Source: Candidatus Kirkpatrickella diaphorinae (lineage in GTDB: Bacteria > Pseudomonadota > Alphaproteobacteria > Acetobacterales > Acetobacteraceae). From it: a stretch of 64,000 nucleotides of DNA. The stretch is from the NCBI RefSeq assembly GCF_025736875.1, contig NZ_CP107052.1, positions 1,042,001 to 1,106,000 on the forward strand, read 5' to 3'. This document shows, one piece after another, positions 1 through 64,000 of the stretch. The notes below the pieces were generated by a model. That model was not told where the DNA came from and did not search any database. It was given only the letters and a program-made list of their open reading frames with translations. A program made the position numbers and the translations under genes. How positions within the stretch are numbered: position 1 is the stretch's first letter; every line of letters starts with the position of its first letter.

Positions 1-682
1 TGCGCGCCCGGGCGCACAACCATTTCTACTGAAGCTGGATGCGGAGACAGGCGCGTTACAATCCCGCATTGATGCAAGCCCGGATGTTTATGACGGGACA
101 AGCCGCTTCATCGCCATCGCGGCACATGGGCCGATGATCTATCTCGCTGATGAGGGCGATGCGGCACTCGTCACTTATGACCTTGAGAAAAAGATCTGGC
201 GTCGGTTTTTCGCCCATTATCCGGCGATGCTCGGGCAGCGTCCCATGAATATTGGTGGGCAGGAGGTGCGCGCTGCGGATGGGCGTCCCTTGCAGCGCAA
301 TATTTCACACCTCGCGCTCCAGCGGGATGGCGCATGGCTTTATCTTCAGACACCGACCGGCCCCCTCTACCGTCTGAAAACGGAGCTTCTGCGTGACCCG
401 GAATTCACCCCCGTTGAATTGATGGAAAGCCTGACGGAATGGCGGCGCACGCCGACCATTGGTGGCCTCACAATCGGCCCGGATAACACGCTTTATATCA
501 TTGACCGGAGTGAAGGCCGCCTGCTCTCATTTGATGCGGGTCGCAACCCTTTCATGCAGCTTGCCGATCATAGATTTGTGGACGCGCAGACACCTTATGC
601 CGACCCCATCACAAACGAGATTTACGTTGCTGCCGGGTCGGAACTTCTGGGCGTGACGCCGCACCGGAATCCGCAACCATGA
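1..682 (+). CDS. Major royal jelly/SMP-30-like protein, 3' part
   Basis: The reading frame is open from base 2, so the N-terminus (signal peptide and first propeller blades) lies outside the window; about 226 residues are visible. The visible part has repeated short beta-strand patterns such as YLADEGDAALVTYDL, GGLTIGPDNTLYIIDR and DPITNEIYVAAG, which fit the six-bladed propeller of the MRJP/yellow and SMP-30/gluconolactonase-like families. Bacterial members are usually secreted or periplasmic, and no enzymatic activity is firmly established for most. Family assignment is by pattern only; the substrate is unknown. It is followed 64 bases later by thrC on the same strand. Confidence 0.6.
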   Translation, partial: ARPGAQPFLLKLDAETGALQSRIDASPDVYDGTSRFIAIAAHGPMIYLADEGDAALVTYDLEKKIWRRFFAHYPAMLGQRPMNIGGQEVRAADGRPLQRNISHLALQRDGAWLYLQTPTGPLYRLKTELLRDPEFTPVELMESLTEWRRTPTIGGLTIGPDNTLYIIDRSEGRLLSFDAGRNPFMQLADHRFVDAQTPYADPITNEIYVAAGSELLGVTPHRNPQP

Positions 683-746
683 CAGCGATCATCGCCCGGA
701 TGGCCGGTCCCTCCCCGTACCAAAAAGAATGTGGTAGATTATTTTA

Positions 747-2147
747 ATGCTTTATCAATCAACGCGTGGCGCCATCCGAGGTAAGGATTTTTACGATGTT
801 CTCCTTGGCGGGCTGGCAGAGGATGGCGGGCTTTTTGTGCCCGAGACCTGGCCGCAATTCACACAGGATGACTGGCGCAGTCTGCGGGGCCTCTCTTATG
901 CGGCGCTCGCCGCGCGCGTCATTGCCCCTTTCACGCAGAATGTGCTGACCCTCCCTGAACTGGAAGGCTTCTGCAGAAAAGCCTATGCGCGTTTCGATCA
1001 CCCTTCCGTCACGCCTCTTGTAGAAATTGCGCCAGAGCAATATGCCATGGAGTTATTCCACGGCCCGACCTACGCGTTTAAAGATGTCGCCATGCAATTA
1101 CTGGGGCATCTTTTCGAAGACGCCCTGCAAAAGCGCGATCAGCACGTCACCATCGTCGGTGCGACGTCCGGCGATACCGGCTCCGCCGCGATTGAGGCTT
1201 TCAAAGGGCGGGATCGCGTTTCCATCGTCATCCTGCACCCTTATGGCCGGACATCCGATGTTCAGCGCCGCCAGATGACGAGCGTCACCAAAGCCAACGT
1301 GCTGAATATCGCGATTGACGGCACATTTGATGATTGTCAGGATCTCGTCAAAGCCATGTTTGCCGACGCCCCCTTCAGGGAGGAGGTCGCGCTCTCTGCC
1401 GTCAACTCCATCAATTGGGCGCGGATCGCGGCGCAGATCCCTTATTACGTCCGGGCCGCCCTCGCTGTCGGTGCGCCGGATCGGGACGTCTCCTTCGCGG
1501 TGCCGACCGGTAATTTTGGCAATGTCCTCGCCGCATGGGTCGCGCAACGCATGGGCCTGCCCATCAGTCACTTCTGCATTGGCTCCAACAAAAATGACAT
1601 TCTGACCCGATTTATCCTCGATAATGATATGTCGGTGCAACCGGTTGCCCCCAGCCTGTCACCTTCCATGGATATTCAGGTCTCCAGTAATTTTGAGCGC
1701 CTTCTTTTTGAATTTCTGGGCCGGGACAGCGCCCTTTGCCGCACCACCATGCAGGGCTTCCGCCAGACCGGCCGGATGGCCGTACCGACGGAAGCATGGC
1801 ACGCGATCGGAACGCTCTTTAAAGCCCGTCGCCTGGATGATGCGCAGACGCGTGCGGAAATAAAACGTATCTTTGAGAGCAGCCATTATATTGCGGACCC
1901 GCATTCCGCCATCGGTATCGCCGCGGGTGCCGGAAATCAGAAGCCCGGCACCCCGATGATCGCCGCTGCCACGGCACACCCGGCGAAATTCCCGGATGCG
2001 ATTGAAGCAGCGCTCGGGTTCCGCCCGGACATGCCGCCCGCCTTGCAGGACATCATGCAGAAGCCGGAGCGATATGACAGGTTGGCCTGTGACCTCGGGC
2101 TTGTTCAGGACGCTGTCCGCGCCCACATCGCGGCTGACGCAAATTGA
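747..2147 (+). CDS. thrC: Threonine synthase
   Basis: PLP enzyme converting O-phosphohomoserine to threonine, the last step of the threonine pathway in the cytosol. The 466-residue length matches the long proteobacterial class. The cofactor lysine is K112 in HGPTYAFKD, and the phosphate-binding SGDTG loop is at 141-145. The N-terminal MLYQSTRG start is typical of the family; the upstream region is AT-rich but has only a weak Shine-Dalgarno sequence. The M16 peptidase gene begins 31 bases downstream, so the two may share a transcript, although their functions are unrelated. Confidence 0.95.
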   Translation: MLYQSTRGAIRGKDFYDVLLGGLAEDGGLFVPETWPQFTQDDWRSLRGLSYAALAARVIAPFTQNVLTLPELEGFCRKAYARFDHPSVTPLVEIAPEQYAMELFHGPTYAFKDVAMQLLGHLFEDALQKRDQHVTIVGATSGDTGSAAIEAFKGRDRVSIVILHPYGRTSDVQRRQMTSVTKANVLNIAIDGTFDDCQDLVKAMFADAPFREEVALSAVNSINWARIAAQIPYYVRAALAVGAPDRDVSFAVPTGNFGNVLAAWVAQRMGLPISHFCIGSNKNDILTRFILDNDMSVQPVAPSLSPSMDIQVSSNFERLLFEFLGRDSALCRTTMQGFRQTGRMAVPTEAWHAIGTLFKARRLDDAQTRAEIKRIFESSHYIADPHSAIGIAAGAGNQKPGTPMIAAATAHPAKFPDAIEAALGFRPDMPPALQDIMQKPERYDRLACDLGLVQDAVRAHIAADAN

Positions 2148-2178
2148 CACAGATGATTTCAGGAGATCCTCAGACCTT

Positions 2179-3444
2179 ATGACGGAACATTGCCAAATCA
2201 CCCGGTTGGATAACGGCCTGACCATTATCACTGAGAAATTGGACCGGGTCGAAACGGTATCGTTCGGCGCCTATGTCGCGTCCGGCACCCGCCATGAGGA
2301 AGCTGAGGAAAATGGCGTCGCGCATTTTCTTGAACATATGGCGTTCAAAGGCACAAAACGTCGAAGCGCCGCTGAGATTGCCGAGCAGATTGAAGATGTA
2401 GGCGGCCATATCAATGCCTATACAGCGCGTGAGCAGACCGCTTATTACGTCAAATTACTGAAGGATGATCTCGCCCTCGGCGTCGATATGATCGGCGACA
2501 TCCTGACGCACAGCACGTTTCTTGACCATGAATTTGAGCGTGAACGCGGTGTGATTTTGCAGGAGATCGGCCAGGCGAATGACACGCCGGACGACATTAT
2601 CTTCGACCAGTTTCAGGAAACGGCCTTTACGGACCAGCCCATGGGCCGCCCGACCCTCGGGACGGAAAAATTGATCCGCAACGTGCGGCGTGAGACGCTT
2701 CTTGCCTTCATGCAGCGAAATTACACGACGCACAATACGGTCATCGCCGCAGCGGGTGCCGTTTCACATCAGGATGTCGTCGCGATGGTCGAGACATCTT
2801 TCGCAGACCTGCCGACGCATAAGGCTCCTTCATGGGCACCGGCCACGTATGCAGGTGGGGAAATCGTGACGCATAGGGAGCTGGACCAGACACATATCGT
2901 TCTGGGTTATAAGGCGATTTCCTATCTTGATGATGATTACCACGCGGTCATGCTGCTTTCGACCCTGCTCGGTGGCGGCATGTCATCGCGCCTCTTTCAG
3001 GAAATCCGAGAAAAACGCGGCCTCGTTTATTCGGTCTATTCTTTCGTCCAGCCTTTTATGGATACGGGTCTTTTTGGCATTTACGCCGGCACGGCGGCGG
3101 AGGATGTGGCGACATTGCTCCCGGTCATAGAAATGGAACTGCAAAAGCTTGAAAACGGCTTTACCGACGCGGAACTTCGGCGCGGCAAGGCGCAGCTTAA
3201 ATCCTCTCTTCTGATGTCGCTCGAAAATACCGGAAGTCGCTGTGAGCAGATCGCCCGCCAGATGCAGATTTTCGGCCATACTATCCCGACCTCGGAAACA
3301 ATCGCCAAAATTGACCGCGTTTCGGGAGACGACATTCTGCACGCGGCCCGCAAGATCTTCTCAACACCGCCCACCCGTGCCTCTGTCGGGCCGATCAAGG
3401 AGCTGCCCCCGCTGCGCCACGCCGCCATTTGTCCCGTCGCATGA
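2179..3444 (+). CDS. M16 family zinc metallopeptidase
   Basis: A 421-residue peptidase related to mitochondrial processing peptidase and bacterial PqqL/YmxG-type proteases. The inverted zinc motif HFLEH lies at 49-53, with the third ligand probably E129 about 76 residues on, so the active site looks intact. I chose the ATG preceded by a purine-rich CAGGAGATCC; the frame stays open upstream into thrC, but that extension is only overlap. The C-terminal half carries the second, non-catalytic M16 fold (RLFQEIREKRGLVYSV). The stop codon overlaps the pmbA start (ATGA), implying translational coupling. Confidence 0.88.
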   Translation: MTEHCQITRLDNGLTIITEKLDRVETVSFGAYVASGTRHEEAEENGVAHFLEHMAFKGTKRRSAAEIAEQIEDVGGHINAYTAREQTAYYVKLLKDDLALGVDMIGDILTHSTFLDHEFERERGVILQEIGQANDTPDDIIFDQFQETAFTDQPMGRPTLGTEKLIRNVRRETLLAFMQRNYTTHNTVIAAAGAVSHQDVVAMVETSFADLPTHKAPSWAPATYAGGEIVTHRELDQTHIVLGYKAISYLDDDYHAVMLLSTLLGGGMSSRLFQEIREKRGLVYSVYSFVQPFMDTGLFGIYAGTAAEDVATLLPVIEMELQKLENGFTDAELRRGKAQLKSSLLMSLENTGSRCEQIARQMQIFGHTIPTSETIAKIDRVSGDDILHAARKIFSTPPTRASVGPIKELPPLRHAAICPVA

Positions 3445-4781
3445 AAACGCAGGAAGATCTCCTCAGCGCCCTGCTGGATGCGGCCAAAAAAGCAGGCGCC
3501 GACCAGGCTGATGCGATGCTGGTTGAGGCCACGTCTCTTTCAACAACGATCCGGCAGGGTCGGTTGGAGGATACGGAACATGCGCAGACCGTCAAACTCG
3601 GCTTGCGCGTGTTTTCGGGGCAGCGCGTGGCGAATGTCTCCAGCACCGTCACAAAGAAGGAGAGCTTCGCGCGGTTGGCGTCTCATGCTGTCACCATGGC
3701 GCGCGCCCTGCCCGAAAACCCTCATGCGGGCCTGGCTTCCCAAGACATGAAAGGGCAGCTTTCCGCGAGGGAAATGCGCCTGGCAGACCCGACCCCCGAT
3801 GTCACCATCGCGCAGCTTCAGGAGGCTTCTCGCATTGCGGAGGAAAGCGCATTGGCGGGAGACGGCATCACAAAAAGCAATGGAGCCTCCGCCTCATCCT
3901 GGCGCGCACGCACATCTTTAGCCGATAGTGACGGGTTTATGGCGCAGAGTGAGGAGACGATCTTCGGCGCAAGCGTCAGCGTGATTGCGGGCCAGGGCGA
4001 TCACATGCAACGCGATTACGCCTCTCACGTCACGCGTCATTGGGGTGATCTCGATTCACCCGCAATGCTTGGGCAGGATGCAGCCTCTCGGGCGAAAAAC
4101 CGTCTTAACCCGCGCAAGCCCCGCACCGGGCGGATGGCGGCCGTGTTTGACCCACGTGTCTCGGGCAGTTTGCTGGGCCATCTGGCTGCCGCGCTGAATG
4201 GTATGGCGGTTGCGCGCGGCACCTCATTCCTTGCAGCTTCACGAGGCCGGCAGGTGCTTCCCGCCGGGTTGCATGTTATTGATGACCCGACACGCCCGGC
4301 AGGGCTGGCCTCACGCCTATTTGACGGTGAAGGCGTGCGGCCGCAAGCTTTGACATTGATTGAGGATGGGCACCTTCAGAACTGGCTTCTGGACCGGACG
4401 AGCGCCTCTCACCTCAACCTCCCTAATAATGGATGCGCACGGCGTGCCCCGGGTGGCGTCCCCGCCCCGACAAGCAGCAATCTTTACCTTTCCGGTGGGC
4501 AGGGAAGCCCGGCGGACCTCATCGCGGATATCGTTGAAGGTGTCTTTATCACTGAGATGATCGGATCGACCATTAATATGCTGACCGGGGACTATAGTCG
4601 CGGGGCGTCAGGTTTTATGATAAAAAATGGTAAAATTGCCGAACCTGTTGCGGGGATGACCGTTGCAGGACAGTTAAGCAATATGTTTCTTAACATATAT
4701 GCAGCAGACGACCTCACCTTCCGACGCAGTATCAATGCGCCAACATTGCGCATTAATGATATGATGATCGCGGGCGAGTAG
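3441..4781 (+). CDS. pmbA: TldE/PmbA-type metalloprotease subunit
   Basis: A 446-residue PmbA homologue. In the characterised enterobacterial pair, TldD and TldE (PmbA) form a heteromeric protease that processes small peptides such as microcins and CcdA; TldD carries the zinc site. The N-terminal region (GADQADAMLVEATSLSTTIRQG) and the C-terminal stretch with GCARRAPGG and SRGASGFMIKNG are family hallmarks. ATG at the overlap with the peptidase gene is preferred to an in-frame TTG twelve bases upstream. No tldD is present in this window. Its position directly behind an M16 peptidase suggests a proteolysis unit, which is inference. Confidence 0.85.
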   Translation: MKTQEDLLSALLDAAKKAGADQADAMLVEATSLSTTIRQGRLEDTEHAQTVKLGLRVFSGQRVANVSSTVTKKESFARLASHAVTMARALPENPHAGLASQDMKGQLSAREMRLADPTPDVTIAQLQEASRIAEESALAGDGITKSNGASASSWRARTSLADSDGFMAQSEETIFGASVSVIAGQGDHMQRDYASHVTRHWGDLDSPAMLGQDAASRAKNRLNPRKPRTGRMAAVFDPRVSGSLLGHLAAALNGMAVARGTSFLAASRGRQVLPAGLHVIDDPTRPAGLASRLFDGEGVRPQALTLIEDGHLQNWLLDRTSASHLNLPNNGCARRAPGGVPAPTSSNLYLSGGQGSPADLIADIVEGVFITEMIGSTINMLTGDYSRGASGFMIKNGKIAEPVAGMTVAGQLSNMFLNIYAADDLTFRRSINAPTLRINDMMIAGE

Positions 4782-4795
4782 TTGGAATACGGATC

Positions 4796-5755
4796 ATGAA
4801 GAAACTCAGTATTTATGCGCTCCTTGCAGCGCTTATCATCAGCACCTCCGGAATGGACGCCATGGCGCGCGCGGGCGGCGGCGGGTCCTTTGGCAGTCGG
4901 GGTGGCCGCACATGGTCGGCCCCGCCCATGACACGGACGGCCCCCTTTGCCGCGCGTCCTTTTGATCGCAGTTATACGCCGCGCACCCCGCCCAGCGCGG
5001 CGCGGCCCTGGGGCGCGCAACGGCCGATGGGGGCGCCGGGTATGGGGTTCGCACGCCGTAACCCGCTCATGACAGGTTTCCTCGGGGGGATGCTGGGGGC
5101 CGGTTTATTCGGCATGTTGTCGGGTCACGGCTTCTTCGGCGGTGTTGGCGGGATGGGCAGCCTCCTCGGCGTCATCATCCAGCTCTTCCTGTTGTTCATC
5201 GTGGTGAGATGGGCTGTGCGGCTTTTCACACGAAATGGCGCGCCGGTGCAGGGTCAATATAACGGCGTCACACCCCCACGAAATGAGGCAGCGCCCGGCC
5301 CTTACGGTTTCTCATCCAATGCGACACCGGGTTTCGGCAGTCAGAACGTCACCATCAGCGCCGAGGATTATCAGACATTCCAGCGCCTTCTCGTGGATGT
5401 GCAGGCAGCCTGGAGTGCGCAGAATGTGCAGGCTCTCTCCACGATGGCCACGCCGGAAATGACGTCATATTTCAACCAGCAATTGACGGATTATGCCAGT
5501 CGCGGCGCGCGAAATGTTACCTCCAATGTCACCTTCCTGAATGGAGACCTTGCCGAAGCTTGGCGAGAGGGGCGGCTTGTCTATGCGACGGTCGCGATGC
5601 GCTATAGTCTGATCGACATCACAACGGACCAGATGGGCCATGTGATTGATGGAAGCCAGACGGAGCCTCAGATCGTGACGGAGCTTTGGAGTTTTGTCCG
5701 AGCCGATGGCCGCGGGAATTGGGTGCTTTCCGCAATACAGCAGGCGGGCGGCTGA
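4796..5755 (+). CDS. Tim44-domain membrane protein
   Basis: A 319-residue protein with an N-terminal signal-like helix (about 1-24), a Gly/Arg/Pro-rich low-complexity segment (about 25-85), glycine-rich hydrophobic stretches and one clear membrane helix (about 122-142), then a soluble C-terminal domain from about 185 that resembles the Tim44/MBA1 fold (ITAEDYQTFQRLLVDVQAAWSAQN-type start, ending VLSAIQQAGG). Alphaproteobacterial relatives such as TimA are inner-membrane proteins of uncertain role, possibly in protein biogenesis or respiratory-complex maturation. It starts 14 bases after pmbA and is probably the last gene of that unit. Confidence 0.75.
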   Translation: MKKLSIYALLAALIISTSGMDAMARAGGGGSFGSRGGRTWSAPPMTRTAPFAARPFDRSYTPRTPPSAARPWGAQRPMGAPGMGFARRNPLMTGFLGGMLGAGLFGMLSGHGFFGGVGGMGSLLGVIIQLFLLFIVVRWAVRLFTRNGAPVQGQYNGVTPPRNEAAPGPYGFSSNATPGFGSQNVTISAEDYQTFQRLLVDVQAAWSAQNVQALSTMATPEMTSYFNQQLTDYASRGARNVTSNVTFLNGDLAEAWREGRLVYATVAMRYSLIDITTDQMGHVIDGSQTEPQIVTELWSFVRADGRGNWVLSAIQQAGG

Positions 5756-5773
5756 CTTCCCCGCCACCCGGGC

Positions 5774-5815
5774 GGCACGTGTCAAGCTGGTGATTTGTTG
5801 CCAGCCTGACGTGCC
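5774..5815. repeat. Inverted repeat between convergent genes
   Basis: The arms GGCACGT...GCTGG and CCAGC...ACGTGCC can pair over about 12 bases with a small internal loop and a ten-base apical loop. It sits between two convergent genes and could form a bidirectional RNA stem. There is no following U-tract on either strand, so a canonical intrinsic terminator is not supported. Confidence 0.35.
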
Positions 5816-5905
5816 GGTGGTGGGGCGTGTTGACTGGGCCAGGTGAAATGACGAGGCTGGTTTAGAAAAACAGCGCGTCATCCTCGCGCATGTCGGCGTG
5901 ATTGA

Positions 5906-6037
5906 CTACAGAGAAATCCACGCAATGGCGAAAAGGCACAGCCACAGAAAGGCCATGCCCGCCATCATCGCCCAGAAACGCTGCTGCTGCGGTGACCGCT
6001 TCCTCGGTGACTGACGTCGTGACTTAACTTGCGTCAT
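5906..6037 (-). CDS. Small CoxF-like membrane protein
   Basis: A 43-residue reading frame: a very basic N-terminal 20 residues (MTQVKSRRQSPRKRSPQQQR) followed by one membrane helix (FWAMMAGMAFLWLCLFAIAW). Its ATG overlaps the ctaB stop in an ATGA arrangement, which strongly suggests translation. In many alphaproteobacteria a small one-helix protein called CoxF follows ctaB in cytochrome oxidase operons; size, charge pattern and position match, though sequence similarity cannot be measured here. Here it survives without coxG/ctaG or coxC. It is the last gene of the unit and faces the convergent Tim44-domain gene. Confidence 0.6.
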   Translation of the reverse strand: MTQVKSRRQSPRKRSPQQQRFWAMMAGMAFLWLCLFAIAWISL

Positions 6038-6978
6038 GACAGGAAAACCCGATCAATAAGAAGCGCGAGGAAGAGGAGAAAAAGATAGAGAAGGGAATAT
6101 CGGAAAGCCCGCCGCGCCGGCTTATCTACGGTGAGACTTTGCCCGTCACGATCCTGAGGATCACGCAGTACACCCAGCGCCATGATTAAAAAGCCAAGGC
6201 CCAGAAGCCCAGCCGCCATGTTATAAAGCGGGCCTGCAAGATGATAGAACCCCGGCACGAGAGAGGCCGCCACCAGAATGACCGTATAAGTCAGGATCTG
6301 CCACCTTGTATGGCGCGGACCTTTGACCACGGGTAACATCGGTATGCCAGCGCGCGTGTAGTCCTTACATGCGTAGAGGGAAAGCGACCAGAAATGCGGC
6401 GGCGTCCATAAAAACACGATTGCGAACATGATGACGGGCAAAAGATGCAAAGTGCCCGTGGCGGCAGCGTAACCAATCATGGGCGGGAAAGCCCCGGCCG
6501 CCCCGCCAATGACGATGTTTTGCGGCGTCCGGCGTTTGAGCCAGATTGTATAAATGACGGCGTAGAAGAAGATTGAAAAAGCGAGGATGGCCGCAGCAAG
6601 CGCGTTACTCGCCAGCCAGAGCAATATAACGGATAGGACGGAAAGCACGATCCCGTAAGTCAGCGCCCGGTCAGGGTCCATGCGGTGGTCCGGAATCGGC
6701 CTGACGGATGTCCGCCGCATGATTGCGTCAATATCCCGATCATACCACATATTAATGGCGCCCGCCGCCCCGGCCCCGATGCAGATGCAGAAAATATCGA
6801 TGAAGGCCAGGATGACAGGCGGCCATTGCGGCGCCACAGCCATACCGGCAGCCCCTGTAAACACGACGAGTGAGATGACACGTGGTTTGAGGAGCGCCAG
6901 CCAATCGGCCATCGTCGCGCCTTCTTCAGGCACGAATGGCGTTGATTGATGGATTGAGGTCACCGGCTCGGCGCGCAT
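6034..6978 (-). CDS. ctaB: Protoheme IX farnesyltransferase (heme O synthase)
   Basis: UbiA-type polytopic membrane enzyme that transfers farnesyl to heme B to make heme O for bo3- or aa3-type oxidases. The first Asp-rich motif N76-x3-D80-x3-D84 (NMWYDRDID) and the second conserved YTIWLKRRTPQNIVIGG segment are both intact. I start at MRAEPVTS because GAAGAGGGGG precedes it at good spacing; the frame stays open 34 codons further, into the upstream gene. The resulting 314 residues match the family. It lies 13 bases after the COX1-like gene and overlaps the small CoxF-like frame. Confidence 0.93.
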   Translation of the reverse strand: MRAEPVTSIHQSTPFVPEEGATMADWLALLKPRVISLVVFTGAAGMAVAPQWPPVILAFIDIFCICIGAGAAGAINMWYDRDIDAIMRRTSVRPIPDHRMDPDRALTYGIVLSVLSVILLWLASNALAAAILAFSIFFYAVIYTIWLKRRTPQNIVIGGAAGAFPPMIGYAAATGTLHLLPVIMFAIVFLWTPPHFWSLSLYACKDYTRAGIPMLPVVKGPRHTRWQILTYTVILVAASLVPGFYHLAGPLYNMAAGLLGLGFLIMALGVLRDPQDRDGQSLTVDKPARRAFRYSLLYLFLLFLALLIDRVFLS

Positions 6979-6991
6979 AAAGGCCCCCTCT

Positions 6992-8203
6992 TCAAACCCT
7001 GTGCGACATTTCAATGTGCGGCGATGTCGCCTGCCCATCGCGCGTGCAGAGGACAAGACGCAGAAGCAGCACCCCAACAAAAGCGAGACAGAGCGACATC
7101 ATCAAATGCCCGATGGACTGCGCCGCAGGCCAAGGCGCCATTGACAGAAACACGCCGGAGAAAAACGTCGAAAAATGGAGGATGCCGAATAATGGTGAGA
7201 CCACAATCATCGATTGGGCACGCTGCCACGCATAGAAACTGCCGAAAAGCGCGCAGATGGCGGCGAAAAGAGTTATGGCATGTTCCGCCATGCCGGTCGG
7301 GCTTCTCCATTGCAGCACGCCATCCGCCACCAATAAAAGCATCGCCCCGATGGACCAGATGATGGCGGCGATATCCTGTCGCACCGGTCGCCAAAGCTGG
7401 CGGATGAAAATCGCAATAACGGCGATACTCGGCACACTCAGCCAGGCCAAGGCGACGTGACCCGCCTGAAGCACGCCAATCGTGAAGAATTTCAGCCAGA
7501 TCACAGGAACAGCCAGCCCAATAAAGCTGATCAGCACGATCAATGGGATGGAAGGTGCATGATCATCGGAAAAAAATGCAGATGACATCATCCCGATTGT
7601 CGCCGACATGGCGATGGCCTGAAGGGGCAAGGCAAAAACCCCGACAAAGAGGGACAGGCTGGCATTTGAAGCGGGAAGGATTTTGAGCGCCATCATCGCG
7701 ATAACAGGGGTGATGGCGATCAGCCCGGCCGACGTGGCCAACTCCGTCCATGCCAGACACGACATGTCGGCAAAACCTGTCCGACGATTTTCCAGAATGA
7801 AAATAACTGTATTGGTACTGAGAAGCGCCATACTAAGGGACCAAGCGATCAGGCTGTAAGCCATCCCGGGTGCGAAACCGCCGAGTGACGCGAGCGCGCA
7901 TCCGAGCCCGAGCATCAGGAGGGCCACGGCGACCCAGTCAATCGGGTGAAAACGCGCCTCAGGCCGGCCTAAAGCGGAAGGGAGAAGGAGTCGCCCCAAC
8001 CCGCCAAGAAATGCGGGGGTGATCACGTAAAATTCAAGCAGCACGCCATGGACAGCGCGCATCGCGCCCCCGGAAACACCGGTTTCGCGCAGGCCAAGCA
8101 AACCGCCAAGCGTACCTGCAATCAGGGAAATCATAAGCAGAAGGGCGCCTTGACGATTTTGAGAGATCATCATGCCCCGATAGATCGGCTTGCCCTGCGC
8201 CAT
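6992..8203 (-). CDS. Degenerate cytochrome oxidase subunit I-like protein
   Basis: A 403-residue polytopic protein with about 11-12 hydrophobic segments. Residues 50-80 (RAVHGVLLEFYVITPAFLGG...) align by eye with transmembrane helix 2 of heme-copper oxidase subunit I, including the histidine (H52) that ligates the low-spin heme. The region where helix VI should carry the GHPEVY copper/tyrosine motif has no such residues, and the HH pair of helix VII is also not apparent. It is therefore probably not a working oxidase core, but perhaps a heme-binding or assembly relative. Start chosen for a GGAGGG site eight bases upstream. The neighbour ctaB supports a heme/oxidase context. Confidence 0.6.
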   Translation of the reverse strand: MAQGKPIYRGMMISQNRQGALLLMISLIAGTLGGLLGLRETGVSGGAMRAVHGVLLEFYVITPAFLGGLGRLLLPSALGRPEARFHPIDWVAVALLMLGLGCALASLGGFAPGMAYSLIAWSLSMALLSTNTVIFILENRRTGFADMSCLAWTELATSAGLIAITPVIAMMALKILPASNASLSLFVGVFALPLQAIAMSATIGMMSSAFFSDDHAPSIPLIVLISFIGLAVPVIWLKFFTIGVLQAGHVALAWLSVPSIAVIAIFIRQLWRPVRQDIAAIIWSIGAMLLLVADGVLQWRSPTGMAEHAITLFAAICALFGSFYAWQRAQSMIVVSPLFGILHFSTFFSGVFLSMAPWPAAQSIGHLMMSLCLAFVGVLLLRLVLCTRDGQATSPHIEMSHRV

Positions 8204-8260
8204 CGTCAAGACCCTCCAAGCGCGAAGGGACGATGACGTGCCGTCGCGCTGCAAATATGC

Positions 8261-8283
8261 ACCAAATTGCGCCGCAATTTGGT
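8261..8283. promoter_or_regulatory. Perfect 23-bp palindrome upstream of COX1-like gene
   Basis: ACCAAATTGCG, one central C, then CGCAATTTGGT: eleven of eleven bases pair. It lies about 58 bases upstream of the COX1-like start and after the pmtA stop. The perfect symmetry and spacing suggest a dimeric regulator operator for the COX1-like/ctaB unit. As RNA from pmtA it could also be a hairpin, but no U-tract follows, so an operator is preferred. The cognate regulator is unknown. Confidence 0.45.
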
Positions 8284-8338
8284 TGATGGTCAGGGGTTTA
8301 GCACAAAATCGGCACCGCCCGCACCTGTTAAGACAATA

Positions 8339-9052
8339 TCAGGACTCATCGTCGCATTGCAGCGTCACAAGCGTAAAGAGGCCGAAAGGTGGCACGGGCG
8401 TGATCTTCGCTTTGCGAATATCGGACTCCGTCAGCAAGGCTTCAAGCGCAAAATCCGGGTGCCAGCCAAGGGAGTGAGAAGCACGCGCCATCGCACGCTC
8501 ACAAAGCAGGCGCACACCACCCGTCGCGAGGAAGTGATTGACAAAAAGCACATGGCCGCCCGGACGCACTACGCGCTTGAGTTCCGCAAGGAGGCGGCGC
8601 GGATTCGGCACGACGGATGCGACAAACATCGCCACAGCAATATCAAAGCTGTCATCCGCGAAATCTGTGGCTTCCGCATCCATTTCTTGCAGAGAAGCGA
8701 CATTGCCGAGGGCTTCTCGCGCGACACGTTCCCGCGCTTTCGCGAGCATTGCTTCGGAGAGGTCGATCCCGGTGATGATTTTATCAGCGCGGTAATGCGG
8801 CAGGGCCAGCCCCGTGCCCACCCCCACTTCAAGAACCCGATCCCCGTTTAAGCCATTGACAGCATCAACAGCACGGCGCCGCCCGAAAGCTGAAATCCCG
8901 CCAAAAACCGTGTCGTAAATATTGGCCCAGCGCCGGTAAGCCGCCCGCACGGCCTCCGCATCCAAAGCGGATTTCGGTTGATGAGACTCGGTCGCCAGAC
9001 CCGACATGTCAACGGGCTGATGGGCGGCGTCTGGCATTTTGGTCCGTGTCAT
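8339..9052 (-). CDS. pmtA: Phosphatidylethanolamine N-methyltransferase
   Basis: SAM-dependent class I methyltransferase of the Rhodobacter-type PmtA family, which methylates phosphatidylethanolamine stepwise to phosphatidylcholine. The N-terminal YRRWANIYDTVFG segment, motif I LEVGVGTG (about 74-81), the acidic GIDLS strand end, DSFD and the VNHF/LGWHPDF C-terminal pattern resemble PmtA more than UbiE. Phosphatidylcholine is a known major lipid of acetic acid bacteria. The start is uncertain: an ATG is used here, while a GTG twelve codons upstream and ATGs 5 and 15 codons downstream are alternatives. Sequence is about 237 residues. Confidence 0.8.
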   Translation of the reverse strand: MTRTKMPDAAHQPVDMSGLATESHQPKSALDAEAVRAAYRRWANIYDTVFGGISAFGRRRAVDAVNGLNGDRVLEVGVGTGLALPHYRADKIITGIDLSEAMLAKARERVAREALGNVASLQEMDAEATDFADDSFDIAVAMFVASVVPNPRRLLAELKRVVRPGGHVLFVNHFLATGGVRLLCERAMARASHSLGWHPDFALEALLTESDIRKAKITPVPPFGLFTLVTLQCDDES

Positions 9053-9272
9053 CGCGCTGATCTTGCTCTCTTCCGCAACTTCTACCACGTATTGAGCCCG
9101 TATTGCACTTTTGGACTCCTGAAGACATTATTGTCGTTATGCCCGAGAGGGCGTGATGCAAACAGATGCGCCAATCTTATGATCATCGCAACGCTGCGCC
9201 GTCATTCCCTTGCTTACACCGTCGTCCCCCGTTATGTCGAGAACCCTCAGCAGGATATCAGAGCGTAACAAG

Positions 9273-9542
9273 ATGCTCCTTGAAATTCTTATCGCCATCG
9301 TGGCCATTTTCTCCTGGCCGTTGATTTTCGCTTTATATTATCATCATGAGATCAGGACATTCCTGAGTCAGCGTTTCAGTTGGCGCCATGAAACACCAAC
9401 TGAGTCCGATCTCCCGCCCCTCAGCCTGCCCATGCGTTATGATCACGCCGCAAAAAAGAGTGCCGAGGCGGATGACGAGGCCCCGCCCATCCGCGTGATG
9501 CAGGAAGGGCAGGAAGACACGACACCCGACAAAGCGGAGTGA
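9273..9542 (+). CDS. Small single-span membrane protein, function unknown
   Basis: An 89-residue protein with one N-terminal membrane helix (about 2-21, LLEILIAIVAIFSWPLIFAL), a short basic loop, and a polar, acidic, proline-containing tail. No family is recognised. The ATG used gives the helix at the very N-terminus; upstream in-frame ATG and TTG codons exist but have no convincing ribosome site. The stop is followed after one base by the convergent gshB stop, so the 3' ends nearly abut. Divergent from pmtA. Confidence 0.6.
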   Translation: MLLEILIAIVAIFSWPLIFALYYHHEIRTFLSQRFSWRHETPTESDLPPLSLPMRYDHAAKKSAEADDEAPPIRVMQEGQEDTTPDKAE

Positions 9543-9543
9543 T

Positions 9544-10527
9544 TCAGAGGCGCGCCTCGACCGCGTCCCAGATCATTCCCGCACTATTGATGCCGTTAAA
9601 ATGGTCAAGCTCCTGAAGGCCGGTTGGGGATGTCACATTGATTTCGGTCAGGTAATGGCCGATGACGTCTATCCCGACGAAAATTAAATTATTCTCACGC
9701 AGATGAGGGCCGATCCGCGCGCAGATTTCCTGATCCCGTGCCGAGAGGGGAATCGCCGTGGCCTTCCCGCCCACATGCATGTTTGAGCGTGCCTCCCCTA
9801 ATTGCGGCACTCTGTTAATGGCGCCGACCGGCACGCCATCGACCAGGATGATGCGTTTATCGCCATCCCTTACTTTGGCCTCGTAACGCTGGATCATTAA
9901 AGGCTCCCGCCCGCGTGAAAAATGCATCTCAAGCAAGGAAGCGAAATTTTCATCATCCTCCCGCACTCGGAAAATCCCAACCCCGCCATTGCCGTAAAGG
10001 GGCTTCAGGATGACATCGCCATATTTCTTCCGGAATTGCGTCAATGCCGCGATGTCCCAACTCACAAGTGTCGGGGGCATCAACTCCGGAAATTGCATGG
10101 GTAGTAATTTTTCCGGCGCGTCGCGCACAGCGCGCGGATGGTTGAAAATGCGCACCTTATCCGGGCCCGCCCCCTCAATCTGCTCAAGCATGTAAGTGGC
10201 GCTGATGTAACCCATATCGAATGGCGGGTCCTGACGCATCCAGACAACGTCGAATGATGTCAGTCGACGCCGTTGAGGCGGACCGAAAAACGCATGGTGG
10301 CCTCTCCGCCTTTTGACCTGCACGGCACGGGTTACCGCTGAGAGCGCGGCCTGGCCGGTGTCAGGGCCCGGCATCGCGGCATCTTCACCATAGGCAAGTG
10401 ATCGGAAGTCATAAACATGCAGATTATGCCCTCTCGATTGTGCCTCCAACATCAGCGCGAAAGTCGAATCGCCATCAATATTCACGTCTTCGAGCGGGTC
10501 CATCTGAAAGGCGATGTCAAGAGTCAT
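9544..10527 (-). CDS. gshB: Glutathione synthetase
   Basis: ATP-grasp ligase that joins gamma-glutamylcysteine and glycine. The 327-residue length and the start MTLDIAFQMDPLEDVNIDGDST match bacterial GshB; the conserved WMRQDPPFDM, NHPRAVRDAPEKL, LKPLYGNGGVGIFR (ATP loop) and INVTSPTGLQEL segments are all visible. It lies 74 bases downstream of greB on the same strand and may be cotranscribed with it. Glutathione feeds the glyoxalase GloA encoded near 49 kb. Confidence 0.95.
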   Translation of the reverse strand: MTLDIAFQMDPLEDVNIDGDSTFALMLEAQSRGHNLHVYDFRSLAYGEDAAMPGPDTGQAALSAVTRAVQVKRRRGHHAFFGPPQRRRLTSFDVVWMRQDPPFDMGYISATYMLEQIEGAGPDKVRIFNHPRAVRDAPEKLLPMQFPELMPPTLVSWDIAALTQFRKKYGDVILKPLYGNGGVGIFRVREDDENFASLLEMHFSRGREPLMIQRYEAKVRDGDKRIILVDGVPVGAINRVPQLGEARSNMHVGGKATAIPLSARDQEICARIGPHLRENNLIFVGIDVIGHYLTEINVTSPTGLQELDHFNGINSAGMIWDAVEARL

Positions 10528-10601
10528 GATTTGTCCTTTGATTTCGGATATCGCCTTCCAACCCGTCGCCGTGGATTGGCAGCGCCACCGAATAACGTCT
10601 T

Positions 10602-11120
10602 TTAATGATCATCACGCGATAAATCATCGTCATAGGAAATGGACGTGATTTCAAGCGTGGTTTCACCTTTCGCGGATTTTAAGACAACTTCATCACCCGC
10701 GCGGCGGCGTAATAAGGTCTGTGCAAGGGGAGAGATCAGACTGATTTCGCCCTGATCAATCCGCGCCTCATCACTGCCGACGATCTGCACACGGTGGGTG
10801 CGGTCTTCCTCATCAATATAATCGACAACAGCCCCGAAATAGACGATGTCCCGCTTTTCCTGCCGCGACGGGTCGACAATAACGGCGTTTTCGAGACGCT
10901 TGCGCAAAAAGCGGATGCGTCGGTCGATTTCATGGAGGCGGCGCTTACCGTAAATATAATCGCCATTCTCGGAGCGGTCCCCGTTCCCGGCGGCCCAGGA
11001 GACAATTTCAACAATTTTCGGCCGTTCTTCCAGCAGGAGGGCGTTGAGTTCCCGCCTCATACGATCAGCGCCCCCGGCCGTGAGGTAGGTGCCCAAACGG
11101 CTGGACGTCGTTTCGACCAT
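10602..11120 (-). CDS. greB: Transcription elongation factor GreB
   Basis: Cleavage factor that rescues backtracked RNA polymerase through the secondary channel. The N-terminal coiled-coil region contains the acidic tip context NGDRSENGDYIYGKRRLHEIDRRIRFL characteristic of GreA/GreB, followed by a C-terminal FKBP-like domain (GDEVVLKSAKGETTLEI). The GKRRLHEIDRRI pattern is GreB-like. I start at MVETTSSRLG (172 residues) because the additional upstream codons overlap the galM region and give an unusual extension. The galM stop is 37 bases upstream. Confidence 0.85.
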   Translation of the reverse strand: MVETTSSRLGTYLTAGGADRMRRELNALLLEERPKIVEIVSWAAGNGDRSENGDYIYGKRRLHEIDRRIRFLRKRLENAVIVDPSRQEKRDIVYFGAVVDYIDEEDRTHRVQIVGSDEARIDQGEISLISPLAQTLLRRRAGDEVVLKSAKGETTLEITSISYDDDLSRDDH

Positions 11121-11157
11121 GTCAATGCACTCGGTAAATATGTCCGTGGGAAACCGC

Positions 11158-12060
11158 TTATGACGCGCGCGCCATGTTACGGTCAATATGGTAGGTGATG
11201 GTGCCGGAAAGCGCGTCACCGGGTTTCAAGATGGTCAGACCCGCATCCAGCACTTCCGGGTGATGGATCGCATCATTCATATTTGTCACGGCTTCAAGCG
11301 CGAGAAAAGGCTTTTCCGGCGATGTGAACATGACGATATGGTCAAATATCGATGTCGCGCTGATGACGACATCATATCCGGCATCCGAATAACTCAAACG
11401 CGCCTCATGCGCCCAACCGGCGAAACAATGATCGACATTCAGCGTGTCGACGCGCTGCGCTTTTGAGAAATCCCACTTGCCGGTTGAGGGCAGGAGCGCC
11501 GTCGGGAGGTGCGCCGCATCATTTTCCCACACGCCCCGCGCGCTGAAAGCCACGCGCATGTCCGGCGTCCGCCGGAAGAAAGGGTGATAGCCGAAACCCA
11601 CCGGTTGCGGCACATCGCCGCGATTCGCCAGTAAGATTTCAATCTGCAGCGCGTCACCGGTCAGGATGAAAGAGAGGACCGCCCGGTAGGGGAAAGGCCA
11701 CTCCGCGAAATCGCGCTCAGTTTCGGGTTTATGGTCAAAATAAAGGATGGCGCGGTTAACATCGTGCTGCGCGACCTTCCATTCATGCTCCCACGCATTG
11801 CCGTGGATACTGTGCGTTTCGCCGCGCATATTCGGCGTGAGGCGGTAATTTCCCTCATTGAAGGAAAATTGACCCTGCGCAATACGGTTTGAGTAAGGAA
11901 TAAGGGGATATCCCGCAACTGCGACACCATGTTGCGCCTCAAGGTTCGGGTCCGGGACGGGGACAAGGATATCCGTCGCGCCATCACGCCAGAAGGCGAT
12001 GGCGGCACCTGTCTCGGGCAGGATGCCAATGGTATTTTGCCCGGATTGCAGCTCGATCAT
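11158..12060 (-). CDS. Aldose 1-epimerase family protein
   Basis: A 300-residue galactose-mutarotase-like protein. The acid H86 (HSIHGNAW), second histidine H159 (FGYHPFF) and base E256 (LALEAVTN) of the aldose 1-epimerase fold are present, so it is probably catalytic, interconverting alpha and beta anomers of a hexose or hexose phosphate. The divergence of the bacterial family makes the exact sugar uncertain. Its ATG overlaps the uvrB stop by one base (TAATG), so it is translated as part of the uvrB transcript; no functional link to repair is evident. Confidence 0.8.
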   Translation of the reverse strand: MIELQSGQNTIGILPETGAAIAFWRDGATDILVPVPDPNLEAQHGVAVAGYPLIPYSNRIAQGQFSFNEGNYRLTPNMRGETHSIHGNAWEHEWKVAQHDVNRAILYFDHKPETERDFAEWPFPYRAVLSFILTGDALQIEILLANRGDVPQPVGFGYHPFFRRTPDMRVAFSARGVWENDAAHLPTALLPSTGKWDFSKAQRVDTLNVDHCFAGWAHEARLSYSDAGYDVVISATSIFDHIVMFTSPEKPFLALEAVTNMNDAIHHPEVLDAGLTILKPGDALSGTITYHIDRNMARAS

Positions 12061-14276
12061 TATTTTTTCCCACGTCGTGATCGTTGTTTATGCGGGTCAT
12101 AACCGCCCCCGCCAGGTCCGAAAGGCTTCGGCGTGCGGACTTTATCCCCGGTTTTGCGCCCCCTGCCCGCTGTGGAACGGGCGATGGGGGGTGGCTCCAT
12201 GCCCAATTCAATGGCTTCAAGGCGTTTGACTTCATCCCGCAGGCGCGCGGCTTCTTCAAAATTAAGGTCGGCGGCCGCTGCGTGCATGCGCTTTTCCAGC
12301 TCAGTAATGGAGGTCGCGAGGGATTTGCCGACGAATTCCGCATGGCTCTGTGTTTCATCCGCCGCGACAGTGACGTAATCCTGCTCAAAGACGGAAGACA
12401 TCGCCTCCCCAATGCGTGAGCGCACTGTCTGCGGGGTGATGTTATGCGCCTCATTCCACGCTGTCTGGCGCGCGCGACGGCGGGCTGTTTCATCAACGGC
12501 ATATTGCAGGGAGCCGGTCATATTATCAGCGTAGAGAATGACCCGCCCATCAACATTGCGGGCGGCTCGCCCGATTGTCTGCACCAGCGAGGTACGGCTG
12601 CGCAGGAAACCTTCCTTATCCGCATCGAGGATCGCGACAAGGGAGCATTCTGGTATATCCAGCCCTTCCCGCAAAAGATTGATTCCAACCAAAATGTCAA
12701 AAGCACCGAGGCGCAGGTCACGGATGATCTCAATGCGCTCAAGCGTATCGACCTCAGAGTGCAGGTAGCGCACCCGCATGCTATTTTCAGTGAGGTATTC
12801 CGTCAGGTCCTCCGCCATGCGCTTTGTCAGAGTGGTGACAAGCACGCGCCCCCCCTCCCTGATCGTCGCTTTCGCCTCACCGAGGAGGTCATCCACCTGG
12901 CCTTCTACCGGGCGGATGATCGTAATCGGGTCGGTCAAACCTGTGGGTCGAATGACCTGTTCCGCAAAAATCCCCTGAGTCTGATCCAGCTCCCAGGGGC
13001 CGGGCGTCGCGGAGACGAAAATTGATTGCGGGCGCAGACTGTCCCATTCATGAAAATGCAGGGGCCGGTTATCAAGACAGGATGGCAGACGGAAACCATA
13101 TTCCGACAAAACCGACTTCCGCGCATGGTCACCGCGCGACATGCCCCCAATCTGCGGCACGGTCACATGGCTTTCATCGACGATCAGAAGAGCGTCTTCC
13201 GGCAGATATTCAAACAGCGTCGGCGGGGGGTCGCCCGGGCCGCGTCCGGACAGGTAACGTGAGTAATTCTCGATCCCTTTGCACACGCCGGTCGTCTCAA
13301 TCATCTCAAGATCAAATTGTGTGCGCTGGGCGAGGCGTTCCGCTTCCAGAAGCTTGCCCTCCGCCGTCAATTGCGCCAGGCGCGCGCGCAGCTCATCCTT
13401 GATGCCGATAATGGCCTGGTTGAGGGTGGGGCGCGGCGTGACATAGTGAGAATTCGCATAAATGCTGATTTCCGATAGATCCGCCGTTTTAGCACCGGTT
13501 AAAGGGTCGAACTCGATGATCTCGTCAATCTCATCACCGAAAAGCGTCACCCGCCAGGCGCGATCCTCATTCTGCACGGGGAAGATATCCACCTGCTCCC
13601 CCCGCACGCGGAAGGTGCCACGCTCAAAGGCCGCATCATTTCGCCGATATTGAAGCTCAACAAGCGCTTTGATCAGGCGGTCACGATCAATCGAGCCACC
13701 TGTCTCAAGCCGCACCACCATGCGGGAATAGGTTTCAACCGAGCCGATACCATAAATGCACGAGACGGAAGCGACAATGATGACATCATTGCGCTCCAGC
13801 AGCGCTTGAGTGGCCGCGTGGCGCATCCGGTCAATCTGCTCGTTGATCTGGCTGTCTTTCTCGATATAGGTGTCCGAGCGCGGGACATAAGCCTCAGGCT
13901 GATAATAATCGTAATAGGACACAAAATACTCAACCGCATTTTCGGGGAAGAATTGCTTCATCTCCCCGTAAAGCTGGGCGGCGAGCGTCTTATTGGGCGC
14001 AAGGATGAGGGTTGGCTTCTGGGTGGCCTCAATCACTTTCGCCATTGTGAAGGTCTTGCCGGACCCGGTGACGCCCAGCAGAACCTGATCCCGCGCATTT
14101 TCCCGCACCCCGGCAACAAGGGTCTCAATGGCGGTCGGCTGATCACCTGAGGGTGAAAAATCGGACTGCACCGCCATATGGCGCAGTTTTTCCTTCGCCG
14201 GCTGGCGCTCGGGCTTGAAACCGGTCAGTCGAATATCGGGGATGTTCTGAAGTGTCGATCGCGTTCGCATGGACAT
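12060..14276 (-). CDS. uvrB: UvrABC excinuclease subunit B
   Basis: DNA damage-verification helicase of nucleotide excision repair, loaded by UvrA and partner of UvrC. Walker A GVTGSGKT is at about 68-75, the damage-probing beta-hairpin contains [12 protein letters not shown], and helicase motifs ([17 protein letters not shown]) follow. A UVR domain for UvrC contact lies near 640-675, then a basic tail rich in Gly and Arg. At 738 residues it has a roughly 33-residue N-terminal extension relative to enterobacterial UvrB; an internal ATG at [11 protein letters not shown] is a shorter option. Divergent from glpR. Confidence 0.96.
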
Positions 14277-14448
14277 TCACCAGAGATAAGGAACACTCTG
14301 CCTAAGCGCAAGAAAGGCGGCAAAGTCGCAAACCATGTGCGAACTTGCTCGGTTTCCCAGATCCGGCTGCATCATGGTAGAGATGCGTTGCCCAAATTAA
14401 GAGCTTTTGCGATGATTTCCACGACAACAAGCTGGCAAAGGCGCATCC

Positions 14449-15225
14449 ATGACCGAAACGATCATCACGATACCGCGCCACCGCAAAATTCTCGATATGG
14501 TCCGCGCGGAAAATTATATTTCGAATGAACAGCTTGCCCGCGCACTTGACGTGACCGTGCAGACCATCCGCCGCGACCTCAATTTCCTTTCCGCCCATGG
14601 GTTTCTGGCGCGGCATCATGGTGGCGCCAGCAGCGTCGCCGCTTTCGAGAACATCGCCTACCGCCAGCGACAGGTCCTGAATGCCCGCGCCAAACAGGGA
14701 ATCGCCGCCTATGCGGCTGCCATGATACCGGACAATACGTCACTCTTCATTAATATCGGCACCACGACGGAGGCTTTCGCACGCGCCCTGATGCAGCATC
14801 ATGATTTGCGCGTGATCACCAACAACCTGCATGTCGCCTCGGCGCTCTCCCGGCATGAAAGCTTCGAGGTTTTTATCGCAGGCGGGCGAATCCGTCGGCA
14901 GGATGGCGGCATTGTCGGGGCGGAAGCGACCCAGTCCCTCACCCACTTCCGGACGGAAATCGGGGTGATCGGGATCAGCGGCATTGATGAGGACGGGGCA
15001 CTTCTGGATTATGATCTGGAAGAAGTGCAATGCGCCCGCGCCATCATCCGCAATGCGCGGCGCGTCATGTTACTGACGGATCACACAAAATTTTCCCGCA
15101 CGCCAATGGGGCGTGTCGGCCAGTTACGGGATATTGATGACCTTGTGACGGACGCCCCACCCCCTGAAAACATCCGTAAACTGCTTGAAGCTTCCGGCGT
15201 CACGCTACACGTCGTCAAAAGCTGA
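14449..15225 (+). CDS. glpR: DeoR-family repressor of glycerol metabolism
   Basis: A 258-residue DeoR-family regulator: N-terminal winged helix (about 6-58, with the recognition segment ALDVTVQTIRRDLNFLSAHG) and a C-terminal DeoR sugar-phosphate sensor domain (NIGTTTEAFARAL, TNNLHVASAL, GGRIRRQDGG). Placement directly before glpD, glpF and glpK indicates GlpR, which is relieved by glycerol 3-phosphate in characterised members. A hairpin follows the stop codon. The specific ligand is inferred from context rather than sequence. Confidence 0.88.
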   Translation: MTETIITIPRHRKILDMVRAENYISNEQLARALDVTVQTIRRDLNFLSAHGFLARHHGGASSVAAFENIAYRQRQVLNARAKQGIAAYAAAMIPDNTSLFINIGTTTEAFARALMQHHDLRVITNNLHVASALSRHESFEVFIAGGRIRRQDGGIVGAEATQSLTHFRTEIGVIGISGIDEDGALLDYDLEEVQCARAIIRNARRVMLLTDHTKFSRTPMGRVGQLRDIDDLVTDAPPPENIRKLLEASGVTLHVVKS

Positions 15226-15259
15226 CCGTGCGATTTACCCGGGCGGGCGGACGCGTTTG

Positions 15260-15284
15260 CAGGGCTGGAGGACGCGCAGCCCTG
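15260..15284 (+). terminator. Hairpin after glpR
   Basis: CAGGGCTG and CAGCCCTG form a perfect eight-base stem with a nine-base loop, 35 bases after the glpR stop. The downstream DNA is only weakly T-rich, so this is either an inefficient terminator or a transcript-stabilising stem separating glpR from the glpD promoter region. Confidence 0.45.
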
Positions 15285-15300
15285 ACATCACGCTGAGTTT

Positions 15301-15382
15301 AGTAAAATCTCATAAAATATGTTTTAAAATACACGCATTTGTTATTTCCATTTTAAGGATGTTCGTTTAAGTTCTCTTTAAC
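15301..15382 (+). promoter_or_regulatory. AT-rich glpD control region with tandem GlpR-like half sites
   Basis: This stretch is far richer in A/T than its surroundings. It contains GTTCGTTTAA immediately followed by GTTCTCTTTA, a ten-base direct repeat (one helical turn), and ATGTTCGTT at 15359-15367 resembles a half site of the enterobacterial GlpR operator. DeoR-family proteins often bind direct repeats of this kind. A promoter is expected here, but no clear -35/-10 pair could be fixed by eye. Confidence 0.4.
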
Positions 15383-15447
15383 GGAAGTTACGCATTCTGT
15401 ATTCGGTTTCGACGGCAATCCGACGGTGTCATAGGACGAAAGCGCGC

Positions 15448-16965
15448 ATGAAAGAACCGAGCAACATGCCCCTTGATTATGATCTTCTCATTATTGGCGG
15501 AGGTATCAACGGCACCGGCATCGCCCGGGACGCGGCAGGACGCGGGGCGCGCGTACTTCTCGTTGAGAAGGATGATTTGGCCGGCCACACATCATCGGCA
15601 AGCACAAAATTAATTCATGGCGGGCTGCGTTATCTTGAATATTACGAGTTTCGCCTCGTCCGTGAGGCGCTGATGGAGCGGGAAAATCTGCTCAGGATCG
15701 CGCCCCATATCATCTGGCCCATGCGCTTTGTCCTGCCCCATTCCGACATGCTGCGCCCGGCCTGGCTACTTCGGGCGGGGCTGTTTATCTATGACCATCT
15801 CTGCATGGGAATGACCCTTCCCAAAACGCGGCGCATTTATTTCAGGGAGGACCCCACTGGCGGGATTCTACAGCGCCAATATGTCAAAGGCTTTGAATAT
15901 TCCGACGGGTGGGTGCAGGACAGTCGGCTTGTCGTGCTGAACGCGATCAGCGCACGTGAGCATGGCGCCACAATCCGCACGCGTACGCGCCTCCTGGCTG
16001 CGGAAAGGTTTGACGATTATTGGGAAGCCCGAATTGAAGACAATGTCACTGGCGCGGTAACAAAAGTCACAACACGCGCCATCGTCAATGCGGCCGGGCC
16101 ATGGGTGACGGACCTCCTGCATGGGGAGTTATCCGTCACAAGCCGCAATTCAACGCGGCTTGTGAAGGGGAGCCACATTGTGGTCCCGAAGCTTTTCGAC
16201 ACGCCGCAGGCTTACATCCTGCAAAACCCTGATAAGCGCATCGTCTTTGCTGTGCCTTATGAAAGAGATTTCACGCTGATTGGCACAACGGATGTCAATT
16301 GGGACAAGTCCGCCAATCATGTTGAGATAAATGATTCCGAGGTCACATACCTTTGTGAAAGCGTCAACCGCTACTTCAACAAAACCGTCTCTCCGAAAGA
16401 TGTCGTCTGGCAGTATGCCGGGGTGCGCGCCCTTTTTGATGATCATGCCGGAAATGCCTCCGCCGTCACCCGGGATTACAAGCTGGATCTCGACGTGGCG
16501 GGCGCCCCCGTCATCTCCATTTTCGGCGGCAAAATCACGACCTACCGCAAATTGGCGGAGCATGTGATTGAAAAGCTTACCCCCCACATGCCGGTTTTGG
16601 GCGCTGAGTCCTGGACAGCGCACGCTGTCCTGCCCGGAGGTGACTTTGCGCGTGCGGAATTTGACAGGCAGGTCGCCGCACTCGCGGATAAAGCGCCCTA
16701 CCTGTCCCGTGAGACGGCCTGGCGGTTGGTGCGCAATTACGGGACACGCGCCGGGAATTTTGTGACATCGCGTCAGGAAGCTCTCGGACAGCATTTCGGT
16801 GCGGACCTCTATCAGGCGGAGGTTGATTACCTCATCTCGGAAGAATGGGCGCGATCAGTGGAGGACATTATCTGGCGACGCGGCAAATTCGGCCTGCGCC
16901 TGTCGCAGAGCGAGGTGACGCAGCTTGCCGCCTATATTGATGGGAAAATGGCCGCTCATGCTTGA
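15448..16965 (+). CDS. glpD: Aerobic glycerol-3-phosphate dehydrogenase
   Basis: FAD-dependent, membrane-associated dehydrogenase oxidising glycerol 3-phosphate to dihydroxyacetone phosphate and passing electrons to ubiquinone. The FAD dinucleotide loop GGGINGTG lies at 17-24; the STKLIHGGLRYLE segment and the substrate region IGTTDVNWD are family hallmarks. The 505-residue length is normal. The first ATG is used; a second ATG (MPLDYD) six codons downstream also fits relatives. A short stem, CTTGAA/TTCAAG, straddles the stop codon. With glpF and glpK it forms the uptake-phosphorylation-oxidation route for glycerol. Confidence 0.95.
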   Translation: MKEPSNMPLDYDLLIIGGGINGTGIARDAAGRGARVLLVEKDDLAGHTSSASTKLIHGGLRYLEYYEFRLVREALMERENLLRIAPHIIWPMRFVLPHSDMLRPAWLLRAGLFIYDHLCMGMTLPKTRRIYFREDPTGGILQRQYVKGFEYSDGWVQDSRLVVLNAISAREHGATIRTRTRLLAAERFDDYWEARIEDNVTGAVTKVTTRAIVNAAGPWVTDLLHGELSVTSRNSTRLVKGSHIVVPKLFDTPQAYILQNPDKRIVFAVPYERDFTLIGTTDVNWDKSANHVEINDSEVTYLCESVNRYFNKTVSPKDVVWQYAGVRALFDDHAGNASAVTRDYKLDLDVAGAPVISIFGGKITTYRKLAEHVIEKLTPHMPVLGAESWTAHAVLPGGDFARAEFDRQVAALADKAPYLSRETAWRLVRNYGTRAGNFVTSRQEALGQHFGADLYQAEVDYLISEEWARSVEDIIWRRGKFGLRLSQSEVTQLAAYIDGKMAAHA

Positions 16966-17266
16966 AATGACTTCAAGGGCCGCATCGCCGCGGCGCAATC
17001 CCGTGCACTTTCTTCCGTGCTGTAAGGCGCGCTCTTACCGCCATTAAAGCTGAAAACGGCAGGGAGCAGATGTGAAAAAGACCATGTTCAAACTGCCGAC
17101 AGACATTGTTTCCCCGCATCGCACAGCGCCACCTGTCCGCTGGCGACGATCTTTCAAGGCGCGGGATAAGCCCGGCTGACGGACCCAACTCTACCTTTCA
17201 GCGGCCGACCAAGGTGCGCCCACCTTCTTCGGCATCATCGCCACATGATCTGTCTGGACGTCTGAC
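16966..17266. other. Gap between glpD and glpF
   Basis: About 300 bases without a convincing gene. It has a small palindrome GCCGCGGC after glpD and a perfect six-base hairpin AAGGTG-CGCC-CACCTT at 17211-17226, about 40 bases before glpF, which could lie in the glpF leader. A GTG-initiated 35-codon frame at 17072-17179 has a GGGAG site, but nothing recognisable is encoded. Confidence 0.5.
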
Positions 17267-18112
17267 ATGTCTCCCTCGAAAAGATTTTTTGGTGAGTTGA
17301 TCTCGGAATTTATTGCTGTCGTGATCATCATTGCGTTTGGTGACAGTGTCGCCGCCATGTATGTGCTTTACGACCCCAGCCCTTACGCCAATGCCTATTG
17401 GGGTGTCGCCATCGTCTGGGGGCTTGGCGTGACCATCGCCATCTATGTGACTGGCGCCGTCAGTGGTACACATGCCAATCCGGCCGTCACCATCTCCCTC
17501 GCGCTGTTTCGTGGCTTCAGCTGGCGAAAAGTCCCTCTTTACTGCCTGGCGCAGATTGCTGGCGGCTTTGCCGGGGCGGCCCTCGTCTATCTCAATTTTG
17601 CGCCGGTCATTGATCATTATAACGCCGTGCATCATTTCAGCCGCTATCTTGATGGCGGGGCGTCAGGCGTGTTTTTCACCCATCCGGGGCTGGCCGTCAC
17701 GCCCCTGCACTCTCTCGTCGTTCAGATTGTCCTGACCGCGCTTCTCCTCCTCGGGATTTTCGCGGTGACCTGCCACTACAACACCATGGCCCCGCAGGCG
17801 AATTCCGGCGCGCTCATCATTGGTCTTATCGTGGCGGCCATCGGGGCCTCTTCCGGCTATCTGGATGCGTGGGCCATTAATCCGGCGCGTGACTTCGGGC
17901 CGCGCCTTTTTGCCTGGTGCGCCGGTTGGGGTCCCTCCGCCATCCCGGCACCCGGAAATTACTGGTGGGTGCCGATTATCGGCCCCATCACGGGCGGCAT
18001 TATCGGTGCGGGGATTTACCAATATCTCGTGCGCCCCTTCATGCCGCGCTTCCATCCGGGGGAAGCACACGCCCTCTCCAGCCCCAACAATCCCGACATC
18101 CCCGTCTGCTGA
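17267..18112 (+). CDS. glpF: Glycerol uptake facilitator (aquaglyceroporin)
   Basis: MIP-family channel of 281 residues with six membrane spans and two half-helices. The first NPA box is at 71-73 (HANPAV) and the second at 205-207 in NPARDFGPRLF; the Asp after the second NPA-Arg is typical of glycerol facilitators rather than strict water channels. It admits glycerol across the inner membrane for phosphorylation by the next gene product. The ATG start follows a weak ribosome site (GGACGTCTGAC). It is 60 bases upstream of glpK. Confidence 0.93.
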   Translation: MSPSKRFFGELISEFIAVVIIIAFGDSVAAMYVLYDPSPYANAYWGVAIVWGLGVTIAIYVTGAVSGTHANPAVTISLALFRGFSWRKVPLYCLAQIAGGFAGAALVYLNFAPVIDHYNAVHHFSRYLDGGASGVFFTHPGLAVTPLHSLVVQIVLTALLLLGIFAVTCHYNTMAPQANSGALIIGLIVAAIGASSGYLDAWAINPARDFGPRLFAWCAGWGPSAIPAPGNYWWVPIIGPITGGIIGAGIYQYLVRPFMPRFHPGEAHALSSPNNPDIPVC

Positions 18113-18172
18113 AGCCTGACCGGATCTCAAAGGCCGCCTTGCGAACTCAAGTCGCATTACAGGAAAATAACC

Positions 18173-19669
18173 ATGTCTAAAAAAACGCATATTCTCGCGA
18201 TTGATCAGGGAACAACATCGACACGCAGCATTGTCTTTGATCGTGACGCCCATGCGGTTGCGCTGGCACGACGCGAGTTCCAGCAATATTACCCGGAGCC
18301 GGGCTGGGTGGAACACGACCCGGAGGAAATCTGGAAAGATGTCCTCACCACAGCGCGGGAGGTGATCAGCAAAGCGGGCGGGGCGGATAAAATCGCCGGG
18401 CTGGGCATCACGACGCAGCGTGAGACAATTGTGATCTGGGAGCGTTCATCAGGTCGTCCCATCCATCGCGCCATTGTCTGGCAGGACCGCCGCACCGCAC
18501 AGACCTGCGCGCGGCTTAAACATGAAGGGCACGAGAAAATCGTGCGGGAGAAGACAGGTCTGCTTCTGGACCCCTATTTCTCCGCCAGTAAGGTTGCATG
18601 GATTTTGGACAATGTGCCCGACGCGCGCCGGAAAGCGGAGAAAGGCGAGCTGGCTTTCGGCACAATTGACTGCTTCTTATTATGGCGTCTCACGGGCGGC
18701 ACGGTCCATGCCACCGATATCACAAATGCGTCGCGCACGGCCTTATTCAATATCCATACGCAGGAATGGGACGACGCGCTGCTGAAGCTCTTCAATGTGC
18801 CCGAAGCCATCCTGCCATATATCGTCGATAATAGCGGCCATCTGGGTGATACGGACCCTTCGCTTTTCGGGGAAAAAATCGTGATTGGCGGCATGGCGGG
18901 TGACCAGCATGCGGCTTTGGTGGGGCAGGCCTGTTTTAAACCCGGCATGGCCAAATCCACCTATGGCACAGGGTGTTTTCTGCTGATGAATACCGGGTCA
19001 AAACCCGTCACATCGCGCAATCGCCTTCTCACTACGATTGGTTACCGGATTGGCAATGAAACGACCTACGCGCTTGAGGGGTCCATTTTTGTCGCGGGTG
19101 CCGCGATCAAATGGCTGCGTGACGGGCTTCATCTGATCACCCATGCATCCCAAACCGATGATATGGCGACACGTGTCCCTGACAGTCACGGCGTCTATAT
19201 GGTCCCCGCTTTTGTCGGGCTTGGCGCACCGCATTGGGACCCGGATGCGCGCGGGCTGATTTGCGGGCTGACGTTGGGGTCAACCCAGGCCCATATTGCG
19301 CGCGCCGCTCTGGAATCCGTCGCGTATCAGACTTATGACCTGGTGCACGCCATGCGGGATGATGGCACGGCAGAAACGCGGGCCCTCCGGATTGATGGCG
19401 GCATGGCGGCAAATGACTGGTTCGCGCAGTTTCTGGCCAATATACTGGACACACCGGTTGAACGCCCGACAGATCTCGAAACAACGGCGCTTGGGGCCGC
19501 CTTTCTGGCGGGGTTGGCGACCGGCGTCTGGCAGTCCACCGATGAGCTTGCCAAAAGCTGGAAGCAGGACTCGGTTTTCAAACCACGCATTGATCAGGAT
19601 TTGAAGAGAAATCTCCTATCCGGCTGGCAGGATGCCATTCGCCGCACCCTCACCCCGGCGGCGAGATAA
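18173..19669 (+). CDS. glpK: Glycerol kinase
   Basis: FGGY-family kinase of 498 residues that phosphorylates glycerol to sn-glycerol 3-phosphate. The N-terminal [12 protein letters not shown] phosphate loop, WQDRRT substrate segment, [13 protein letters not shown] and [15 protein letters not shown] motifs are all intact. An AGGAAAA ribosome site precedes the ATG. It completes the glpRDFK cluster; the hairpin downstream probably ends the transcript. Confidence 0.96.
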
Positions 19670-19697
19670 GCAGAGGGCGGCGCTGCGGCATGAGGGC

Positions 19698-19729
19698 AGC
19701 GTCGCACCTTTACGCAGCGCTGCGACGCT
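19698..19729. terminator. Hairpin between convergent glpK and UbiB-like genes
   Basis: AGCGTCGCA and TGCGACGCT form a perfect nine-base stem around a fourteen-base loop. It lies between two convergent stops, 29 bases after glpK and just before the opposite gene's end, as expected for a shared terminator. Only short T-runs flank it, so termination strength is uncertain. Confidence 0.5.
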
Positions 19730-19731
19730 TA

Positions 19732-21099
19732 CTAAAGATCGCTGAGCGGCGGGGGCACTTCCGCTCGGGCGAGGGCTTCCTTCTGGCGGGATGCGAGGGC
19801 ATCGACGTCAAAATGGGCGATGAGTTCCTGAAACAGGCGGTGCCAGTTGAGTTTCGCTTTCAACCTGACAAAGACGCTTCCAAGCCCGATCGCTGAACGA
19901 TCAACCAGCACAAACTCCCGCGACGGCCGGACACCACCGGTGCGCTTGAGCCCTTCATAGACCCGCTCCGCAATATCCCGCCCGAAATTCGGGTCGTCAT
20001 CCTCCTGAATCAACCGCTCACGATCATCCATCAGGGGACCATAGACGAAACGCGCCCATTCATTCAGGACGCGCGCCGTATCCCGCGAGAGGCCGGTAAA
20101 GCCCCAATTTTCATAGGCAGCGAGGGCCATATCCTCATCATCCGCCTGTAAAGCTGAAAAAAGATCGATGATGGCTTTGACAAAATGCGGCGGGAAAATC
20201 CTTATCGCGCCGAAATCGAGCAGGTTCAGCCCGTGATCCGGCCGGACGGTGAAATTACCCATATGCGGGTCACCATGGATAATGCCGTAGCGATAAACAG
20301 GCGTATACCATGCGTAAAACAAGGCGCGCGCGACGTCATTCCGCGCCGCCTGCGATGGATTTCCTTCAAGAAACGCTTTGATCCCCGCGCCGGAAACCCA
20401 TTCCATCGTCAAAAGCCGCCCGGTTGAGAGCGTTTCGACAACTTTCGGGACCGTGACACGCTTCTGATCCGACAACATGTCGCCATAGAGCCGCATGTGG
20501 GAGGCTTCACGCTGGTAATCGAGCTCTTCCCGCAGCCGAGCTTCCAGCTCCTTGACAACCTGATCCTGCTTGATGGCGGGCAGGACGCGCTGTAGCACCC
20601 CGACCGCCAGCTTGAATTGCCGCAGATCAGACTCAACTGTGGCGCGCATATTGGGATATTGCAATTTGCAGGCAACATCCTGCCCGTCCATCGTCGTCGC
20701 GCGATGCACCTGGCCCAAACTGGCCGCCGCAGACGCTTCGTGACTGAAATGGCGGAATTGCCGCTCCCATTCCGGCCCCAGCTCCGACATCATGCGGCGG
20801 CGCACGAAACTCCATCCCATCGGGGGGGCATTGGCCTGAAGTTCGGCCAGTTGCTCCGCATAGGCGTCGGGCAGCGCGCCGGGGATGGTGGAGAGGATCT
20901 GCGCGCCCTTCATTAAAGGGCCTTTAAGCCCCCCCAATGCCAGGCGCAGCTCATTCGCATGTGCGGACGTGTCGGGTGAGAAGCCGAGTTTACTGCCGAT
21001 CAGCCTTGTCGCGATCCCCCCTACCGTGCCTGACGTGCGGGCGAGGCGCTTGAACTCACCGAATAACCCGGTCTCATCGAGAGGATCTTTCTTCGTCAT
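19732..21099 (-). CDS. ABC1/UbiB-family atypical kinase
   Basis: A 455-residue protein-kinase-like fold of the ADCK/UbiB family. The diagnostic KxGQ motif is KGAQ at 64-67, the Ala-rich nucleotide loop AAASLGQ is at 124-130, the catalytic lysine probably K145, and HGDPHMGN (275-282) and DFG (295-297) are intact. Relatives support coenzyme Q biosynthesis or lipid handling. No strong C-terminal transmembrane pair like that of UbiB is obvious, so it is nearer the soluble AarF-like group. Its start overlaps the pepF stop (ATGA). Confidence 0.8.
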   Translation of the reverse strand: MTKKDPLDETGLFGEFKRLARTSGTVGGIATRLIGSKLGFSPDTSAHANELRLALGGLKGPLMKGAQILSTIPGALPDAYAEQLAELQANAPPMGWSFVRRRMMSELGPEWERQFRHFSHEASAAASLGQVHRATTMDGQDVACKLQYPNMRATVESDLRQFKLAVGVLQRVLPAIKQDQVVKELEARLREELDYQREASHMRLYGDMLSDQKRVTVPKVVETLSTGRLLTMEWVSGAGIKAFLEGNPSQAARNDVARALFYAWYTPVYRYGIIHGDPHMGNFTVRPDHGLNLLDFGAIRIFPPHFVKAIIDLFSALQADDEDMALAAYENWGFTGLSRDTARVLNEWARFVYGPLMDDRERLIQEDDDPNFGRDIAERVYEGLKRTGGVRPSREFVLVDRSAIGLGSVFVRLKAKLNWHRLFQELIAHFDVDALASRQKEALARAEVPPPLSDL

Positions 21100-22934
21100 G
21101 CTGCAGGTTGTCTTTCCTCAAGGGCCTCATCCTCCAACGCATCAATCAGGCCGGAGATGACATCGAGACCTTTTTGCCAGAATGTCGGATCCGTCAGATC
21201 GATCCCGAAAGGTGCCAGCAATTCCTTATGAGACTGCGTGCCGCCCGCCTCAAGCAAAGCGCGATATTTGCGGGTGAAGTCCGGATGTCCCTGCTGGTAA
21301 AGCTGATAGAGCGCATTCACGAGGCAATCCCCGAAAGCATAGGCATAAACGTAAAATGGCGCATGGATAAAATGCGGCACGTAACTCCAATAGATGCTGT
21401 AACTTTCATCCAGCGTAATGGCCGGGCCGAGACTGTCGCGCTGGGTTTTCAGCCAGATTTCACCAAGTTGCGCTGCGGAAAGCTCACCATCCTGACGCGC
21501 CGCGTGCACCTCCCTTTCAAACTTGTAAAATGCGACCTGGCGCACGACAGTATTGAGCATATCCTCAATTTTTGCCGCGATCATATGGCGACGCCTGACT
21601 TTGTCTTTTTCATTGGCGACAAGGCGGCGGAAGACCAGCATCTCACCAAATACGGACGCGGTTTCAGCGAGCGTAAGCGGCGTGGCTGATTGCAGATAAC
21701 CCTGCCGCCCTGCGAGGATCTGGTGCAGACCGTGGCCGAGCTCATGCGCAAGCGTCATCACATCACGCACTTTGCCGTGATAATTCAGCAGAAGATAGGG
21801 ATGCACGGCAGGGGTGACGGGATGGGCAAAGGCGCCGGCGCTTTTGCCGGGATAAGGCGCGGCATCAATCCAGTCTTTGTCAAGGAAATCACGGGCCATT
21901 TCGCCCAATATCGGGTCAAAATCCTGATAGGCATCCGTTACAATTTGACGGGCGTCCTTCCAGGAAATCTGGGCTGTTTCATCCTGCGTTAAAGGTGCAT
22001 TTCGGTCCCAATGAGACAGGCTGTCCAGACCCAGCCATCTTGCCTTCAGACGATAATAACGGTGTGAGAGATTTTCATAATTGCGCGTGACCGTCTCAAC
22101 GAGCGTATCCACAATTTCCGGGGCAATGAAATTTGCAAGGTGACGACTACTATCGGGCCGCGCGTAACCGCGAAGTTGATCCTCAATCGCCTTGTCTTTG
22201 CTAAGGACATTGGTCACCATCGTCAGCACATGTTGATGCCGGGACAAGGTGGTGTGCACCGCATCCGCAGCGTCCTTGCGTCGGGCGCGATCAGGGTCGC
22301 TCAGGCGATTCAGCGCGTCGCCGAGAGGCTTCACGGCCCCATCAAGTGAGACGGTCATCGCGGCCTGCGTTTCATCAAAAAGCCGTACCCAGGCCGCGCG
22401 CCCCGTCACGTCTTTTTCAAGCAGGACTTTTTCCACGTCATCGGCGAGCTGATAAGGCCGCGTCAGACGCACGGCGCGGAGGAAAGGCGCCCAATGATTG
22501 AGAGACGTGTCCGCAAGACAGGCTTCCAGCCTGTCATCCGCCATACGGTTGATCTCCAGCGTGAAAAACATGATGTCAGAGGCGATCTTATTCAGCCGCT
22601 CCTGAATCATCTGGCTGAAGCGACCGACTTCATCCTGCGTCGCCTCCGTCGCGAAACGAAGCTGCGCATAAGCGTGGAGGCGGCCCATGCGCTCATCACA
22701 TGTCTGATAAGCCGCAATTGCGTCAGCTAGCGCCTCCCCGGAAAGCTGCGCCACCTGCCCTTTATATTGCGTTGCGAAGGCACGCGCCTCTGCCGCGCAG
22801 CTTTCAATATCCCGGGCAATGGCAGGGTCATCAAGGCCTGCATAAAGGTCAGAGAGATCCCAGCGGGGAAGCGTCGATTCTCTATCGGTCGGCGTCGTCA
22901 TGTCAGTCAAGTTATGATCCGTTTCATGTGTCAT
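21096..22934 (-). CDS. pepF: Oligoendopeptidase F family metallopeptidase
   Basis: M3-family zinc peptidase of 612 residues. The HELGHGLHQ zinc-binding motif lies at about 397-405, in the usual place in the C-terminal catalytic domain, with the downstream glutamate in the TLAETASVFGE segment. It hydrolyses short to medium peptides in the cytosol. It begins immediately after the amn stop codon (TGAATG) and overlaps the next gene by four bases, so amn, pepF and the UbiB-like kinase are almost certainly one operon. Confidence 0.9.
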   Translation of the reverse strand: MTHETDHNLTDMTTPTDRESTLPRWDLSDLYAGLDDPAIARDIESCAAEARAFATQYKGQVAQLSGEALADAIAAYQTCDERMGRLHAYAQLRFATEATQDEVGRFSQMIQERLNKIASDIMFFTLEINRMADDRLEACLADTSLNHWAPFLRAVRLTRPYQLADDVEKVLLEKDVTGRAAWVRLFDETQAAMTVSLDGAVKPLGDALNRLSDPDRARRKDAADAVHTTLSRHQHVLTMVTNVLSKDKAIEDQLRGYARPDSSRHLANFIAPEIVDTLVETVTRNYENLSHRYYRLKARWLGLDSLSHWDRNAPLTQDETAQISWKDARQIVTDAYQDFDPILGEMARDFLDKDWIDAAPYPGKSAGAFAHPVTPAVHPYLLLNYHGKVRDVMTLAHELGHGLHQILAGRQGYLQSATPLTLAETASVFGEMLVFRRLVANEKDKVRRRHMIAAKIEDMLNTVVRQVAFYKFEREVHAARQDGELSAAQLGEIWLKTQRDSLGPAITLDESYSIYWSYVPHFIHAPFYVYAYAFGDCLVNALYQLYQQGHPDFTRKYRALLEAGGTQSHKELLAPFGIDLTDPTFWQKGLDVISGLIDALEDEALEERQPAA

Positions 22935-24377
22935 TCAGCGGAAAGGCGGCTCGTCAAAGCCTCTTAATTTGCGGGAGTGGAGGTGATCGACTCCATTGCG
23001 TCGCAAAGCGCGCATTGTTTCAATGCCGATCATCAAATGTTGGGAAATACGCGTCCGGTAAAATGTGTTGGCCATGCCGGGGAGTTTCAACTCACCATGC
23101 AAAGGGCGGTCCGAGACGCAAAGCAGCGTCCCGTAAGGGACACGGAAGCGAAAACCATTTGCTGCGATGGTCGCCGATTCCATATCCACGGCAATGGCAC
23201 GGCTCATATTGATCTGGGAGAAAAGGGCGCGCAGGCGCAATTCCCAATTACGGTCATCCGTTGTCAGGACGGTGCCGGTGCGCATACGGGTTTTGATTTC
23301 CGACGGGCCAAGCTGCGTCACTTCCTGCGTGGCCTGTTGCAGCGCCACCTGCACCTCCGCAATGGGGGGCACCGGCACCCAGGCAGGCAGCATGTCGTTC
23401 AGGACATTATCATCGCGCACATAGCCATGGGCCAGCACATAATCACCCAGCTTCTGGGAACGTCGCAGTCCCGCACAATGGCCAACCATCAGCCAGCAAT
23501 GCGGCCGCAACACGGCGAGGTGATCCGTGATCGTCTTGGCGTTTGACGGCCCCACCCCGATATTGACGAGGGTGATGCCGTGACCATCCGGCCGACATAA
23601 ATGATAGGCAGGCATTTGCGGCAGGCTTGAAGGCTCCTCACCGGAGATCGGCCCCTCCTTGCCATAGACCGTATCCCCCGGCGCGACGAAATGCGTATAT
23701 TCCTCCCCCAATTGTGCCGCGGCAAAATCCCTGAAGCCATCGACGTAACGTTGATAATTGGTGAGGAGGATGAATTTCTGGAAATGCTCGGGCGATGTCC
23801 CCGTATAATGATGCAGCCTCGCGAGGGAATAATCCGTCCGCTCCGCTGAGAATAATGAGAGGGGACGCGGGGCTTCGCTTTCCGGCTTATAGACGCAATT
23901 GGCGATGTCATCATCCGTTGCATGCAGGTCCGGCAGGTCAAACCCCGCGCCATGACGTTGCAGCATTTCAACCGAAAGCCCCTCGCCGGATTTGACGACA
24001 TAAGGCAGCGGAATAGGACGTCGGGAGAGCCCGACATAAACGGGCGCCCTGTAAGTTGCCATCAGATCTGCAAGCTGATCCCGCAAATACGCGTCGTAAA
24101 GTTTCGGGCGGGTGATGGTCGTGCCGTAAAATCCGGGTTCAAGCAGAATATCATATCGGGCACGCGCCGTGATATCCGCCGCATTATGGCGCTGAAAGAA
24201 AGCGAGATAGGGATAATAGCTCGACCCTTTCCCCTCTCCCTTAATGGACGCCGCAACGCGGGCGACCTCACCCTCATAGAGCGCGACGAGGCGTTCATAG
24301 GCGCTTTCCGCCGTCGCGGCGCGTTCAAACGCCGAACCCACGCGCGATAATGCCTCCAGATCCTGCGTTTCGTCCAT
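22935..24377 (-). CDS. amn: AMP nucleosidase
   Basis: A 480-residue enzyme that hydrolyses AMP to adenine and ribose 5-phosphate, a route for purine balance. The N-terminal AMN-specific domain (PYLAFFQRHNAADITARARYD-type region) is followed by a nucleoside-phosphorylase-like domain containing NIGVGPSNAKTITDHLAVLRP and the VDMESATIAANGF substrate loop. I choose MDETQDL because GGGGGG lies five bases upstream; a 21-codon N-terminal extension is possible but basic and unlike the family. First gene of a three-gene operon, divergent from galE. Confidence 0.92.
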   Translation of the reverse strand: MDETQDLEALSRVGSAFERAATAESAYERLVALYEGEVARVAASIKGEGKGSSYYPYLAFFQRHNAADITARARYDILLEPGFYGTTITRPKLYDAYLRDQLADLMATYRAPVYVGLSRRPIPLPYVVKSGEGLSVEMLQRHGAGFDLPDLHATDDDIANCVYKPESEAPRPLSLFSAERTDYSLARLHHYTGTSPEHFQKFILLTNYQRYVDGFRDFAAAQLGEEYTHFVAPGDTVYGKEGPISGEEPSSLPQMPAYHLCRPDGHGITLVNIGVGPSNAKTITDHLAVLRPHCWLMVGHCAGLRRSQKLGDYVLAHGYVRDDNVLNDMLPAWVPVPPIAEVQVALQQATQEVTQLGPSEIKTRMRTGTVLTTDDRNWELRLRALFSQINMSRAIAVDMESATIAANGFRFRVPYGTLLCVSDRPLHGELKLPGMANTFYRTRISQHLMIGIETMRALRRNGVDHLHSRKLRGFDEPPFR

Positions 24378-24707
24378 TGAAGCCCCCCTGGCCTGCGCCT
24401 TACCCACGCACACTGCGCCGCAGCGTCGCGCGGAAGCCATTATGGTAGCCCTTGTTAAGGCTTGAGGGAAGGCAGGAAGCGGACGCCTTTATAAAACGCG
24501 CGGCGGACCCGCCGGAGGACGCAAATCATGCGCTCCCCAACCTGATAATCACGGGTGAAATGCCTGTGTTCCATCATTGATCAATGACACAATATTTGGC
24601 ATGACAAAGCATATCGGTGCCTTCAGGCGGTCTCTTCTTCAGTTCGGCAGCTTCCCATCCAGCTCAATTGTCAAAATGGGCAGTGTTGCCTCTTAAAAGG
24701 GGGTTTT
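24378..24707. other. Divergent amn/galE intergenic region
   Basis: About 330 bases with no gene. It holds a perfect 14-base palindrome TCATTGATCAATGA at 24574-24587 that could be an operator. TTGTCA at 24668-24673, seventeen bases before TCTTAA, is a possible but weak galE promoter. AAGGGGG just before the galE ATG is its ribosome site. Nothing else stands out. Confidence 0.45.
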
Positions 24708-25733
24708 ATGCGTTACCTGGTGACGGGCGGGGCCGGCTATATCGGGAGTCATATCGTCCTCGCTCTTTTAGATGCGGGGCATGAGGTCGAGATCATCGAT
24801 AATCTGTCGACCGGCCATCGGAAGGCCGTGCCCTCTGCCGCCCGCCTGCATGAGGTTGACCTGCGCGATGGCGCGGCGCTCGCATCGATTTTCGGGGCGC
24901 ATCAATGGGATGGCGTGTTTCATCTTGCCGCGCTCTCCATCGTGGGGGAAAGTATGCGCGACCCCCTTCATTACCTTGAGCATAATTTCACCTCATCGCT
25001 GAACCTGATTAGATCCTGCACGCAGCACGGCGTTCGCAAGATGGTATTTTCCTCAACCGCCGCGCTCTTCGGGGGGCCGGACCGGCACGGCGCCATCACA
25101 GAGGATGCCGCGATCATTCCGGGCTCAGCCTATGGGGAAAGCAAGTTCTTCATTGAGCGCACATTACATTGGGCGGATCAGGTGCATGGCCTCCGCAGTG
25201 CCTGCCTGCGTTATTTCAACGCGGCCGGGGCGGACCCTGACGGCCGCGCGGGGGAAGATCACAAGCCGGAAACGCACCTCATCCCGCTTGCCCTCGATGC
25301 AATGCTGCACCGCCGTCCCGCCTTGCAGATTTTCGGCACGGATTATGAGACGCCTGACGGGACCTGCATCCGCGATTACACGCATGTATCCGATATTGCC
25401 GCGGCGCATATTTGCGTTCTGGACGTGTTAGACCAGCGCAGCGTCGCCTATAATCTCGGCACCGGCACCGGGCATTCCAATCTCGACGTTTTAAAGAGTA
25501 TCGCACGCGTCAGCGGTCGCGATGTCCCGTGGCATGCGGCGGAGAGACGGGCCGGCGACCCGTCCGGCCTGGTCGCTGATGCGACGTCTTTCACAAGAGA
25601 TACGGGTTGGACACCCCGTTATGCCGCAATTGATCAGATCATCGCGACGGCGCTCGCCTGGCGCGCGCGCCATCCTGATGGTTACGGAGATGCTGCGCGC
25701 CAGATCGATGCCGCCAGCGTGATGCGTCGGTAA
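24708..25733 (+). CDS. galE: UDP-glucose 4-epimerase
   Basis: Extended short-chain dehydrogenase of 341 residues interconverting UDP-glucose and UDP-galactose for exopolysaccharide and LPS sugars. The NAD loop GGAGYIGSH is at 7-15, and the catalytic triad is visible as the SSTAA serine region (about 116) and YGESK (Tyr142, Lys146). The conserved DGTCIRDYTHVSD and LGTGTGHSNLDVL segments follow. AAGGGGG lies seven bases upstream of the ATG. It faces gltB, with only about 40 bases between the stops and a weak CGCAA/TTGCG stem. Confidence 0.93.
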   Translation: MRYLVTGGAGYIGSHIVLALLDAGHEVEIIDNLSTGHRKAVPSAARLHEVDLRDGAALASIFGAHQWDGVFHLAALSIVGESMRDPLHYLEHNFTSSLNLIRSCTQHGVRKMVFSSTAALFGGPDRHGAITEDAAIIPGSAYGESKFFIERTLHWADQVHGLRSACLRYFNAAGADPDGRAGEDHKPETHLIPLALDAMLHRRPALQIFGTDYETPDGTCIRDYTHVSDIAAAHICVLDVLDQRSVAYNLGTGTGHSNLDVLKSIARVSGRDVPWHAAERRAGDPSGLVADATSFTRDTGWTPRYAAIDQIIATALAWRARHPDGYGDAARQIDAASVMRR

Positions 25734-25772
25734 GACCTCACGCAACCACGCTTGCGGGCGATACGGGCCGGA

Positions 25773-28700
25773 TCAGGCGCGCAGGCTTTCCGGCGCGTCC
25801 GTCACGTCAAAGCCGATTGACCGCGCATAATCCTGTGGCACAATCATCCAGAAACGCGGGAGATGATCCTCCCAACGATGCAGGATCTCCTGCGCATAGG
25901 CACTGCGCGTTTCCGAAACGTGACGTTCGACAAGGTGCCGCAGCCGCGCCTGCCATTGAGGCGCGATGACGCGACTCCATAATAGGGTTTCACGGTTCAG
26001 CTTCTCCTCAAACCGCCCCTCTACATCCAGCACAAACGCCATGCCGCCAGTGAAGCCAGCGCCAAAATTTGCGCCTGTCTGTCCGAGTATGACGACTTCC
26101 CCACCTGTCATATATTCGCACGCATTCGCGCCGCAGCCTTCAATGACGCTGAGCGCGCCGGAATTGCGGACCGCGAAGCGCTCACCCGCCTGCCCCGCTG
26201 CAAAGAGCGCGCCGGACGTCGCGCCATACAGCACCGTATTGCCGATAATCGCGTTTTCCTGTGATCGCCAATGGGCTGTCGGGGGCGGCCGGACGACGAT
26301 CGTGCCGCCGGAAAGACCTTTCCCAACATAGTCATTCGCATCTCCGACAACATCAAGTTTAAGGCCCTTGACGGCGAAAGCTCCGAGTGACTGCCCCGCC
26401 GCGCCACGCAGCCGCAGGGTCAGATGGTCATCCGGCAGGGCATTCATCCCATAGCGCCGGGTGATCATGGACGAAATGCGCGTACCAATGGCGCGATCCG
26501 TATTCTGCACCGTGTAATGCAATTGCAATTTTTCACGATGGTCAAAAAAGGGCTTGGCGTCCGCGATGACCTGCTCATCCAGCGCATCCGGCACCGGGTT
26601 CCGGCCTTCACGCGTGCAATAACGTGCATAGGGCCCCGGATCGGCCTGGACGAGGAGGGAATTCAGGTCGAGATCGTCCAGATAATCCGCCCCGCGTGAA
26701 ACCTGATGCAGAAGATCCGTGCGTCCGATCACGTCTTCCAGCTTACTGTAACCAAGCTCCGCCAGGATATTGCGGACATCCTCCGCGATGAAGGAGAAAA
26801 GATTGATGACTTTCTCCGGCGTGCCTTCAAATTTGGCGCGCAGCGTCTCATCCTGCACACACACACCGACGGGACAGGTGTTAGAGTGACATTGACGCAC
26901 CATAATGCACCCCATCGCAACCAGCGCCGCCGTGCCAATCCCGAATTCCTCCGCGCCGAGCATGGCGGCGATCACGACATCCCGCCCGGTTTTGATCCCG
27001 CCATCCGTGCGCAGGACGATGCGATGGCGCAGCCGGTTGAGCATCAGCACCTGATGCGCCTCACTCAACCCCATCTCCCACGGAAGGCCCGCATGTTTGA
27101 TGGAAGATTGCGGGCTGGCCCCTGTTCCCCCACTATGACCCGAAATCATGATCGCATCCGCCTTGGCCTTCGCGACCCCCGCCGCGATCGTGCCGATCCC
27201 GCTCCGTGCGACGAGCTTAACCGTCACTGTGGCATCGGGGTTGATCTGCTTGAGGTCGTAAATAAGCTGTGCGAGGTCCTCGATCGAATAAATATCATGA
27301 TGCGGCGGGGGGGAGATCAGCGTCACGCCTTTCGTCGCGTGGCGCAGGCGCGCAATCAACTCCGTAACTTTGAAGCCCGGCAACTGGCCGCCCTCACCCG
27401 GTTTGGCGCCCTGCGCGACCTTGATTTCAATCTCCCGGCAGCTATTGAGATATTCCGCCGTGACGCCAAAGCGCCCGGACGCCACCTGCTTGATGGCTGA
27501 ACTCGGATTATCCCCGTTTTCCCGCGGGCGAAAACGCGCAGGATCCTCACCGCCTTCACCGGAATCAGATTTGGCACCGATGCGATTCATGGCGATTGCC
27601 AGCGTCTCATGCGCTTCCGGGCTCAGCGCCCCAAGGGAAATCCCCGGCGCAACAAGGCGACGGCGGATTTTCGTGATGCTTTCCACCTGATCAACCGGGA
27701 TAGGCTGACGGTTTTTGCGGAAATCGAGGAGGTCCCGCAATGCGACGGGCGGTTGCTGGCGCACGGCGTCCGCATAACGCTGATAGAGCGCGAAATTTTC
27801 GCTACTCACCGCGCTTTGCAGCATATGGATCAATTGCCCGTTGAACGCATGGACCTCACCCTTGCGGCGCAGTTTGTAAAGCCCGCCAATGGGAAGCGCC
27901 TGGACATCCTCCCCCCAGGCTGCGCGATGGGCCGTGATGACGTTGCGCGCCAGTCCGGGTAGGCCGATCCCTGAGATACGCGAGGGCATGCCGGGGAAAA
28001 ACTCCGCGACAAAAGCACGCGATAAACCAACCGCCTCAAAATTATAGCCACCGCGATAGCTCGCCACGATGGAAATGCCGGATTTCGACATGATTTTGAG
28101 GAGGCCCTTATCCAGCGCCTTGCGATAACGCTCGACCGCATCCCGTAAACTCAGAGCACCGAAAAGGCCGCGTTTGAGGCGGTTGGCGATGGCCTCCTGC
28201 GCGAGGAATGGATTGACGGACGTCGCGCCCACGCCAATTGTTACCGCCATACCATGCACGTCAAGCACGTCGGATGACCGGACATTGAGCGATGTAAACG
28301 TCCGCAAAGATTGCCGCACCAGATGAATATGCACCGACGCCGTCGCCAAAATCATCGGGATCGCGACCCGGGATGCGTCCTGTTTCTCATCGGATAAGAA
28401 GAGATGGGTGCATCCACCGCGCACACTTTCCTCCGCCTCACGCCGGATGCGGGTGATTGCCTGTTTCAAACCCGCCTCCCCTTCCGCAAGCGGGAAGGTG
28501 CAGTCAATCATCTGCGCTTCACGTCCACAGAACTGCCGCAACGCTTCGAACTCACCATTCGTCAGGACGGGGCTGGGCAGAAGCAACATGTCGCATTGGT
28601 CCGGCGTCTGGTCGAGTATATTGCCCAGATTGCCGAGGCGCGTGGCCAGACTCATCACGTTCAGTTCACGCAGCGAATCGATGGGTGGGTTCGTGACCTG

Positions 28701-30290
28701 GCTGAAACCCTGACGGAAATAATGCGCCAGGCCACGATAGGTCTTTGACAGCACCTGCAAGGGCGCATCATCCCCCATGGAGCCGATGGCTTCGGACGCA
28801 TTCTCGATCATGGGATGAAGGATCATCTCCAGATCTTCGTAAGTCAGGCTCATGGCGAGTTGCCGCCGCATGAGGGCGTCATCATCAAGTGTAACGGGTT
28901 CCGCGACGTCATCCCGCACGATGGCCTTGATGTTTCGCGTCCGCTCTGTCCAGGAGGCAAACGGTTTTTGTGCCGCGAGGTGGCGCAGCATCTCATCGGG
29001 CATGTAAAGCTGCGCTTTATCCAGGTTGAAGCCCAGCGTCTCGCCCGGGCCCAACCGCCCCTTGGCGGTGACGCGCGCATCTTCAACATGCACCATCCCG
29101 GTTTCCGAACCGACAATCAGCAATCCGTCCGTCGTCATCGTATAACGCAGAGGCCGCAGACCGGCGCGATCCAGCCCCGCAATCACCCAACGCCCATCCG
29201 TGGCGCAGAGGGCGGCCGGGCCATCCCACGGCTCCATCACCGCATTATGATAATGAAACAGCGCGCGCTCATCTTTCGTCAGCCCCGAGGCCTGGCTCAG
29301 AGATGCCGGGACGAGCAAGGTTTTGACCAGCGGCGCCGGTCGCCCGGCGAGCGCGAGAAGCTCAAACACATTATCCAGCATCGCCGTGTCAGAGCCCGCA
29401 GCCTGTATGACGGGTTTGATATCATCCATGTAAGCGTCGAAATCCGGATGGGCCAGGCGCGTTTCATGGCTGCGCATCCAATTGACATTGCCGGAAAGCG
29501 TGTTGATTTCGCCATTATGGGCAATGCGCCGGAAAGGCTGGGCGAGCTTCCAGGTCGGGAATGTGTTGGTTGAGTAACGCTGATGGTAAATGGCGAAGCG
29601 CGAGATGAACTGCGGATGGAGCAGATCCGGATAAAAATCCGTCAGATTCTCCGCCAGGAACATGCCTTTATAAATGACGGACCGGCAGGAAAGGGAGCAG
29701 ACATAAACGTCCGTCTGGCTGGCGGAAGCAGCTTTCTCGATACGACGCCGGATAACGTAAAGGTCGCGCTCAAATTCATCTTCCGAACGGCCGAGCGCAT
29801 TGCGGATAATGATCTGCTCAATTTCCGGCCGGGTCGCATTGGCTTTTTCCCCGATGCATCGCGTGTCGATCGGCACTTGTCGCCAGCCATAAATGCTGTG
29901 GCCGAAATTAAGAACTTCACTCTCAATGATGGAGCGCCCGGCCTCCTGCGCGACGAGGTCCGTTTTCGGCAGGAAGATCATACCGACAGCGAGCCGGGCA
30001 TCTTCCGTCCCCGCACCGCTATAATGAATCACATCCCGGAAGAAGTTCTGCGGAATTTCTATATGAATACCTGCGCCGTCACCCGTCTTGCCATCAGCAT
30101 CCACGGCACCGCGATGCCAGAGGGCCTTTAACGCCTCAATGCCCGCCTCAACCACATCGCGGCGGGGCTTCCCGTCCAACGCGGCGATAAGACCAACGCC
30201 ACATGCGTCTTTCTCCTGCGCGGGGTCATAGAGATTTTTGAGGGCGGCGACGTTATTCTGCCATTCCGTGACGAAGTTATTTTCTGACAT
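25773..30290 (-). CDS. gltB: Glutamate synthase (NADPH) large subunit
   Basis: A 1505-residue enzyme that forms two glutamates from glutamine and 2-oxoglutarate. The N-terminal glutaminase domain carries its nucleophile at Cys30 (DACGVG), so about 29 residues are expected to be removed as a propeptide. The central and FMN/2-oxoglutarate domains follow; the 3Fe-4S cluster segment with CIMVRQCHSNTCP is intact, and the C-terminal beta-helix GXGXG domain ends the protein. It starts three bases after gltD, so the subunits are coexpressed. Confidence 0.97.
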   Translation of the reverse strand: MSENNFVTEWQNNVAALKNLYDPAQEKDACGVGLIAALDGKPRRDVVEAGIEALKALWHRGAVDADGKTGDGAGIHIEIPQNFFRDVIHYSGAGTEDARLAVGMIFLPKTDLVAQEAGRSIIESEVLNFGHSIYGWRQVPIDTRCIGEKANATRPEIEQIIIRNALGRSEDEFERDLYVIRRRIEKAASASQTDVYVCSLSCRSVIYKGMFLAENLTDFYPDLLHPQFISRFAIYHQRYSTNTFPTWKLAQPFRRIAHNGEINTLSGNVNWMRSHETRLAHPDFDAYMDDIKPVIQAAGSDTAMLDNVFELLALAGRPAPLVKTLLVPASLSQASGLTKDERALFHYHNAVMEPWDGPAALCATDGRWVIAGLDRAGLRPLRYTMTTDGLLIVGSETGMVHVEDARVTAKGRLGPGETLGFNLDKAQLYMPDEMLRHLAAQKPFASWTERTRNIKAIVRDDVAEPVTLDDDALMRRQLAMSLTYEDLEMILHPMIENASEAIGSMGDDAPLQVLSKTYRGLAHYFRQGFSQVTNPPIDSLRELNVMSLATRLGNLGNILDQTPDQCDMLLLPSPVLTNGEFEALRQFCGREAQMIDCTFPLAEGEAGLKQAITRIRREAEESVRGGCTHLFLSDEKQDASRVAIPMILATASVHIHLVRQSLRTFTSLNVRSSDVLDVHGMAVTIGVGATSVNPFLAQEAIANRLKRGLFGALSLRDAVERYRKALDKGLLKIMSKSGISIVASYRGGYNFEAVGLSRAFVAEFFPGMPSRISGIGLPGLARNVITAHRAAWGEDVQALPIGGLYKLRRKGEVHAFNGQLIHMLQSAVSSENFALYQRYADAVRQQPPVALRDLLDFRKNRQPIPVDQVESITKIRRRLVAPGISLGALSPEAHETLAIAMNRIGAKSDSGEGGEDPARFRPRENGDNPSSAIKQVASGRFGVTAEYLNSCREIEIKVAQGAKPGEGGQLPGFKVTELIARLRHATKGVTLISPPPHHDIYSIEDLAQLIYDLKQINPDATVTVKLVARSGIGTIAAGVAKAKADAIMISGHSGGTGASPQSSIKHAGLPWEMGLSEAHQVLMLNRLRHRIVLRTDGGIKTGRDVVIAAMLGAEEFGIGTAALVAMGCIMVRQCHSNTCPVGVCVQDETLRAKFEGTPEKVINLFSFIAEDVRNILAELGYSKLEDVIGRTDLLHQVSRGADYLDDLDLNSLLVQADPGPYARYCTREGRNPVPDALDEQVIADAKPFFDHREKLQLHYTVQNTDRAIGTRISSMITRRYGMNALPDDHLTLRLRGAAGQSLGAFAVKGLKLDVVGDANDYVGKGLSGGTIVVRPPPTAHWRSQENAIIGNTVLYGATSGALFAAGQAGERFAVRNSGALSVIEGCGANACEYMTGGEVVILGQTGANFGAGFTGGMAFVLDVEGRFEEKLNRETLLWSRVIAPQWQARLRHLVERHVSETRSAYAQEILHRWEDHLPRFWMIVPQDYARSIGFDVTDAPESLRA

Positions 30291-30293
30291 GGT

Positions 30294-31766
30294 TTATTCC
30301 CCCACCCGGCGCTTTTTCATCATCGCCGCCGCTGCGTGCGATTCGGCCGCGTCACGCGCCTTGAGATAAGCGTGCATGGATTCAGCGGCCTCCTGCCCAT
30401 CACGTATGGCCCAGACAACGAGGGAGGCGCCGCGCACAATATCCCCGCCAGCAAATATGCCTTCAAGGTTTGTCTCATATTGCCCGGGGCGGGTCTGCAC
30501 CGTGCCCCAATGTGTCACGCCCAATTCAGGCACGCGCCAGTCAGCACGCAGGTCTTCCGGCTCAAAACCAAGCGCCAATATGACAAGATCCGCCTGAATC
30601 TGCTGGACATCGCCGGGCACAGGCTCAACATCCCGTCGTCCCGTCGGGCCGATACCGCCCAGGCGCATGGCCTGCACCTTGATCGCCTCAATCTGCTGTG
30701 CGCCGATAAATTCGACCGGCGTGGTGAGCCAGGAGAAAGTGACGCCCTCCTCCTCCGCATTCCGCACTTCCTGCGCTGAGCCGGGCATATTTACACGATC
30801 CCGCCGATAAAGGCAGGTCACGGAAGCAGCACCCTGCCGAATCGCCGTGCGCACGCAATCCATGGCCGTATCACCGCCCCCAATCACGACGACGCGGCGA
30901 TCCCGGGCGTGGAGAGTGGTTTCCGTGTCGGGAACATCATGATAACCGCGTTTATTCGACTCCGTGAGGTAGGCCAAAGCCTGAATGACGCCCGCGCGCG
31001 CCGCGCCGGGGAGCGCGATATCCCGGGATTGATAAACACCCGTCGCGATGAAAACCGCATCATGCTGGTCTCGCAATGCCGCAAAGCTGATGCGCCCCTC
31101 ACCTTCCCCGATTTCCGTCTTGAGATGAAACTGAATGCCCTGCCTGACGAGCAGATCATGACGCCGCGCGATAATGTCTTTTTCAAGCTTGAAACTGGGA
31201 ATACCGTAGACGAGCAACCCGCCGATACGGTCATGCCGGTCATAAACATGGACCTGATAACCGCGCGCCCGAAGCCGCTCCGCTGCTGCAAGCCCCGCGG
31301 GACCGGCACCGATAATGGCGACAGATTGCGCCAATTCCACGCGCGGCAGACGCGGCTTGACCCAACCCTCGGCAAAGGCATTTTCCGTCACGAATTTCTC
31401 GACAGCGCCAATTGTGACGCTCTCAAAGCCCTTCTGGATGACGCAATTGCCCTCACAAAGGCGGTCCTGCGGGCAGACGCGGCCACAAATTTCGGGGAAG
31501 CTGTTTGTCGCGGAGGAGACCGCGTAAGCTTCCTCCAACCGCCCTTCCGCCGTCAGCATCAGCCAATCGGGGATGTTATTCCCCAGGGGACAATGCACGG
31601 AGCAGAAGGGCACGCCGCATTGAGAGCACCGGCTGGCCTGACGCTCAGCCTGTTTGAGCGCAAAGTTTTTATAGATTTCTGCAAAATCCCGTCGGCGCGC
31701 ATCAGCATCACGCTTCTGCGGCATTTCCTGCGGGACAGAAACAAATTGAAGCATCCGCTCGACCAT
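30294..31766 (-). CDS. gltD: Glutamate synthase (NADPH) small subunit
   Basis: A 490-residue FAD/NADPH protein that delivers electrons to GltB. The N-terminal CSQCGVPFCSVHCP cysteines for 4Fe-4S clusters, the FAD loop GAGPAGLAAAE and the NADPH loop GGGDTAMDC are all present. MVERMLQFVSVPQEMP is chosen as the start because GGGAGAGAGG lies six bases upstream; the open frame extends another 27 codons with no equal site. The order gltD-gltB is the reverse of the enteric gltBD arrangement. Confidence 0.95.
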   Translation of the reverse strand: MVERMLQFVSVPQEMPQKRDADARRRDFAEIYKNFALKQAERQASRCSQCGVPFCSVHCPLGNNIPDWLMLTAEGRLEEAYAVSSATNSFPEICGRVCPQDRLCEGNCVIQKGFESVTIGAVEKFVTENAFAEGWVKPRLPRVELAQSVAIIGAGPAGLAAAERLRARGYQVHVYDRHDRIGGLLVYGIPSFKLEKDIIARRHDLLVRQGIQFHLKTEIGEGEGRISFAALRDQHDAVFIATGVYQSRDIALPGAARAGVIQALAYLTESNKRGYHDVPDTETTLHARDRRVVVIGGGDTAMDCVRTAIRQGAASVTCLYRRDRVNMPGSAQEVRNAEEEGVTFSWLTTPVEFIGAQQIEAIKVQAMRLGGIGPTGRRDVEPVPGDVQQIQADLVILALGFEPEDLRADWRVPELGVTHWGTVQTRPGQYETNLEGIFAGGDIVRGASLVVWAIRDGQEAAESMHAYLKARDAAESHAAAAMMKKRRVGE

Positions 31767-32166
31767 CGCCAACCTCTCTCCCAGAGCATCAGATGAAACG
31801 CTTACGGAAATCGTGGGAAGAGCCCACGCTTGCCGCTTTTCATCCATGCAAGAAACAGGCGCTGAATGAAGGGAAGGCGCCCATATCGCGACATAAAGTA
31901 AGTAGGCCGAGAATATAAGTCATTTATGTTGACCTAATTGTCGTTTTTGGCCTTATTGTCTCGGGTCAGAAATTTTCTTCAGTCTCAAATAGGTCTCATT
32001 TGAGACGTTTTATTTTGACCCTCCTGGCTTCTCGCGCCCTTCAGCGCATCCTGCCGCGATGGACAGACGCATGAGACGTAAAACACCATATTGACGCCAG
32101 GCCGCGAGCCGTTTAAACGCTTGCTCACCAACTGCATGTGTCGTTGAGATGCATGACAGGCTCCGT
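31767..32166. other. AT-rich gltD/tRNA-Leu intergenic region
   Basis: Four hundred bases without a protein gene. It includes A/T-rich stretches expected for the gltD promoter on the minus strand, and a striking nested inverted repeat described separately. The stretch from 32100 to 32166 must hold the tRNA-Leu promoter; TTGCTC at about 32123 is a possible -35 element, but no convincing partner was fixed. Confidence 0.5.
31963..32021. repeat. Nested inverted repeat, 59 bp
   Basis: The outer arms GGGTCAGAAAT and ATTTTGACCC pair with one mismatch or bulge. Inside them, GTCTCAAAT (31982-31990) and ATTTGAGAC (31998-32006) pair perfectly over nine bases with a seven-base loop that itself contains GTCTC. 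It could be a cruciform operator, a small RNA or a MITE-like remnant. Transcribed on the plus strand, the inner stem is followed by GTTTTATTTT, resembling a terminator, but no plus-strand gene ends here. Confidence 0.55.
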
Positions 32167-32253
32167 GCCCAGATGGCGGAATTGGTAGACGCGCAGGTTT
32201 CAGGTACCTGTGTCCGCAAGGACGTGGAAGTTCGAGTCTTCTTCTGGGCACCA
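32167..32253 (+). tRNA. tRNA-Leu (anticodon CAG)
   Basis: An 87-base class II tRNA. The acceptor stem GCCCAGA/TCTGGGC is perfect, the discriminator is A and CCA is encoded. The anticodon stem CAGGT/ACCTG encloses loop TTCAGGT, giving anticodon CAG (reads CUG). A long variable arm with GTCC/GGAC and the T loop TTCGAGT are present. A T-rich stretch GTTTTCTTT follows immediately. Confidence 0.96.
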
Positions 32254-32271
32254 GTTTTCTTTAAAAATGCC

Positions 32272-32314
32272 TGACGGTGTGAGCGACATTTTGCCGTCAC
32301 CGCCCGGACCGGGC
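32272..32314 (+). repeat. Hairpins between tRNA-Leu and the exonuclease gene
   Basis: TGACGG (32272-32277) pairs with CCGTCA (32294-32299), and a separate perfect 13-base palindrome GCCCGG-A-CCGGGC occupies 32302-32314, ending just before the AAGGA ribosome site of the next gene. They may aid tRNA 3' processing, terminate the tRNA transcript or affect translation; no function can be chosen. Confidence 0.35.
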
Positions 32315-32334
32315 CGGATGAAGGACGATTGCCG

Positions 32335-32985
32335 ATGGCTTCCAGCCCGCAAGCCCAACCCCTCCTCCATGATGGAGACCTGCCATCCGGCCTTGATTTC
32401 GGCGCTGTTGTCGCGATCGATACGGAAGCCATGGGGCTCAACCCGCATCGAGACCGGCTTTGCCTTGTGCAGCTTTCCGCCGGTGATGGCACGGCGCATC
32501 TTGTGCAGATCAGACCGCCCCGGCCCGATGGAGGCTACGCGGATTGCCCCAATCTCAAAGCGCTGCTGACAGACCCGCAAACGACGAAGCTCATGCATTT
32601 TGCGCGTTTCGATGTCGCCCTCCTGCAACATGCCCTCAAAATTGACGTGACGCCCATCATTTGCACGAAAATCGCCGCGCGCCTCGTGCGCACTTTCACC
32701 GATCGTCACGGCCTGGCGCATTTATGCCGGGAGCTTCTGGGCATTGAGTTATTGAAGCAACAACAGACGTCCGACTGGGGCGCCGAAATTCTCAATAAAG
32801 AGCAATTGGCTTACGCGGCCTCCGATGTCCTCTATCTTCACGCTTTGTGGGCGAAGCTCAAGGCCCTTCTGGAGCGGGAAGACCGCATGGCGCTTGCCCA
32901 GGCCTGTTTCGATTTCCTCCCGACACGGGCGAAGCTGGACATATTAGGTTACACGGACCCTGACATATTCTCCCACCGCGCTTGA
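32335..32985 (+). CDS. RNase D-type 3'-5' exonuclease
   Basis: A 216-residue DEDDy exonuclease domain only, lacking the HRDC domains of full RNase D. Motif I is AIDTEAMGL (D and E), motif II HFARFDVALL (D) and motif III YAASDVLYLH (Tyr and Asp), so the four acidic metal ligands are all there. Alphaproteobacteria commonly encode such short forms. Location directly after a tRNA gene is suggestive of tRNA 3' processing but may be chance. The ATG preceded by AAGGA is preferred over a TTG two codons upstream. Confidence 0.82.
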   Translation: MASSPQAQPLLHDGDLPSGLDFGAVVAIDTEAMGLNPHRDRLCLVQLSAGDGTAHLVQIRPPRPDGGYADCPNLKALLTDPQTTKLMHFARFDVALLQHALKIDVTPIICTKIAARLVRTFTDRHGLAHLCRELLGIELLKQQQTSDWGAEILNKEQLAYAASDVLYLHALWAKLKALLEREDRMALAQACFDFLPTRAKLDILGYTDPDIFSHRA

Positions 32986-33106
32986 ACGCGGTGTTGTTTC
33001 GTCGTCTGATGCGTTAGGGTGGTCGGGACATGACTCATTGATCAGTCAGCATGACCAACTCAACTCGATTTGAGGCTTTACGCGTTTTGACGGCAAGGAC
33101 CGGCTT

Positions 33107-34084
33107 ATGAGTGTTCTCCAATCTGCGATTGACGCAATCGACGCGGAAAGCGTCGGGCTTGCGCGTCTGCGGGAGGCCCTCACCTGCGACGCGACGTTTC
33201 AGAACGCCTTCACGGAGGCGACCCAACTTATCCTGTCGATGCGGGGCCGCCTGGTTGTCTCCGGCATCGGGAAATCCGGGCATGTCGGTCGTAAAATACA
33301 GGCCACGCTGGCTTCAACAGGCACGCCCTCGCTCTTCCTGCATCCGGCGGAAGCCGCCCATGGCGATCTTGGCATGGTGCGTCAGGACGATGTCCTGCTC
33401 CTGATCTCTTACTCCGGCGAAACGGGGGAGCTTGTCGCCGTCATTGAACATGCCATCCGGAATAATCTCTCTGTCATCGCAATGACGGGCCATGCGCAAA
33501 GCACGTTGGCGCGCGCCAGCCGCGTGCTCTTGCTCCTCCCCATGGCAGCGGAAGCCTGCCCGATGGGCCTGGCCCCGACCACAAGTACGCTCATGCAATT
33601 GGCTTTGGGCGATGCGCTGGCGGTCTCCTTATTACAGAAGCGGCAATTCTCCGCCCATGATTTCGGCGCATTTCACCCTGGTGGCAAATTGGGCACGGCG
33701 CTGCGGCCCATCTCACAATTGATGCATTCAGGCGCGGCCATGCCTCTGGGTCGGCCGGACATGACCCTCACCGACGTCATTGTTGAGATGACGCGTAAGA
33801 CGTTCGGATGTATCGGGATTATTGATGACGAGCGACGGTTGATCGGCCTCATCAGTGATGGCGATTTGCGGCCCGCTTTATCCGGCGACCTCAAAACGCG
33901 CACAGCGCGCGACATCATGAATGTCTCGCCCCTGACGACCGAACCCTCACGACTGGCGCAAGAGGTGCTGCAATTAATGACGGAGCGTGCACGCCCTGTC
34001 TCCAGCGTTTTTATTCTGGATGAGTCAGGGCGCCCGCAAGGTATTGTGCATCTCCATGACCTCCTCCGTGTCACGGTTCCATGA
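33107..34084 (+). CDS. kdsD: Arabinose-5-phosphate isomerase
   Basis: KpsF/GutQ-family enzyme converting ribulose 5-phosphate to arabinose 5-phosphate, the precursor of Kdo for lipid A-core assembly. The 325 residues comprise an N-terminal SIS domain (about 35-170, with SGIGKSGHVGRKIQATLAST and SYSGETGE) and two C-terminal CBS repeats (about 205-325, GIIDDERRLIGLISDGDLR, VFILDESGRPQGIVHLHDLL). It overlaps lptC by four bases and heads an LPS precursor/transport operon. Confidence 0.93.
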   Translation: MSVLQSAIDAIDAESVGLARLREALTCDATFQNAFTEATQLILSMRGRLVVSGIGKSGHVGRKIQATLASTGTPSLFLHPAEAAHGDLGMVRQDDVLLLISYSGETGELVAVIEHAIRNNLSVIAMTGHAQSTLARASRVLLLLPMAAEACPMGLAPTTSTLMQLALGDALAVSLLQKRQFSAHDFGAFHPGGKLGTALRPISQLMHSGAAMPLGRPDMTLTDVIVEMTRKTFGCIGIIDDERRLIGLISDGDLRPALSGDLKTRTARDIMNVSPLTTEPSRLAQEVLQLMTERARPVSSVFILDESGRPQGIVHLHDLLRVTVP

Positions 34085-34839
34085 ACGATACGCCACGCAC
34101 ACCGCCACCGCGACGGGATGACTTCCAACGCGACAGTGAGGCGCAGGCGGCCCATCGCCGCGCCCTGCTGGACCATCAGAATGAGCGGCCGCGCAACCTG
34201 CCCACCAAGGCCTCCCTGCATACAAGGCGCAAGCGGCTTGATATGGCAAAATGGGTGCTGCCCTGTGTGGCCATTCTGATGCTGGGCTCCATTGCCGTCT
34301 GGCCCGAAGTGGCGCGCTGGGTCAATGTCAATCAGGCCGTCCTGAAAGAGATGGAAGAAATGCGCGTGCAGAATGGCACGCTGGAGGACGCGGTTTATCG
34401 CGGGCTTGATAATAGCAACCGGCCGTACATGATCACCGCGAAATTCGCCAATCAGCGGGATCAGGATCGCATCGACCTTGTGGACCCGGTGGCTGACCTG
34501 CATCTGACGAGCGGCGGCTGGGCGCAGATCCGTGCCGATAGCGGCGTTTACATGCAGCATGAGCAGACGTTGAACCTGCGCGGCCACGTCGTGCTCTATC
34601 GTGATGATGGAACGCTGATGAACAGCCCGACCGCAGATCTTGACCTCCATGCCGGGATCATCGCATCTTCAGACTGGGCACATGCGGAGGGCCCTTTTGG
34701 CAAGCTTGACGCGCAGGGCTATTTTCTGGACCAGCACGCCGGATTGCTTGAATTTACCGGGCCGGAGCGCATCGTTCGTAATAATGACCAGAACGACACG
34801 CTCCCGACACGTCGAAAGGATGAAACTTCCAGTCCATGA
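34081..34839 (+). CDS. lptC: LPS export system component LptC
   Basis: Bitopic inner-membrane protein that takes LPS from LptBFG and passes it to LptA. A cytosolic basic/proline-rich N-terminal segment (about 1-52) is followed by one membrane helix (about 57-75) and a periplasmic beta-jellyroll (GWAQIRADSGVYM, LNLRGHVVLYRDDGT). It is 252 residues, longer than the roughly 190-residue enteric protein, because of the N-terminal extension and a charged tail. Overlaps both kdsD and lptA by four bases. Confidence 0.85.
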   Translation: MNDTPRTPPPRRDDFQRDSEAQAAHRRALLDHQNERPRNLPTKASLHTRRKRLDMAKWVLPCVAILMLGSIAVWPEVARWVNVNQAVLKEMEEMRVQNGTLEDAVYRGLDNSNRPYMITAKFANQRDQDRIDLVDPVADLHLTSGGWAQIRADSGVYMQHEQTLNLRGHVVLYRDDGTLMNSPTADLDLHAGIIASSDWAHAEGPFGKLDAQGYFLDQHAGLLEFTGPERIVRNNDQNDTLPTRRKDETSSP

Positions 34840-35783
34840 CCTGCCGTCTGACGCGATCCTTCGCCCTTATGACATGCATCTCGCTCTATGGCGTGGTCAA
34901 TGCCCGGGCCGACACGATTGATAAATCTCACGGGGAGCAGATCACCATCAGCTCAGCCGGTCCGCAGACTTATGATCACGATTCCCAGACGATCACTTTT
35001 CTTGATCGCGCACGGGCGGTGCGCGGCGATGCCACGATTGATGCGGATCAGCTCATCGGGTTTCTCCGCAAGAAAACAACGCCCCAATCCGCACCGAAAC
35101 CCACAGGGAATGCGCCTCAAACAGGTGCCGCAAACGGGGATGATGCGATGGGCGGGTCGATGGAGCTTTACCGCATGGAGGCCATCGGGCACGTCCATAT
35201 CTACTCCCCGACCGATCAGGCCTGGGGCGACAGGGCGCTTTACGATGTCGACCAGGCGACATTGGTCATGACAGGAAAAAACCTGAAAATGACGACGCCG
35301 ACCACCGTCATGACCGCGCGTGACGTCATCGAATATCACACCACAAATAAAATGTCGGTCGGGCGCGGCGACGCCACGGTCACAACGAATGACGGGAAGC
35401 GGATCCGGGCGGATATTCTTGTTGCGTTCGGCAAGCCGGATACACCGGAAGCGTCGCGCCATAAGGCGACAACGCAACAGGATGGACAATCCGGTGCGAA
35501 AGCCGGCAAGCTTGACCGCGCCTATGCGTGGGGCAATGTCATTATCCGCACCCCGACAGAAACAGCGACCGGGGACCGTGGCGTCTATGTTTTCGATACG
35601 GAATTGGCCCGGCTGATCGGGAGCGTCCATGTTACGAGTGGGCAGAACCAGAATAACGGGCAATCAGCGATCGTGAATGTCAAAACAGGTGTCGCGATTA
35701 TGAACCCGGCACCGGGGCAGCGTATTGAGGGCCTTGTCATCCCGAACCAGACCAACAGCACCAGATCAGGGCCTACGAAATGA
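34836..35783 (+). CDS. lptA: LPS transport periplasmic protein LptA
   Basis: Periplasmic bridge protein of the OstA/LptA family. A signal peptide (about 1-25, ending NARA) is followed by beta-jellyroll strands (ITISSAGPQTYDHDSQTITFLDRARAV-type opening). At 315 residues it is much longer than the 185-residue enteric protein; polar inserts near 80-105 and 210-225 (rich in Gln, Thr, Lys, Gly) account for much of the excess. It overlaps lptB by four bases. Confidence 0.85.
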   Translation: MTCRLTRSFALMTCISLYGVVNARADTIDKSHGEQITISSAGPQTYDHDSQTITFLDRARAVRGDATIDADQLIGFLRKKTTPQSAPKPTGNAPQTGAANGDDAMGGSMELYRMEAIGHVHIYSPTDQAWGDRALYDVDQATLVMTGKNLKMTTPTTVMTARDVIEYHTTNKMSVGRGDATVTTNDGKRIRADILVAFGKPDTPEASRHKATTQQDGQSGAKAGKLDRAYAWGNVIIRTPTETATGDRGVYVFDTELARLIGSVHVTSGQNQNNGQSAIVNVKTGVAIMNPAPGQRIEGLVIPNQTNSTRSGPTK

Positions 35784-36550
35784 ACGAGACGATCGCTTTG
35801 CATGAAATCGTGGATAATCCCGCGGTTTCGTCAGGTCTGATTGCCCATGGCATCGGCAAAAAATATAAAAAGCGCCAGGTCGTGAAAGATGTGTCGCTTC
35901 AGGTGCAGCGTGGCGAGGCGGTCGGACTGCTCGGCCCTAATGGCGCGGGCAAGACGACAAGCTTTTATATGATTGTCGGCCTCGTCCAGCCCGATACGGG
36001 CACCATCACCCTCGATGGCGCCGATATTACCGGCCTGCCCATGTATCGCAGGGCGCGTCTGGGCATCGGCTATCTGCCGCAGGAGGCCAGCATTTTTCGC
36101 GGGCTCAATGTTGAGCAGAACATCCTCGCGGCGTTGGAAGTCGTCGAGTCAGATTATGACCGACGCCATGCGATGCTGGATGGGCTCCTCGGCGAATTCG
36201 GCATCTCGCATTTGCGTCATGCCCCGTCCCTCGCCCTCTCCGGTGGTGAACGTCGCCGCCTCGAAATCGCCCGCGCCCTTGCGAGCCAGCCAAATTACAT
36301 TTTGCTGGATGAGCCACTTGCGGGGATTGACCCGATTGCGGTGGGTGAAATTCGTGACCTCGTTTCTCACCTCAAAGATCGCGGGATTGGCGTGCTCATC
36401 ACGGACCATAATGTGCGTGAGACGCTGGAAGTCATTGACCGGGCCTATATCATGCATAGTGGCCAGGTTTTGATGGAAGGCGTGCCGGAGGCCATCGTCG
36501 CCAATGAGGATGTGCGTCGCGTTTATCTTGGCGAGAATTTCTCGCTTTAA
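35780..36550 (+). CDS. lptB: LPS export ABC transporter ATPase LptB
   Basis: A 256-residue ABC ATPase powering LPS extraction with LptFG, which are not in this window. Walker A GPNGAGKT is at 52-59, the signature LSGGE at 153-157 and Walker B ILLDEP at 174-179; the switch histidine follows in LITDHNVRE. An N-terminal 20-residue extension is present relative to the enteric protein. Last gene of the kdsD-lptC-lptA-lptB unit; it converges with the RidA-family gene. Confidence 0.95.
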   Translation: MNETIALHEIVDNPAVSSGLIAHGIGKKYKKRQVVKDVSLQVQRGEAVGLLGPNGAGKTTSFYMIVGLVQPDTGTITLDGADITGLPMYRRARLGIGYLPQEASIFRGLNVEQNILAALEVVESDYDRRHAMLDGLLGEFGISHLRHAPSLALSGGERRRLEIARALASQPNYILLDEPLAGIDPIAVGEIRDLVSHLKDRGIGVLITDHNVRETLEVIDRAYIMHSGQVLMEGVPEAIVANEDVRRVYLGENFSL

Positions 36551-36633
36551 ACGCGTCTCACTGCCTGATTTGCGACAAGCAGGCGTAAGCGCTTTGGGCA
36601 GCGTAAACATCGCCCCTTGGCTCGAAACATTCG

Positions 36634-36999
36634 TTACGCGTCGTATGCATCCGGGCGGCAGGCCGCGATGGCCGTGACTTCAACACGCCATGACGGGTCC
36701 ACCAAACGCGCCTCAACCGTTGCGCGTGCGGGTTTGCAACCCACATCAATCCACGCATCCCATGCCTTGTTCATAGCGTCGATATCCTTGATGTCCGCGA
36801 GAAAAATTTGCACGGACAGCAAATGGCGCTTGTCCGACCCGGTTTCCGCGAGCAGATGGTCGATCTGGGCGAGGATGTCGCGGGTCTGCCCCTCTGCATC
36901 AAGCGAGGTGTCATCCGCGACCTGCCCCGCCAGATAGACGAGACCCCCATGGCGCACTGCGCCACTCAGGCGTGGTTCATCAGCGTAACGACGAATCAC
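36634..36999 (-). CDS. RidA/YjgF family protein
   Basis: A 121-residue Rid-family protein; canonical RidA hydrolyses reactive enamine/imine intermediates from PLP enzymes. The conserved arginine in PARATVEARLV and the VEVTAIA end strand are present, but other residues diverge, so it may be a Rid subfamily without proven deaminase activity. It lies one base after the DUF1150 stop on the same strand, so it is probably in the hsp20 operon, suggesting a stress role (inference). Confidence 0.8.
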   Translation of the reverse strand: MIRRYADEPRLSGAVRHGGLVYLAGQVADDTSLDAEGQTRDILAQIDHLLAETGSDKRHLLSVQIFLADIKDIDAMNKAWDAWIDVGCKPARATVEARLVDPSWRVEVTAIAACRPDAYDA

Positions 37000-37000
37000 C

Positions 37001-37255
37001 TTAATGGAGCCAGGTCGGCGTCAACTCATTATCGATGATCGCTTCAACCGCGCTATCATGGTCCTCGGCCAGGGCCATAGGCGTACCATCAGCCGCATGA
37101 ATCGCAAAAGCGGCCTCACCTTCAAAGACGACTTCCCTGACATAGGCAACCTGTTTCATGCCAAGTTCGAGCAGTTCCAGATTGGAGATGGTCCGAAGGT
37201 CCGATGTCGCTCCGGCGGGGTAAGGCGCGTCCGAAGCGGAGGATGTTCTGGCCAT
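37001..37255 (-). CDS. DUF1150 family protein
   Basis: An 84-residue acidic protein of a family of unknown function restricted mainly to alphaproteobacteria and commonly adjacent to small heat-shock genes. Core pattern: LGMKQVAYVREVVFEGEAAFAIHAADGTPMAL. An AAGGA site nine bases upstream of the ATG decides the start over a TTG two codons earlier, which would be only three bases from that site. A GGGG/CCCC stem lies in the short gap after hsp20. Confidence 0.75.
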   Translation of the reverse strand: MARTSSASDAPYPAGATSDLRTISNLELLELGMKQVAYVREVVFEGEAAFAIHAADGTPMALAEDHDSAVEAIIDNELTPTWLH

Positions 37256-37311
37256 ATTCAAGCGTCCTTTCAGTATGAAGACACTAAGCGGGGGCGAAAC
37301 CCCTTCAGGTT

Positions 37312-37809
37312 TTAATTGTCGCCAGGGGCGGGAGTTCCGCGCGGGCGCCTGGGTCGAGGCAGCTCGATCTCCGTATTCGGCATAGCACGCGCGCTGCGTT
37401 TGCCATCCGAAATTTCTATCTGCTTAACGCGAACTTCAGGCTGAGGGCGATGCAAATCAATGTGAAGCAACCCGTTATCCAGCCACGCATCCCCGACTTC
37501 TATATTGTCGGCAAGCACAAAAGATTTCTGAAATTGTCGCGCCGCAATACCGCGATGAATAAAGGCGCGGCCCTGCGAGTCGTCATTCTGACGGCCTCTG
37601 ATCACAAGTTGGTTATCTTCCTGCGTGATCTGGAGATCCGTCATGGCAAACCCGGCGACGGCCAGTGTCACGCGCAGCGTTTTCTGGTCAAGCTGCTCAA
37701 TATTATAAGGCGGGTAGCCATCTGAAACGGTTTTGGCCGCGCGCTCCAGCATTTGCTCCAGATAATCGAACCCGAGAAATGTCGGGGAAGTGAATAAGCG
37801 TCCTGACAA
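37312..37809 (-). CDS. Small heat-shock protein Hsp20, UUG start
   Basis: ATP-independent holdase of the IbpA type, about 165 residues with an alpha-crystallin domain (about 35-130: YNIEQLDQKTLRVTLAVAGF, QLVIRGRQ, GLLHIDLHRP). I choose TTG because the only good ribosome site, AGGAGG at 37816-37821, is six bases upstream of it. An in-frame ATG five codons earlier precedes that site and lies in the loop of a hairpin that masks it, so it is unlikely to initiate. The leader has the hallmarks of a ROSE thermometer. A C-terminal basic/proline-rich tail follows the crystallin domain. Confidence 0.85.
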   Translation of the reverse strand: MSGRLFTSPTFLGFDYLEQMLERAAKTVSDGYPPYNIEQLDQKTLRVTLAVAGFAMTDLQITQEDNQLVIRGRQNDDSQGRAFIHRGIAARQFQKSFVLADNIEVGDAWLDNGLLHIDLHRPQPEVRVKQIEISDGKRSARAMPNTEIELPRPRRPRGTPAPGDN

Positions 37810-37814
37810 AGCAA

Positions 37815-37834
37815 GCCTCCTCATTGAGCGAGAC
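37815..37834 (-). promoter_or_regulatory. ROSE-type RNA thermometer hairpin over hsp20 SD
   Basis: On the minus-strand RNA, GTCTCGCTC pairs with GAGGAGGC around an AAU loop. The core TCGCT matches the ROSE signature UYGCU opposite AGGA: U-A, C-G, bulged G (37829), C-G, U-A. The whole AGGAGG ribosome site is masked, and would open on heating. The arrangement, with hsp20 directly downstream, fits ROSE elements described in alpha- and gammaproteobacteria. Confidence 0.75.
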
Positions 37835-37835
37835 A

Positions 37836-37867
37836 AACCGTCCTGACCCGAATGGCGTCAGACGGTT
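37836..37867 (-). promoter_or_regulatory. Upstream stable stem of the hsp20 leader
   Basis: AACCGTC-TGAC pairs with GTCAG-GACGGTT over eleven bases with one bulged base and a nine-base loop. It directly precedes the thermometer hairpin; ROSE leaders have one or more permanent upstream stems that keep the 3' hairpin in register. Confidence 0.6.
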
Positions 37868-37880
37868 GAATAAGGGTCAT

Positions 37881-37909
37881 TTTATCACATATGCGACTCA
37901 AACTGACAA
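37881..37909 (-). promoter_or_regulatory. hsp20 promoter candidate
   Basis: Minus-strand TTGTCA (37904-37909) is separated by 17 bases from GATAAA (37881-37886), a housekeeping-sigma-like pair. Transcription from about 37874 would give a leader of about 65 bases holding both stems and the ribosome site. No clear sigma-32 element was identified, consistent with thermometer control. Confidence 0.5.
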
Positions 37910-38005
37910 CTTCAACCACCCCGATCCCGTTTTAACTTTTGCTTCGGCGACATGGCGATGACGAAAATCGTTGGCGCGACGCCGAAATTTCGGTAGGAGC
38001 GCGCT

Positions 38006-38551
38006 ATGGAAGCTCTCTCATTCTTGAACGATCTCGACTCAGTCACGCCGACACCCATCCTGGTTGCACCGCATCCTGTCCTCTCGCGCAAGGCTGCGCG
38101 CGTCCAGCCCTCGGACCTGCCGCAAGTTCGTGCTGCCCTGCCCGGTATGTTTGCGGCCATGTATCGTGCGCCGGGGATTGGCCTCGCCGCGCCGCAAGTG
38201 GGGATCGGGCTGCGCTTCATGATCATCGACATTACCGAGAATGACGCAAGGCGCCCGCGTATCTTCATCAACCCGGAGATCACCTCCTTTTCAGATGAGG
38301 AAGCTGTGACGGAGGAAGGCTGCCTCTCTGTCCCCAACCAATATGCGGAGGTCATCCGGCCGGAGCGCGTCACGGTAAAATATCAGAACCTCGATGGCCA
38401 GGATGAGGAGCTGGAGACAGATGGTCTCCTCGCAATCTGCATCCAGCATGAGATCGACCATCTTGATGGCATTCTTTTCGTGGATCATCTTTCAAAATTG
38501 AAGCGCAATATGCTGCTAAGAAAACTGGCGAAAGAACAGCGCGGGAAGTAG
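38006..38551 (+). CDS. def: Peptide deformylase
   Basis: Metal-dependent hydrolase removing the formyl group from nascent N-terminal methionine. The three class motifs are intact: GIGLAAPQ (57-64), EGCLS (104-108, ligand Cys106) and QHEIDHLDG (His148, Glu149, His152). The 181-residue length is normal. A TAGGAG site precedes the ATG, with a perfect 12-base palindrome CCGAAATTTCGG (37982-37993) next to it. Two bases separate it from fmt; together they form the formyl-methionine cycle unit. Confidence 0.96.
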   Translation: MEALSFLNDLDSVTPTPILVAPHPVLSRKAARVQPSDLPQVRAALPGMFAAMYRAPGIGLAAPQVGIGLRFMIIDITENDARRPRIFINPEITSFSDEEAVTEEGCLSVPNQYAEVIRPERVTVKYQNLDGQDEELETDGLLAICIQHEIDHLDGILFVDHLSKLKRNMLLRKLAKEQRGK

Positions 38552-38553
38552 TC

Positions 38554-39465
38554 ATGCGCCTCATTTTCATGGGCACGCCCGCTTTCTCCGTTCCGGTTCT
38601 GGACGCGCTTCGGGCAGCCGGTCATGAGATTGTCGCGGTCTATACCCAGCCGCCCCGCCCGTCGGGACGCGGCAAAAAATTGCAGCTTTCGCCGGTGCAT
38701 CAGGCCGCAGAGGCGGCGCACCTCCCGGTTATGACGCCTTCCAAGCTGCGTGATGAAGCTGAAGAACTCAAAATATTTATCGACTTCCAAGCGGATGCCG
38801 CGATTGTCGTCGCTTACGGAATTATCCTCCCCCCGGCCTTTCTTACCGCCCCGCGCCTTGGCTGCATAAATGTGCATGCCAGCCTCCTGCCACGATGGCG
38901 CGGTGCGGCGCCGATCCAGGCCGCTATCATGGCGGGCGATGCGCAAACGGGTATCTCCATCATGCAAATGGATGCGGGGCTGGATACAGGCCCCGTCCTG
39001 TCCATGGCCCCCATCCCCATTGCGCCGGATGAAACCGGGGCGAGTTTGCATGATAAATTGTCGGCTCTTGGCGCAAAACGCCTCATTGACACCTTGAACG
39101 CGCCATTACAGGCCACACCGCAATCTGATCAAGGCGCGTCATATGCGGCGCGTTTAACGCGGGAGACGGGCCGGATTGACTGGTCCCTCCCCGCCGAAAC
39201 GCTGGAACGCCGGATACGCGCCCTTACGCCCTGGCCGTCCTCCTTCACGACCTATGATGGCACGACCCTCAAAATCGGTGGGGCGATGGTCGTGCAAGGC
39301 GTTTCATCCGCACAGCCCGGCGTGACTTTGGATGACGCCCTTACGGTGCAATGCGGCCAGGATGCCTTGCGGCTGACCCATATTCAAAGGCCGGGCAAAG
39401 CCATGCTCACGCAGGATATGTTTTTGAGAGGCTGGGCCGTGCCGCGAGGCAGCCGCTTTGAATAA
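38554..39465 (+). CDS. fmt: Methionyl-tRNA formyltransferase
   Basis: Uses 10-formyl-tetrahydrofolate to formylate initiator Met-tRNA. N-terminal Rossmann catalytic domain with VYTQPPRPSGRG, INVHASLLPRWRGAAPIQAAI (Asn, His and the SLLPRWRG segment of the active site) and MDAGLDTGPVL; C-terminal OB-like tRNA-binding domain from about 205 (ASYAARLTRETGRIDW). 303 residues. Its end overlaps the truA start. Confidence 0.96.
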   Translation: MRLIFMGTPAFSVPVLDALRAAGHEIVAVYTQPPRPSGRGKKLQLSPVHQAAEAAHLPVMTPSKLRDEAEELKIFIDFQADAAIVVAYGIILPPAFLTAPRLGCINVHASLLPRWRGAAPIQAAIMAGDAQTGISIMQMDAGLDTGPVLSMAPIPIAPDETGASLHDKLSALGAKRLIDTLNAPLQATPQSDQGASYAARLTRETGRIDWSLPAETLERRIRALTPWPSSFTTYDGTTLKIGGAMVVQGVSSAQPGVTLDDALTVQCGQDALRLTHIQRPGKAMLTQDMFLRGWAVPRGSRFE

Positions 39466-40252
39466 CCATCTGGAGGCGGGATATACGCGCTGGGCGCTTC
39501 TCCTCGAATTTGACGGGACAGGGTTTGTCGGCTGGCAAAGACAGGAAAATAATCCCTCTATTCAAGGCTGCCTGGAGGAAGCGGGCGCGGCTTTTTTCGG
39601 CGGCCAGTCCGTGATGTCGGCCACATCGGGGCGGACAGATGCCGGGGTGCACGCGTCAGCCATGGTGGTGCAGCTTGATGTGCCCGATATGCGCGCCGTC
39701 TCCGCCCACCAACTTCGTGACGGGCTGAATTTCCACCTGAAGCCCCATCTGATCGGCGTCAGAATGGCCCGTCCGGCACCGACGGACTGGCATGCACGAT
39801 TTTCCGCCATTGGTCGGCGCTATCGTTATACGATCCTCAACCGCGCGGCGCGCCCTATATTGGATGCCCATCATGTCTGGCACGTCAAACATCCCCTCAA
39901 TGTCGATGCCATGCAGGAAGCGTCGCGCTTTCTGATCGGTCGACATGATTTTTCATCATTCCGGGCCGCGTCCTGTCAGGCCAGCGGCCCGATCAGGACA
40001 TTGGATGAAATGACCATATCCCGTTCGGGCGATCATGTCGTCCTTGAGGTGCAGGCGCGCTCCTTCCTCCATCATCAGGTGCGGAATTTTGCGGGGTCAC
40101 TGGCTTTGGTGGGACGGGGCAAATGGTCCGCAACGCATTTACGCGATGTGCTTGATGCCCGGGACAGAAGCCAGGCCGGCCCCACCGCCCCGCCTGAGGG
40201 GCTGTGCCTGATCAGGGTGGATTACCCGGAAAAACTTTTTGAAAGTGCATGA
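39458..40252 (+). CDS. truA: tRNA pseudouridine(38-40) synthase, UUG start
   Basis: Isomerises uridines 38-40 in the anticodon arm. The catalytic aspartate is Asp61 in SGRTDAGVHA; the fold's RYRYTILNR and DFSSFRAASCQA segments are present. No ATG exists near the expected N-terminus; TTG eight bases inside the fmt 3' end has GAGG seven bases upstream and gives a start only about ten residues longer than usual. The overlap implies coupling to fmt. Confidence 0.92.
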   Translation: MNNHLEAGYTRWALLLEFDGTGFVGWQRQENNPSIQGCLEEAGAAFFGGQSVMSATSGRTDAGVHASAMVVQLDVPDMRAVSAHQLRDGLNFHLKPHLIGVRMARPAPTDWHARFSAIGRRYRYTILNRAARPILDAHHVWHVKHPLNVDAMQEASRFLIGRHDFSSFRAASCQASGPIRTLDEMTISRSGDHVVLEVQARSFLHHQVRNFAGSLALVGRGKWSATHLRDVLDARDRSQAGPTAPPEGLCLIRVDYPEKLFESA

Positions 40253-40271
40253 CGCAGGGCGCGGCGCCGAT

Positions 40272-40910
40272 CTACGGTGCCTTTGGTTTCGCCGGGTCCA
40301 GCCATAAAGATTGAGCCGGGAGATTGTGATTGAGCCGCGTCCCGACCTGCACCACAAACACACTGGCGACGAGGCTGAGCAGCATAATCGCCGCGACCTG
40401 ACGCCATTGGATTTTCAACCCCGCGCGCAGGACGCGGCACATCACGATGATCAGATAGATCGAAAGCATGACCGGCACGCCGGACAGCGCCCTTCTGGCC
40501 TGGGACGCATCATTCATGAGGATCTGTATCAGCGCACTGCCGGCCAGAACGCCGAAAATCAGAAACAAATTGGTCAGAGCCGTAGCGGAGAGGATCGCTG
40601 TCGCACAGCGCGGCCAGAGCGCCTCACGCCCCCAACGCTCCGCCGCTGCCTGAATAATGGTGATGATCACGAGATATTGGCAGATTTCGCCCAGCGCGAC
40701 GCGGGGATAACTCCATGGATCCATCCGCAATTGCGGCGCTAACAGGGAGAGGCAGAGAAAGACAAGTTCGGAGAGGAAGACGACGACAATCAGCGCGCTG
40801 AACACCGCAAGGCGTGTGCCCGCGAAATAGGCATAGGCCCCACCATCCATGCGCAATAACCCGTTCAGGCCCTGCTCAAAATTCTGCCGCATGGTTGAGT
40901 CAAATTTCAC
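40272..40910 (-). CDS. Five-span membrane protein, function unknown
   Basis: A 212-residue integral membrane protein with hydrophobic segments near 33-58, 68-91, 101-131, 141-164 and 168-190. The N-terminal soluble part contains FEQGLNGLLRMDGGAYAYF. Five spans and small size recall Yip1-type proteins, but I do not recognise a diagnostic motif and make no functional call. GTG start with an AAGGTGA site; ATG six codons on is an alternative. It sits 37 bases after dapE on the same strand and probably belongs to that operon. Confidence 0.65.
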   Translation of the reverse strand: MKFDSTMRQNFEQGLNGLLRMDGGAYAYFAGTRLAVFSALIVVVFLSELVFLCLSLLAPQLRMDPWSYPRVALGEICQYLVIITIIQAAAERWGREALWPRCATAILSATALTNLFLIFGVLAGSALIQILMNDASQARRALSGVPVMLSIYLIIVMCRVLRAGLKIQWRQVAAIMLLSLVASVFVVQVGTRLNHNLPAQSLWLDPAKPKAP

Positions 40911-40947
40911 GTAATGTCACCTTTTGGAGAAAATGGGTGAAGTCTGA

Positions 40948-42078
40948 TCAAAGCCCAAGATCCATAATGAAGGTACGATATATGTCCCGCAACGCGTCAA
41001 GGTCACCAAGATGCACCGCCTCATCGACTTTGTGCATCGTGGCGCCGACCAGACCGAACTCCGCCGTCGGGCAGTAGGGTGCGATAAACCGGGCATCAGA
41101 CGTACCGCCGGACGTGTCCATCTGGGGGCGCTGTCCCGTCACGGCTTCAATGGAGCGGGCCAGGCTTTCAACATAATGGTTCGGTTCTGTCAGGAAGGCC
41201 TCGCCGCTGATGGCGACATCAACCGTGGCGTCAGGGGCATATTCCCGCGTCGTTTCTTTGATCCATTGCGCCAGATCCGCGCCAAGATGATGGTTGTTGA
41301 AACGAATATTCAGCCGCAATGATGCCTGGCCAGGGATGATATTTGTCGCTTCATTGCCGACATCGATATTGGTAATCTGCAGTGATGAGGGTTGGAACCA
41401 AGCATTCCCATCATCAAGCGTGCGGGACCGGAGCCCATTGACCAGCGCAATCAGTCGATGGATCGGATTATCTGCGCGAAGGGGATAAGCGACATGGCCT
41501 TGCACACCCCGGATGGTGACCGTCGCATTCAGGCTTCCGCGCCGGCCGATCTTAATTATCTCACCCATTTTCTCCGGGTTGGAGGGCTCGCCCACCAGGC
41601 AGAAATCCGGGATATGCCCTTCCGCCTTCATCCATCCTAACACGTCCCGCGTGCCGTGCTGCGCCGTCCCCTCTTCATCACCCGTGATCAGAAAACTGAT
41701 TGAGCCATGAAGCTCACGCGTTTGCAGAATAGTTGAGACCGCACTCGTGAAGGCGGCGATTGCGCCTTTCATGTCACTCGCGCCGCGACCGTAAAGCACA
41801 TTCTCCTCAATCATGGCCGCGAAGGGTGGGTGGCGCCAGCCCTCCCCGGGCGGCACGACATCCGTATGCCCCGCGAAACAGAGATGCGGCCCGGTTCGGC
41901 CTCGCCGCGCAAAAAGATTAGGCGTTTGCGCCCCCTCCGGTCCGAAGGGAAGGTGCCATATCTCGAACCCCAACCCCGCGAGAACATCCGCGAGATAAGT
42001 GAGGGCGCCCTCATCCGCCGGTGTGACGGAGGGGCACTTTAGTAGAGCCTGCGCGAGTTCAAGAACCGGGACCTCCAT
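40948..42078 (-). CDS. dapE: Succinyl-diaminopimelate desuccinylase
   Basis: Dizinc M20 hydrolase acting after DapD and the aminotransferase in the succinylase route to meso-diaminopimelate and lysine. Zinc-site segments CFAGHTDVVPPG, GRGASDMKGAIAAF and TGDEEGTAQHGT are intact, as is the dimerisation-domain region after GHVAYP. 376 residues. It begins three bases after dapD, so substrate and product enzymes are cotranscribed. Confidence 0.95.
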   Translation of the reverse strand: MEVPVLELAQALLKCPSVTPADEGALTYLADVLAGLGFEIWHLPFGPEGAQTPNLFARRGRTGPHLCFAGHTDVVPPGEGWRHPPFAAMIEENVLYGRGASDMKGAIAAFTSAVSTILQTRELHGSISFLITGDEEGTAQHGTRDVLGWMKAEGHIPDFCLVGEPSNPEKMGEIIKIGRRGSLNATVTIRGVQGHVAYPLRADNPIHRLIALVNGLRSRTLDDGNAWFQPSSLQITNIDVGNEATNIIPGQASLRLNIRFNNHHLGADLAQWIKETTREYAPDATVDVAISGEAFLTEPNHYVESLARSIEAVTGQRPQMDTSGGTSDARFIAPYCPTAEFGLVGATMHKVDEAVHLGDLDALRDIYRTFIMDLGL

Positions 42079-42081
42079 GGC

Positions 42082-42912
42082 TCAGTCTCTCAACAGCTCG
42101 TTGATTGAGGTTTTCGCACGCGTGCGGGCATCGACCCGCTTGACGATGACGGCGCAGGCAAGAGACGGCCCACCCGGCGTCTTCGGCGGCAGCGAGCCGG
42201 GCACGACGACAGAGAAAGCGGGTACGCGTCCCATAAAGACCTCTCCCGTTTCCCGATTGACGATCTTCGTCGAAGCACTGAGAAACACACCCATGGACAG
42301 GACAGCGCCCTCCTCGACGATGACGCCTTCCGCCACCTCTGAACGGGCACCGATGAAGCAGTGATCCTCAATGATCACCGGCGCAGCCTGGAGCGGCTCA
42401 AGCACGCCGCCAATTCCGGCCCCGCCACTGATGTGGACGTTTTTACCAATTTGCGCGCATGAGCCTACCGTGGCCCACGTATCGACCATCGTGCCGGTAT
42501 CGACATACGCGCCCACATTCACGAAACTTGGCATCAGCACCACGCCGGGCGCAATATAGGCGGAGCGCCGCACGATCGCACCTGGCACTGCCCGGAAACC
42601 GGCGCGGTCAAAATGGCTCTTTTTCCAACCGGCAAATTTGAGCGGCACTTTATCGAACCCATCCACCCCGCCACAAGCCTGTGTGACCGGCTGACTGTCA
42701 GTCAGCCTGAAGGATAGGAGGACCGCTTTTTTAAGCCACTCGTGAATAGTCCAGCCCTGTCCGGATTTTTCAGCGACACGCAATTGACCCTGATCAAGCG
42801 CAGCGAGCACATTTTCCACCACGTGACGGTCTTCGCCACCCGTCCTGGCATTGAGGGTATCACGGCGATTCCAAAGGTCATCAATATGGGATTGCACTTT
42901 TGTAAGCTGCAT
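42082..42912 (-). CDS. dapD: Tetrahydrodipicolinate N-succinyltransferase
   Basis: Left-handed beta-helix acyltransferase using succinyl-CoA. Hexapeptide repeats run from about 105 to 220 (for example [24 protein letters not shown] and [31 protein letters not shown]-type regions). The start [14 protein letters not shown] fits the family at 276 residues; the open frame continues 19 codons upstream without support. First gene of the dapD-dapE unit. Confidence 0.94.
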
Positions 42913-43407
42913 GAGGGTATTCCAACTTATTGTTGCCAGACTCAGTGACTGGCTGAAATGCGGCCTCATGACCGCTGCCCCTGTATGTCCGGGGGACGGT
43001 CATCAAGGCAAGCTTAAATTGTTTCCGGCACCTTTCCGCACCATGATAGAGCGCGCGAACGGAAACGAACTTTGCGGCCCTGACCGGTCTTGCGCGTCTC
43101 ATTCTTTCGCGGGCTAAATATGACGCGCAATAGTCTGAGCGCAACCGAGGGCCTGGAATGACGATGATATAAATAACGGTGACCGCGATGGACCGCGCCC
43201 TGTAAATGTCACCGTGACGCGCCGCCCTTTTTACCTGCGGACGATGAACATTGAAACGCATTTAAAATCTTTGCAACAGCATTAACCTTGACGCCGGGAC
43301 GCTTCAGCCTGCAAAACAAAGTATCACTTCGGGGCTTGATAAATGGCCTCGAGCGGCCAATCTTTTGACCGTAAAACAACCTCCCTGCAAAGCCTTATGA
43401 GAGCAAC
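42913..43407. other. Divergent dapD/GGDEF-like intergenic region
   Basis: Almost 500 bases with no convincing gene. It contains a hairpin at 42969-43002 (TGACCG/CGGTCA with inner CCCC/GGGG) upstream of dapD, and a repeat-rich block at 43177-43218: CGGTGAC/GTCACCG arms, the odd palindrome GTCAC-C-GTGAC and two copies of GACCGCG. A TTTTT run follows at 43228. No sure promoter could be assigned. Confidence 0.5.
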
Positions 43408-44388
43408 GTGCGATCACCGTCATTTCTGAGTAATGCCTGGTTCAAGCGCCGTAGTGCCGAGAATCAAACCGCTCTCTGCGTTGGCAAGACATGCCGGTGC
43501 AGTTTCGAGTTTGTTTCGCGTTTGAGGGCCGGGCCTTCGATTGCCCGCGGATTGGGTGAAGCGTTCGACGTCTTATGTGATCGTCTTGGCCCGACGGAGG
43601 CTGACCTGATTTCCTCCGGCCCGCTCGTTGATGAGCATGATGGGGCGGAGCGCCAATGGTATAGCCTGCGTCACTGGTCAAACGGTAAAGCCACATCCAC
43701 CTCTCCAATCCCGATCGATGAATCGACGGTCATGGACAGCGAATATCGCCATTTGTCGCGCGTGCGTTACGTGGGCGAGATCGGCATCATCGCGCATGTC
43801 AATGAGCGGCGCAATGTCTGGGAGGACCATATCGCCGATATTGACGCCTTCCTCACCACGGCCGCCGCGTTGCTGGAAGTTGATCTGACCTATCGCAAGC
43901 TTCTTGAAAATCTTCCTTATGATCTGCTGAGTCACCTCCCGAAATGGGAGTTGTTTCAGACAGAGGCGGAGCGCCGCATGGCGCGGCTCGATTTCGACAA
44001 TGCCCCGGCGACCTTTATGGCGATCCGCATCGAAAATCTTTCCACGATCCCGGTTGAGCAACTCAAAGCGGTCATGACGCAGATTTCCGAACGTCTCAAA
44101 ATGACTGTCCGACCGACTGACCTCATCGGCCAGCTTGATTCACAGACTTTTCTGATCATGCTTGATGGCGCAGACCGCTTCGCTGCCGCGGAAAGGGCGG
44201 AAGATCTCTGCTCCCGCCGGGATTATGCGACGCCGCTCGCCTCGACCCTCGCCCTCAAAATCGGGTTGGTAACGCGTGAGGCGCATAGCGTTGACACTTT
44301 GGAGACGTTTCTTGAACGTGCGTGCCTGGCGCTTTATAAAACGGCGTCCTCACGCTCCTGCTGGTCGTTCTTCCACGAAAATGCTTAG
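43408..44388 (+). CDS. Degenerate GGDEF-domain protein
   Basis: A 326-residue cytosolic-looking protein. The C-terminal part (about 185-325) follows the GGDEF fold: AERRMARLDFDNAPATFMAIRIENL, then TDLIGQLDSQTFLIML where the GG(D/E)EF loop should be, and an IGLVTREAHSVDTLETFLERACLALYKTA-type end. The signature is replaced by DSQTF, so diguanylate cyclase activity is unlikely. The N-terminal part looks like a GAF/PAS-size sensor but is not recognised. GTG start after GAGAG. Its stop overlaps the argB stop by four bases. Confidence 0.65.
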   Translation: MRSPSFLSNAWFKRRSAENQTALCVGKTCRCSFEFVSRLRAGPSIARGLGEAFDVLCDRLGPTEADLISSGPLVDEHDGAERQWYSLRHWSNGKATSTSPIPIDESTVMDSEYRHLSRVRYVGEIGIIAHVNERRNVWEDHIADIDAFLTTAAALLEVDLTYRKLLENLPYDLLSHLPKWELFQTEAERRMARLDFDNAPATFMAIRIENLSTIPVEQLKAVMTQISERLKMTVRPTDLIGQLDSQTFLIMLDGADRFAAAERAEDLCSRRDYATPLASTLALKIGLVTREAHSVDTLETFLERACLALYKTASSRSCWSFFHENA

Positions 44389-45311
44389 TCAGCATCCACT
44401 TTGATGAGTGTGCCGGAGCCTTTCCGCGTGAAAAGCTCCAAAAGGCAGGCATGCGGGACGCGTCCATCCAGAATGACCGCCGCATCAGCGCCAGCCTGCA
44501 CCGCCTCCAGGCAGGTTTCAACTTTCGGGATCATACCGCCGGATATCGTTCCGTTCTTGATCCGCGCCCGCGCCTCACTGGCGGTAAGTTCGGGGATGAG
44601 ATGCCCGGATTCATCCAGCACACCCGGCACATCTGTCAGCATCAGAAGGCGAGATGCATTGACGCTGCCCGCAACAGCACCGGCCACCGTGTCCGCATTG
44701 ATGTTGAAGGTCTCCCCTTTCTCACCATAACCAATCGGCGCGATGACCGGCGTCAGGCCGGCACCGAGGAGAGAGAATAGAACGCGGGGGTCAATTTCCG
44801 CCGGTTCACCGACAAAACCGTAATCCGGCGTCGCGTCGTCTGTCGCCACGACATGCTTGCGTTGCGTCAATTTTCGCGCCTTGATGAGGCCGCCATCTTT
44901 ACCCGATATCCCCACCGCCAAGGCACCGGCGCGATTGATCAATTCCGCAACCTGTTTATTAACGCTGCCACAAAGCACCATTTCAACGATATTGATGCTC
45001 TCTTTATCCGTGACACGCAAACCGTCAATGAAGCGCGATGGGAGTTTGAGTTTGTCCAGCATGGCGCTGATCTGAGGACCCCCGCCATGGACCACAATCG
45101 GGTTGATGCCCACCAGTTTGAGCAGGGCGATATCGCGGCCGAAAGCACTTGATAACTGCATGCTGCCCATGGCGCTACCGCCATATTTGACGACAATCGT
45201 ATCCCCGACATAACGCCGTAAATAAGGCAGGGCGCTTGTAAGAAGCGTCGCCTGGCGCTGCTCATCCCGATAAAGATCGGCGTCAGAAGATTTATCGGTG
45301 TGGTCGTCCAT
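44385..45311 (-). CDS. argB: Acetylglutamate kinase
   Basis: Second enzyme of arginine synthesis, phosphorylating N-acetylglutamate. The N-terminal KYGGSAMG phosphate loop, HGGGPQI substrate loop, and NVNADTVAG-like INADTVAGAVA segment are intact; 308 residues includes the N-terminal helix typical of arginine-sensitive hexameric enzymes. It lies 12 bases downstream of engB and ends the rpmH-to-argB cluster. Confidence 0.95.
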   Translation of the reverse strand: MDDHTDKSSDADLYRDEQRQATLLTSALPYLRRYVGDTIVVKYGGSAMGSMQLSSAFGRDIALLKLVGINPIVVHGGGPQISAMLDKLKLPSRFIDGLRVTDKESINIVEMVLCGSVNKQVAELINRAGALAVGISGKDGGLIKARKLTQRKHVVATDDATPDYGFVGEPAEIDPRVLFSLLGAGLTPVIAPIGYGEKGETFNINADTVAGAVAGSVNASRLLMLTDVPGVLDESGHLIPELTASEARARIKNGTISGGMIPKVETCLEAVQAGADAAVILDGRVPHACLLELFTRKGSGTLIKVDAD

Positions 45312-45323
45312 AACGTAACCTTG

Positions 45324-45995
45324 TCAAACAATGTGACGGGCGGCGGGTGCGTCAATGAGACGCGCCACCTCGGCCCGCAGCAGGGGAATGCCAGAGCCGG
45401 TCTCGCTACTCGTCCAGATGCTGAACGGATAAGCGGCCGGATGTTTGCGGATCGTCTCATCCACCTCGCGCCGCTTTGCCGCGAGAGCTGCCGGTCTGAC
45501 CTGGTCACATTTGGTCAGAATAAGCTGAAAAACCACGGCAGCGTGATCCAGAAGCGTCATCGCCTCCAGATCAACTTTTTTAAGCTCAATCCGAGCATCG
45601 AGCAGAAGGAAGACACGCGCGAGGCTGGGCCGACCGCGAAGATAGGCGAACATCAGCTCCTGCCAGTCTTCCTTCACCTGCTTCGCGGCTTTCGCGTAAC
45701 CATATCCGGGCATATCAACAAGAGAGACATCACCGCCGAGATTGAAGAAATTCAACTGCTTCGTGCGGCCCGGTTCAGAGGAAGCACGCGCGAGGCGGTT
45801 CCGCCCCGTCAGCGCGTTGATCAGGCTGGATTTCCCAACGTTTGACCGCCCCGCAAACGCAATTTCAGGCCCACCCACCGGGGGTAACATCTCCAATTTC
45901 TGGGTTGCGAAATAAAACTCGCACGGCCCGGCGAAGAGGAGACGACCACGCTCAATCTCCTCGTCCGAAAACGTCGCAGGATCTTTCTGAGTCAT
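45324..45995 (-). CDS. engB: Ribosome-biogenesis GTPase EngB (YihA/YsxC)
   Basis: Essential small GTPase for 50S subunit assembly. G1 is GRSNVGKSSL, G2/G3 are GRTKQLNFF and DMPGYG, and G4 is TKCD. The start at MTQKDPATF (223 residues) overlaps the yidC stop (ATGA); an open extension of 32 codons lies entirely within yidC and has no support. Cotranscribed with yidC. Confidence 0.93.
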   Translation of the reverse strand: MTQKDPATFSDEEIERGRLLFAGPCEFYFATQKLEMLPPVGGPEIAFAGRSNVGKSSLINALTGRNRLARASSEPGRTKQLNFFNLGGDVSLVDMPGYGYAKAAKQVKEDWQELMFAYLRGRPSLARVFLLLDARIELKKVDLEAMTLLDHAAVVFQLILTKCDQVRPAALAAKRREVDETIRKHPAAYPFSIWTSSETGSGIPLLRAEVARLIDAPAARHIV

Positions 45996-47746
45996 TTTTT
46001 TCCGGTCTTCACGCGCTTGCCACGTTTCGCGGCCGCATCGACGCGCGCCTGAATGATCCGTTGCTGAAAATAACTCAGAATATTGTTCCAAGTATAATAA
46101 ATGACAATCCCGGCTGAGAGACGCCCGAGGAGGAAGGTGTAAAGCACGGGCATGAACTGCATTACACGTTGCTGCGTCGGATCCATGGTGACGGTGCTCT
46201 GCTTCTGCATCAGCCAGATGGTGATGCCGAAAAGCAGGGGCCAGATGCCGACTTGCAGCATGGGCGTGATCATTGTCGGGTTGAACGGGATCAGCCCGAA
46301 GAGATTAAAGATATTTGTCGGGTCAGGCGCTGACAAGTCACGCACCCAGCCAAAAAACGGCGCGTGGCGCATCTCGATCGTGATGTTAAGCACCTTATAG
46401 AGACAAAATGCCACCGGCGCCTGAACGAGAAGCGGCAGGCAGCCCCCGGCCGGATTAACGCCCTCTTCCTTGTAAAGCGTCATGATCTTCTGGTTCATCG
46501 CCATCTGATCATCTTTAGAGCTTTCGCGGATGGCCTGGATTTTCGGCGCCAGAACCCGCATCCGCGCCATGGAGGCAAAGGATTTGGTCGCAAGCGGGTA
46601 AAGAATAACCTTGATGATCAGAGTCATGATCAGCAATGCAATGCCAAAATTACCGACCAGGCCGAAAAGCCAGTGCAATACATGGAACATGGGGCGGGTC
46701 AGGAAGGCGAACCAGCCGAAATCCACCGCCTTGTAGAAATAAGGAATGTGAAGCTGATTGGTGTAATCATCCAGAAGCGTCACTTCCTTCGCACCGACGA
46801 AAACCGCGCTGCTGCGAAGGCCGCTTTGATGGGCCGCGATGATGACGGGGTGTGCAGCCGCAACATCAACGGCGTATTCTCCGCCTTCTTCCTCCCCCTG
46901 GAACTGATATCGCACCGCGACATCATCCTTCTGATCCGGGATGGCGGCTGTCAGCCAGTATTTATCCGTAATGCCCGCCCAGCCACCATGACTGTCAGCC
47001 GCCCATGACACGTGATCGGGGTTTGCCGTCCCTTTTCGCATGTCTTTGTAAGAACCCTCATTGAGACGGTCATTGACGACGGCAATCGGCCCTTCATGGA
47101 CGATGAAGCTCCCCTCATCATCAGGCTTGTAATCACGCTCCGTCCGGGTGAAGGGCACAACGGAAACCGCGTGGCCCGTATTATTCTCGACCGACTGCGC
47201 GATGGAGAAGAGATATTTGCGACTGAGCGAGATTTTGATTGAAAAAACCAGTCCGGCACCATTATCCCAGTGCAGGGTAAGAGGGTGATCCGGGTCGAGG
47301 CGTGATGAGTCCCCGGTCCATTCCGTCTGCGCGTTCGGGAGTTTCAGGGCCTCGCCCGGCGCCTGACGCCAGCCAATTTCGATAAAGCCCGGTCGTTTCC
47401 CGTCAGCCGATTCAAGCAGCCTTACATGAGGGCTGTTTTTATCGAGCGTCTCGCGATATTGCGTCAGTGACACGTCATCAATACGTGCCCCGCGCAGGCT
47501 GACGGACCCTGTCATGGCGGGAGAGGTAAAAGCGACGCGGCGCGCGGGCCCGGAGGGCGCGACTGCAGGCGCGGCAACCCCCATCGCCGACTGCGCCCCC
47601 GCAGAAGCTTTGTCCCCGCTTTTTGCATCGACCATTTTGGTCGCGGCAGGCGGCGTTTTATCCGCAGGCTTCGGCACGAAATAATCGAAGCCGAAGAGAA
47701 CAGCCGCGGCCAGAGCCAGAGCAATAAGGGTGCGCTTAATTTCCAT
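45992..47746 (-). CDS. yidC: Membrane protein insertase YidC
   Basis: Oxa1-family insertase for inner-membrane proteins. The start MEIKRTLIALALAAAVLFGF gives the first membrane anchor; a large periplasmic P1 beta-sandwich follows (about 60-340), then five C-terminal spans (for example FGWFAFLTRPMFHVLHWLF, GIALLIMTLIIKVILYPL) with the conserved positively charged groove. 584 residues. The C-terminal tail is Lys/Arg-rich, as expected for ribosome contact. Confidence 0.95.
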   Translation of the reverse strand: MEIKRTLIALALAAAVLFGFDYFVPKPADKTPPAATKMVDAKSGDKASAGAQSAMGVAAPAVAPSGPARRVAFTSPAMTGSVSLRGARIDDVSLTQYRETLDKNSPHVRLLESADGKRPGFIEIGWRQAPGEALKLPNAQTEWTGDSSRLDPDHPLTLHWDNGAGLVFSIKISLSRKYLFSIAQSVENNTGHAVSVVPFTRTERDYKPDDEGSFIVHEGPIAVVNDRLNEGSYKDMRKGTANPDHVSWAADSHGGWAGITDKYWLTAAIPDQKDDVAVRYQFQGEEEGGEYAVDVAAAHPVIIAAHQSGLRSSAVFVGAKEVTLLDDYTNQLHIPYFYKAVDFGWFAFLTRPMFHVLHWLFGLVGNFGIALLIMTLIIKVILYPLATKSFASMARMRVLAPKIQAIRESSKDDQMAMNQKIMTLYKEEGVNPAGGCLPLLVQAPVAFCLYKVLNITIEMRHAPFFGWVRDLSAPDPTNIFNLFGLIPFNPTMITPMLQVGIWPLLFGITIWLMQKQSTVTMDPTQQRVMQFMPVLYTFLLGRLSAGIVIYYTWNNILSYFQQRIIQARVDAAAKRGKRVKTGKK

Positions 47747-47842
47747 AAACCCGACGCCGGTCTTCCATGTCAAAACAAGGCGAGAGCAGAAACGCGTCGC
47801 GCCACGAGAATATGCAGCCACCCACGCGCGGGGGTCCGGCGG

Positions 47843-48115
47843 TCAGGCTGAGCCCTTCTTTACCTCCGGAACCGGATCATATCCACCCCGGCATAGGCGA
47901 TTACATCGTAAAATACGTCCTACAGCGAGAATAATCCCTTTTTGCAAGCCGTGACGCTCCAGGGCTGTGCGCGCATAGACGCTGCAACTCGGCTCGAATC
48001 GGCAATTTGCGCCAAGAGAAGGACTTATGGCGTATTGATAGAATTTGATGAGGGCGACAAGCCCTTTAACGACCAAAGTCCCAGGCCGGAATTTGAAACG
48101 GCTAGGGAAGGACAT
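47843..48115 (-). CDS. yidD: Membrane protein insertion efficiency factor YidD
   Basis: A 90-residue peripheral membrane protein with the diagnostic [26 protein letters not shown] and cysteine-containing CRGGYDPVP end. It assists YidC-dependent insertion in enterobacteria. Overlaps the rnpA 3' end by 14 bases and lies about 96 bases upstream of yidC. Confidence 0.93.
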
Positions 48116-48449
48116 CCAGCTTCCTCAGACTATCACGCATATCGCGCAGGAGCTGGTTGAAAGGTAATTGCCGGGTTGCGGCGCGACCGATGACGACGAT
48201 ATCGGCCGGGCGGCAGGTGGCTTCAGCAATCGTCAGCCTCAAAGCTTCCCGCAAGCGACGCTTTGTGCGATTGCGCGCCACCGCATTGCCGATTTTTTTC
48301 GTGGCCGTAAAACCGGATCGAAGACCGGAATTGGCGTCAGTCTCAAGCGATTGCAGCACAAGGCTGCGCGTGGCCGCCTTGCGCCCTTCGCGCGCGACAC
48401 GCAGAAACGCCGACCTCTTTTTGAGGCGCTGTGCAGGCCGCGCGGTCAA
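48102..48449 (-). CDS. rnpA: Ribonuclease P protein component, UUG start
   Basis: Basic protein cofactor of RNase P for tRNA 5' maturation. The RNR signature is [11 protein letters not shown], following [13 protein letters not shown]. There is no ATG at the expected position; TTG at 48447-48449 has GAGGG six bases upstream and starts ten bases after the rpmH stop, giving 115 residues. A longer frame starting 33 codons upstream would overlap rpmH almost completely and is rejected. Confidence 0.9.
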
Positions 48450-48459
48450 AATCTGACCC

Positions 48460-48594
48460 TCAGGCGGAAAGCTTTTTACGGCCTTTTGCGCGACGGTTAT
48501 TAATGACCCGACGCCCACCGACCGTCGCCATACGCGCCCGGAAGCCATGACGACGCTTGCGAACGAGCCGAGATGGCTGGAAAGTACGCTTCAT
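48460..48594 (-). CDS. rpmH: 50S ribosomal protein L34
   Basis: A 44-residue highly basic protein: [18 protein letters not shown] and ending GRKKLSA, all as in bacterial L34. GAGGGATC precedes the ATG. It is first in the rpmH-rnpA-yidD-yidC-engB-argB cluster, driven by a strong promoter just upstream. A terminator-like stem lies between the promoter and the ribosome site. Confidence 0.97.
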
Positions 48595-48611
48595 AAACTT
48601 GATCCCTCAAC

Positions 48612-48632
48612 AAAAAAGTTGCCAGAGGCAAC
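48612..48632 (-). terminator. Attenuator-like terminator in the rpmH leader
   Basis: On the minus strand, GTTGCC-TCT-GGCAAC (six perfect pairs) is immediately followed by TTTTTTG, a textbook intrinsic terminator, but it lies 18 bases before the rpmH start codon and downstream of the rpmH promoter. CAAC of the stem could instead pair with the GTTG after the T-run. It could be an attenuator or the end of an upstream transcript. Confidence 0.65.
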
Positions 48633-48690
48633 CGTTTAAGTCCATCACTCAACCGTCGGGCCTGCGCCAGACCCTGTAAAGATGGTGCGG

Positions 48691-48719
48691 TTTTTACGGT
48701 GCGCCGGGGCTGGTGTCAA
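48691..48719 (-). promoter_or_regulatory. rpmH promoter
   Basis: Minus-strand TTGACA (48714-48719), a perfect -35 element, is 17 bases from TAAAAA (48691-48696). Transcription would start near 48684, giving a leader of about 90 bases before rpmH. Confidence 0.7.
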
Positions 48720-48757
48720 TCCAAATGCACATGCCCGGCCGGAGACAGGAGGTAAAA

Positions 48758-48934
48758 ATGAGCGATGATCACGCGCGGCACGATATTAAAAATGCGCTCG
48801 CGACGGCTGTCCTCGCAGCAGACTCCCTCACCGGCCATGCCGACCCCCATGTCAGGAAAAACGCGCTGATGATCATTGAGGCCATAGAGACCGCCTTGAT
48901 TCATCTGCGCGCCACGCACCCTCAGAAAGGCTGA
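48758..48934 (+). CDS. Small DHp-like helical protein
   Basis: A 58-residue protein with an excellent AGGAGG site seven bases before the ATG. It begins MSDDHARHDIKNALATAVLAADSL, which resembles the H-box of histidine kinases (phosphoacceptor His followed by D/E and N), and the second half IIEAIETALIHL could form the partner helix of a two-helix dimerisation hairpin. No ATPase domain is attached. It could be a free-standing phosphotransfer protein, or the resemblance could be coincidental. It is divergent from rpmH, and its 3' end overlaps the gloA 3' end by 13 bases. Confidence 0.55.
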   Translation: MSDDHARHDIKNALATAVLAADSLTGHADPHVRKNALMIIEAIETALIHLRATHPQKG

Positions 48935-49314
48935 CCGGGTTTTGTCTCGATCAGTTCGACTTTATATCCGTCAGGATCTGCAACAAAAGCGATGACGGTT
49001 GTGCCGAATTTTACCGGTCCCGGCTCCCGCGTTACCTTGACACCCACTTTGCGCAATTTATCCACGACAGTATGGATATCTTCGACGCCAACGGCCAGAT
49101 GTCCGAAACCATTGCCGAGGTCATAAGGTTCTGCCTGGTCCCAATTATGGGTCAGTTCAACCTCCGGCCCGTCGCCGTAACCGAGATAGACCAGTGTATA
49201 ACGTCCATCGGGCACATCGCGTCGGCGGGTCTCCTCCATACCGAGAGCTTTGTAAAAATCCACGCTGCGATCAAGCGCGCGCACGCGAATCATGGTGTGA
49301 AGAAACGTCGCCAT
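48922..49314 (-). CDS. gloA: Lactoylglutathione lyase (glyoxalase I)
   Basis: Metalloenzyme converting the methylglyoxal-glutathione hemithioacetal to S-lactoylglutathione. All four metal ligands are in place by alignment with the enteric enzyme: His6, Glu53, His72 and Glu120. 130 residues. It lies 36 bases after lpxI on the same strand and so may read through from the lipid A cluster. Methylglyoxal arises from triose phosphate, which glycerol use increases. Confidence 0.93.
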   Translation of the reverse strand: MATFLHTMIRVRALDRSVDFYKALGMEETRRRDVPDGRYTLVYLGYGDGPEVELTHNWDQAEPYDLGNGFGHLAVGVEDIHTVVDKLRKVGVKVTREPGPVKFGTTVIAFVADPDGYKVELIETKPGQPF

Positions 49315-49350
49315 AAGCGTCTCCTTAACTCAAACTTATCCATTTATGTT

Positions 49351-50175
49351 TTAACGGGGCTCAATACCCATCAGAAAAAGGCGACGCGCATTGGCCTCAG
49401 CCACGCATTGCGCCAGATCTGTGAAGAGCACCCCATCGGCCTGATAGGCAATACCGGCCAGCCCGCTTTCAGCAGCAAGCTGGATCGTGCGCGGCCCGAT
49501 CGTTGGCATATCGGCGCGCCTCTCCTGCCCCGGCTTTAACATTTTGAGCAGGATACCGCCGGGGCCTGGCTGACGCAAGGCCGCGCAACGCTGTAACATC
49601 GCGTCCGTGCCCTCCAGCGCCTCCACGGCAAGGACAAGCCCGGACTGTACCACACAGCCCTGCCCGATATCCAACCTGCCGAGCGCCTTGACGACATCAA
49701 CCGCGCGCGAAATATCCTGCGCGTCATCAGCGGAAGGAGCCAGGGGCGTCAAAACGCCTTTTGGTCCCAGCGCCTGCGCTAAAAATTCATGCGCGCCACG
49801 CACATTAAACCCTTCCTCCCCCAGGACACGCACAATGGCGCCGAGGAGACCGTCATCCCCCGCGAAAACCGCGCGCCCCATCCGGGCGAGGAGGCGTGCG
49901 CCTTCCTTATCCGGTTTGAGATCACGCAGAGCGGGACGTTTGACAGGGCCGATCAGGACGATGTCCCGGCATCCCGCATCGCGCAAAGCACGGATAATCT
50001 GGCCCGCTGCCGCGAGACGATAAAAGCCATGAGGCCACTGCGCGATGAGGTCCGGGTCCACAAAGCCTTCGAAACCCACAATAAAAACTTCCCCCCCCTG
50101 CGCCGTAACCGACTCGGCCACAAGGGCGGGAAGAGGCCCGCCGCCTGCCAATATGCCAAGTTTTGGGGGGATCAA
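49351..50175 (-). CDS. lpxI: UDP-2,3-diacylglucosamine pyrophosphatase LpxI
   Basis: DUF1009-family enzyme replacing the unrelated LpxH in many alphaproteobacteria; it hydrolyses UDP-2,3-diacyl-GlcN to lipid X. The start LGILAGGGPLPALVAE, the GAHEFL segment and the DMPTIGPRTI catalytic region are characteristic. 274 residues. Overlaps lpxA by four bases. The expected next gene, lpxB, is absent here. Confidence 0.92.
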   Translation of the reverse strand: MIPPKLGILAGGGPLPALVAESVTAQGGEVFIVGFEGFVDPDLIAQWPHGFYRLAAAGQIIRALRDAGCRDIVLIGPVKRPALRDLKPDKEGARLLARMGRAVFAGDDGLLGAIVRVLGEEGFNVRGAHEFLAQALGPKGVLTPLAPSADDAQDISRAVDVVKALGRLDIGQGCVVQSGLVLAVEALEGTDAMLQRCAALRQPGPGGILLKMLKPGQERRADMPTIGPRTIQLAAESGLAGIAYQADGVLFTDLAQCVAEANARRLFLMGIEPR

Positions 50176-51059
50176 TCCTGAAATGGTTCGCCTTCCCGCC
50201 TGCGAAGACCCGAGACTTTAACCAGGCCACGACGGCTTTTAGCTTCCATGAAATCGATGATTTCTTTCACGCGGCTGTTCTTCTCGTAATTTTTTTTGAC
50301 CTGGGCCAGCCGGCTCGCAAACACGTCCGCATCCGCGTCTGAGCCAGGTTTTGAGGACGCGCGTGAAGCGTCGAGATAGCGGGGATAAAGATCAAGATAA
50401 GCTTGTCGCATCTCCTTCATCTCCGGATGCGAGACACCCTGCCTTTTCAGCCAGATCCAATGCAGCCCGACCAGGCGGGCGCGATTTCCGAGGACACATC
50501 CATAGGGAATGACGTCCGCCTCCACACCACAGAGGCCACCAACAAGCGCGCCCCGTCCGATGCGGACAAATTGATGCATGGCCGCCGAACCCATGATGCG
50601 CGCGCCATCGCCAATTTCGACATGTCCCCCCATGACGACATTATTGACAATGATGACGCCGTCACCAATGACGCAATCATGCGCAATATGAGAGTTGGCC
50701 ATGATCAGGCAATGCGCACCGACTTTTGTGCTCGATATCCCCTGTGTCGTGCCCCGGTGAATGGTGACATTTTCCCGGATGATGGTGCGCTCACCAATCT
50801 CGCAACTTGCGGGTTCACCGCCATATTTAAGGTCTTGCGGGGCCATGCCGATGGTCACGAAGGGAAAGACCTCCACCCCCTGCCGTAAGATCGTGTGCCC
50901 GTCAATAATCACATTGGCATGAAGCTTGACATTTTCCTCAAGGACCGCGTTCGCGCCGACGACACACCAAGGTCCAATTTCGACATTTTCACCGATCTGG
51001 GCATTAGGGGCGATGATGGCGCTCGGATGGATGGAAGATAGACGCGACGGGTCAGACAT
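50172..51059 (-). CDS. lpxA: UDP-N-acetylglucosamine acyltransferase
   Basis: First acyltransferase of lipid A synthesis; trimeric left-handed beta-helix with hexapeptide repeats (about 10-200). The catalytic His is in ANSHIAHDCVIG. At 295 residues it is longer than the enteric 262, mostly in the C-terminal helical domain with a basic tail. It lies 22 bases after fabZ. Confidence 0.95.
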   Translation of the reverse strand: MSDPSRLSSIHPSAIIAPNAQIGENVEIGPWCVVGANAVLEENVKLHANVIIDGHTILRQGVEVFPFVTIGMAPQDLKYGGEPASCEIGERTIIRENVTIHRGTTQGISSTKVGAHCLIMANSHIAHDCVIGDGVIIVNNVVMGGHVEIGDGARIMGSAAMHQFVRIGRGALVGGLCGVEADVIPYGCVLGNRARLVGLHWIWLKRQGVSHPEMKEMRQAYLDLYPRYLDASRASSKPGSDADADVFASRLAQVKKNYEKNSRVKEIIDFMEAKSRRGLVKVSGLRRREGEPFQD

Positions 51060-51081
51060 CGAAAACTCTTTCAGACGTAAA

Positions 51082-51624
51082 TCAGTCCTTGATCATGGCG
51101 CTGAAGGTCGCCTCAGCCGTTTTCTGGCCAGCAACGAGCGCCTCCCCCTTGAAGCGCCATATTCTTCCACGCTGCTGGATTTCCTCAACATGGATACGGA
51201 GTTGATCGCCAGGACCGACAGGTTTGCGGAATTTGGCGTTTTCAATCGTCATGAAATAAACAATTTTGCCCTCAGCATCCGGCCCCTGCGACAGCACGAC
51301 CAGCGTTGCCGCGGTCTGCGCCATGGCCTCCACAATCAGAACACCGGGCATCACCGGATGTGACGGAAAATGTCCGGCAAAAAACGGCTCATTGATTGTG
51401 ACGTTTTTGACCCCGACCGCCGAAATCTTGCCGTGCTTATCCTTGGATGTCAGGTTCCGCAGATGGATATCCTCCATGCGGTCGATAAGTAAAAAGGGGT
51501 AGCGATGCGGAATCGACGCCATGATGCGCGCAATATCGATCGATTCAATGTGTATAGAGCCTTGTCCGGCTTCCTGCACCGCGCCGCCCTCCCCTTTTCC
51601 CGTCGCATCAGAATTCGAACTCAC
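51082..51624 (-). CDS. fabZ: 3-hydroxyacyl-ACP dehydratase FabZ
   Basis: Hot-dog-fold dehydratase of fatty-acid elongation, competing with LpxA/LpxD for 3-hydroxyacyl-ACP. His85 (GHFPSHP) and Glu99 (VEAMAQ) form the active site. 180 residues with a Gly/Glu-rich N-terminal extension of about 25 residues beyond usual FabZ. The ATG of MSSNSD is used; starts near the fold would require internal codons. A 107-base gap separates it from lpxD. Confidence 0.93.
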
Positions 51625-51731
51625 GTTATTTTCCTAAACTCAATGGCCATAACTTGTCACGATATCTTAAGCTGTGACGTTGTGTGGCTGGAATGAACTG
51701 AAGGCAATCTAACAAAATCCGGTCGTCAGCG

Positions 51732-52835
51732 CTATATAGCGGGTTTTTCGGGGATTGGCGGGGCTGATCCGGCCTCTTTCTTTTCCATTTCCCTTTTTGT
51801 CGCTTTGCGCACCCATGCCACATTACGGAAAAATTCCCGGAACGGCATGGCGGGGCTCCCGATCATATCGGCACCCGCATCAACATCCGACATCACGCCG
51901 CATTGCGCCCCGATCCGGGCTTTGGCGCCGATTTTGATGTGGCCGATGAGACCGGCCTGGGCCGCGATCGTTACGAAATCACCAAGTTCTGTCGAACCGG
52001 AAATCCCCGCCTGGGAGACGACGATACAGCATTTACCGAGGATGGCATTGTGGCCAATCTGCACCAGATTATCAATGCGCGTCCCCGCACCGATGACGGT
52101 GTCACGCATTGAGCCACGATCAATCGTCGAGTTGGCGCCGATTTCAACGTCATCCTCAATAATTACGCGCCCGATCTGCGGAACAGCCTCAAAACCGGTC
52201 GGCCCGACCGCGAACCCGAAACCATCCTGGCCAATCCGCGCGCCAGGGTAAATGATGACGCGCTCACCAACGAGACTATATTCCAATGAGGCATGCGCAC
52301 CGATGCGACTGTCATGCCCGATATGCACGCCCGCCCCGATGACACCATGCGCTGCGACGACGACATGATCGCCAAGCTTCGCGCCATGCTCAATGACGGC
52401 AAAGGGGCCGATTTCGACATCTCTCCCAAGATGGGCTGTCTCCGCCACACACGCTGTTGGATGGATGCCGGGGCGGACACTGCGCCGGGGGTGAAAGAGT
52501 GTCGCAACACGCGCCCATGCGAGGTACGGGTTTTTTGTCACAAGAGCCGTGCAGTGGGGCGGGACTTTATCCGCGAAAGCAGGTGTAACGATCACCGCGC
52601 CCGCACGTGTCGATGTCAGAAGTGGCAGATAGCGGCGATTATCGAGAAAACTGACTTCCGCCGCTGTCGCCGCCTGAAGAGGTGCCACACCATGTAATGC
52701 AAGCCCGGATGGTGAGTCGGCACCAGGCCTGATTTCCGCCTCGGCCTTCTCAGCCAGGACCGAGATATTGAAAGGGCCCGCACGGTTAAAAAAACGCCGA
52801 TCGCCCGGCAGACCCGTCTCATCATGTAACGTCAT
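51732..52835 (-). CDS. lpxD: UDP-3-O-(3-hydroxyacyl)glucosamine N-acyltransferase
   Basis: Third step of lipid A synthesis. N-terminal uridine-binding domain (about 1-125) followed by hexapeptide repeats (from about 127), catalytic His in RIDNLVQIGHNAILG, and a C-terminal helix with a Lys/Glu-rich end. 367 residues. It starts three bases after the Skp-like gene stop. Confidence 0.94.
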   Translation of the reverse strand: MTLHDETGLPGDRRFFNRAGPFNISVLAEKAEAEIRPGADSPSGLALHGVAPLQAATAAEVSFLDNRRYLPLLTSTRAGAVIVTPAFADKVPPHCTALVTKNPYLAWARVATLFHPRRSVRPGIHPTACVAETAHLGRDVEIGPFAVIEHGAKLGDHVVVAAHGVIGAGVHIGHDSRIGAHASLEYSLVGERVIIYPGARIGQDGFGFAVGPTGFEAVPQIGRVIIEDDVEIGANSTIDRGSMRDTVIGAGTRIDNLVQIGHNAILGKCCIVVSQAGISGSTELGDFVTIAAQAGLIGHIKIGAKARIGAQCGVMSDVDAGADMIGSPAMPFREFFRNVAWVRKATKREMEKKEAGSAPPIPEKPAI

Positions 52836-52838
52836 GAG

Positions 52839-53708
52839 TTACTTCTTGCTGCGAAGCACAGATTTGGGCGTGGAGGACGCTGCCTGCGCCTTCGCCTGCA
52901 AGGGGATGCTTTCATCCTCGATGTCAGCAGTTGTCGGCATTTTGCCGGATTTTGCGAGCACTTCCGGATCCACATCCGCCGCGGGTATGAAGACGTGCGG
53001 CAAGATCTTGTTAAGCTGCTTCGCCGTCTCCTGCGTGATGTCCTGCCCCTCAACATGCAAAGCAACCTGCTCACCATGATAAACGAGGTTCATGCTATGC
53101 GAGGCGGCGACCTGACGCACGATCCGAACAAGCTCACGCTCAATCTGGTTGAGCGAGACGTTGGCAGCCTCCTGAATGATGCGGGCACGATTGGCGAAAT
53201 CCCGTTGCGCGCGCGCCCGGCGCTCCTGCAAATGACGCTCACGGATCTGGATCTGCTCTGACGACATTGTGCGGGCATTTTGCTGGAGTTTCTGCTGTTC
53301 AGCCCGCCAACTGGCCTGCTCCTTCTGCGCGGCTTCCGCCAATTTGTCACGGCGCGCACCAAGGACGCGCTGTGCCTCCTGCGCGGCGACGGACATCTGC
53401 ATCACGGTCGGAATACTGATGACGCCAATGACGGCTGGCGGTGGCGGCGCAGCCTTCGGCAGATCCGGTGAGTCAGGGATCGGCGGCGCCGGCAGGATAG
53501 GCGGCGCGTCGGAAGGTTGCGCTTCAGCCTGGTTCTGAGGCGCAGGTGCGGGCGCTGGCGCACGTGCCGGAGCGGGGTTTGCGGGGCGGGAGGCTTTCGG
53601 CACAAACCAGCCACCCTGGGTGGCGGGCGCTGATTGCGCCGCGAGGCTGGCTGTCGGGCTCACACCCAGCATCGCGACCAAAGCAATATAACGACCTGAA
53701 ATGGCCAT
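52839..53708 (-). CDS. Skp/OmpH-family periplasmic chaperone with Pro/Ala-rich insert
   Basis: Periplasmic chaperone for outer-membrane proteins delivered to BamA. Signal peptide about 1-23 (cleavage near SLAAQ), then an unusual Pro/Ala-rich segment about 33-90, then an OmpH-like core with the coiled-coil arm (AAQKEQASWRAEQQKLQQNA, about 130-180). 289 residues versus about 160 in enterics. The start at MAISGRY has GAGGAG nine bases upstream. It follows bamA closely. Confidence 0.83.
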   Translation of the reverse strand: MAISGRYIALVAMLGVSPTASLAAQSAPATQGGWFVPKASRPANPAPARAPAPAPAPQNQAEAQPSDAPPILPAPPIPDSPDLPKAAPPPPAVIGVISIPTVMQMSVAAQEAQRVLGARRDKLAEAAQKEQASWRAEQQKLQQNARTMSSEQIQIRERHLQERRARAQRDFANRARIIQEAANVSLNQIERELVRIVRQVAASHSMNLVYHGEQVALHVEGQDITQETAKQLNKILPHVFIPAADVDPEVLAKSGKMPTTADIEDESIPLQAKAQAASSTPKSVLRSKK

Positions 53709-53761
53709 AACCCTGAACTCCTCTAGAATGTATCTCGACACCACGCGGATTTTTACCCGGC

Positions 53762-56230
53762 TTAAAATTGCTGACCAAAACCGAAACGAAGCGGGTAAAG
53801 ACGGTCGTTTCTGGATTTTCTGATCGGGACGGCGGCATCGATATTTACCATACCAAAGGGACTCTTCCAGGTGATGCCGAAACCTGTCGAGACGCGCGGC
53901 GTCATACTATTGCCGGAAATTGGCGTGTAATTACTGTCACTCGGGTTTGTGTGACGTTGACGCAGGCGCAGCCCGGAGAGGCTACCCGCATCAATGAAAT
54001 AACGCCCTGAAATGCCGATTGCGTCTCCCGCGGGGAGCGGGAAATTAAGCTGCGCAGATGCCGTGTAAATGAAGCGCCCCCCGATCAGATCTTCCTGACC
54101 GGCAATCGGGCGATATTGCTTCTGGCCGTTCACGTAATAAAGCTCATGGGCTGAGCGCGGCCCGGCACCACCTTGCAGGAAGCCACGAAGATTGGCGCCC
54201 CCAAGATAGAAGTTGTCGATGATGCTGACATCGCCGCTTTTGCTCCAGTCCCCCATATAGCCCGCACCGGCTTTAAACTGCAGGCCCCAGTCATGCGTGC
54301 CGGTCAGGCTATCGAGCGGAACGTAATATTCCCCGTCCGCTTTCGCGCGGGCATATTTGACATTGCCACCAAGCCCCGCGAAATCCCCGGTAGCGCGCAA
54401 GACAAAGCCGCGGCGTGGCGTCATGCGATTATCCCGCCGGTCATATGACAGGGTCGTGCTCAACTGGGAAAGCAGAGACCAGCCAATGGACTGCTGAACA
54501 TAGATTGATGGCACATAGGCGTAATCATTATTCTTCGTCGCATATTTGCTGAGGTAACTGCCGACACTGACATGACGGTCAATCAGGGAGTAGCTCCAGG
54601 ATTGCGAGAGATAATTATTGAATGCGTAGCCGAACCGGAACGTCATACCGATCTGATCCTGATTATAGGATTGATAGGTCTGGTTCGTGTTCTGAATCCA
54701 GAAAATATCTGCGCCCGCAACAATATTGCGCCCGAGGAAATACGGGTCCGTGAAGGAAACGTTCGCCTGCTTCTGCCAATAGGCGATTGAGCCGGACACA
54801 CCGGCATCCATGCCCGTGCCGAGGAGATTATGCTGCTTGACGGAGCCATTCCCGATCGGCCCGACATCCGTTGCGTACCCGCCACCGAGTGAGAATTCTC
54901 CGGTCGGCTTCTCAACCACATTCACGCCGATATTCGATTTATCGGGTGCTGAACCCTGAGATTGATCGACGGAGACTGATTTGAAAAAGCCGAGATCCTG
55001 GAGGGAGGCTTTTGAGTATTTCTTATCGAAAGGCGTATAAGGGTCGCCCTCTGCCATGGGCAGTTGGCGCCGGATCACATCATCTTTTGTGACCGTATTG
55101 CCGTTAATATCAATCCGCTCAACATAGACTTTCGGACCTTCCATGACTTCGAATAGAAGGTCGACCGTCTTTTTCTCAGGGTTGCGGGCGATATCCGTGC
55201 GCACCATCGCGAAGGGATGGCCGCTCGCCTGAAGCTTCTCCTGCATGCTCGTCGCATTTTTACTGATCGCCGTGCCATCATACCATTGATGGGGAAAGAG
55301 TTCGAGATACTTCGTGACATCCTCTTTTTTGACGTGCTTGAGGCTTGAGCTGACATCCATCTTACCGATGTGATAGCGCGGCCCTTCATGCACGGTGAAC
55401 GTGATGATGAAGTTCTTGCGATCAGCAGAGAGTTCCCCCGTCGCATTCTCCAGGCGGAAATCAACATAGCCATTATGGAGGTAGAAGCGCCGCATAAGCT
55501 CCGCATCGTACTTCATGCGCTCAGGATTATACTCATCGGAAGAGGAGAAAAAGCGGTACCACTCCGTCTCTTTCGAAGAGATGACGGAAGCAAGACGCGC
55601 CTGCGAGAAAGCCTTATTGCCGACGAAAACAACCTTATAAACAAGCGTCTGGCGCGACTCATTGATTTTATAGATGACGTCAACACGATTATGGGAAAGC
55701 TTGATGATCTGCGGGATGACGGTCGCCCCGTAACGCGCCTTTGACGCGTATAGATCCAGCAGCTTCTGACGATCGGCGGCGGCGGCCTGCGACGAGAAGA
55801 CAGCACGCGGGCGCAGGGCGACTTCCTTCTGGAGATCGGCATCCTTGACCGCGCTGTTCCCTTCAAAGGCAATGCGATTGACGATCGGGTTTTCAACGAC
55901 ATTGACGACGAGTTCATTCCCCGCGCGGTTGATCGTCACATCGCTGAAGAGACCTGTCGCGTAAAGCGTCTTCAAGGTGCGGTCAATTTCATCCGCACTG
56001 AACCGATCCCCAGGTTGCACAACCATGTAGGACAGGATGGTGCCTGTCTCGATACGGTGATTGCCCTTGACGGTGATGACTTCAACCATATCGGAACGCC
56101 CATGGGCGCGCGCGGCACGACTCGCCTCCGCGTCAGAAGAGTCGCGACGGGCGAGCGCATCTTCCGACACGTTGGATAAGATGCAAATCGAAGCCATTAG
56201 GACGAGGCGCTTACACGTCAAGATGCACAT
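53762..56230 (-). CDS. bamA: Outer-membrane assembly factor BamA
   Basis: Omp85 protein that folds beta-barrels. N-terminal signal region, five POTRA domains (about 50-450, the first at VEVITVKGNHRIETGTI), then a 16-strand barrel including the NFYLGGANLRGF lid-type motif, ending in RLYPLRFGFGQQF with the terminal phenylalanine. 822 residues. The ATG given has GGAG only one base upstream; a TTG three codons on has the same site at nine bases and is perhaps the real start. Confidence 0.95.
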   Translation of the reverse strand: MCILTCKRLVLMASICILSNVSEDALARRDSSDAEASRAARAHGRSDMVEVITVKGNHRIETGTILSYMVVQPGDRFSADEIDRTLKTLYATGLFSDVTINRAGNELVVNVVENPIVNRIAFEGNSAVKDADLQKEVALRPRAVFSSQAAAADRQKLLDLYASKARYGATVIPQIIKLSHNRVDVIYKINESRQTLVYKVVFVGNKAFSQARLASVISSKETEWYRFFSSSDEYNPERMKYDAELMRRFYLHNGYVDFRLENATGELSADRKNFIITFTVHEGPRYHIGKMDVSSSLKHVKKEDVTKYLELFPHQWYDGTAISKNATSMQEKLQASGHPFAMVRTDIARNPEKKTVDLLFEVMEGPKVYVERIDINGNTVTKDDVIRRQLPMAEGDPYTPFDKKYSKASLQDLGFFKSVSVDQSQGSAPDKSNIGVNVVEKPTGEFSLGGGYATDVGPIGNGSVKQHNLLGTGMDAGVSGSIAYWQKQANVSFTDPYFLGRNIVAGADIFWIQNTNQTYQSYNQDQIGMTFRFGYAFNNYLSQSWSYSLIDRHVSVGSYLSKYATKNNDYAYVPSIYVQQSIGWSLLSQLSTTLSYDRRDNRMTPRRGFVLRATGDFAGLGGNVKYARAKADGEYYVPLDSLTGTHDWGLQFKAGAGYMGDWSKSGDVSIIDNFYLGGANLRGFLQGGAGPRSAHELYYVNGQKQYRPIAGQEDLIGGRFIYTASAQLNFPLPAGDAIGISGRYFIDAGSLSGLRLRQRHTNPSDSNYTPISGNSMTPRVSTGFGITWKSPFGMVNIDAAVPIRKSRNDRLYPLRFGFGQQF

Positions 56231-56361
56231 TCTCCGATTATGACAATCTCTGAGACAAGGTCATCCCAGATAATTGCGTGTTTTGCAATGCGGTCCGCGC
56301 CAAAACGGCCTATTTTATGCCCAATATGTCGCAGCTTGTGACGATGCGCCCTGGCGCGGCG

Positions 56362-57450
56362 TCAGGCACCGCGCAGCCATCGAAAAAGCCCGATATTCAG
56401 CAGGTCATTAAATGTCGAGAAGAGGAAGAGCGCTGCGATGAGCGCGAACCCGACATAATACGCCATTTCCTGCAATTTCCGCGGGACGGGTCGCCGCAGG
56501 ACCGCCTCAAACGCGTAAAAGACCAGCCGCCCGCCATCCAGGATCGGGATGGGGAAAAGATTGATCAGGCCGAGATTGATCGAAAGCACCGCCATGAAAT
56601 TCAGGAGGCTCGCAACTCCCAGATGCGCCACCTCACCGGAAAGCTGCGCGATGCGGATGGCACCCCCGAGCTCCCGCGAGCTTCGTTGCCCTGTCAGCAT
56701 CTGGCCGACGCCCTGCAGAGTCTGCACAGTAACATCCCAGACCTGCTGCGCACCCGTGACGACGGCATCTTTCAGGCTGAGCGGCGCGCCAGGCTGGAGC
56801 TTGAAACTCACCCCCATCATCCCTGCATGGGCGGTATCCTTCGCTGCCGGGTCCCGTCCGATCGTGATGGGAAGGGTCAGGATTTGTCCTTCCCGGCGGA
56901 CCTGCAAGGTCGTCACCTCACCCGCCCGCTTGGAAGCTTCGGCGCGGACATCGCCCACATTCAGCATTTTGAGGCCGCCAATGGCCGTGATGACATCGCC
57001 CGTCTTCACCCCTGCCCGTGACGCGGCGCTGTCCGGCAGGATCTGCGCGATGCGGTCACTCAGCTTTGGCTGACCGAAAAAGCTGAATAAAGCGACGTAA
57101 AGGATGAAAGCGAGGAGGAAATTGAAGAGCGGCCCCATGACAATGACGAGTGCGCGGGAGCCAACTCCCTTCTCATGAAAGGTTCTACCCTTTTCCCAAG
57201 CGGCCTGTTGCGCTGGTGTGGCATCCTCAGGCCCTTCAAAGCCATGCGGTTTGACATAGCCCCCCAAAGGGATGGCGCTGATGCACCAGGCCGTGCCGGT
57301 CCGGTCATGCCACGTCCAAAGCTTGGGCCCGAACCCGATTGAGAACGTATCCACTTTAATACCGCGCCATTTAGCGGCGAGGTAATGACCTAATTCATGA
57401 ATAAAAACCAGGACATCGAGAACAAAGGCAAAGGCAATAAGAATGTGCAT
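56362..57450 (-). CDS. rseP: Site-2 intramembrane zinc protease RseP
   Basis: Inner-membrane M50 protease that trims anti-sigma factors and signal-peptide remnants. The HELGH zinc motif lies at about 19-23 and the third ligand in the C-terminal NLFPIPILDGGRL segment. One PDZ domain is visible (about 130-205, IAQILPDSAASRAGVKTGDVITAIGG). 362 residues, with the single PDZ shorter than the two-PDZ enteric form. ATG chosen over a GTG one codon earlier. Twenty-six bases after dxr. Confidence 0.93.
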   Translation of the reverse strand: MHILIAFAFVLDVLVFIHELGHYLAAKWRGIKVDTFSIGFGPKLWTWHDRTGTAWCISAIPLGGYVKPHGFEGPEDATPAQQAAWEKGRTFHEKGVGSRALVIVMGPLFNFLLAFILYVALFSFFGQPKLSDRIAQILPDSAASRAGVKTGDVITAIGGLKMLNVGDVRAEASKRAGEVTTLQVRREGQILTLPITIGRDPAAKDTAHAGMMGVSFKLQPGAPLSLKDAVVTGAQQVWDVTVQTLQGVGQMLTGQRSSRELGGAIRIAQLSGEVAHLGVASLLNFMAVLSINLGLINLFPIPILDGGRLVFYAFEAVLRRPVPRKLQEMAYYVGFALIAALFLFSTFNDLLNIGLFRWLRGA

Positions 57451-57476
57451 CACAGTGTCGATCTCACTTGAGGTAG

Positions 57477-58682
57477 TTAAATATGAGGAGAAACATCGGC
57501 GCGTCGGGTCACGGGCCGATCCCGCTTTGAGATGCAGCTTTGGGCGCGCTTGCGGGCCTCCGCGTCCCAGTGAAGCACTGCATCCAGGCTTTCAATGGCT
57601 GGTGCGCCAAGTTTTTCAAGCGTGTATTCAATGACTTCCGCAATATCGAGAAAGCCGATCCGACGCTGAAGGAAGCTCTCCACCGCCACCTCATTCGCGG
57701 CTGAGTAAATTGTCGGCGCACCATGACCGGCGCGAAGGGCCTGCCGGGCGAGACGGAGCGCCTTGAAACGCGTTTCATCCGGTTTTTCAAAACTCAGCGT
57801 CGCCAGCTCAGCAAGGTCAAGACGCGGGGCTTTCGTCGCGAGGCGTTGATGGCCGCCCAGCGTGTGCGCGATTGGCACGCGCATATCATTGGCGCCAACA
57901 TGCGCGATCAGGCTGCCATCCCGATATTGCACGAGTCCATGCACTGCGGATTGCGGGTGCACGAGCACATCGATCCGCGCATCCTCAAGCTGGAAAAGCC
58001 GCGCCGCCTCAATCACCTCAAGCCCCTTATTGGCCATCGTGGCGGAGTCGATCGTGATTTTCGCCCCCATGGTCCATGTCGGGTGTTTCAGCGCCTTTTC
58101 CGGCGTTGCGCGGCGCATCTCCTCCAGATCAGCCCGTATGAACGGGCCGCCCGATGCGGTGAGGATGATTTTTTCGACATCCTGCGCGTCATTGCCCTGT
58201 AGACATTGAAAAATCGCATTATGCTCTGAATCGACAGGCAGTAATGTCGCACCCGCCTTTTTGACGACGCGCAACATGACATCGCCCGCACTGACAAGCG
58301 CTTCCTTATTGGCGAGGGCGATGTCCCGCCCATTGGCCGTCGCTGCCAAAGTTGGCTCAAGCCCCGCGGCGCCGGTGATGGCCGCCATCGTGTAATCCGC
58401 CGGGATGGACGCCGCTTCGATAACCGCCTGACGCCCTGCCATGCATGTCGTTTCCGTGCCCTTCAAAGCGGATTTGAGCGCACCGAGAAGGGCCTCATCA
58501 TGAATGACGGCATATTCTGCCCGTAACTCACGCGCCTGTTCCGCCAGGAGGGCGACATTGCGCCCGCCGACGAGGGCCCGTACGTGATAAAGCGCGGGCT
58601 GTTCCTTGATCAGCGCGATCGTTGAACAACCGATACTGCCCGTGCTTCCCAGAATGGTGACGCTGCGTGGGGGGGTGGACAT
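57477..58682 (-). CDS. dxr: 1-deoxy-D-xylulose 5-phosphate reductoisomerase
   Basis: Second enzyme of the MEP isoprenoid route, giving methylerythritol phosphate with NADPH. The NADPH loop GSTGSIGCST is near the N-terminus; metal and substrate residues lie in VDSEHNAIFQCLQG and TMGAKITIDSATMANKGLEVIEA. 401 residues. The ATG used follows a TTG with slightly better spacing to GGAG, so the start may be one codon earlier. Confidence 0.95.
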   Translation of the reverse strand: MSTPPRSVTILGSTGSIGCSTIALIKEQPALYHVRALVGGRNVALLAEQARELRAEYAVIHDEALLGALKSALKGTETTCMAGRQAVIEAASIPADYTMAAITGAAGLEPTLAATANGRDIALANKEALVSAGDVMLRVVKKAGATLLPVDSEHNAIFQCLQGNDAQDVEKIILTASGGPFIRADLEEMRRATPEKALKHPTWTMGAKITIDSATMANKGLEVIEAARLFQLEDARIDVLVHPQSAVHGLVQYRDGSLIAHVGANDMRVPIAHTLGGHQRLATKAPRLDLAELATLSFEKPDETRFKALRLARQALRAGHGAPTIYSAANEVAVESFLQRRIGFLDIAEVIEYTLEKLGAPAIESLDAVLHWDAEARKRAQSCISKRDRPVTRRADVSPHI

Positions 58683-58716
58683 CAAAATACAACTCCGGTC
58701 GTAAAACGAAAGAAGA

Positions 58717-59568
58717 TCATGGCAGAATAGCCGAAATCAGATCCTGCCAGGCGGAGAGAAACGCGAAACACCAGAGGGGCTGATGGGTCACGCCAATGGT
58801 CAGCAGGGCCGCAAAAGGCGCCGCGACGAGGAGCCCGTCCAGACGGTCAAGAAGCCCCCCATGCCCCGGGATGAGACGCCCGGAATCCTTGACGCCCAGC
58901 CATCTTTTGGTCGCACTTTCCGCCATATCACCTGCCTGCGCCACCATCCCGAGAAAAGCCCCGGTAAGAAATCCGCCAAAGAGGCAACCGGGTGAGAAGA
59001 TGACTGCCCAGATCAACCCGACAAGGGCGGCGCCGGATAACCCGCCCAGCGCGCCTGACCATGTCTTGTTCGGCGATATGCGCGGGGCCAGCTTCTTGCC
59101 ACCGATGAGGCGGCCGGCAAGATAGGCGAAACTGTCGCTTGCCACCACGACGGTGACAACAAACCCCGCATGGATCAACCCGGTTTCCGGCCAGAAACGA
59201 AGATAGACAAGGCTTGAGACACCGAGGCAGATCGGCACGATCAACCCCAGGCAGCGCCAACCGAAAATCCATGACACGCTGCAGACATAGATGATCTCGC
59301 TCCATGCGCCGCGTTGCGCCATGGCGACGCAGATGACGGGCCAGGCGCAGAGGAGGACACGACGCCATTGCGATATGTCATCCCCTGACTGTGACAGCAT
59401 GGTCGCGCCCTCATAGGCAAGCCCGGCACCGAGCAACGCCATCGCAAGTCCGAAGATCACCCCCCCTTTGATGAGCACGAATGCGGCAATCGGAATCATG
59501 ACCGCGGCGGAAAGAAGGCGTGATCGAAGATCGGACCAATGCCCTGACTGAGCCTGTCCAGTTTTCAC
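58717..59568 (-). CDS. cdsA: Phosphatidate cytidylyltransferase
   Basis: Makes CDP-diacylglycerol for all phospholipids. About eight membrane spans; the CTP transferase signature is near the C-terminus (SATKRWLGVKDSGRLIPGHGGLLDRLDGLL, about 228-256). 283 residues. Overlaps the uppS stop by four bases. Its product pathway feeds phosphatidylethanolamine, the PmtA substrate. Confidence 0.94.
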   Translation of the reverse strand: MKTGQAQSGHWSDLRSRLLSAAVMIPIAAFVLIKGGVIFGLAMALLGAGLAYEGATMLSQSGDDISQWRRVLLCAWPVICVAMAQRGAWSEIIYVCSVSWIFGWRCLGLIVPICLGVSSLVYLRFWPETGLIHAGFVVTVVVASDSFAYLAGRLIGGKKLAPRISPNKTWSGALGGLSGAALVGLIWAVIFSPGCLFGGFLTGAFLGMVAQAGDMAESATKRWLGVKDSGRLIPGHGGLLDRLDGLLVAAPFAALLTIGVTHQPLWCFAFLSAWQDLISAILP

Positions 59569-60329
59569 TTACATGCCTCCTCATCAAGCCGCCCACCATA
59601 ACGCCGCTCACGTGAAGCGTAATCAGAGAGGAGCTGCTCAAAATGATTTTCCGTAAAATCGGGCCAGAAAACATCCAGAAAGGCCAGTTCGGAATAGGCG
59701 CTTTCCCAAAGCAGAAAATTGGAGAGACGCTGCTCCCCACTTGTCCGGACAATCAGGTCCGGGTCAGGAAGGCCATGTGTCTGGAGGCAGGAGGCAAATT
59801 GCACTTCCGTGATCGTGGCGGGGTCGATCTTCCCCTCGGAGGCCATGAGGGCCAGCTTGCGCGCCGCCTGCAGCACGTCGCTCCGCGCGCCGTAGGAAAG
59901 CGCAAGGACGAGTGTCAGGCGCTGATTTCGGGAAGTCAGTTTTTCCGCCCGGCGGATTTCATCCGCGAGATCCGTCTCGAAACGCGATAATTCTCCGATG
60001 ACGCGCAACCTGACGCCTTCCGCGTGAAGTTCCGCCACTTTATGGCGCAGATAGTACCTCAGAAGCGCCGTCAGATCACTCACTTCATCCGGCGCGCGAC
60101 GCCAGTTCTCGGAGGAAAACGCATAAAGGGTCAGGAAGGAAACACCGTGCTCCAGCGCCGCCGTCACGCAGCGCCGCACCGCGTCCGCGCCCGCGCGATG
60201 CCCGAAAACCGTCGGTTTTTTGCGCGTGCGTGCCCAACGCCCATTGCCATCCATAATGAAAGCAATGTGGCTTGGCTTCGCGATGCGCGTCTCGCGGGTC
60301 CGGACAGGCTTTGTTGACACGATGGGCAC
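59565..60329 (-). CDS. uppS: Undecaprenyl diphosphate synthase
   Basis: Cis-prenyltransferase making the C55 lipid carrier for peptidoglycan and O-antigen. The catalytic Asp is in IMDGNGRWA; the FSSENW and RTSGEQRLSNFLLW segments and C-terminal region are normal. 254 residues with a 20-residue basic N-terminal extension. Nine bases downstream of frr. Confidence 0.95.
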   Translation of the reverse strand: MPIVSTKPVRTRETRIAKPSHIAFIMDGNGRWARTRKKPTVFGHRAGADAVRRCVTAALEHGVSFLTLYAFSSENWRRAPDEVSDLTALLRYYLRHKVAELHAEGVRLRVIGELSRFETDLADEIRRAEKLTSRNQRLTLVLALSYGARSDVLQAARKLALMASEGKIDPATITEVQFASCLQTHGLPDPDLIVRTSGEQRLSNFLLWESAYSELAFLDVFWPDFTENHFEQLLSDYASRERRYGGRLDEEACK

Positions 60330-60338
60330 GTTGGGCTC

Positions 60339-60905
60339 TTATACCTGCTTGATTTCCTTTTCCTTCTCGGCAAGCGTCTCATCAACCGTTTTAATGAAGC
60401 GATCCGTCAGTTTCTGCACAGCGTCTGACCATGTCTTCATGTCGTCCTGGCTGATATCGCCTTTCTTCTCACGATTTTTGATCTGCTCCATACCGTCCCG
60501 GCGCACGCCGCGGACGGAAATACGTGCATTTTCCGCATAGCGCCCCGCCGCGCGGGCCAGCTCCACCCGGCGTTCTTCCGTCAATTGCGGAATCGGCACG
60601 CGGATCGTCTGGCCATCGGAAGCCGGATTGAGCCCCAGCCCTGCATCACGTATGGCGCGCTCCACAGCGCTGACCAGCGTCTTATCCCAGACGGAGACGG
60701 TCAGCATCCGGGCTTCCGGCACCGCGATTGACCCCACCTGGGTCAAAGGCACCTCACTCCCGTAAGCCTCGACCCGCACAGGCTCAAGCAGGTTGGGACT
60801 GGCGCGGCCCGAGCGCAGACCGGAAAGGTCACGTCGGAAGCTGTCAATCGCGCCCTCCATACGACGGGTCAGATCGTCCTGTAGCGCGTCAAGTCCGGTG
60901 GACAT
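60339..60905 (-). CDS. frr: Ribosome recycling factor
   Basis: Splits post-termination ribosomes with EF-G. The 188-residue L-shaped protein has [26 protein letters not shown] in domain II and ends in a helix with [19 protein letters not shown]. Its start is 44 bases after pyrH on the same strand. Confidence 0.96.
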
Positions 60906-60949
60906 GGTTGTTTCTCCTCCTCGAAACCTCTTTTACTTCGTGGGGGCTT

Positions 60950-61669
60950 TTATACCGCCGCGTCAATCCGCGTAAATGGCCCCTTCCCGCGCATGACATC
61001 CTGAAATGCACCAGGCGCGTGAATATTGAAGACAATGATCGGCAATCTATTTTCTCGCGCGAGGGAAATCGCGGCCGCATCCATCACATTGAGGTCGCGT
61101 GAGAGGACATCCATATAGGTCAATGTGTCATAGCGCTTGGCGGCCGTGTCTTTTCTCGGATCGGAGGAATAGACACCATCAACCTGCGTACCCTTGAATA
61201 AGGCATCGCATTCCATCTCACTCGCGCGCAGGGCGGCCGCCGTGTCCGTTGTGAAAAACGGATTGCCCGTCCCGGCCGCGAAAATCACGACTCGCCCTTT
61301 ATCCATATGGCGCACGGCGCGACGCCGGATATAGGGCTCCGCAATGGCGGACATCTGAATGGCGGACATGACGCGCGTATCCACTTCGAGGGCTTCCAGC
61401 GCATTCTGCATCATCAGCGCGTTGATGACCGTTGCGAGCATACCGGCATAATCGCCCTGTGTGCGGTCCATCCCCTTTGCCGCCGCCGCTACACCTCGGA
61501 AGATATTTCCGCCACCGATCACCAGACAGACCTGCGCCCCCTGCTGCGCCACCTCCGCCACATCCGCCGCGATGGCTTTGACAACCGTCGGATCGATCCC
61601 GAAAGACCCGTCACCCATCAGGGCCTCACCGGATACTTTCAACAATACGCGACGGTAGGGAAGGGTCAT
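60950..61669 (-). CDS. pyrH: UMP kinase
   Basis: Hexameric bacterial UMP kinase of the amino-acid kinase fold, 239 residues. N-terminal [19 protein letters not shown], and the triphosphate-contacting [13 protein letters not shown] segment are intact. It heads the pyrH-frr-uppS-cdsA-dxr-rseP-bamA run; rpsB and tsf, the common upstream partners, are not here. Confidence 0.96.
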
Positions 61670-61756
61670 GATGTCTCGAGCCTCTCTTGCTTGTCAGATC
61701 ACTTTAATCAGATTTCCGTCTCTCTTAAAGCGCCCTCCCTTTTGTCACAAGGCCCG

Positions 61757-62647
61757 TCAGCTATCGTCCAGCCCGATGGCACGCAGGCGCGCGCCCTCCT
61801 CATCCCACTTCGCACGTTCCTTGACGTTCAGGAACAGATGGCAGGGTCGCTCCAACAAGCGTGTCAGATCCTGACGGGCGCGCAATCCGATGCTTTTGAT
61901 TTTCTGCCCGCCATCACCGATCAATATGGCCTTATGGCCGGCGCGGGATACGTAAATCGTGACGTCGATACGGATCGAGCCATCCGGACGCTCCTGAAAA
62001 CTCTCCGTCTCAACCGTCGCCTGATAGGGGATCTCCTCATGCGTCTGCATGAAAATCTGCTCTCTCACCAATTCAGCGGCAAGCAGGCGGTCGGGTAGAT
62101 CTGTCAAGTCATCCGGCGGGTAAAGATAAGGCCCCTCCGGCAGCGCCTTCGCCAGGGCCTCTATGAGATCGTCAACGCCATCTCCTTTACGTGCACTGAC
62201 CATAAAAAGGTGCTCGAAAGACAGGGACGCGCGCAATTCGTCCGCTAAGGGCAGTAAGGCGGCGCGCGGCACCGCGTCGGTTTTATTCAGCACCACCCAG
62301 CAGCGTCTCTTCTGCGCCGCGAGCGTGTCGATGATGGCGCGCAGCTCCTCTGTCATGCCCGCGCGAGCATCAATGAGAAGCACGGTGACATCCGCATCCT
62401 GCGCCCCCGTCCAGGCGGCTGAGACCATGGCGCGGTCCAGCTTGCGGCGTGGTTTGAAAATACCCGGCGTGTCCACAAGCAGGATCTGCGCCTCACCCCG
62501 CATCAGGATCCCCATAATCCGGAAGCGCGTTGTCTGGGCCTTGGGGCTGACGATAGATAATTTCGCGCCTGCCATGCGGTTCAGGAGCGTTGATTTTCCC
62601 GCATTTGGCGCGCCGACCAATGCGACAAACCCGGATCGGGTTGTCAT
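61757..62647 (-). CDS. era: GTPase Era
   Basis: Binds the 3' end of 16S rRNA during 30S maturation. G1 GAPNAGKST, G3 DTPG, G4 NKTD are present in the N-terminal GTPase (about 1-170), followed by a KH RNA-binding domain (about 200-290, KAILIGDGGQKIKSIG). 296 residues. Overlaps the rnc stop by four bases. An 87-base gap with a possible promoter separates it from pyrH. Confidence 0.95.
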   Translation of the reverse strand: MTTRSGFVALVGAPNAGKSTLLNRMAGAKLSIVSPKAQTTRFRIMGILMRGEAQILLVDTPGIFKPRRKLDRAMVSAAWTGAQDADVTVLLIDARAGMTEELRAIIDTLAAQKRRCWVVLNKTDAVPRAALLPLADELRASLSFEHLFMVSARKGDGVDDLIEALAKALPEGPYLYPPDDLTDLPDRLLAAELVREQIFMQTHEEIPYQATVETESFQERPDGSIRIDVTIYVSRAGHKAILIGDGGQKIKSIGLRARQDLTRLLERPCHLFLNVKERAKWDEEGARLRAIGLDDS

Positions 62648-63426
62648 GACATATCCTTCTTTAAGTCAGTTTCTCGCCGTAACAGCCGCATCAGGGCCGA
62701 CGCGGCCGCGCTCTCCGCCAGTCTTTTACTGCGCGCCGTGCCTTCCGCACTCAAGGCGAGGGCCGAGACGCGCACAGTGAATTGCGGCGCATGGGACGGC
62801 CCTTCCGTGCGGATCGTCTCATAAACGGGTAAAGTGCGGTCATTTCCCAGAACAAATTCCTGAAGAGCCGTTTTGGGATCTTTCGGCGGTGTGATCTGCG
62901 CTTCCATAATCGACGCCCAGTGACGATGCACGAAGCGCCTGACAGGGTCGAGCCCCCCATCAAGGTATAGCGCGCCGAGAATAGCTTCCATCGCGTCAGC
63001 AAGGACATTCGCAAGGTGGCGGATGCCCGAGCGCTCCTCATGTTCCGCGATATTCAGCATTTCCGACAGGTCAAGCGCTTCGGCCACCGGGGCCAGCGCG
63101 TTGCGTGAGACGAGGGCCGCGTGACGCGGGCCAAGCGCGCCCTCTGTCTCATCCGGAAAGCGCTCCAGAAGCCATTCCGCCACAACGAGGCCGAGGACGC
63201 GATCCCCGATAAATTCCAACCTCTCATTTGAGGCGAGGCTTTGCCGAGGGTCCGCCCGCCGCGCAGGACGTCGCCCACCACCTCGCAGGGCCACGGCGGA
63301 GCGATGCGTCAAGGCACGCTCCAGAAGGGCGGCGTCTTTGAAAACGTAATCCAGACTTGTCTGAAGGCGTGTCAGAGACACCTTCAGATGCGGTGATGGA
63401 AGAGCGGACTTCCTCGGAGACGACAT
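62644..63426 (-). CDS. rnc: Ribonuclease III
   Basis: Double-strand-specific endonuclease for rRNA and regulatory RNA processing. The signature NERLEFIGDRVLGLVVAEWL contains the acidic residues, the second acidic site is ADAMEAILGALYLDGG, and a C-terminal dsRBD occupies about 175-255. At 260 residues it carries a charged insert (GGGRRPARRADPRQSL) before the signature. Between lepB and era, the common alphaproteobacterial order. Confidence 0.93.
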   Translation of the reverse strand: MSSPRKSALPSPHLKVSLTRLQTSLDYVFKDAALLERALTHRSAVALRGGGRRPARRADPRQSLASNERLEFIGDRVLGLVVAEWLLERFPDETEGALGPRHAALVSRNALAPVAEALDLSEMLNIAEHEERSGIRHLANVLADAMEAILGALYLDGGLDPVRRFVHRHWASIMEAQITPPKDPKTALQEFVLGNDRTLPVYETIRTEGPSHAPQFTVRVSALALSAEGTARSKRLAESAAASALMRLLRRETDLKKDMS

Positions 63427-63433
63427 AAATCCG

Positions 63434-64000
63434 TTATTTCACGACAGAGAAGAGGCGGGACCAGCGAATTTCCGCAGGCCAGTGCCAGATCTCCCAAAGA
63501 GGGTGGCGGGCATCGAAAGAATAGAAAACGAAACGCGCCTTACCGACGAGGTTTTCCATCGGCACATAGCCCAGCCCGTCTTCATCCTGAAAGCGACTAT
63601 CAGCGCTATCGTCCCGATCATCCCCCATCGCGAAGAAGTAGCCCTGCGGCACGACATATTCTTCCGAGTTATTTGCGAAACCGGCCTGCGACCATTGGAG
63701 AATGTCATGCGTGACCGGCTTTCTACCGTCGGAGCCCGGGAGGACCTCCTGATAGAGAATACCGCGCAGCAAGCGGCGATTTTCATCCTGGATTTCGTAA
63801 GGTCGCAGGGGTGTGCGGTCGATCAACTGGTCATTTACATAAAGACGCCCCTCGCGCATCGCGATCCGATCGCCCGGCAGGCCGATAATGCGTTTGATGT
63901 AATCGATCGACGTGTCATGCGTGTATCGAAATACCGCGACATCCCCGCGATGCGGTGCTTTATCGGCTATGCGACCATTGAAGAGGGGCGGCGCAAAGGG
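63434..64000 (-). CDS. lepB: Signal peptidase I, 5' part missing
   Basis: The frame runs to the window edge, so the N-terminus with the membrane anchor and catalytic serine is outside. The visible 188 residues include the Ser-Lys dyad lysine in DYIKRIIGLPGDRI and the MGDDRDDSADSR conserved box (usually GDNRDNSxDSR). It cleaves signal peptides on the periplasmic side. It starts upstream of rnc, seven bases away from it, as lepB-rnc-era. Confidence 0.93.
   Translation of the reverse strand, partial: PFAPPLFNGRIADKAPHRGDVAVFRYTHDTSIDYIKRIIGLPGDRIAMREGRLYVNDQLIDRTPLRPYEIQDENRRLLRGILYQEVLPGSDGRKPVTHDILQWSQAGFANNSEEYVVPQGYFFAMGDDRDDSADSRFQDEDGLGYVPMENLVGKARFVFYSFDARHPLWEIWHWPAEIRWSRLFSVVK

Follow-up and report, generated by a model that had tools for sequence, protein, structure and literature searches.

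A conserved two-hairpin leader of the hsp20–DUF1150 mRNA in Candidatus Kirkpatrickella diaphorinae as a probable ROSE-type RNA thermometer

The mRNA leader of an hsp20 gene of Candidatus Kirkpatrickella diaphorinae, a gene followed by a DUF1150 gene and a RidA-family gene in a presumed operon, most probably folds and functions as a two-hairpin RNA thermometer of the ROSE type. We put the probability of this reading at about 0.88. The leader lies on the minus strand of the window, by which we mean the whole stretch of 64,000 nucleotides that was analysed. A ROSE-like leader of the Hsp20 gene had been proposed from the letters of the window, in what we call the sequence-only reading, and the proposal was borne out by the conservation of its motif among orthologous loci, by covariation in the first hairpin and by the match of a covariance model built without the window. 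With these comparisons, the assignment of a ROSE-type thermometer to the Hsp20–DUF1150 operon appears well supported.

The intergenic stretch of 196 bases between hsp20 and the divergent peptide deformylase gene holds the promoter-like elements and both hairpins (Table 1).

Table 1. Features of the hsp20 locus in window coordinates
Feature	Positions	Strand	Basis
-35-like GTTGAA, heat-shock-sigma (RpoH) type	37911..37916	-	Aligned position of CTTGCA/CTTGCG in relatives
-10-like CATATG	37888..37893	-	Sequence; CATAT in most relatives
Hairpin 1, a stable and covarying stem	37836..37867	-	Fold of -16.6 to -16.9 kcal/mol at 37 C; covariation in relatives
Hairpin 2, presumed thermosensor	37815..37834	-	Anti-SD GUCUCGCUC, bulged G37829, paired to GAGGAGGC
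In-frame AUG of hairpin 2, lacks its own SD, improbable as start	37822..37824	-	Sequence; loop not conserved in relatives
Shine-Dalgarno (SD) GAGGAGG	37816..37822	-	Sequence; 6 nt before TTG
hsp20 (165 aa), first codon TTG 37809-37807	37312..37809	-	Pfam HSP20 PF00011, 59.6 bits; start aligned to orthologue ATG/GTG/TTG
DUF1150 gene, second in presumed operon	37001..37255	-	Pfam PF06620, 45.8 bits
RidA-family gene, third in presumed operon	36634..36999	-	Pfam PF01042, 90.9 bits
Peptide deformylase gene, divergent from hsp20	38006-38551	+	

Reading and folding of the minus strand recovered the stable eleven-pair stem, followed by a hairpin masking the SD, that had been described from the letters. 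In hairpin 1, eleven pairs join AACCGUCUGAC with GUCAG-G-ACGGUU, a single G bulging from the 3' arm; beyond them stand an unpaired G (37856) and two further pairs. Hairpin 2 reads GUCUC-G-CUC / GAG-GAGGC, with 8 pairs, a bulged G37829 and the loop AAU. Several features of the ROSE class can be recognised in this arrangement. In the hairpin nearer the 3' end, the U(U/C)GCU motif takes the form UCGCU (37831-37827) and pairs with the SD, as the sequence-only reading had it; the motif recurs in relatives. The bulged G of the pairing between anti-SD and SD, claimed as a hallmark of the class, is G37829, and all 69 of the aligned model matches have it. The leader precedes a gene for a small heat-shock protein, and the stable hairpin 5' of the sensor has been kept by selection, to judge by its covariation in an alignment that was not fitted to any model (A4) and in a model-fitted one (A5).

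Conservation was assessed in 80 named loci, the best 80 of 335 genome-contig stretches encoding relatives of the Hsp20; the leader played no part in their choice. These loci are not independent; after the removal of near-identical leaders, 60 of the 68 alignment rows come from them. A relaxed motif, (C/U)UCGCU facing a purine-rich SD with GGGGG-type SDs allowed, occurs in all 80 named Acetobacteraceae orthologues. The stricter TYGCT(1-12)AGGA within 45 bases of the start is present in 75 of the 80, and TCTCGCT..GAGGAGG in 58. The chance level, taken from random stretches of 75 of the loci with the leader excluded, is 0.005% for the relaxed motif and 0.2% for the stricter one; a related pattern turned up at 3 of the 327 other sites in the loci that combine an SD with a start codon, and at 1 of the 50 such sites of the window. 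UCGCUC is identical in 68 of 68 rows, and across 62 distinct rows no cell of hairpin 2 holds letters that could not pair. The unpaired G of hairpin 1 is present in 67 of 69 aligned rows, the remaining two having a gap at that place. The sensor loop varies among relatives, being for example CUU, CCC, GGUU, or an AUG out of frame.

The evolution of the two stems was followed in several alignments. Three of them (A1, A2 and A3) misplaced the hairpin arms where the loop or the linker differed in length. The alignment A4, made with MAFFT, comprises 20 rows of a single sensor-loop length and leaves out the window, locus L007 and the rows of other sensor-loop lengths. In A4, 97.8% of cells pair, and sliding the partner brings this to at most 56.6%. 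Hairpin 1 has 40 cells with a double change, where shuffles have 12.0 and none of 500 comes up to 40; the number of pairs having a double change, 5, is not above the shuffles (142 of 500 reach it), and these shuffles ignore relatedness. Every double change falls in hairpin 1, and hairpin 2 is almost invariant, with 7 of its 8 pairs never varying. Among the 62 distinct rows of wider relatives, 4 of the 8 pairs of hairpin 2 vary one-sidedly, G-U changes included, and none breaks; no compensatory change of hairpin 2 was found in A4 or A5. Since only one-sided changes are seen, the pairing of hairpin 2 rests on conservation, which is partly imposed by the SD alone. The alignment A5 drew on 81 of the 110 loci that have this leader. 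Of these 81, 69 matched the covariance model R1 at E<=0.01 and 12 did not; being fitted to the model and leaning towards it, A5 is the weaker evidence. The covariance that the sequence-only reading wanted checked was encountered in hairpin 1, whereas its UCGCU/AGGA pairing is conserved and does not covary. That reading had also named an absence of conservation or covariation in relatives as what would speak against a ROSE element; this was tested, and the idea survived.

Searches with R1, whose seed does not contain the window, gave 44.8 bits at the leader (E=1.2e-10). Across the organism's own 2.18 Mb genome, the site has an E-value of 4.2e-9 and the next match one of 0.32. That next match (L116, E=0.322) spans hairpin 1 only; another (L117, 15.0 bits, E=0.435) has an anti-SD-like motif with no gene behind it. 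Both were rejected, and the other three matches have E-values of 8 to 9. A second Hsp20 gene of the genome, at 609.6 kb, was considered as a further ROSE target and dismissed, having no ROSE match up to E=10.

Conservation of this kind could also mark a sequence-specific site for a protein or a small RNA, or an element of mRNA stability, with temperature sensing not being the role of the leader. The identity of single letters (UCGCUC throughout the 68 rows) and the invariant unpaired G of hairpin 1 both exceed what the masking of an SD needs, and hairpin 1 of the Pseudomonas ROSE element was itself proposed to stabilise the mRNA, as described in PMC3669281. The conserved letters are, however, those of ROSE thermometers with experimental support in the accounts of PMC11342760 and PMC3669281, the leader belongs to a small heat-shock gene, and hairpin 2 allows the SD to be paired in 62 of 62 distinct rows. 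We consider such a site or stability element unlikely as the explanation of the leader.

The TTG begins 6 nt after GGAGG, opens the protein as LSGRLFTSP... and aligns with codon 1 (ATG, GTG or TTG) of the relatives, which upheld the earlier choice of UUG as the first codon at correct spacing; translation would probably begin there in vivo, and the UUG may allow a low basal translation, as had been supposed. Its supposed rarity did not hold up: the first codon is ATG in 49, TTG in 11 and GTG in 10 of the 80 named orthologues, and in the remaining 10 loci (Bombella and close kin) the start lies further upstream. An AUG had been noticed at the loop, upstream of the SD. It does sit in the loop, but it overlaps the first bases of the SD. 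This AUG is in frame with Hsp20, a point that the sequence-only reading did not mention; it reads MRRLALSGRLF... and would add MRRLA. An in-frame hairpin AUG is also found in the sister species (L004). Were translation to start at this codon (37824-37822), from which the frame runs without a stop into Hsp20, the SD would be mere coding sequence. We hold this to be very improbable, as the AUG lacks an upstream SD, the loop differs among relatives, and most of them carry ATG or GTG where the window has TTG.

Single-sequence folding was rejected as proof of the thermometer, because shuffled sequences do nearly as well. The fold of the leader has a z of -1.2 against shuffles, 23 of 200 folding as well, and the SD is hidden equally in 42 of 500 (30 C) and 46 of 500 (37 C) shuffles of the upstream part. 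From the window sequence alone the fold is hardly beyond chance; with the relatives it is clearly beyond. A chance pairing of the SD with an upstream pyrimidine stretch, for which these 42 to 46 shuffles in 500 would speak, is practically eliminated by the conservation and covariation in relatives and by the out-of-sample match of R1 at the window site.

Melting in silico likewise proved uninformative. The folding over temperature that had been suggested as a check does form the two hairpins, but ViennaRNA predicts no opening in the physiological range, the SD of the window being still 97% paired at 45 C. The control, the known ROSE element of E. coli ibpA, goes from 0.18 to 0.31 unpaired SD between 25 and 42 C and stays flat above. 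Since even this element rises only modestly, the ViennaRNA melting cannot decide the matter, and the temperature response of the leader is one that we infer from homology. Removal of the bulged G in silico made hairpin 2 more stable by 3.8 kcal/mol at 37 C, its energy falling from -7.1 to -10.9 kcal/mol. This agrees with published ROSE mutants: those that lack the bulged G show weaker heat induction or reduced expression, according to the descriptions in PMC11342760 and PMC3669281.

Upstream of the leader, the promoter-like elements suggest a second level of control. The consensus of RpoH (sigma-32) combines a CTTG-type -35 and a CATAT-type -10 with a spacing of 17-18 nt. A pattern of CTTG.., 14-19 nt and CATAT, CAARAT or CACAT is present in 74 of the 80 named loci versus 0.34% of equally long random stretches. 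The window has GTTGAA-N17-CATATG, so that its -35 departs from the CTTG pattern of the relatives. RpoH is encoded in the genome (362.5 bits, cut-off 323.1), and its use at the predicted hsp20 promoter, with a transcription start near 37881, is plausible. In the mechanism that we favour, hairpin 2 would pair GUCUCGCUC with the SD at growth temperature and keep ribosomes off, the bulged G weakening this pairing. Upon heat shock, RpoH-driven transcription, as the promoter suggests, would raise the mRNA level; hairpin 2 would presumably melt in the cell while the very stable hairpin 1 remains folded, and the freed SD would allow translation to begin at UUG.

The organisation of the locus is largely shared by the family. 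DUF1150 lies downstream of hsp20 in 79 of the 80 named Acetobacteraceae loci, the contig of the 80th ending there, RidA lies downstream in 24 of 80, and the deformylase together with fmt is divergent from hsp20 in 77 of 80. Co-transcription of hsp20 and DUF1150, possibly with ridA, is presumed. Neither neighbour is the unusual partner that it had been taken for, and the UUG start and the DUF1150 gene add no novelty. No literature pairing hsp20 with DUF1150 was found in the PubMed Central open subset. The gap between hsp20 and DUF1150 (37256-37311, minus strand) carries an inverted repeat, GGGGTTTCGCCCC, without a T run, possibly a processing or stability element. Elsewhere in the window, ARAGORN reports a sole tRNA, a tRNA-Leu (anticodon CAG) at 32167-32253 on the plus strand.

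Within the family, R1 matches 105 of 248 genomes at E<=0.01, and the model R2 matches 144 of 248 at E<=0.05 (104 without a match); the filters applied to large genome sets lose weak matches. Ten of the R1 matches in the family were examined, chosen as weak or as not clearly beside a listed Hsp20. Six of the ten precede the same Hsp20 and one (L157) an Hsp20 of another type, and three (L150, L151 and L158) were discarded as thermometers, not standing before an Hsp20. Some weak family matches are chance. L151 (about 1530-1580, minus strand), a second R1 match in its genome (G010), has the anti-SD motif with no long open frame behind it and is likely such a case. At L157 (about 1506-1571), hairpin 1 is well kept and the sensor poorly kept (24.6 bits with R2), perhaps as in a decayed ROSE element.

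In the class Alphaproteobacteria, R2 matches 26 of 385 genomes. Beyond the family there are 23 matches: 20 are followed by an Hsp20, both hairpins being visible in 19 of these, and no Hsp20 follows at the other three (L168, L174 and L183). In two genomes (L167 and L178), the element precedes a more distant type of Hsp20 (45% identical, MRSYDLSPLFRS...), which indicates that it is not confined to a single Hsp20 type. A protein search outside the family matched 182 of 372 genomes at E<=1e-40, and the 26 best-scoring Hsp20 loci were fetched, chosen by the protein alone and several of them near-identical. TYGCT..GGRG lies upstream in 18 of these 26 loci, compared with 1.35% of stretches drawn at random from those loci, and DUF1150 downstream in 18 that are not all the same ones. 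Because motif and DUF1150 recur at these loci, the arrangement of ROSE element, Hsp20 and DUF1150 looks old in the Alphaproteobacteria, with probable losses or divergence.

ROSE thermometers thereby gain comparative support across the Acetobacteraceae, and a gap in public models comes to light, the same Hsp20 arrangement in other alphaproteobacterial families scoring below the Rfam cut-offs. An alignment is now available for an improved ROSE model, and the second conserved unpaired G poses a clear question. In hairpin 1 this G stands in the context U/C-G-CC opposite GGG, as a twin of the bulged G of the sensor. One might go further and see here an ancient alphaproteobacterial ROSE subclass, largely missed by Rfam, in which hairpin 1 with its own invariant unpaired G acts jointly with the sensor hairpin. 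We offer this as a tentative idea, more doubtful than probable; if true, the joint action might consist in a tertiary contact, a shared binding partner or a two-stage melting of both hairpins.

Among the closest known systems is ROSE_3 (RF02523), which consists of two hairpins, GAUGCC..GGGUC with an unpaired G and CUCGCU..AGGAG immediately 5' of the start codon. The unpaired G of hairpin 1 is not new as a sequence feature, because the ROSE_3 consensus shows it at the same position. With the models of Rfam release 15, ROSE_3 was the sole ROSE model reported at the window site, where the Infernal check advised by the sequence-only reading aligned it in the correct place and register, but at 11.8 bits (E=7.9) against a cut-off of 43. 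Among 20 loci from other families of the Alphaproteobacteria, ROSE_3 was likewise reported at 4 (26.0-30.8 bits), and no scanned locus reaches the cut-off: none of RF02523, RF00435 and RF01832 attains its gathering score in the window, and no ROSE model does so in the 20 of the 80 named relatives that were scanned.

ROSE_2 of E. coli ibpA (RF01832) resembles the leader in that it precedes a small heat-shock gene and has CUCGCU facing AGGAG; unlike the leader, it is given 100.4 bits by its own Rfam model and has no R2 match up to E=10. The short ROSE element of Pseudomonas ibpA, as PMC3669281 describes it, is alike in its two hairpins, its U(U/C)GCU motif, a G whose deletion represses, a stable hairpin 1 and sigma-32 transcription, and differs in being gammaproteobacterial and in its AUG start. 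In the same bacterial family, a ROSE element (RF00435) was predicted upstream of the Hsp20 gene GOX_RS07835 of Gluconobacter oxydans 621H, where PMC5756330 tabulates it as an Rfam prediction without a detected transcription start site; this gene is a putative orthologue of the one studied here. The orthologous leader of G. oxydans NBRC 14819 has RF00435 as its best match, with 17.3 bits versus a cut-off of 45. A 2005 survey of alpha- and gammaproteobacteria counted over 40 candidate ROSE elements, as related in PMC3669281 and PMC4166951, and the Acetobacteraceae subgroup may already have been among them. The leader of the window is real and conserved, and it falls in a class already known, including by the prediction before the Hsp20 gene of G. 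oxydans; its least expected feature is that hairpin 1 has an invariant unpaired G.
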